NCBI GenBank assembly: GCA_017857195.1
Contig: JAFMDM010000007.1
Span: 1-32,482, forward strand
Origin: Methanobacteriota archaeon
GTDB lineage: Archaea > Thermoproteota > Thermoprotei_A > Sulfolobales > Sulfolobaceae
DNA: 32,482 nucleotides
Reading direction: 5' to 3'
Made by a program: the position numbers and the translations under genes. The notes beneath the pieces are model-generated. The model did no database searches. It saw only the letters and a list, made by a program, of their open reading frames with translations, and had not been told where the DNA came from. Of this stretch, positions 1 through 32,482 are shown one piece after another (the stretch's first letter is position 1; each line of letters opens with the position of its first letter).

Positions 1-69
1 AAGGATTGCTGTTCCATTTACGCCTTTATAAAGAGAACGTAGCTCTCTTTCAATTAAAGGGAAAATTAG

Positions 70-158
70 TGCCGCGGCCGGGATTTGAACCCGGGTCACG
101 GGCTCGAGAGGCCCGTATACTTTCGGCGCAAGGCTTGACCGGACTATACTACCGCGGC
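70..158 (-). tRNA. tRNA-Glu(CUC) with a 14-nt intron in the D-arm (intron about 122..135 on the + strand)
   Basis: Reverse complement reads GCCGCGG-TA-GTATAGTCCGGTCA[AGCCTTGCGCCGAA]AGTAT-A-CGGGC-CTCTCGA-GCCCG-TGAC-CCGGG-TTCAAAT-CCCGG-CCGCGGC-A. The 7-bp acceptor stem, 5-bp anticodon stem with CUC anticodon and 5-bp T-stem with TTCAAAT loop are complete. The length is 89 nt against the 75 nt that folds without the insert. Confidence 0.95.
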
Positions 159-190
159 ATCACAAAACTGCTAAACTGGGTTAAAAACGT

Positions 191-1112
<922 letters not shown>

Positions 1113-1116
1113 TCCC

Positions 1117-2082
1117 ATGCATGGAGGTGTTCCGTGGTCCAATGGTAGGCCTGAGAAACTGAAGGATTTCAGTGTTAACATCAATCCACTGGGGACCCCT
1201 CACTTCATTGATGAGTTGTTATTTGATGCATTGAAACAGGGAGTCCATAGGGTTTATCCCGACGATTACAGGGATTTGAAGTCTCTATTGGCCGAGATCT
1301 ATGACGTTCCTCCCGAGCTAATAGGGGTTTTCAACGGTGCCAGTCAAGTTCTTTCACTTCTACCCAATGCCGACGTTCCAGAACCCAACTTTTCAGAGTA
1401 CAGGAGGGCTAATTCCTATTTAGCTTCTCAATTGGACAACGAATTTCAATATAGGTTGGTTGGAGAGAGGGTGATCACTGGAAATCCCGTTAATCCCACC
1501 GGTTCTGTTTTGGGTGAGTCGGAGATCTTGAACTTCCTTTCCTACGGGAAGACGCTCTTTCTGGACGAATCTTTCGTTGACATTAGTCCCGTGAGAGGAC
1601 ATGCTAAATTGTCAGCCGAGTTCGGGAATTTGTTGGTGATCTCCAGTTTCACTAAGTCCTTGGCCATCCCAGGGCTTAGGTTCGGTTTCACATTTGGAAA
1701 AGCTTCCCTGGAGTTGGAGAGATTAGCTGGACCTTGGAGGGTAAACAGTTTGATCTATTACGTTCTCGTCAACGCAGGTGCCAAAGAGATAAGATCCTTC
1801 CTCGTTAGGTCTAAGGAGAAGGTGATCGAACTTCTATCCAGGTCTAACGGATGCGGCCTCAAGACCTATAGGAGTCACGCTCCGTTCTTTTTGGCTCTGT
1901 CGCCCGTGAGATCATCAGTCCTCAACTTGAGACTGAAAAGGATGGGATTCCTGATTAGGGATGCCAGTGACTTCATGGGTTTGAACGACAGACACGTCAG
2001 AATATCGTTGAGGCAGGACCTCCCTGAACTATGTGAGGCAATATCTCAGGCACTAAGTGAGGCTGAAAACAATCTAATTTGA
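1117..2082 (+). CDS. Threonine-phosphate decarboxylase / histidinol-phosphate aminotransferase-like PLP enzyme (CobD-like)
   Basis: N-terminal MHGG...DFSVNINPLGTP; NPVNPTG; LFLDESFVD; SSFTKSLAIPGLRFGF (PLP lysine region). Confidence 0.8.
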   Translation: MHGGVPWSNGRPEKLKDFSVNINPLGTPHFIDELLFDALKQGVHRVYPDDYRDLKSLLAEIYDVPPELIGVFNGASQVLSLLPNADVPEPNFSEYRRANSYLASQLDNEFQYRLVGERVITGNPVNPTGSVLGESEILNFLSYGKTLFLDESFVDISPVRGHAKLSAEFGNLLVISSFTKSLAIPGLRFGFTFGKASLELERLAGPWRVNSLIYYVLVNAGAKEIRSFLVRSKEKVIELLSRSNGCGLKTYRSHAPFFLALSPVRSSVLNLRLKRMGFLIRDASDFMGLNDRHVRISLRQDLPELCEAISQALSEAENNLI

Positions 2083-2147
2083 CCCAGGAATGGTCTGAGG
2101 AAAAGTTTAGGTCTCGTATGGGATAGCCTTGTGTCGCACTTAAACCA

Positions 2148-3224
2148 TTAACCTATTCCCAGTGTCAGGCTTAGCTTCTTTTTCATTTCCTCAACGTACT
2201 TCACATATTCCCTGAAGTCCTCTGGTTCCTCAAGGGACTCTCCACCGTGGCCCATCGTTATGACCTTACCCTTTTCTGCCGCCCATTGAGATACTTCATC
2301 TAGCCCCTGAGGGTCCTCCAGGAAAAGCACGCTGAAGTCCTCATGGAATAACGGACTCCATCTCCTTCTGCCAACGTAGATCAGGAATCCATCTCCCCTG
2401 ACATAGCCCAATACCTCTCTTCCACCTATTTTGAAGCTGTTTGGGGGCTCTATGGAGCCCAATATTTGAGAGTGGAATCTCTGCAAGGATGGGGACCTTG
2501 GATCAAACTTCAGTATTGTGGGCGGAAGGTTATACCCCTCCATTAGGACGTAGGCGAAGGTGGGAGAGGTCGTCGCATCAATCACGGTGTGCTCCGTCTT
2601 TACCTCCCTAAATATCTTGAACGGTTCGTCGAATACTGAAACCTTGTTTTCGTTGAAGAAAAGCATTCTTCCCTTCTGTGCCCTCAATCCTAGAATCTCC
2701 TGGTCCTTTGCTATCTCCCTAACCGTCCCTCCCTGATGGGAAAGTATGGTGTTATCTCTCCTAATGTAAAGAGAGGAGTCTGAGCAGGCCAACTCTTCTC
2801 CTTCCGTGAGCTCACCGGATTCGGAGACCACCTTCCCGTCCCTTAGTCCCCAAACATGGTCCCCAACTTTACACCACGGAATGAAATCCAACTTTCCCTC
2901 CTCCCTCAAGTCTTCACTGAGTATCGTGCCATCCCTCAGGATCAGTTTGTTATTGTGTGTCAGCATGGCCGGGGAAGGTAACTTTTTCACAGAAAGTCTA
3001 GAGAGGTCCACCATAACTCCCCTCCCACTCTCCATCACTGAAAGTAGCATTGGGGAGAGGAAAGTGATAGGGTAGGAGTCATTTGTGGAGCAGTAGGCAA
3101 GATAACTACCAGACTCCCCCACCTTTATATGGACGGAGAAATTTCCACTAATATTTGTAGCAAAAGAAAGTTGATTCTCCAAGGGTGAGGCTACTATACT
3201 TCTGATTTTGGGTATGGCTATCAA
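2148..3224 (-). CDS. Uncharacterised protein, possible beta-propeller (prolyl-oligopeptidase N-domain-like)
   Basis: 358-aa ORF of repeated short beta-type segments. It overlaps the upstream AlaX ORF by 4 nt. No catalytic domain recognised. Confidence 0.6.
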   Translation of the reverse strand: MIAIPKIRSIVASPLENQLSFATNISGNFSVHIKVGESGSYLAYCSTNDSYPITFLSPMLLSVMESGRGVMVDLSRLSVKKLPSPAMLTHNNKLILRDGTILSEDLREEGKLDFIPWCKVGDHVWGLRDGKVVSESGELTEGEELACSDSSLYIRRDNTILSHQGGTVREIAKDQEILGLRAQKGRMLFFNENKVSVFDEPFKIFREVKTEHTVIDATTSPTFAYVLMEGYNLPPTILKFDPRSPSLQRFHSQILGSIEPPNSFKIGGREVLGYVRGDGFLIYVGRRRWSPLFHEDFSVLFLEDPQGLDEVSQWAAEKGKVITMGHGGESLEEPEDFREYVKYVEEMKKKLSLTLGIG

Positions 3225-3919
3225 GGTTCCACTGTGTAGTATACTCTCTTTCTACCCTTCCCTTTATTTTCAACCCTCAGAAGCTTCACGTTTCCTATCT
3301 CCAAGGTGTTGGAGACGTGGGGCCCTCCATCAGCTTGTACGTCTATTCCATCTATTTCCACAATCCGCCAGGTTTGTAGATCAGGAGGACTTCTTCCCGC
3401 CAACTTAACTATTCCCTCTATCTTCAAGGCCTCGTCCCTGGGAAGGAAGTATATTTTCACCTTCCTTCCCTCCTTGGCTATTTGCTCGGCCTCCCTTATG
3501 ATCCTCTCCAACGTCTCCTTGTCCTCGACATTGAAGTCGTCCTTTGCGTACTCCGAACTTATATGCCCCCCGGTAACTAATGCCTTGAATTTGGTGTAAG
3601 CTATGGCGGCTATCATGTGAGAGAGTGTGTGTAGCCTCATGATCCTGTACCTTCTCTCCCAATCTATCTTTCCTTTAACCTGCTCACCTACCTCCATCTG
3701 TCCCTCCACAAGGTGGGCTATCTCATCTCCTTCCCTAGCTACATTGCTTACCCTGAACTCCTCAGAGCCAGATAGAAGCCAGCCTACGTCGTTGTCCAGA
3801 CCTCCACCGCCTGGGTAAAAGGCAGTCCTGTCCAAGAAGACCTTGCTTCCTTGCACCTTAGTTACAGTAGCCTCGAACTCCTTTACATAGGAGTCGTTGA
3901 GGAAGAGTTCCTCCACCAC
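3221..3919 (-). CDS. alaX: AlaX-type alanyl-tRNA editing protein
   Basis: FYPGGGGLDNDVG, HTLSHMIAAIAY (HxxxH) and GIDVQADGGPHVSNTLEIG motifs. Confidence 0.85.
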   Translation of the reverse strand: MVEELFLNDSYVKEFEATVTKVQGSKVFLDRTAFYPGGGGLDNDVGWLLSGSEEFRVSNVAREGDEIAHLVEGQMEVGEQVKGKIDWERRYRIMRLHTLSHMIAAIAYTKFKALVTGGHISSEYAKDDFNVEDKETLERIIREAEQIAKEGRKVKIYFLPRDEALKIEGIVKLAGRSPPDLQTWRIVEIDGIDVQADGGPHVSNTLEIGNVKLLRVENKGKGRKRVYYTVEP

Positions 3920-3925
3920 AATGCT

Positions 3926-4189
3926 TCAATGTGATCTCCTCATAAAAACGCTTACAGTGCCGTTTCTTACCTCAACCTTTACGCTCTTGGGATCCACGTC
4001 GTCTGGCAAATTGATTATTTTAACCACACTATTGTTCTTATTGTCAAAGACGTAAAGCCTATGATGATCCGCCTTTGCCACTAGCCATTTGGGCTCAGTG
4101 TCTTTTCCCCTCAAATCCAGGTAAACCCTCACCCAGTCCTCTCCCTGTTGTAAATCGACATCAGGATCTTCATCCTGAATTATGGGCAA
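3926..4189 (-). CDS. Hsp20/alpha-crystallin-like small protein
   Basis: 87 aa; WVRVYLDLRG...LYVFDNKNNSVVKIINLPDDVDPKSVKVEVRNGTVSVFMRR resembles the alpha-crystallin core. Confidence 0.65.
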   Translation of the reverse strand: MPIIQDEDPDVDLQQGEDWVRVYLDLRGKDTEPKWLVAKADHHRLYVFDNKNNSVVKIINLPDDVDPKSVKVEVRNGTVSVFMRRSH

Positions 4190-4293
4190 AGTGGAATCCC
4201 ACCAACTAACTCTCTCCTGCCCTTAAAAAATGGTGGACTAAATTGTCTAGATTGTGATGAAGGTCTAATATTCTGGAAAGTATCACTACTTTC

Positions 4294-5619
4294 ATGGATT
4301 GGGTCTCAGAACGAACTAGGGAACTACTCTACGGTACTTGGAGGAAGCAAAGGGGATGGTCGCCAATAAACGTGGTCTCAGCTGATGGTGTATATTTCTT
4401 TGACAGCTCCGGAAGGAAGTTTCTTGACTTTTCATCTCAATTAGTAAGCACTAACCTGGGTCATAAGAATACTGCCATAATAGACGCCATAATTGAGCAG
4501 GCAAGGAAGTTGCCATATATCTCGCCAGCATTCACCTCAGAGGTTAAGGTGAGGGCTGCGGAGTCCCTACTGAAGGTTATGCCCAAATCCATAAGAAAGT
4601 TCTTCTTCTCCACCTCAGGAGCCGAAGCAAATGAAGCGGCCATGAAGATAAGCAGAATGGTCAAGCGCTCCTCATATAAGATCCTCGCCAGATATAGGTC
4701 TTATCACGGATCGACCTACGGTGCCATATCTGCCACGGGAGACTATAGAAGGTGGTTAGCTGAACCTAACGTAGCTCAAGGGATCGTAAGGTACCCAGAG
4801 CCCTACTGCTTCCGATGTCCCCTGAAGTTGAAGTATCCTCAGTGTGGCCTGGCCTGCGTTAATTATGTGGACTATATTGTGAAGCAGGAGTCCAACGTTG
4901 CGGCAATTATGGTGGAGCCCATCACTGGAACTAATGGCGTTGTAGTTCCTCCAGAGGAATATCTCCCTGAACTAAGAAAAATAGCGTTGGAAAACGACTT
5001 ACTTTTCATAGCGGACGAGGTAATGACAGGTTGGGGTAGGACAGGCCATTGGTTCGCAGTCAGTAAGTGGGGAGTGGAACCCGATTTACTGACCACCGCC
5101 AAGGGAGCCAGTAATACCTATCTCCCCCTTGGAGTTACAGGCACCTGCAAGGATGTATCGGATTTCTTTGAGGACCATCTATTCGCTCACGGTCACACTT
5201 ACGAGGCACATCCCTTGGCCCTCTCTACCCTTCCAGCCGTCATATCGGAGTTTGAGAGAATGAAGATCCTAGATCACGTTAGGGACTTAGAGAGCCACCT
5301 GGGAAAAAGGCTGCGGGAAATGAAGGAAAGGCACAGATCCGTGGGGGATGTCAGAGGTATTGGATTCTTCTGGGCCGTTGAACTGGTCAAGGACGATAAG
5401 AACACACCCTTCGCAGACTATGAACAAAGGGCAGCGGGGGAGGTAAGTGAAGTGGACAGACTGGCGTCCAAACTTATGGAAATGGGCGTTTACGTTTACA
5501 ATGGCCCTTCCTGGTTAGTTATAGCTCCTCCTTTAATTTCCACGGTAGAGAACCTCGATGAGGGGCTCAACGCCTTGGACTCGGCGCTCAAATACACTGA
5601 CGATAAGTACTCCAAGTGA
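4294..5619 (+). CDS. Class III PLP-dependent aminotransferase
   Basis: VVSADGVYFFDSSGRKFLDFSSQ; FFSTSGAEANEAAMKI; LLFIADEVMTGWGRTG; TTAKGASNTYLPLG. Confidence 0.88.
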   Translation: MDWVSERTRELLYGTWRKQRGWSPINVVSADGVYFFDSSGRKFLDFSSQLVSTNLGHKNTAIIDAIIEQARKLPYISPAFTSEVKVRAAESLLKVMPKSIRKFFFSTSGAEANEAAMKISRMVKRSSYKILARYRSYHGSTYGAISATGDYRRWLAEPNVAQGIVRYPEPYCFRCPLKLKYPQCGLACVNYVDYIVKQESNVAAIMVEPITGTNGVVVPPEEYLPELRKIALENDLLFIADEVMTGWGRTGHWFAVSKWGVEPDLLTTAKGASNTYLPLGVTGTCKDVSDFFEDHLFAHGHTYEAHPLALSTLPAVISEFERMKILDHVRDLESHLGKRLREMKERHRSVGDVRGIGFFWAVELVKDDKNTPFADYEQRAAGEVSEVDRLASKLMEMGVYVYNGPSWLVIAPPLISTVENLDEGLNALDSALKYTDDKYSK

Positions 5620-5630
5620 AACATTAGCAA

Positions 5631-6626
5631 GTGAAGGCCGTAATAGTTCCCTCCAAGGGCTCCTCCTATAGATTGGAGCAAGTGAAAGAGCCGGTTAGAG
5701 AGAAGGGGCAAGTTAAGGTAAAAGTGTTGAGAGCGGCACTATGCTATAGGGACCTCCTTCAGTTGAAGGGCTTTTACCCTAGAATGAAGTATCCAGTGAT
5801 CCTTGGTCACGAAATGGTGGGGGAGGTGATCGAATCAGACGGAGAATTTAAGGTGGGGGAGAAGGTCGTTTCCACCCTTTATGCGGCCGACGGCTCATGT
5901 AGGTTCTGTATCAGTGGCGACGAGTCCCATTGTTTGAACAGGCTGGGTTATTCCGAGGAACTTGACGGCTTCTTCTCAGAGTACGCAATGGTGAGGCCAC
6001 AAAGTCTAGTTAAGGTTCCTGAGGGTGTAAGAGAAGAGGACGCCGTCATATCTCCATGCGTTAGCGGAATGATCTATGCTGGCCTTAGGAGGGCCGGCCT
6101 TAAGCCTGGAGAGCTGGTTGTGGTCACCGGGGCAGGAGGGGGAGTGGGAGTGCATGCAGTTCAGGTGGCGTCTGCTTTGGGAGCCAAAGTGGTAGCAGTC
6201 ACCTCGGATAAGGAGAAACTGGAGGTGTTGGGCAAGTATGTTTCTAATGTGATCCTCGGTTCAAAGTTCGCAGATCAAGTCGGAAGGGAGGCAGACGTTG
6301 TAATAGACACGGTGGGAACTCCTACCATTGATGAGAGTCTCAGGTCCCTCAGACAAGGGGGCAGACTAGTGCAGGTAGGCAACGTTGATCCCACGTCCAA
6401 GTATGAGTTGAGGCTGGGGTACGTTATTCTAAAGGATCTGCAGGTAATAGGCCACGCTTCAGCCAATAGGAGTGACATTGAGGCCGCGATGAGGTTATGC
6501 GCAGAAGGAAAACTTAGAGCCGTTATAGCCGGAATATATGGGCTAGACGAGATTGACCGGGCGTTCTCAGTATTGTTGAGCAGGAGCAGAGTTGGTAAGG
6601 TCTTGTTATCACCTTTTAAAGAGTAA
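5631..6626 (+). CDS. Zinc-type alcohol dehydrogenase-like (MDR family) oxidoreductase, GTG start
   Basis: GHEMVGEVIE, C-rich structural zinc region, VVVTGAGGGVGVHAVQVASALGAKVVAVT (Rossmann fold). Confidence 0.85.
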   Translation: MKAVIVPSKGSSYRLEQVKEPVREKGQVKVKVLRAALCYRDLLQLKGFYPRMKYPVILGHEMVGEVIESDGEFKVGEKVVSTLYAADGSCRFCISGDESHCLNRLGYSEELDGFFSEYAMVRPQSLVKVPEGVREEDAVISPCVSGMIYAGLRRAGLKPGELVVVTGAGGGVGVHAVQVASALGAKVVAVTSDKEKLEVLGKYVSNVILGSKFADQVGREADVVIDTVGTPTIDESLRSLRQGGRLVQVGNVDPTSKYELRLGYVILKDLQVIGHASANRSDIEAAMRLCAEGKLRAVIAGIYGLDEIDRAFSVLLSRSRVGKVLLSPFKE

Positions 6627-6680
6627 AGTTAATATAGCATCTTAACTGTGATAGAAAATAAATTCAACTGTTAGCGGTCA

Positions 6681-6691
6681 GTTTTATATAT
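6681..6691 (+). promoter_or_regulatory. Putative TATA box of the aRF1 gene
   Basis: gttttatatat lies about 30-38 bp upstream of ATG 6721, which predicts a leaderless or nearly leaderless transcript starting close to that ATG. Confidence 0.55.
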
Positions 6692-6720
6692 GATATGAGA
6701 GATTATTATCTCGATCAGGG

Positions 6721-7816
6721 ATGAGTCTTTGAGAAGTATACTATAAGTAAGGAGGAGCTCAAGGCCCTGTTAAGGGACCTGAAGAAGTGGAAGGCACCTG
6801 CTACTGTATTGCTTTCCCTATATATTCCTCCAGGGAGGCCAATAGCAGACGTTACAAACACCCTAAGGCAGGAGCTTTCCATCTCTCAAAACATAAAGCT
6901 AAAGAGAACCAGAGAAGCAGTGGAAATGGCCATATCCACGGCCATAGACAGATTAAGCAAGATATCAAAGGTACCTGATAATGGGCTAGTTATATTTAGC
7001 GGTAAGAACTTCGACACAGAGGAGTTCAAATGTATAGTCTTTTCTCCCCCTGAGAAAACCAGTGTGTACTTCTACAGGACAGATAAGGAATTCCACACTG
7101 AATTCCTGGAGGATCTAATAGAGGAAAACGACGTCTACGGCTTACTGATCATAGAGAGAGATGAAGCCACCATAGGTATGTTAAGGGGAAGCAGACTAGA
7201 AGTCCTGGAAGAGCTACAGGGTTACATACCAGGGAAGCATACTAAGGGAGGGCAGAGTCAGAGACGTGAGGCTAGAATCATAGAGGAGCTCGTTCACGAA
7301 TTCCATAAGGAGGTAGGAGAGAGGGCCAACAGCTATTTCCTACCATATCTTGAGAACAAGAAACTGAAGGGGATATTGGTAGGTGGTCCTGGATTTGCCA
7401 AGCAGGACTTCGTGGAGGGTGATTATATAGATTATAGACTAAAGAAGATGATAATAGAACCCCTTCTGGACATCAGTTACCAGGGTGAAAACGGACTGAG
7501 GGAGATGGTTATGAGGTCTGGTGACGCTCTAAAGGGACAGAAATTGGTTGAGGTGGAGAAAGCCTTAGAGGAGATAAAGTATCATCTGGCCAAATCTGAC
7601 GATCTAGTGGTGTATGGACGCAAGGAGATAGAGGCAGCGCTCGATTCAGGGGCTGTGGAGTTCCTTATAATTTACGATGATGACGCAAATCGGGATTTAA
7701 TCCAGAAGGCAGAGAGTTCCAAGGCAAATCTTTACGTGGTGGGCAGTGAACTTCCAGAGGCTGAGTGGATAAGAAAGACATTCAGTGGAGCCATAGGGAA
7801 GTTAAGATATAAGTGA
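6721..7816 (+). CDS. prf1: Peptide chain release factor subunit 1 (aRF1/eRF1 family); conserved N-terminus requires a +1 frameshift at CTT-TGA (6727..6732)
   Basis: [12 protein letters not shown] (GGQ motif), NIKLKRTR (NIKS-equivalent), [10 protein letters not shown]. The ATG frame reads ATG AGT CTT TGA. The main frame from 6725 reads [39 protein letters not shown] with no ATG/GTG/TTG until TTG 6809. Confidence 0.93.
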
Positions 7817-7817
7817 G

Positions 7818-8441
7818 CTAAAGGGTCCCCCTCCTCCTCATCTCGGCCACTATATCCGTGATGGGAATGGGAGGGGTTACGTTGTAACTCTCCTCGAAGA
7901 TTTTTGTTAGTTCCTTCGGCTCTTGAACACCTATCTCGTCTATTATTTTCTTCACTAGATTTATCTCATCCTCCCAGTAGTTCCATGGGTACATGAACCA
8001 GCTCCAGTCCTTGACCTCCTGTGCGTAATAGGTGGGCTTGAATTTGGCTGAATTAGCTAAGTACTGCAGCGTTGCAGTCTTCACCTCTCCTACGTTGAAG
8101 TTTTCTCTCACGAAATCACGGGATAGGACGATGCTATCGCCAGTGTCACAAATGTCGTCTACGATCATGACCTTTGCCCCCTTCAGGTCTAACCTAAATG
8201 GATATTTCACTCTCGCCTCAGGGTTCCTGGAGGCAGTTACTACCCAATGTTCTACCTTAAGAGAAAGAATGTCCACCACTCCTAGGTGATCTGCAAGTAA
8301 TCTGCTAGGCACCAGACCTCCCCTTGCTATTGCCACTATTACATCCGGCCAGTATCCATCTTCCTTTATTTTGTCGCTGAGCGTTTTACTGAGTTCAACT
8401 ATCTGATCCCAGCTGACCACCTTGACGGGTATCTTGGGCAC
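7818..8441 (-). CDS. Purine-type phosphoribosyltransferase (Gpt-like)
   Basis: [21 protein letters not shown] and [14 protein letters not shown] (PRPP-binding motif). GTG start at [11 protein letters not shown] proposed; the ORF extends to 8480. Confidence 0.85.
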
Positions 8442-8484
8442 TATAATTACCCACACCTTCTCAATGAAGGGGTTAATCAATCTT

Positions 8485-8775
8485 TCAGTGGGATGGGCCC
8501 CCTTTCAGATTGAGTCCACTTTCTTCATTGTGAGCTGTTGCAGCGCATAATTTACAATATCGTCTAGCACCATCAAACTTCGCTTGACATGCGTCGCATA
8601 TGATCCTTTGACAGGAATCGCATCTCCCCACTGCGAGATTAACCCCGCAGATCTCGCAAGTTGTGATCTGGCAGATGGAACATCGCCCATTTTTGAAGTG
8701 AACTTCGCAGCAATGCCTACCACAAAAGGGACAGATGAACCTGCTATCCCTTTCCCAACAAATTTCACATTTCAA
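8485..8775 (-). CDS. Cys-rich zinc-binding protein (seven CxxC units)
   Basis: [29 protein letters not shown] and CKLC in about 96 aa. TTG 8775 is the likely start, overlapping the end of ino1. Confidence 0.7.
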
Positions 8776-9841
8776 TGAATCTTCTAAACCAGGCCTGGGC
8801 CTCTTCATCGTTGGGCGCCTGTTTGGGAGGGTGTTTGAAGTAGAACGCTGAGACCTGCTCCAATGGTCCTGCCATTCCCCTATCAATGGCCAGCCTTACC
8901 GCCCTGATCACATCAACTAAAACCGCCGCCGCGTTAGCCTTATCGTCCACTTCTAAACTCATTTCCACTTTCACAGGAGCTCCAGCGAAACCAGTGCCCT
9001 TCACATATATGTACGCTACCTTTGTGTTTCCCAAGAAGGGAACGAAGTCACTTGGACCTATCCTTATCCTTCCCTCACTTTCGATATTTGGATCTTCGAG
9101 GGTACTGGTCACGGCCTTGGTTTTGCTTATTCTCTTTGACACCAACCTCTCCTCAGTCTTCATGTTGAGGAAGTCGGTGTTCCCTCCAACGTTTAGCTGA
9201 TACGTCTCGTCAACGTTCACCCCTCTCATCCTGAAGAGACTTGTTACTGTCCTGTGGGTTATGGTGGCCCCTATTTGGCCCTTTATATCATCACCCGCAA
9301 CTGGTATCTTCTTCTCCTTGAACATCTTTGGGTATTCCCCCTTGGGGTCGCTGGCAATGAAGACGGGGATAGCGTTCACGAAGGCCACTCCGGCCTCCAG
9401 AGAGGCCTTAGCATAGGCCCTGGTTGCCTCCTCACTTCCCACAGGAAGCAAATTCACCAGGACTTCCGCGTCAGTCCTCTTTAGCTCCCTTATGACTCCT
9501 TCTATTGTTCCTACCCTCACCGGCCTGAAGGTATCCACCATGTGTGGCGCCACTCCGTCAAGTACTGGCCCTGCCACAACCGTTACCCCCTTCCTTCTCA
9601 TCTCCACGATCTTCCTGGTTATGTTGGGCTCCTGGAAGATGGCTTCGCTAACGTCCTTACCCACCTTCCTCTCGGAGACGTCAAAGGCCGCAACAATTTC
9701 CAAGTCCGATACTGAATACTTTCCAATCCTTGGAGTTATCAGTCCCTCGGTGTAATCTGGACCCTTACTTCTATAGAACTCTATTCCTTGAACTAGCATT
9801 GAGGCGCAATTTCCTAAACCCGCAATGGCGACCTTGATCAT
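8765..9841 (-). CDS. ino1: myo-Inositol-1-phosphate synthase
   Basis: [53 protein letters not shown]; full-length 358 aa. Confidence 0.93.
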
Positions 9842-9875
9842 TTAAGCCCGAGTCTCTTGCTAGTAGATAATAAAA

Positions 9876-9935
9876 ACTACTAATGATGAGCCTAAGACCT
9901 GAGTAGGTGAGGAGGTGGAGCGACACTGAGGTGGT
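9876..9935 (+). ncRNA. Candidate archaeal C/D box sRNA (2'-O-methylation guide)
   Basis: ACTACT-a-ATGATGA(C, 9883-9889)-gcctaagac-CTGA(D', 9899-9902)-gtagg-TGAGGA(C'-like, 9908-9913)-ggtggagcgaca-CTGA(D, 9926-9929)-GGTGGT. The flanks ACTACT and GGTGGT pair over 6 bp with G-U wobbles. Spacers are 9 and 12 nt. Confidence 0.55.
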
Positions 9936-9939
9936 TTGC

Positions 9940-10212
9940 GTGTTAAGGAGATTATATGCCAAAGTTAGCGGTAAGGTTCAGGGCGTTGGCTTCAGGAACT
10001 TCGTGCTAAGGAACGCGAGAAGATTAGGGTTAAAGGGATACGTCTCTAATTTGCCTGACGGCACTGTGGAGATAGTGGCTGAGGGCCATGAGGAAATGCT
10101 TAACTACCTTCTTCAAGCGGTAAGAAGAGGTCCTCCCTTAGCCTATGTGGAGAACGTAGAGTACAGCTTTTCAGAGTATATTGGAGAATTCAAGGAATTC
10201 CTAATAAGGTAG
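9940..10212 (+). CDS. acyP: Acylphosphatase
   Basis: [45 protein letters not shown] signature. Start GTG 9940 proposed; the ORF opens at 9907. Confidence 0.92.
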
Positions 10213-10229
10213 CCTCCGATTTTAGGGTA

Positions 10230-11573
10230 TTGAAAAGGGGCTCAATAAGATTTAAGATGGGATGGAATTATAGGGGGATAGGTGCATCCTTTGCGCCAAT
10301 GGAGTTAGACCCAAGGGAAATAGTTCCACAGTTCTGGTATAACATAATACCAGATCTTCCGCGTCCTCTACCGCCTCCTAGGGATCCTCCAAGCGCGGAG
10401 TTCTCTAGGATAGACCTTCTGCGGGACATTATGCCCGAGGAGGTATTGAGACAGCAATTCACCGTAGAGAGGTTCGTTAAGATTCCAGAAGAGGTCAGGG
10501 AGAGGTATATTAATATAGGGAGGCCCACCCCGCTATTGAGGGCAAAGAAGTTAGAGGAAAAGTTAGGAACTCCCGCTAAGATATATTTCAAATATGAGGG
10601 AGCTACACCAACAGGCTCGCACAAGATAAACGCGGCAATACCTCAGGCATATTATGCTCATAATGAGGGGGTTCCTGCCGTGACCACTGAGACTGGAGCT
10701 GGACAGTGGGGAACGGCAGTGGCATTGTCGGCTTCTATGTTTGGACTTAGGTCCTCAGTGTTCATGGTGAAGGTTAGTTATCAGCAAAAGCCGATGAGGA
10801 AGACCATAATGAACCTCTATGGAGCCGATGTATATCCTAGTCCCACTGAGCTGACCGAGGCAGGAAAAAGGGCACTAGCACGGGATCCTAATCATCCAGG
10901 TTCCTTAGGCGTGGCCATGAGTGAAGCAGTAGAATACGCGCTCAAACAGAGGCTGAAGTACCTTGTAGGTAGTGTGCTGGACGTTGTTCTCCTCTATCAG
11001 AGTGTTGTGGGACTGGAGACCGCTCAACAATTGGAGCTAATTGGTGAGGAGCCTGACGTATTAATAGGTTGTGTGGGGGGCGGAAGCAATTTCGGTGGTT
11101 TCGCCTTTCCATTTCTTGGTCACGGAAGTAAGGCAAAATTGATCGCAGTGGGGCCCTCTGAGGTCCCTAAGTTCAGTTCTGGGAAGTATGAATATGACTT
11201 CCCAGATGAGGCAGGCCTACTTCCCATGATAAAGATGTTAACCTTGGGAAGAGACTACGTTCCTCCACCAATTTACGCTGGCGGATTGAGGTATCACGGT
11301 GTCGCTCCAAGTCTAAGTTTACTCATGCAGGAGGGTAAAGTGAATTGGAGAGAATATGGGGAAGATGAGATATTCGTGGCCGCGAAGCTTTTCTCTGAAG
11401 CACAGGGGATAGTACCGGCTCCAGAATCGGCCCACGCTGTGAAGGCAGTAATAGATGAGGCGAAGTCAGCACAGAGGAACAGTGAGAGGAAGACCATAGT
11501 CTTCAATCTAAGCGGTCACGGGCTCCTCGATCTGTCCAACTATGAGAGCATGATGAAGAGGTTCGGAGGTTGA
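10230..11573 (+). CDS. trpB: Tryptophan synthase beta chain, TrpB2 type
   Basis: [63 protein letters not shown]. The start may be ATG 10257. Confidence 0.95.
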
Positions 11574-12298
11574 GGAAACTAGTAGTGTATAACACTCTTG
11601 GCTTTCCTAATCCCTCCGATTTTACAGCGTTCATAGATGGGGTAAGGAAGGCCGGAGCTGATGTATTGGAGGTAGGGCTTCCGCCCCGATACGCCAAATA
11701 CGACGGCCCCGTCATAAGGAGGAGCCATGAGATTGTTGCTAAGTTTGGCGACCTAAGCGGAAACTTGGGTGAGGTGGCCCGGAGAGCGGAAATTCCTGTG
11801 GTTATTCTGACTTATCTTGAGGATCATATTGACCATCTGGATCAATTTCTCGATTCATTGAAAAAGTTGAACGTGGAGGGGGTCCTTTTTCCGGACCTGC
11901 TTATAGACTTCACTCAACAAATCGACCTTGTGGTATCTAAGGTTAGGGCACATGGATTGAAGAACGTTCTCTTTACTTCTCCATCCGTACCTGACTCTTT
12001 CATAAAGCGTACAGGAGAGATCACAGATATGTTTCTCTACTATGGAGTCAGACCAACCACTGGTGTTCCAATACCTGTTGATGTGGGAGCTCTCATACGT
12101 AGGGTTAGAAATATGGTGAGGTCAGAGCTCGTGGTGGGCTTCGGGCTATCTGGGGATAAGGATATCGTATCTGCTTTGAGAGCTGGAGCAGATGGAATAG
12201 CTGTGGGAACAGCAGTCATATCCGAGCTTGAAAAAGAAGGGGTTACAGAAGGCCTTAAGCTCGTGTCTTACTATAGGGGCGTAATAGATGGAGTTTAG
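11570..12298 (+). CDS. trpA: Tryptophan synthase alpha chain
   Basis: Overlaps the trpB stop (TTGA). [52 protein letters not shown]-barrel; operon context. Confidence 0.92.
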
Positions 12299-13328
12299 GT
12301 CCATACTCAATAGAGTCCTTGAGGGGATGCCTCTAAATCAAGAGGAGGCATATCTGCTTGCCTCTAACCTGGTGAAGGGTGAACTCCAAGAGGCCCTAAT
12401 GGCTGGCACTCTTATTGCGATGAAGGTTAGGGGAGAACGTCCTGATGAGGTAGTGGGTTTCGCTAGGGCAATGAGAGAAAGTATGATCAAGGTTTCAGCG
12501 CCCGGTAATACCCTAGATACCGCTGGAACGGGGGGTGATTCCCATAACACCCTGAATGTAAGCACGGCTGTGGCCATGCTCATAAGTCATCTGGTGCCGG
12601 TGGCTAAACATGGAAACAGGGCGGTAAGTTCCAGCTCTGGAAGCGCAGATGTGTTGGAGGCCTTGGGTTACATTGTGGACGTTGAACCCAACGAGGCCGT
12701 CTCGCTCCTCTCAAAAGTGGGCTTCGCGTTTCTATTTGCTCAGAAATATCATCCAGCCATGAAAAATGTGGCGCCGGTGAGACGGGCCCTAGGAGTGAAA
12801 ACTATCTTCAATTTGCTTGGCCCTCTCACCAATCCTGCCTCTGTGGGTAGACAGGTAATAGGAGTATACTCCATGAGAGCCATGGAACTGCTGGCTCACG
12901 CCGCCTCTGATTTAGGATATGAGAGGGCCCTCCTAGTTCATGGTGAGCCTGGACTGGACGAAGTGAGTCCTTGCTGCGTTACCAATGTGGTTGAGGTAAA
13001 CGGAGGGAGGATCGAGTCCTATTCCATCAGCCCCGAGGAGCTAGGTGTAAGTCCAATCTCAGTGGATAAGGTGAGGGTGGTTGGCAACAAACAATCGGCG
13101 ATCAGGATCCTTAGAGGGTTGGCAGGCTTAGATAATGAAGCTAGACAATTCATAAAGATCAATGCGGCTCTGGCCCTCTATGTAGCTGGTGTGGCGTCCA
13201 GCCCTAAGGATGGGGCTGAACTTGCGGAGCAATGCTTCAATGGCTCAGTGGATAGAGTCCAGAGGATAGTGGAGAGCCACGGAGATGTAAGGAAATTTGA
13301 GGAGGTGAAGCGGCTTGCCTTTGCTTAA
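12288..13328 (+). CDS. trpD: Anthranilate phosphoribosyltransferase
   Basis: LDTAGTGGDSHNTLNVSTAVA; KHGNRAVSSSSGSADVLEALG; NLLGPLTNPA. Confidence 0.95.
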   Translation: MEFRSILNRVLEGMPLNQEEAYLLASNLVKGELQEALMAGTLIAMKVRGERPDEVVGFARAMRESMIKVSAPGNTLDTAGTGGDSHNTLNVSTAVAMLISHLVPVAKHGNRAVSSSSGSADVLEALGYIVDVEPNEAVSLLSKVGFAFLFAQKYHPAMKNVAPVRRALGVKTIFNLLGPLTNPASVGRQVIGVYSMRAMELLAHAASDLGYERALLVHGEPGLDEVSPCCVTNVVEVNGGRIESYSISPEELGVSPISVDKVRVVGNKQSAIRILRGLAGLDNEARQFIKINAALALYVAGVASSPKDGAELAEQCFNGSVDRVQRIVESHGDVRKFEEVKRLAFA

Positions 13329-13902
13329 GGTATGCGGAATAACCAGGCTAGAGGATGCCATAGTGTCGTCCAAGGCCGATTTAGTGGGAGTTGTATTGGA
13401 GAGGTCGAGTCCTAGGGCTGCTCCTCCTTCTCTAGTGAGGGAAATAAAGCAGCACATTAGTGTTCCGGTGGTGGCTGTGAAAGTCACTGGTAGTTTAGAC
13501 GAAATGTTTGCTTTGGCTAAGGACGCGGATTATCTACAAATACACAGAGTACTCACCGCTGACGAGTTGTCCTCGCTCGATAGCTTCCCTCATAGGAAAA
13601 TATTATATGTTCCCGCAGATCGGCGTTTTCTCCCTTATTTAAAGGCAGCATGTGATAGCGCAGATATGGTACTTGTGGACTCCCCAGATAAATCGATTCC
13701 AACTGACATAGAAGTAGCTAAATCCATGGTTCATGAGTGTTCAAGGGCGGGTGTGGCAGGTGGAATTTCTCTGGACAACCTTCATCTCTATATGGATATT
13801 AAGCCATACTTAATCGACATATCAAGAGGAGTTGAGGTCAGTCCAGGCATTAAGGATCATAAGAAGTTGATTGAACTGTTCAAGAGGGTGAAGGGTATAT
13901 GA
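13315..13902 (+). CDS. trpF: Phosphoribosylanthranilate isomerase
   Basis: LLKVCGITRLEDA; AGGISLDNL; DISRGVEVSPGIKDH. TTG start overlaps trpD. Confidence 0.92.
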   Translation: MPLLKVCGITRLEDAIVSSKADLVGVVLERSSPRAAPPSLVREIKQHISVPVVAVKVTGSLDEMFALAKDADYLQIHRVLTADELSSLDSFPHRKILYVPADRRFLPYLKAACDSADMVLVDSPDKSIPTDIEVAKSMVHECSRAGVAGGISLDNLHLYMDIKPYLIDISRGVEVSPGIKDHKKLIELFKRVKGI

Positions 13903-15194
13903 GGATAATTCCAATCAGTTCCTTTCCTTCACCGTTTCAAATCTTCAAGTGTGTCGAAGAAATAGAGGAGAGGGCGGCCCTACTGGAGAGCGCTGAAGGT
14001 CCTCAGACCAAGTCCAGATATAGTATAGTGGCGTGGGGAACTGAGGCCTATCTCACGGCTGTCGATGGGCAATTAGGAGGAAGTGTATCAGGAGATTTCT
14101 CCTCACTCAAGGAGAAGGTTGGGTCCATTTTAACTAAGGCTACTCAAATGCAAGTTCCGACACACTTTAAGGGAGGAGCCATTGGTTACGTCTCTTATGA
14201 CGTTGTTAGACGTTGGGAGAGAATTAAGGAATTTGCGAGGGCATGGGAAAACTGGCCAGATATGGAGTTCTTCATTCCGTCCAACGTTGCCATATATGAC
14301 CAGGTCAATGGGAAGGTCTACTTGGAGGGAGAGGTGCCAGTTTGCGGAGAGAGAAGTCTAGGTAGTCTCACCTTCCGTCCACTGGATGAGACACTCACTG
14401 ACGATCAGTTCGTTGGAGCGGTGAGGGAGATCCTAGAGTATGTAAGGGAAGGATATGTGTTTCAGGCAGTGCCATCCAAGGGTTATAGATACAGTTGGAA
14501 TGGAGACTTGAGTTCCCTATATTTCAAGCTTAAGACGGTTAATCCTTCCCCCTACATGTTTTACCTTAAGTTCGGCAATAGGGTCTTGCTGGGATCGAGC
14601 CCCGAGACCCTTTTTAGGACCAACGAAGGAATGGTGGAGAGTTTCCCCATAGCAGGTACGAGACCACGAGGGATCGATGAGGCCCAAGATCTGGCCCTGG
14701 AGCAAGAGTTACTGGCATCTGAGAAAGAGAAGGCTGAGCACCTAATGCTTGTGGATTTAGCTAGGAACGACATAGGGAAGGTCTCAGTTCCAGGTTCGGT
14801 CTCAGTACCGGAGTTAATGTATGTTGAGAAATACAGCCACGTGCAGCATATAGTTAGCAGGGTTCTGGGAACTTTGAAGAGGAACGTTAACGCCATAGAT
14901 GTATTGAGGGCCATGTTTCCGGCGGGGACTGTGAGCGGAGCCCCTAAACCAATGGCCATGAACCTTATTGAGCAGCTTGAGTCCGTCAGGAGGGGACCCT
15001 ATGCTGGCGCCATAGGCTATTTTTCTGCAGACGGCAACTCCCAGTTCGCCATAACCATAAGGAGTGGTTTCGCCAATGGGGACGTCTTTAGGATACAGGC
15101 AGGTGCGGGCATAGTTTACGACTCTTCTCCAGAAGGGGAACTGCAGGAAGTTAAGCAAAAGTTGAAGGCCCTTATGGTATCCATGGGTGTTTGA
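13899..15194 (+). CDS. trpE: Anthranilate synthase component I
   Basis: [54 protein letters not shown]. Confidence 0.95.
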
Positions 15195-15195
15195 T

Positions 15196-15774
15196 ATGGA
15201 TCTCACTCTGATCATAGATAATTATGATAGCTTCGTTTATAATGTGGCTCAAGCTGTTGCTGAACTCGGAACTAAAGTAATTGTTATAAGGAACGACGAG
15301 ATCTCACTGTCAGGCATTGAACGTATCGAACCGGACAGAATAATAATATCTCCAGGGCCTGGAACTCCAGAGAAGGCGGAAGACATGGGTGTAGTGATCG
15401 ACGTAATAAGACGATTAGGTCCAAGGATACCAATTTTGGGGATATGCCTAGGTCATCAGGCAATAGGCTATACTTTCGGCAGCAAGGTAAGAAAGGCAAA
15501 GAGAGTCATGCATGGAAAGTTAAGTCCAATCTCCCGGAAGGACAGTTTGATTTACCAGGGGATCCCAGAGGAATTTGTGGCAACTCGATATCATAGCTTG
15601 GTTATTGACGAAGTGAAGGAACCTCTTTCTGTAAATGCCATCTCCAAGGATGATGGGGAAGTGATGGGAGTGCAGCACCTAGAATATAGGATCTATGGGG
15701 TACAGTTCCATCCTGAGAGCGTAGGAACAAAGGAGGGTTATAAGCTGTTCTACAATTTCCTAAACAGGGTGTGA
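15196..15774 (+). CDS. trpG: Anthranilate synthase component II (glutamine amidotransferase)
   Basis: [42 protein letters not shown]. Confidence 0.95.
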
Positions 15775-16526
15775 GATTGCCAAGATATCTGCAGGGATGG
15801 TTGAGCGAAGTGGTGGCCCTCTCCATGCGAAGGTCACATGTTAATGTCAACAGGGAAAGGCCGTTATTTAGCCTCTATTCTGCAATTATCAAGACCAAGG
15901 CCAGGGGGCTCACTCCCGTAATAGCGGAGTTTAAGAGAAGTTCACCTTCAGGCTTCTCCCAGGAACGGGATCTCCTTCAATATGTTAAATTTATGGAGGA
16001 GAATAGTGCTGTTGGAATTAGTATATTAACGGAGGAAAAGTACTTCAAGGGATCCTACCAGGATCTTCTAAAGGCAGCGAGAGCTGTTAAGATACCAGTT
16101 CTTATGAAGGATTTCATTGTAACTGAGTCACAAATTGATGACGCATATCAACTTGGAGCTGATGCCGTCCTTCTAATAGTTCGTCTGCTCACCAGAAGGG
16201 AACTCTGCGGCCTCATGAACTACGCCAAAACCTTCGGCCTCGAGTCTTTAGTTGAAGTTCATGACGAATCTGACCTTGAAATTGCTTCCTCCTGTGGGGC
16301 CAGGATAGTTGGACTCAATTCCAGGGATCTAAGTACTCTGACCGTAAATCTGGAGACACCATTGAAGTTACTCCCTAAGGTCGGCAATGCTCTTAAGGTA
16401 GTAGAGAGCGGCATAAGCGGAAGGGAAGATCTATCCAAGTTCAAGGAGGCTGGAGCCGATTCTTTCCTGGTAGGCTCCGCCTTAATGAAAGATCCCTCAA
16501 AGATCAAAGAGTTAATATCTGTGTGA
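15771..16526 (+). CDS. trpC: Indole-3-glycerol-phosphate synthase
   Basis: [53 protein letters not shown] start overlaps the trpG stop. Confidence 0.95.
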
Positions 16527-16541
16527 CCTCTGTTCTGACCG

Positions 16542-17741
16542 ATGAAAGCAATTGATAGATTAGCTCCTAACTTGAATTCTTTATCTGGAGAGACTACCCT
16601 CGTATATCAGGATAAGGCCAGAGAGGTGGCCGCCAAGGGAGTCAAAATAATCAATTTTGGCATAGGTCAGCCCGACGTCCCTACTCCTGCCGTAGCCAGG
16701 GAGGAAGCCAAGTTGGCCTTGGATCAAGGTTTTACTGGCTATACTCCAGCCCTCGGAATAGATGAACTCAGAGAGGCAATAGCTAACGATCTCAGAGAGA
16801 GGTTGAAGACCGATGTGAAGAAAGATGAGGTAATTGTAACGCCGGGAGCCAAGGCTTCTCTCTTTCTGGCCATGGCCTCCTTTGTGGGACAAGGGGATGA
16901 GGTGCTTCTCTTCGACCCTGCGTTCTACTCATACGCAGAGGTAACTAGGCTGCTGGGTGGCAGACCAGTGTATGCTAAGCTAAAGCGGGAACCAAACTCG
17001 GGTTTCCATTTGGATATGCATGAAGTTGAAGCGAAGCTCTCCCCAAGGACTAAAATAATAGTCCTTAATAATCCGAGCAACCCCACTGCTGCCCTCATGA
17101 ATCGTAGGGAGGTGGAAGCTCTCTCTGAGATAGCGAGAGAGAGAGGAATAGTATTGCTTTCTGATGAGATATATGATCACTTCGTATATGAGGGAGAAAT
17201 GGCAAGCGCTCTCAACGAATCCTCTTGGAGAGACTACCTTCTTTACGTCAATGGATTCAGCAAGACCTTTTCCATGACCGGATGGAGATTGGGCTATGTT
17301 GTGGCTGATAAACAAGTGATCTCAAAGATGGGAACGCTCGCTGCTAATACCTACACCTGTGCCAATAGTTTCGCCCAAAGGGGAGCGCTTGCCGCGTTCA
17401 GGGCAAAGGGAGAGGTGCAGCAGATGGTGGATCTATTCAAGAGAAGACGCGATGTTCTGTACACTGAGTTGTCTAAGATTAAGGGAGTTAACTTGGACTT
17501 ACCTCACGCAACTTTCTACGCATTTCTCGACGTCAGTAAGGTCTTGGAGACGGCCGGACTCTCGGTGAAAAAATTCTCCATAGACCTCATAGAAAAGAAA
17601 GGTGTAGTTACCATACCTGGAGAAGTATTTCCGGAAGAAGTCGGAAGGATGTTCGTTAGGCTTAGTTTCGCCCTAGGGGAAGATAAAATAAGGGAAGGCG
17701 TTAAAAGGTTAGCAGAGTTCGTAGAGGAAAAGTTGGGATGA
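16542..17741 (+). CDS. Class I aspartate/aromatic aminotransferase
   Basis: INFGIGQPDVPTP; LNNPSNPT; LLSDEIYDHFVYEG; NGFSKTFSMTGWRLGY. Confidence 0.92.
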   Translation: MKAIDRLAPNLNSLSGETTLVYQDKAREVAAKGVKIINFGIGQPDVPTPAVAREEAKLALDQGFTGYTPALGIDELREAIANDLRERLKTDVKKDEVIVTPGAKASLFLAMASFVGQGDEVLLFDPAFYSYAEVTRLLGGRPVYAKLKREPNSGFHLDMHEVEAKLSPRTKIIVLNNPSNPTAALMNRREVEALSEIARERGIVLLSDEIYDHFVYEGEMASALNESSWRDYLLYVNGFSKTFSMTGWRLGYVVADKQVISKMGTLAANTYTCANSFAQRGALAAFRAKGEVQQMVDLFKRRRDVLYTELSKIKGVNLDLPHATFYAFLDVSKVLETAGLSVKKFSIDLIEKKGVVTIPGEVFPEEVGRMFVRLSFALGEDKIREGVKRLAEFVEEKLG

Positions 17742-17788
17742 GGAGAAAAAGATTATGAGCGATGATTAAATTCCCATGGTCCGACCGC

Positions 17789-20188
17789 TTACTCCTTTTT
17801 TATCTCAGCTGTAACTTCTTGGGCCTCCTCCAGCTTAAGTTCGGTTATTCTTAATGTTCTCTCTAGATCCTCTAGGGCTGGTTGGATCTTCTCTAGAAAT
17901 TCTTTCGGACCTGAGAGTTTAACCTTTACTGGGGCATTCATGGCCAATCTCTCCCTTATCTTTGCAGTCCTTATGGCAGAGGTGGCCTTTGTGAGGTTCC
18001 TTCCTATCTCCAGGCTATTTTCGTCATCCTCTATGTCCTCCGTCACCGGTAAACCCGCAAGGAGGATACTCTTTTTCTCGTTGTAGAGTCTAGAATATAT
18101 TTCTTCAGTTACGTGAGGGGCTATGGGGTGAAGGAGAATTAACACGTCCTTCATTATCCTCAGTAAGGTGTATGAACATGAAGGATCGGCTTGTGATAGT
18201 CTATACTTTATGAGCTCAAGGTACTCATCAGCTACAACCTCCCAAAGGAAGTGGTAAAGTTCTTTCACTACCACGTTGTAATCGTAGTTGTTGTAGGCAT
18301 CTATTACCTTCTTAATCATGGATTTATGTTCATTAAGTATCCATTTGTCTAAGAGATGCAGCTGAGCTGGCCTCTGAGTCACCTTGGGAGCGGTGGATGT
18401 TAGCCTCGCCGCATTCCATAACTTCTGCAAGAAAAGTCTATAGGTCTTCACCTTTTCCCACTTGAACGGAAAGTCGTCTCCTATACCACTTTCTAAGAGG
18501 GTTAGTCTTAACGGATCGGCGCCATATTCATCTATTTTATCCAGTGGAGAGACTGTGTTACCTTTGCTCTTACTCATTCTAGTTCCATCGGGTCCAAGAA
18601 CTTGTCCGTTAACTAGAACGTCTTTGAATGGAACCTCTCCAGTGAGGGCAATGCTCCTAAAGAAAGAATAGAACAGCCAAGTTCTTATAATGTCTGTTCC
18701 CTGTTGTCTAAGGCTCGTAGGAAAAGCCTTTGCGAACCTGTTAGGACTGTCGAAGTATCCAGATATGTAGAGCGCACTTATACTTGAGTCAACCCAAACG
18801 TCAGCGACATCGGTTATTGGAGTCAATCCTTTGCCACAGATTGGACAATTGGAACGAGGGGCAGGATCCTTAGCTGGGTCCACAGGCAGATCTTCCTCTC
18901 TAGCAGGTATCAAATGGCCTGACTCACATCTCCAGAACGGTAATGGAGTACCATATAGTCTCTGTCTAGTTATGTTCCAGTCCCACTCAAGTCCCTTTAT
19001 CCAGTCCTCAAGATAATAGGCCATCCTGGGTGGTTTGAACCTCATCTCCGCCACTCTCTCCAGAAGCTTTTGCTTGTGCGGAAGAACCTCAACATATAAC
19101 TGTTCCTTAATGAGGAACTCCACAGGTGCTCCACAGTCTGACCTCTCTGTATGGCTGATTACATTATGTTTTATACTATCAACCCTCTCTAGGTATCCCC
19201 CTTCCTTTAGCAGCTCCACGATCTTTTTCCTCGCATCCCTGATCTTCATTCCACTCAAAGGTCCAGCCTCCCTCATTCTCCCTCTTTCATCAATAACCTG
19301 GGTTACGCCTAGCCCATACTTTAATATCCATCTTATATCCTGTGGGTCACCGAAGGAGCAGACCATGACTGCTCCAGTTCCGAATTCCTTATCTACCATA
19401 TCATCAGCTATTATTCTAACCTTCCTGTTGAATAGTGGGGCTAGAGCATTCTTCCCCACAAGTTTAGCGTATCTTTCGTCAGATGGGTGAACCACAATTG
19501 CCTGAACTGCAGGTATGAGCTCAGGTCTAGTGGTTGCTATGGTTATATGCCCTTCACCCTCTAAATTGAACTTGACATATACCAGGACACCGTCCTCTTC
19601 CTTATAGCCGACTTCGCTCTGAGCCAACGCCGTCTCGCATCTTGGACACCAATAAACTGGACCCTCCTTGTTCTTTATGTATCCATTCTTGAACATTTCT
19701 AGGAGACTTCTCTGTATGGCCCTTCTGTAGTTTGTCTCATAGGTTCTATATTCGAATCTCTCCCACTCTGGTCTGTAACCGAGGCGTATCATCCCGCTCT
19801 TCATTTTTGATATCATCTCCTCAGTCCATTCCTTACACTTCTGTAGGAAGAGCTCCCTGTTCTCCTTTGAAATACCTAGTTTGTACTGAACCTTTAGTTC
19901 TGTGGGCAATCCCTGGGTGTCCCATCCCTGAGGATGAAGCACGTTGAAACCGGCCAATCTCCTAAATCTGGCCGTAGCATCAATTATTGTGACCCAATAA
20001 GCATGTCCCATATGCAGCTCTCCGCTCGTGAAGGGAGGTGGAGTGTCTATCACGTAAGAAGGTCTCGTATCATTATCCCTGAATTTAAATACTTCTTCGT
20101 AGAAGTCATGGGTCAACCATAACTTCTGCCACTTCACTTCTACTTCCTTCGGGTCATAGTGTTTTGGCCATTGGTCGGCTTCGGCCAT
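17789..20188 (-). CDS. valS: Valyl-tRNA synthetase
   Basis: [16 protein letters not shown] (HIGH), [16 protein letters not shown] (KMSKS), full-length 799 aa. Confidence 0.96.
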
Positions 20189-20229
20189 CTTATCCTTAAC
20201 ATAAACATGGCCTTGCCTTAAGAGTGTTA

Positions 20230-20271
20230 CTAATCTACCTACAGGAGTAGCTTTGTAGGCTCTTAGATTAG
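20230..20271. repeat. Two-stage inverted repeat / hairpin upstream of valS
   Basis: CTAATCT a CCTACA ggagtagctt TGTAGG ctctt AGATTAG: 7-bp outer and 6-bp inner perfect complementarity. Confidence 0.6.
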
Positions 20272-20443
20272 GTGAGCCAAAGCCGGGAATTTTAGGGCGA
20301 TGCAGGTAGCTTTCCAGGTCTCTTCAATGCATATATGGAATTTCCAATGGACCTTCAAGGCAAGAAAACTCCTAAGTACTGATCTCTTGCACCTATCTTG
20401 TTATATCTGTATAAGTAATATAGCGACTTTCTCATATCAACAA

Positions 20444-20474
20444 CGACAACTTTATAACTTACTTGTCGAAGTAA
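20444..20474. promoter_or_regulatory. TATA box with nested operator-like inverted repeats, FMN reductase promoter
   Basis: CGACAA-ctttataacttac-TTGTCG flanks the TATA-like ctttataactt; TTACTT-gtcg-AAGTAA (20459-20474) sits between it and ATG 20480. Confidence 0.5.
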
Positions 20475-20479
20475 ATTTC

Positions 20480-21067
20480 ATGGAACAGGTTCGCATATTG
20501 GGAATACCGGGAAGTATAAGGAGGAACTCATACAATAAAATGTTGTTGAGGGCAGCTTCGTCACTTTTGCCTGAGGGAGCCATCATGGAGATTTACGAGG
20601 ATCTACACCTCATTCCTCCATTTAATCAAGATGAAGAGAGGAATCCTCCCGAACCTGTTAAGGAGTTAAAGAGAAGAATAAAGGAAGCTGACGCGTTAGT
20701 ATTTGCTACTCCGGAGTATAACTATTCAGTACCTGGGGTACTTAAGAATGCCATAGATTGGGCCTCTAGACCGCACGGCGATAACTCCTTTGACGGTAAG
20801 CCAGCTGCCATAATGAGTGCGTCAATCGGTATGATAGGAGGTGCCAGGGCCCAATACCATCTCAGACAAATGTTCGTATTTCTTAACATGTACCCTGTCA
20901 ACCTACCTGAGGTCTTCGTGACCTTCGCTAGTCAGAAGTTCGATTCACAGGGAAACCTACTTGATCAGGACGCTAAGAAGTTCATATCAATGTTACTGAC
21001 AAATTTAGTGGACTGGACCAGGTTCCTGAAATCAAGGAGACTAACTGAAGCCAAGATCTCCAGTTGA
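20480..21067 (+). CDS. NADPH-dependent FMN reductase family protein
   Basis: RILGIPGSIRRNSYNKMLLRAA; FATPEYNYSVPGVLKNAIDWASRP; GGARAQYHLRQMF. Internal ATG start fits the promoter. Confidence 0.9.
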   Translation: MEQVRILGIPGSIRRNSYNKMLLRAASSLLPEGAIMEIYEDLHLIPPFNQDEERNPPEPVKELKRRIKEADALVFATPEYNYSVPGVLKNAIDWASRPHGDNSFDGKPAAIMSASIGMIGGARAQYHLRQMFVFLNMYPVNLPEVFVTFASQKFDSQGNLLDQDAKKFISMLLTNLVDWTRFLKSRRLTEAKISS

Positions 21068-21123
21068 TTTTTAGCTTATCTATATATTCAATTTAATTCA
21101 TGTAGACAATTTATGTCATAAGT

Positions 21124-21173
21124 TGCGCCACTTTAGGAAGTCAATTGGCGCATTGATGGTAGCTCCAATCAAT
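21124..21173. repeat. Two adjacent hairpins in an intergenic region (possible structured RNA or regulatory DNA)
   Basis: TGCGCCA ctttaggaagtcaat TGGCGCA (7 bp, with internal ACTT/AAGT) followed by ATTGATGG tagct CCaATCAAT (8 bp with one bulge). Confidence 0.5.
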
Positions 21174-21252
21174 TGTTGTAGGTTTAGTTGATGAGATAGG
21201 TAGGTCTAGCAAAGAATTTAAGGGGCCAGCCTAGGAAAAGCAAAGAATCTCT

Positions 21253-21471
21253 ATGAGCCTCAGAATAAAGGGTACCAATTCTCACGGTACCACAGGTTGG
21301 TTCCAGGTTAGCTGCAGGATATGCAACACTACCCTGAAAATAGGAACAGATCTAGTTTACGTCTGCCCAAAGGACGAAAAGAAATATCGTGCCTACTTCT
21401 GCGAGGCCTGTGCGCGAGGAGTTAAGGGGAAGTGCCCTTACTGTGGCACAGAACTTGCGCCAGTGATCTAA
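21253..21471 (+). CDS. Small zinc-ribbon protein (72 aa)
   Basis: CRICNTTL...VCPKDEKKYRAYFCEACARGVKGKCPYCGTEL. Confidence 0.7.
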   Translation: MSLRIKGTNSHGTTGWFQVSCRICNTTLKIGTDLVYVCPKDEKKYRAYFCEACARGVKGKCPYCGTELAPVI

Positions 21472-21803
21472 TGATATTAAAGTTCAAGGTAAACAATAGA
21501 TTATTGTCAGTAGTAGATGAGACTGATAGGAAAATATTAGTGGCAGATTTGGATCTTCCTTGCGGTCCCGCTCTATCTACGAGAATTTTCTATGTCGATA
21601 CTGAAGTGGAACAAGAAGGGGTGAAACTTGTTAAGATTGTGTTATGCTCAAACTCGAGGGAAAGCTACATTTGTTCTGCTGTCGCCGAGGTCAAAGATAA
21701 GGTAGTAACTCAGGGGCGAGCTGAGGAGATATATCAGATTATACTTGGCCTCGTGAAGCAAGCGTCACCCTGTAACCTGCCTCCTTCAGTTTCAACGAAA
21801 TGA
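21471..21803 (+). CDS. Uncharacterised protein
   Basis: ATG at 21471 abuts the zinc-ribbon stop. 110 aa; no family recognised. Its 3' end overlaps the convergent ORF. Confidence 0.55.
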   Translation: MILKFKVNNRLLSVVDETDRKILVADLDLPCGPALSTRIFYVDTEVEQEGVKLVKIVLCSNSRESYICSAVAEVKDKVVTQGRAEEIYQIILGLVKQASPCNLPPSVSTK

Positions 21804-22053
21804 CCTCAGTATAATTAACCACGTCAGCAGAGCTAGTGGACTGTATGAGGACCTTCATCTCTAGGTTTCTAAGGTCCCGCTTCTCCGCGAAGGCCTGAAT
21901 TAGTGTATGCTCGTCGGGTGAGCAGATCACCAACGCACCAACCTTTACAGCCTTACCCATCTCTCCCAAGGCTGACTCAAGGAGATTCATTACGTCCTTC
22001 ATCTTGTAGGTCTCATCCACTAATACTTCCAGCTCCAATTGGAACATGGTCAT
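21739..22053 (-). CDS. Uncharacterised protein (104 aa)
   Basis: 4-nt overlap with the upstream ORF on the same strand; plausible soluble alpha/beta composition. Confidence 0.6.
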   Translation of the reverse strand: MTMFQLELEVLVDETYKMKDVMNLLESALGEMGKAVKVGALVICSPDEHTLIQAFAEKRDLRNLEMKVLIQSTSSADVVNYTEVISLKLKEAGYRVTLASRGQV

Positions 22054-22430
22054 CTTGGGTTAACCTTCTTCACTGGCAATTTTAACTGCTCCATGGCTTT
22101 TCTCGCCAGTTCCATTTGACTCTCTTCTCCTTCAACCCGCTTTAGCTTTAGCTTCCTATAGTTAGCTCGTAAAACTGTCTTACCATTATTGATTATTATG
22201 ACCTCACCTCTAACCTTTCTCTTTAAGTTTCTGACAAATCGAAGATAGATTACTGTTCCCTTTATTTTCCCTAAATCAGGTACAGTGGCCTCTCCCACTG
22301 TGTATGTGGGCTTCACCTTTTTCCCTTGAGTTAAGACCTCCTTGAATTCTCCATCCTTAACCTCTAGCATCAAAGACCTAACCACATGCTTCCCTGATTT
22401 ACTCTTGCAGTTTTCTAGGACTAACTCCAC
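22050..22430 (-). CDS. Uncharacterised protein (126 aa)
   Basis: Overlaps the upstream FAD-protein gene by about 32 nt; Lys-rich beta-type sequence. Confidence 0.6.
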   Translation of the reverse strand: MELVLENCKSKSGKHVVRSLMLEVKDGEFKEVLTQGKKVKPTYTVGEATVPDLGKIKGTVIYLRFVRNLKRKVRGEVIIINNGKTVLRANYRKLKLKRVEGEESQMELARKAMEQLKLPVKKVNPR

Positions 22431-23376
22431 TCTTGATCACCCTAACTGCATCTAATATTCCATTTATGTCCAGTTTGTCATCTAGATAAGCATCGATCAG
22501 AACATCGCTGCGCATAAGCGACCTTAACAAGGTGCGCCTTACGTAAATCGAGGAGCTCCTATAAAGCGATAACAGAAACCTCTGTATCCTAATTCTATTT
22601 ATCAAAACCCTCAATTCACTTTCAAGATAACTGTCAAACTCCTTCTCCTTATGTATCGCCGCAAACGCCACCTCGGCTGACATAGCGGCCGGCCTAATCC
22701 CTTCACCGCTCATTGGAAAGACCAACCCTCTAGCCTCGCCTATTTTCCAACTCTTTTCTCTCGCCTCACCTATGGTTACAGGCGCACCTCTGAGATCTAA
22801 AAGTTCGTACTCTTTAAATTTCTCTTTGATATATTTAATTAGGGCCTCCCTTGAGTTTCTGTCCTCTAGGAATCCAGCTCCGACATTAATAGTTCCTTTT
22901 GCTGCTGGAAAGATCCAGTAGAAGCCAGTTAACTTCGAGTCAAACTCGAATATGGCTCTATCCAGAGGCTTATCGGTCTTCACTATGGCCCTTGTGGTAT
23001 ATACAACCTCTCTATCCATGGGATAGGGGCCTCTAGCGTCTATTTTGATGTCATATCCTCCACTGAAGTCCCTGGTAAATTTCACATCATGAGGCCTCAT
23101 CCCATTTATCCATCCCCATTTATCAATTACTAGCCACTTTGGGTAATTGTAACTAACATCATACATAAGTTCTCCATCTAGATAGAAGGCAAAGTCCTTG
23201 ATTTCCACGTCAACCTTCCAAGGGATGGGAGGGGTGTATAGGTTTGGAACTATATCACCACATGGCTTGAAGTATCTGTCCTTAAGATCATATATATCAA
23301 CCTCATATCCAACTCGTCGTAAAAGCATATAGAGCAGAGATCCAGCCACTCCCCCTCCGACTATCCCTATTCTCAT
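22399..23376 (-). CDS. Geranylgeranyl-reductase-like FAD-dependent oxidoreductase
   Basis: MRIGIVGGGVAGSLLYMLLRRVGYEVDIYD (FAD Rossmann); FYWIFPAAKGTINVGAGFL; GLVFPMSGEGIRPAAMSAEVAF. Confidence 0.82.
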   Translation of the reverse strand: MRIGIVGGGVAGSLLYMLLRRVGYEVDIYDLKDRYFKPCGDIVPNLYTPPIPWKVDVEIKDFAFYLDGELMYDVSYNYPKWLVIDKWGWINGMRPHDVKFTRDFSGGYDIKIDARGPYPMDREVVYTTRAIVKTDKPLDRAIFEFDSKLTGFYWIFPAAKGTINVGAGFLEDRNSREALIKYIKEKFKEYELLDLRGAPVTIGEAREKSWKIGEARGLVFPMSGEGIRPAAMSAEVAFAAIHKEKEFDSYLESELRVLINRIRIQRFLLSLYRSSSIYVRRTLLRSLMRSDVLIDAYLDDKLDINGILDAVRVIKSGVSPRKLQE

Positions 23377-23468
23377 AGAGGAAAATGGTTCTCAATTAAC
23401 TTTAAACATTAGTTCGGGGTTACTTTGGTCCTGCGCAAACCACGTGGACGGAATATGCCACTCACATA

Positions 23469-24215
23469 TTAATCAGACGAGGAGGTAATGGCCTCATAAC
23501 CCTTTTCGTCTATTAGTTTGGCTAGCTCTGGGCCTCCAGTGGCCACCAATTTTCCCTTGTTTAGGACATGTATCACGTCAGTCTTCACGTAATCTAGGAT
23601 TCTTCTATAATGGGTTATTATGAGGTATCCAGTCCTATTTTCGCTTAAGAGCTGATTAATACTATCACCTATCATTCTTAGGCCGTCCACGTCCACACCG
23701 GAGTCTGGTTCGTCCAGTATTGCGAACTTGGGCTTCAATATCAGCATCTGAAGGATCTCGGCTCTCTTCTTCTCCCCGCCACTGAACCCCTCATGGACTC
23801 CTCTATTGAGAAGGGAATCTCCCAGATTGACCCTCTTTACTACTTCCCTCACCTTTTGAAGGAGGGTCCCTACGTTCTCGTTAATTCCATGAACTCTGTT
23901 ATACTCTGCCAAAAGAAGTGTAGATAATTTTACACCTGGAATTTCCACAGGTAGTTGAAACGCAAGGAAAAGTCCCTTCCTCACCTTCTCGTGGGTTTCT
24001 AATCCAGTAATGTCCTCGCCGTCTAAGATTATCTTTCCCTTAGTTACCTTATACTTAGGATGACCCATTAGAGCTAACGACAGAGTGGTCTTTCCACTTC
24101 CATTAGGCCCCATGAGCGCATGAATTTCTCCACTCTTGACTTCCAGTGTTATTCCCTTTATGACTTCTTTGCCCTCCACCTCTACGTGTAGGTCCTCTAT
24201 TCTAAGCGTTGACAT
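23469..24215 (-). CDS. sufC: SufC-type Fe-S cluster assembly ATPase
   Basis: ALMGPNGSGKTTLS (Walker A), GFSGGEKKRAEILQML, FAILDEPDSGVDVDGL (Walker B). ATG 24215 preceded by an AGGTGA SD-like sequence. Confidence 0.93.
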   Translation of the reverse strand: MSTLRIEDLHVEVEGKEVIKGITLEVKSGEIHALMGPNGSGKTTLSLALMGHPKYKVTKGKIILDGEDITGLETHEKVRKGLFLAFQLPVEIPGVKLSTLLLAEYNRVHGINENVGTLLQKVREVVKRVNLGDSLLNRGVHEGFSGGEKKRAEILQMLILKPKFAILDEPDSGVDVDGLRMIGDSINQLLSENRTGYLIITHYRRILDYVKTDVIHVLNKGKLVATGGPELAKLIDEKGYEAITSSSD

Positions 24216-24224
24216 ATCTTTCAC

Positions 24225-25208
24225 CTATTCATTCCCCTCAATAAAAACTCCACAGCTGGAGTTCTCCATGGCCTTTTCAAGCAGATCAAGCATCGAATCT
24301 AACAGGTATCCAAGTGACGTTAAATCGGGCCTAACTCTCAGCAGTTCCTTTAGTTCCTCCCTGGACTGGGATATCATGGTGAATCCATTACTGATCCTCT
24401 TGTAGCTTGGGAATATCAGTGTCATTACCACTTCATCTAAGACGTCATTGATTTTCTGTAGTAGTCCTCTGACTAATCTCGTCTCCTCCTCACCTAACTC
24501 TAAAGTGGGGAATAGGGTCTCCATCTTTTCAACGTGGCGGGTTAATGTCATTAATGTCTGGGCGGCCAACAGGGCCAGATATCCCAAAGTGAAGCTACCT
24601 TCCCTCTCTTCCCTTTTCCCTATTATTCTCCTGGTTAACATGTAGTGGACTCTTCTCAGCTCTTCTAAGGTCCCCTTTCCGTTCCCCCTCTTCTTGTCCT
24701 GAATTAGCGAAGAACTGATGTCGTCTATCTGTTTAGCCACTATGTTCAACATCCTTCTCAGTAAAGACTCAATGCCCACCTTTTCGGAGTCGAGGAGACA
24801 GTCTATCTTTATGAGACTGTCTCCTATCTCCGTGACCTCCATCCCCACCATCTGTTTAACTGATCCCATTACTTCCTCGAAGTCCTTCTGCCCGAAGGAC
24901 TTCTTGCTCTCAAGCACAATCTCATCATATCCCAAGGAGTAGAGACAAGAGATCGTTCTTCCCAACTGCTGTTTAGTTGAGTCCACGTCTATCCTTATTG
25001 ACCTCTTGGCAGGACTAACCTTCACCTTCTCTGCAGTAAGTTTTAGTGAACCGTTGGACTCCAGCTCCATTATTACTTTGTCTCCCGGCTTTATGCTCCA
25101 TTTGTTTATCCATTTTTTAGGCAATGTGATAAATAGAGAGGATGAACCCAGTCTCTGCACCTTTCTGCTTTCTACGTCTTTCTGCTCGCCGTCAATTGAA
25201 CTGCGCAA
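24225..25208 (-). CDS. AbrB-like + PhoU-like phosphate-uptake-regulator family protein
   Basis: N-terminal RKVQRLGSSSLFITLPKKWINKWSIKPGDKVIME (SpoVT/AbrB-like) followed by a helical PhoU-like region. Confidence 0.78.
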   Translation of the reverse strand: MRSSIDGEQKDVESRKVQRLGSSSLFITLPKKWINKWSIKPGDKVIMELESNGSLKLTAEKVKVSPAKRSIRIDVDSTKQQLGRTISCLYSLGYDEIVLESKKSFGQKDFEEVMGSVKQMVGMEVTEIGDSLIKIDCLLDSEKVGIESLLRRMLNIVAKQIDDISSSLIQDKKRGNGKGTLEELRRVHYMLTRRIIGKREEREGSFTLGYLALLAAQTLMTLTRHVEKMETLFPTLELGEEETRLVRGLLQKINDVLDEVVMTLIFPSYKRISNGFTMISQSREELKELLRVRPDLTSLGYLLDSMLDLLEKAMENSSCGVFIEGNE

Positions 25209-25290
25209 AGTAGAACCCTATTATCCTTACTTAAACCCCGTTTATAAGTATGTTGCAAAGTCATTATACGTATATCGTCCACGTATAGTC

Positions 25291-25659
25291 TTAGCCTTTT
25301 TTAGGAATGCTCAGCTTAAGCCTCCCCTTAACCTTAGTCATCTTGAGATCGTTGGCCGACGCGTTAGGGGGAACCTTGAAGCTCAATTTATACCTATGTC
25401 CTTTCCTATTCACGCAAGATATCTCCACCTTATTGCCCTCTATCTTCACGTTAACATCACTGGTCTCCACATAGGGGATGTCTATGATGTAATAGAACGA
25501 GTTATCGTCCTCATATATTGTGTAAAGTGGAGTTATATCCCCCGCCTCGGAGGACCTTATCCTCTCTAGTCTAGACATTAGTTCCTCCATCTCCCTCCTT
25601 ATCTCCTCTATTTCCCTTTCCAATGGATTTTCTGTTTCTGACTTCCTGTAGGTTGGCAT
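25291..25659 (-). CDS. Hsp20 family small heat-shock protein
   Basis: N-terminal coiled coil then YYIIDIPYVETSDVNVKIEGNKVEISC...YKLSFKVPPNASANDLKMTKVKGRLKLSIPK. Confidence 0.8.
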   Translation of the reverse strand: MPTYRKSETENPLEREIEEIRREMEELMSRLERIRSSEAGDITPLYTIYEDDNSFYYIIDIPYVETSDVNVKIEGNKVEISCVNRKGHRYKLSFKVPPNASANDLKMTKVKGRLKLSIPKKG

Positions 25660-25665
25660 GGGTGG

Positions 25666-26406
25666 TCACGCATAGGTGGTTGGTCCTGTCCTTCCACTTA
25701 TACTCCTCTTCGTCTCCTCCATTAGACCCCTTATCCTGGACCTTATTCCCTCTGCTTCCTTGAGCAGGTTATCAGTGCTGATCTTGAACCCCACAAAATT
25801 TGATATGACATCCACCGCCACGGCGGAGGCCTCCGGATCCGGAAGGTCAAGGAATGACTCCACAGTAATCACCAGATTCCTGAGCTTACGTCTCTTGGAT
25901 TCTAGGAGTATCTGTGCGTAAGGACCAGCTATGTAACCCTCATCGAACTTGGAGGCTAGTCCCATCCTCCCCATCTCCTGAGCCAATCCTTCATCATTAC
26001 TTACCCAATAAACGTTGAGTTTCTCTGCATCTAACCTATTACTTATGGGTATTCCGGTCACTGATATCAAAGTGTAGACATCGAACTTGGATGCGATATC
26101 ACAGACCATTGAAGCGACCTCATGCACACTGTTTGGTGGAATCGCGACCCAAGAGTTAAGCACAAGTAAGTTCTGCCAGTGGTATAGCCTAATGGGAGGT
26201 TTAGCGAGACCATTAGAGATTTGGGCTATGACAGGTAGCTTCTGCACGTAAAGATGAGCTGTCTCAGTCATGGAAAGCTCCCTTATCAGATACTCTGACG
26301 CTATCTGACCAACTAATCCAGCGTCAGGAAGGCCCACCAATAGATACCTAGGCTTAGAGAGGTTTGGCTCCTCCAACATAACTGTCTCGTAGGACAAGTT
26401 ATTCAC
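25666..26406 (-). CDS. PAC2-family (proteasome assembly chaperone-like) protein
   Basis: [24 protein letters not shown]...[14 protein letters not shown]...[25 protein letters not shown]. Confidence 0.82.
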
Positions 26407-26791
26407 CTATCTTCTCCATGTACTTCTCCGCCTCCAATAGTCCCTCTGGCTTCTCCGTTAACTTGACCTTGAAAATCCACCCTTCTCCGTAAGGGTCCTT
26501 ATTTATCAATTCTGGAGAATCCAAGAGTCTTTCGTTAGCCTCTGAGATGATGCCATCCATGGGTGCGTAGATGTCAGCTGCCGCCTTCACTGACTCAACG
26601 ACCGCAACTGGATCTCCCCTCTTTACCCTCGTGTCTGGCTTCGGTAAGTCCACTCCTATTATATCTCTCAACTTCTTTTGGGCGTAGTCCGTTATGCCAA
26701 CCACTGCAATATCTCCATCAATTTTCACCCACTCGTCAGAATCTGTATATAACCTATCCTTCAACACCAGGTACTTTGACTTCCTTTCCAT
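26399..26791 (-). CDS. gcvH: Glycine cleavage system H protein
   Basis: [37 protein letters not shown] (lipoyl-Lys motif); GWIFKV. Confidence 0.95.
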
Positions 26792-26794
26792 TGT

Positions 26795-27835
26795 TCACAC
26801 CAACGGAAAATCGGAGAGTTTGGCTTCTAACCTTTTTCCTCTAACCTCTACATCCACGGAGTACCCCAAGAGGAAGTGAGACGTATTCATGTATCCCATC
26901 CCTATTGGCCTATTCAGATAGGGCGAATATGTGGAACTGGTTATCACACCAACCTGTTGGCCTTCTAACATTATTTTACTATCTCTTCTGGGGATTGTTC
27001 TTTCCCCTTTCTTTAGTTTGATTCCTATCCTCAATTTGTTTACACCTGATCTCAGCTGTTCCTTGAGGGCCTCCCTACCTAAGAATTCCTTTTCCATTGA
27101 AAATACCCAATACCTGGCCTCTATTGGTGTGGTATTTTCATCTATGTCCTCACCATACAGGACGAATCCCATCTCCTGTCTCAGGCTATCTCTGGCGATG
27201 AGTCCTGCCGGCCTTACCCCTCTCTCCTTAAGGAATCTCAGTAGGTGCTCTATCTCCTCTGGCTTAGCCCAAACTTCCACTCCGTCCTCTCCCGTCCATC
27301 CCGACCTACTGAGAAGGAACGTCTTGATCCCCATGTATTCCTTCCCCAAGACGAAGTTGAGTGGCTGCAGTTCTACCTTTTCCATAAAATCCCAAACTTT
27401 CCTCCCCTGTACCGCGATCATCGCGTAATCAAAGGTAAGATCCTCGACTTCCAATCCGCTGTTTCTTCTTATCCAGTTTATTACTTTCTCCCTGTTTACA
27501 GCATTTGTTACCACAAGCCAAGACGACCCATCTACTACATACACCATGACATCATCAACGAAGGTTCCTCTCTCGGTAAGAAACGCGGTGGGTCCCACCA
27601 TTTTACCTGCATTAGCATCTTCCGTCCTCTTGGCTACAAGATAGTCAAATTCGGCCCTCTTTCCTCTTATCATCAATCTCCCCATGTGAGAGAGATCGAA
27701 GAAGGCCGCCCAATTCCTTACGGCCAAATGTTCCTCCAAATAGGACCCATAGCTCATTGGCATTGACCAACCGGCGAACTCTCCAAAGTCTCCCCCCAGT
27801 TCTTCCTCCACGTTACGAAGCTTGGTACTAAACAT
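26795..27835 (-). CDS. gcvT: Aminomethyltransferase (glycine cleavage T protein)
   Basis: FAGWSMPMSYGSYLEEHLAVRNWAAFFDLSHMGR; ARDSLRQEMGFVLYGEDID. ATG 27835 with GAGGT SD-like sequence just upstream. Confidence 0.94.
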   Translation of the reverse strand: MFSTKLRNVEEELGGDFGEFAGWSMPMSYGSYLEEHLAVRNWAAFFDLSHMGRLMIRGKRAEFDYLVAKRTEDANAGKMVGPTAFLTERGTFVDDVMVYVVDGSSWLVVTNAVNREKVINWIRRNSGLEVEDLTFDYAMIAVQGRKVWDFMEKVELQPLNFVLGKEYMGIKTFLLSRSGWTGEDGVEVWAKPEEIEHLLRFLKERGVRPAGLIARDSLRQEMGFVLYGEDIDENTTPIEARYWVFSMEKEFLGREALKEQLRSGVNKLRIGIKLKKGERTIPRRDSKIMLEGQQVGVITSSTYSPYLNRPIGMGYMNTSHFLLGYSVDVEVRGKRLEAKLSDFPLV

Positions 27836-27874
27836 TATTACCTCACGAATTTGTCGGATAGAGAGGTTATAAGG

Positions 27875-29218
27875 TTGGAACTGACCCGCCATCCCTGGCT
27901 CCCTAACTTAGGAAATATAGATGAGATGTTGGCATCCATAGGAGTGTCTTCGGTTGAAGACCTATTTCGAGATGTCCCTCCCGCTGTTAGATTTAGGGGT
28001 GGGTTCCACATAGGACGTCCCATGTCGGAGGAGGAAATAGTTGAACGCTTGGATAACTTAGAGGAAAAGAACTCTAAACTAACTTGCCCCCCATTCCTGG
28101 GCGCCGGGGCATGTCCACATTATGTGCCGCAGGCGGTTCGTTTCATAACAAGTAGGTCAGAATTCTATACAGCGTACACTCCCTACCAACCTGAGATTTC
28201 ACAGGGGCTGCTGCAGGCTATGTTCGAATACCAGAGTTACATGGCGGAGTTGTTGGAAATGGAAGTGGTCAATTCATCGCTCTATGATTGGGGTTCTGCG
28301 CTCTCTGAGGCCGTTCTCCTCTCCCATAGGCTTACGAGCAAAAAGAAGATCCTCGTCCCCTCTAGCATCAATCCATTTCACCTACAAGTCATGAGGACCT
28401 GGACTGCTGGTAAGGGGATGGAGGTTAGGGAGGTCCCCTACGACTCTAGGGGAAACCTTTCTCAGGACCATCTGGAGCGCGAGTTACAGGGAGGGGATGT
28501 TGCGGCGGTGTATGCACAGCAGCCTAACTTCTTCGGAGTGATAGAAGAGGAATTGGAGTTCCTCACCGAGTCGGCCAGAAAACATGGAGCAATCTCCATA
28601 ATGGGTGTAAACCCTTTAGTATTGGGCGTTCTTAGACCCCCCGGTGACTATGGTTTCGATGTGGCGGTGGGTGACGGACAGGAATTGGGTCTCCAACTTA
28701 ACTACGGAGGTCCCATGATAGGTCTATTCGCCACAAGATGGGACGGACGCCTAGTTAGGCAGATGCCTGGAAGGATAGTGGGACTTACCACTGACTCCAA
28801 AGGCAGGGATTCCTATACTTTAGTCCTTCAGACCAGGGAACAGTTTACTAGGAGGGAGAAGGCCACCTCCAACATAACCACCAATGAGGCGCTTATGGCC
28901 TTGGCAAGTCTTGTATATCTAAGCTTATTGGGTAGGGAAGGATTGCGTGAGTTGGGTGAGGAAATAATGAGAAGAAGCCATTATACCTCCAATAGGTTTG
29001 AGGAGATAGGGGTTATCCGTCCACTTGAGGGGGAGTTCTTTGAGGAGTTCCTAGTTAGATTTCCGTTGAGTTACGGTGTGGTCAGGAAAAAACTGAAAGA
29101 AAGGAGATTCCACGGTGGGTTCCAGATCGGTGAGCGTGAAGCATTGTTCTGTGTTACTGAGGCCCATTCTAAAGCCCATATAGATTCAATGATAGAAACC
29201 GTAGCGGAGGCGATGTGA
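27875..29218 (+). CDS. gcvPA: Glycine dehydrogenase (decarboxylating) subunit 1
   Basis: RHPWLPNLGNIDEMLASIGVSSVEDLF; FLGAGACPHYVPQAVRFITSRSEFYTAYTPYQPEISQG. TTG 27875 preceded by GAGGT; the ORF is open from 27851. Confidence 0.93.
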   Translation: MELTRHPWLPNLGNIDEMLASIGVSSVEDLFRDVPPAVRFRGGFHIGRPMSEEEIVERLDNLEEKNSKLTCPPFLGAGACPHYVPQAVRFITSRSEFYTAYTPYQPEISQGLLQAMFEYQSYMAELLEMEVVNSSLYDWGSALSEAVLLSHRLTSKKKILVPSSINPFHLQVMRTWTAGKGMEVREVPYDSRGNLSQDHLERELQGGDVAAVYAQQPNFFGVIEEELEFLTESARKHGAISIMGVNPLVLGVLRPPGDYGFDVAVGDGQELGLQLNYGGPMIGLFATRWDGRLVRQMPGRIVGLTTDSKGRDSYTLVLQTREQFTRREKATSNITTNEALMALASLVYLSLLGREGLRELGEEIMRRSHYTSNRFEEIGVIRPLEGEFFEEFLVRFPLSYGVVRKKLKERRFHGGFQIGEREALFCVTEAHSKAHIDSMIETVAEAM

Positions 29219-29219
29219 A

Positions 29220-30725
29220 GTGTGGGGACAAGCCAGCTGGGATGAGCCGTTACTTTTTGACTATAAGGGAAAGAGAAGGGTGGGCATACTGATACCTAAG
29301 GAGGAGCTTAACGCCCAAACTCATCTACCCGAGAAAGCAAGAAGGAAAGGGGGTCCTGATCTACCGGAACTGTCTGAACTTGAAGTGGTAAGGCACTTCC
29401 TTCGTCTCTCACAGATGAGCTACGGTGTAGATCTAGGTATGGTTCCATTAGGTTCATGCACCATGAAATATAATCCAAAGGTGCAGGAGGTATCATCGAA
29501 AGTAACCGAGGAACTTCACCCGTTACAGGATGAGGACACTGTACAAGGGGCTCTTGAAATGCTCTATCAAATGCAGTCATGGCTTGCTGAAATCACTGGA
29601 ATGGATCAATGCAGCTTACAGGTACCCGCAGGATCCGCCGGAGAGTTGGCAGGGGTTCTTATGACTAGGAAGTATCATGAGGACAGGGATCACCACAGAA
29701 CAGAAATGTTGGTAGCCGACAGTGCCCATGGGACCAACCCAGCAAGTGCAGCAATGGCTGGATTCAAGGTGATCTATGTGAGGACTGACCCTGAGGGACT
29801 CGTAGATCTAAGGTTGCTCAAGGAGGTGGTCGGGTCAGATACCGCAGGCTTCATGCTCACCAACCCTAGCACTCTTGGTCTCTTTGAAGAGAATATTGAA
29901 GAGATAGCCTCTACCATTCATTCTGTAGATGGTATACTCTACTATGACGGTGCCAACCTCAATGGAATAGTAGGTATTGCCAGGCCAGGAGACATGGGCT
30001 TTGACGTGGTCCATCTTAACTTGCACAAGACCTTTGCTGTCCCCCATGGAGGAGGAGGACCTGGGGCCGGGGCGGTATGTGCAAAGGGTAAAATGGTTGA
30101 CTATCTCCCCGGTCCTCTTGTAGGTCAAGTCGATGGAAAATACTCCTGGTCTATCATGCCAAAGAGATCCATAGGGAGGATAGCCACCTTTCATGGCAAT
30201 GTTGGTAATGTGGTCAGGTCTTACACTTACCTATTGGGTTTAGGGTCTGAAGGCACGGCCATGTTGGGGGTCATGAGTACCATTGCCACAAATTACCTTA
30301 TTTCAAAACTGCGAGGGGTAAGGGGTTTAGAGTTACCTTATTCCAGTAGGCCGAGGAAACATGAAGTAGTGTATACAGTTTCTCCTGCCCTTAAGGAAGT
30401 CGGCCTCACGGCCGAAGACGTTGCCAAGGCTCTCTTGGATAGAGGATTTTACGCTCCAACCATATATTTCCCCCCCATAGTCCCCGAGGCCCTGATGATA
30501 GAGGTTACTGAGACAGAGTCAAAGGAGTCCATAGACCAGTTTGCAGTGGCACTTAGGGAAGTAATGGAGGAGGCATATTCCAACATCAACTCGGTAAAGG
30601 AGTCCCCAAAGAGAACTGCAGCTAGTAGGTTAGATTACGTTAAGGCCAATCATCCTTCAACCTTCACTCCCAGCTATAGGGTGAAAAAGATGAGAGAGGA
30701 GGGGAAGCTGTCTCCTCTAAGGTGA
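29220..30725 (+). CDS. gcvPB: Glycine dehydrogenase (decarboxylating) subunit 2
   Basis: GSCTMKYNPKVQE; LQVPAGSAGELAG; DSAHGTNPASAAMAGF; LNLHKTFAVPHGGGGPGAGAV. Confidence 0.95.
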   Translation: MWGQASWDEPLLFDYKGKRRVGILIPKEELNAQTHLPEKARRKGGPDLPELSELEVVRHFLRLSQMSYGVDLGMVPLGSCTMKYNPKVQEVSSKVTEELHPLQDEDTVQGALEMLYQMQSWLAEITGMDQCSLQVPAGSAGELAGVLMTRKYHEDRDHHRTEMLVADSAHGTNPASAAMAGFKVIYVRTDPEGLVDLRLLKEVVGSDTAGFMLTNPSTLGLFEENIEEIASTIHSVDGILYYDGANLNGIVGIARPGDMGFDVVHLNLHKTFAVPHGGGGPGAGAVCAKGKMVDYLPGPLVGQVDGKYSWSIMPKRSIGRIATFHGNVGNVVRSYTYLLGLGSEGTAMLGVMSTIATNYLISKLRGVRGLELPYSSRPRKHEVVYTVSPALKEVGLTAEDVAKALLDRGFYAPTIYFPPIVPEALMIEVTETESKESIDQFAVALREVMEEAYSNINSVKESPKRTAASRLDYVKANHPSTFTPSYRVKKMREEGKLSPLR

Positions 30726-30777
30726 AGACAAAAACCCCCTTCAAGTAGAGTAAAGATAGCTAATTTGCCATAATTTC

Positions 30778-31206
30778 CTAGAATAGTTTGTAGAAGAGCA
30801 GAGAGAGATATCCCAGGTAAGGGATTGATATTTCGTACCCATCTATGGAAAATGTAACCCCCTGCACCTTACTTAATGGTATACCAGTGATGGGTTCTAG
30901 TCTTAATTGGTTGTCCGGTGCTGGATTTGTTATCTGGTCCACACCCTTGGTTATATAGTTCTGACCATCGCTATTGATGACCATGTGCACCACGTAGGTA
31001 CCAGTATATGGGGATCGATATATTATGACGTTCCCTACCTGGACATTCTTTGGAGGTCCATAGAAGACCAGGTTGCCGTTCTGATATATTGGATACATGG
31101 AGACCCCGTCCACACTGGCTACGGCCAATAGGTTGGTGAACATTAGAAAATAGATTAACAGAAGGGCAGCTATTACTGCCACGTCACTCTTCTTCATCTT
31201 CTTCAC
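30778..31206 (-). CDS. Signal peptidase I (archaeal/ER type)
   Basis: N-terminal TM helix, SVDGVSMYPIYQNGNLVFY (catalytic Ser), GNVIIYRSPYTGTYVVHMVI (catalytic His type). Confidence 0.85.
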   Translation of the reverse strand: MKKMKKSDVAVIAALLLIYFLMFTNLLAVASVDGVSMYPIYQNGNLVFYGPPKNVQVGNVIIYRSPYTGTYVVHMVINSDGQNYITKGVDQITNPAPDNQLRLEPITGIPLSKVQGVTFSIDGYEISIPYLGYLSLLFYKLF

Positions 31207-31507
31207 CTTCTTCGAGGTTCAACTCTATTACGTAACCCTCGTCCTTACTCCTGGGGGCAGTCTCTATTTTCTTTGTTCCCTTCTTTCCCTCCACCTCCAC
31301 TGACGTGCCCCCCGCCTTTATTTTGGAGACCACTCCCTTCCATCTGTTACCGCACTTATCACATTCGTAAACACCCATTACTGTAATGGTAATTCTTCCC
31401 TGAGCGTCAGGTAGCGGAGCCACTAGTTGCCACGTCTTAGTGGGCTTATCTACCTTGTTTCCACAGGTAGGGCACACATCAATGGCTCCCTTACTTTTTT
31501 TTGGCAT
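31184..31507 (-). CDS. Zinc-ribbon protein with acidic C-terminus
   Basis: VCPTCGNKV...YECDKCGNRWKG; C-terminal ELNLEEGEEDEEE; overlaps the signal-peptidase start. Confidence 0.7.
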   Translation of the reverse strand: MPKKSKGAIDVCPTCGNKVDKPTKTWQLVAPLPDAQGRITITVMGVYECDKCGNRWKGVVSKIKAGGTSVEVEGKKGTKKIETAPRSKDEGYVIELNLEEGEEDEEE

Positions 31508-31519
31508 ATCTTAGAGTGA

Positions 31520-31810
31520 CTAGATGGGATTATAAACTAAAGCCAATAGAACCGCAGTGGCCATAAGCGCTATTCCTGTGGACAAATATCTCTCTAATCC
31601 TTTTAATATGAGAACGTAGAAAATAACGTTTAGCGCTATCAATATGAGTAACTGTGGTTCTACAGGTGAGTAAACGTATGAAATGAAGAATGGGCAGGTA
31701 GTCCACGCCATAAGGAATGCTTTCCTATTGCTTAACTTCCCCTTTCCGACCCTCATGTAGAGGGGCGTGAGTGCTCCATAGATGGCGAAGCTCAGGGGTA
31801 TGATCCACAT
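31520..31810 (-). CDS. Small multi-spanning membrane protein (96 aa)
   Basis: MWIIPLSFAIYGALTPLYMRVGKG... with several hydrophobic segments. Met 31810 is the likely start; the longer ORF runs antisense through enolase. Confidence 0.6.
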   Translation of the reverse strand: MWIIPLSFAIYGALTPLYMRVGKGKLSNRKAFLMAWTTCPFFISYVYSPVEPQLLILIALNVIFYVLILKGLERYLSTGIALMATAVLLALVYNPI

Positions 31811-31844
31811 ATTAACTTCCTCTCGTTTCAGGATCGAGATTAAA

Positions 31845-32480
31845 ATGGTGATGGATGACCTATTCTCGATAAGGTCTACGGAAGGATTAGAGATCCTAGA
31901 TTCAAGGGGTAACCCCACATTAAGGGTAATAGTGACAACTGCGGGTGGAGTCTCAGCCTCAGGGGATGCCCCCGCAGGTGTGTCTAAGGGGAGTAGGGAG
32001 GCAGTTGAGGTTAGAGATCCAGATAGGCTTGGAGGTATGGGAGTATTAAGGGCGGTCAACAACGTCAAGGACTATGTGAATCCAGCATTACGTGGCATGG
32101 ATGTGAGGGATCAGGCTAACATAGACGGCCTATTGAAGGAGTTGGACATCACTCCCAACAAATCCAGGATAGGAGGAAACGTGACCATAGCTACATCCAT
32201 AGCAGTCGCCAAGGCCGCCGCCAAAGCCTCTGGAATGGAGCTGTTTCGTTATTTGGGTGGAGTCTTCAATACCATCCCCATACCTCTCTTAAACGTCATA
32301 AACGGTGGATTACATGGGGGCAATAAACTGAAAGTGCAGGAGTTCATCCTAATTCCCCATGGCTTCAACTACTTCTCTGATTCTCTAATGGCTGCAGTTG
32401 AAATTTATAAGAGGCTAAAACAGGAATTAATCTCCAAATACGGAAAGATATACACAGGTTTAGGTGATGAAGGGGGATAA
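31845..32480 (+). CDS. eno: Enolase, 5' portion (truncated at the window edge)
   Basis: LEILDSRGNPTLRVIV; GDAPAGVSKGSREAVE; PLLNVINGGLHGGNKLKVQEFILIP; TGLGDEGG then TAA within the last bases. Confidence 0.92.
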   Translation: MVMDDLFSIRSTEGLEILDSRGNPTLRVIVTTAGGVSASGDAPAGVSKGSREAVEVRDPDRLGGMGVLRAVNNVKDYVNPALRGMDVRDQANIDGLLKELDITPNKSRIGGNVTIATSIAVAKAAAKASGMELFRYLGGVFNTIPIPLLNVINGGLHGGNKLKVQEFILIPHGFNYFSDSLMAAVEIYKRLKQELISKYGKIYTGLGDEGG

Positions 32481-32482
32481 TT

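Follow-up and report, generated by a model that had tools for sequence, protein, structure and literature searches.

The aRF1 gene of the window, the whole 32,482-nucleotide stretch of DNA analysed here, begins out of frame, and its product is very probably made through programmed +1 ribosomal frameshifting at codon 3, at a stop codon read by aRF1 itself, which would place the gene under negative autoregulation. The first-pass annotation had proposed this reading, and our analysis supports it. The ribosome would start at AUG 6721 and arrive with CUU in the P site and UGA in the A site. When aRF1 is plentiful, termination at UGA would release only Met-Ser-Leu. When it is scarce, the ribosome would pause, tRNA-Leu(GAG) would slip from CUU to UUU, and aRF1 would be translated. 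Since aRF1 decodes all three stop codons, UGA, UAG or UAA could each be used as the sensor. We infer the slipping, the re-pairing of the P-site tRNA and the setting of its rate by the aRF1 level from the bacterial prfB and Mimivirus precedents. With such a device, cells of these heat-loving archaea could probably gauge how much aRF1 they have and correct the supply.

An out-of-frame start in the window

The 0 frame reads ATG 6721, AGT, CTT 6727-6729 and TGA 6730-6732, as the first-pass annotation had it, with aRF1 in the +1 frame (Table 1). That frame runs from GAG 6731 to a stop at 7814-7816 with 0 internal stops. Its translation carries the GGQ motif and reaches 406.5 bits against TIGR03676, the aRF1/eRF1 class-I release factor profile, whose cut-off is 234.7. 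The window's genome has one aRF1; a second, weaker profile match is a paralogue. A second, normally started copy was ruled out, as none appeared in the genome search. An in-frame start further upstream is blocked by TGA 6722 and by its equivalents in relatives, and the next ATG, GTG or TTG in the aRF1 frame is TTG 6809; inspection of the frame bore out both of these earlier claims. The gene thus has the layout of a prfB-like, release-factor-sensing device, without an in-frame start and with its ORF split at a stop read by the encoded factor.

The TATA-like sequence previously noted near 6681-6691 is present, and the family profile is T/A-rich at the same distance, from -45 to -42. Conservation within the family starts at -17 relative to the stop (31 genomes), consistent with transcription beginning about 27 bases 3' of the TATA-like box.

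Table 1 Features of the aRF1 locus, in window coordinates.
Feature	Position	Strand	Basis
TATA-box-like element TTTTATATA	6682..6690	+	Sequence; about 27 bases 5' of the conserved leader
Conserved short leader GATCAGGG	6713..6720	+	5' end is the predicted transcription start
Mini-ORF ATG AGT CTT TGA (Met-Ser-Leu-stop), 0 frame	6721..6732	+	Sequence; 31-genome conservation
In-frame TGA closing the aRF1 frame upstream	6722..6724	+	Sequence, relatives
Slip site CTT_T, P-site CUU re-pairing on UUU (+1) (putative)	6727..6730	+	TTT in 88/88; tRNA-Leu(GAG) in a same-genus genome
0-frame stop TGA, proposed sensor read by aRF1 itself	6730..6732	+	Stop in 88/88 slip genes
Main aRF1 frame, 361 residues plus stop, entered via +1 shift (putative)	6731..7816	+	Profile score, translation, alignment

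Constraint on the proposed slip site and its stop

We sampled 31 genomes of the window's family (f1), including the window's own, from 11 genera and mostly as one-contig assemblies. ATG AGT CTT is invariant in all of them, the next codon is TGA in 29 and TAG in 2, and the protein follows in the +1 frame. The same out-of-frame start stands in the public records of Metallosphaera javensis, M. yellowstonensis, Ca. Aramenus sulfurataquae and Sulfolobus sp. UBA167. An 11-base slip block, GATGAGTCTTT, is invariant across the 31 genomes. Elsewhere in the gene, the longest run without variation is 3 bases, and of the 115 codon columns that always encode one residue, 0 have a constant third base. Strong nucleotide-level constraint thus acts on the slip site and 0-frame stop, as expected of a release-factor-sensing +1 frameshift. 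Third-base variation and the codon-type periodicity of the aRF1 frame start directly 3' of the slip in the f1 profile, so this stretch is translated in the aRF1 frame. This coding-type evolution agrees with the earlier remark that the post-slip stretch looks like a normal aRF1 N-terminus.

Beyond this family, we classified 150 aRF1 genes from 16 GTDB families. Equivalent sites, with a start, a short ORF, NUU and a stop, followed by the +1 frame, occur in 88 genes from 36 genera and 8 families. All sampled members of f1 (31), f3 (12), f4 (4) and f10 (25) have them, as do most of f2 and f5 and one member each of f11 and f13. The start usually lies one or two codons from NTT and, overall, 3 to 6 codons before the stop (five or six in two f5 loci). 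In f1, f4, f10, f11 and most of f3, the -9 codon is ATG, rarely GTG, and nothing else. NTT directly precedes the stop in the 88 genes, and two exceptions carry TAT. The 88-gene set was chosen by NTT plus stop, but zero genes were left out in f1, f3, f4 and f10, so the figures that follow are not a selection artefact.

Among the 88 genes, the slip codon is CTT in 39, ATT in 30, TTT in 17 and GTT in 2, and the 0-frame codon that follows is always a stop (TAG 57, TGA 30, TAA 1). The CUU-UGA site named by the first-pass annotation is accordingly correct for the window but too narrow as a general rule, which is NUU followed by UGA, UAG or UAA in many families. TTT stands at the slip in 88 of 88 genes; outside the slip site, TTT makes up 36% of their Phe codons. 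The post-shift residue varies between Ser, Asp, Glu and Asn; where it is Ser, it is always encoded by AGY and never by TCN (26 genera), against 54% AGY for Ser elsewhere (chance about 10^-7). The varying residue and the restriction of Ser to AGY indicate that it is the stop codon, not the residue, that is kept. As a control for chance, we used 832 kb made up of the window and 2 x 400 kb from two complete-level genomes. Exactly three of its 698 ORFs of at least 150 codons have the arrangement, and all three are aRF1 genes, so it is not a chance feature.

In-frame starts are used in f6, f7, f8, f9, f12, f14-f16, the f11 genus g29 and the f2 genus g22, and the lack of the device in several families of the order counts against the frameshift reading. 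Some loci are atypical. L105, L110 and L111 have an ATT_TAG site, and their slip frame has no ATG, GTG or TTG at a distance of three or four codons before it; their -9 codons are ATA, ATC and ATT, and in L111 a TTG stands five codons before the site. These three may use near-cognate starts or begin translation in some other way. L096, L104 and L130, of the f2 genus g22, retain ATTTAGY, but their GTG is now in-frame and the slip frame cannot reach the site; the retained motif is either a relic of recent loss or a sign of some further role of the site. L059 and L062 (f2 genus g32) carry TAT_TAG at the slip position, which would re-pair poorly, and still have a start codon 9 and 12 bases ahead of it. 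What looked like an internal TAG in the aRF1 of f21 proved to be the terminal stop region. One Pyrodictiaceae-type draft (G094) has two aRF1 matches above the cut-off (C16 and C120), possibly from mixed strains in the draft.

Parts for the proposed slipping and rival readings

The tRNAs tRNA-Leu(GAG), tRNA-Ile(GAU) and tRNA-Val(GAC) were found in a complete genome of the same genus, so NUU can re-pair on UUU with the pairs at positions 2 and 3 kept. The 16S 3' tail, GATCACCTC(A/C), was taken from relatives, as a search of the window's own draft found no 16S rRNA. In f2-f5, f10, f11 and f13, Shine-Dalgarno (SD)-like pairing is strongest 4-6 nt ahead of the slip codon, and the element abuts the AUG or contains the GUG; families with in-frame starts have the maximum 6-8 nt ahead of the start codon. 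The window's family shows weak pairing, and a prfB-type stimulator would sit about 3 nt before the slip codon. In several families, the spacing is one at which the slip codon could equally serve as the point of initiation. No stimulatory or downstream RNA structure was found in the window (fold z-score -0.15). Positions 6715-6732 are predicted to form a 7-bp stem that pairs leader UCAGGGA with slip/stop UCUUUGA and leaves UGAG in the loop. As a stimulator, this stem was rejected by inspection, since its pairing is disrupted in L024 and other families do not conserve it.

The first-pass annotation had cautioned that CTTT might be a one-base error for CTT. The window does come from a 193-contig draft genome, but the same sequence is found in all relatives, most of which are single-contig genomes, and the identical out-of-frame start in 30/30 other f1 genomes makes a sequencing or assembly error vanishingly improbable. 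The out-of-frame site recurs in the alignment of relatives, none of which reads CTTGAG, and the window's strain is no outlier. It is very unlikely that a shortened aRF1 is made from TTG 6809 or an equivalent downstream start, even though TTG 6809 is the first canonical start in frame. Such a protein would lose 26 post-slip residues, rather than the roughly 28 first estimated, including the first helix and the columns L, W, A, A and T that are invariant in the alignment of 30 aRF1 proteins; the lost residues exist in 3AGK, a solved Aeropyrum-type archaeal aRF1. The codons upstream of TTG 6809 also evolve as coding sequence, and many relatives have no in-frame start there.

The main rival dispenses with frameshifting altogether. 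The SD-like element would direct initiation at the in-frame, non-canonical UUU immediately preceding the conserved Ser/Asp, and the AUG/GUG mini-ORF would be incidental or a separate inhibitory uORF. This would account for the SD-like peak in f2-f5 and f10, whose distance of 4-6 nt from NUU (5-7 from UUU) comes close to the 6-8 nt of true starts in in-frame families, for L105 and L110, which have no canonical start in the slip frame, and for the f2 genus g22, which keeps TTTAGY without a readable slip frame. However, it leaves unexplained the constant ATG/GTG at -9 in most families, the 0-frame stop that is always kept and the missing TCN Ser codons, and SD-like pairing is weak in the window's own family although AUG AGU CUU is invariant there. 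The initiator tRNA pairs with UUU at the middle base only. We regard UUU initiation as distinctly unlikely. The remaining alternative, a constitutive frameshift of set ratio or another change of frame (transcriptional slippage or base-level RNA processing) with no feedback by aRF1, is unlikely as well. The same sequence would be expected without feedback, but a stop as the post-slip 0-frame codon in 88 of 88 genes would have little purpose if termination were not being sensed. Polymerase slippage usually needs a longer T run than the 3 in the window, which is too short by usual standards.

Known recoding systems and evolution of the trait

Bacterial prfB, encoding RF2, is autoregulated by a +1 shift at CTT_TGA_C with an SD-like element (PMC3711429). 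The aRF1 device resembles it in being a (putative) +1 shift in a release-factor gene at NUU before a stop read by the encoded factor, often with an SD-like element, a possible stimulator, just upstream, and the window's family even shares CTT_TGA. Unlike RF2, the product is an aRF1/eRF1-type protein, unrelated to and outside the bacterial RF2 family. It reads three stops, so UAG and UAA also serve, and the slip codon can also be AUU, UUU or GUU. The site is at codon 3-4 (5-6 in two loci) rather than about codon 25, much earlier than in prfB as first remarked, and the SD-like element, which is weak in Sulfolobaceae, lies 4-6 nt away from the slip codon.

The eRF1-type genes R726 of Mimivirus and mg280 of Megavirus use +1 shifts at CUU UAG C and CUU UAA C, respectively, and the authors of that work treat archaea as lacking the device (PMC3521657). 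These genes belong to the same eRF1/aRF1 family, and the viral motif resembles the CTT_TAG_C of Desulfurococcaceae-type members. They differ in being viral, in having a second recoding event (UGA readthrough) and in having the site deep in the gene; a second in-frame stop of this type is absent from the window, where the aRF1 frame 6731-7816 is uninterrupted. The convergence with prfB proposed by the first-pass annotation, between unrelated protein families, is not unique to archaea, given the Mimivirus eRF1-type precedent (PMC3521657).

A 2021 review of archaeal recoding gives fucA1 of Saccharolobus solfataricus as the sole reported archaeal -1 frameshift and also covers archaeal-virus cases and a suggested magnesium chelatase case, with none in a release factor (PMC8211752). 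Like the putative aRF1 shift, fucA1 is a case of programmed frameshifting in an archaeal cell, and from the same organism family, but it is a -1 shift at an A-rich slippery heptamer, sporadic, and does not involve release-factor sensing. The open literature that we searched holds no description of an archaeal aRF1 frameshift, in agreement with the first-pass annotation, though one may still be described elsewhere. By its own account, the GeneTack survey misses shifts lying within 50 nt of the start (PMC3711429), which would explain how the aRF1 site was overlooked. If the frameshift reading is true, then, as far as the open literature searched goes, no earlier description exists for archaea of a cellular frameshift that is both conserved and regulatory. 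This one would act on a single-copy gene for a translation factor and would match the classic bacterial RF2 switch by convergence, the two proteins being unrelated. It would open to direct test how archaeal ribosomes shift frame, whether archaea sense their termination capacity and why one gene function keeps regaining such control. It would also mean that the annotated starts of aRF1 are probably wrong in many crenarchaeal genomes.

A quick aRF1 tree, from which the N-terminus was left out and in which some branches are weak, requires about 7 changes of the trait. A deep split divides the order in this tree, and bearers of the trait fall on either side of it. An early origin followed by several losses fits this tree, with several gains as the alternative. 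We give roughly even weight, for and against, to a broader scenario in which stop-sensing frameshifting of aRF1 arose early in the Sulfolobales-Desulfurococcales. In that scenario, any of the three stops at codon 3-4 would report on total termination capacity while the ribosome carries a tri- or tetrapeptide. The Caldivirga/Vulcanisaeta family would have arrived anew at such a device with the opposite direction (-1 at GAA UAA), and release-factor genes would thus have evolved sensors of this kind several separate times.

The second device is found in family f34, which we take to be these Caldivirga/Vulcanisaeta relatives. All 19 of its 19 intact aRF1 loci (4 genera; L282-L300, e.g. L288, L293 and L286) share the invariant TGGAATAA, which ends a 0-frame ORF of 2-6 codons (GTG/ATG ... 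GAA TAA) whose start lies 6, 15 or 18 bases ahead of its TAA. To enter the aRF1 frame, which goes on as GGA ATA, the ribosome would have to shift by -1 (or +2), and most of the loci have no in-frame start near the N-terminus. This arrangement suggests an independent -1 recoding of aRF1 at GAA UAA, in which the tRNA-Glu bound at GAA could move to GGA and form a G-U pair at the middle position.
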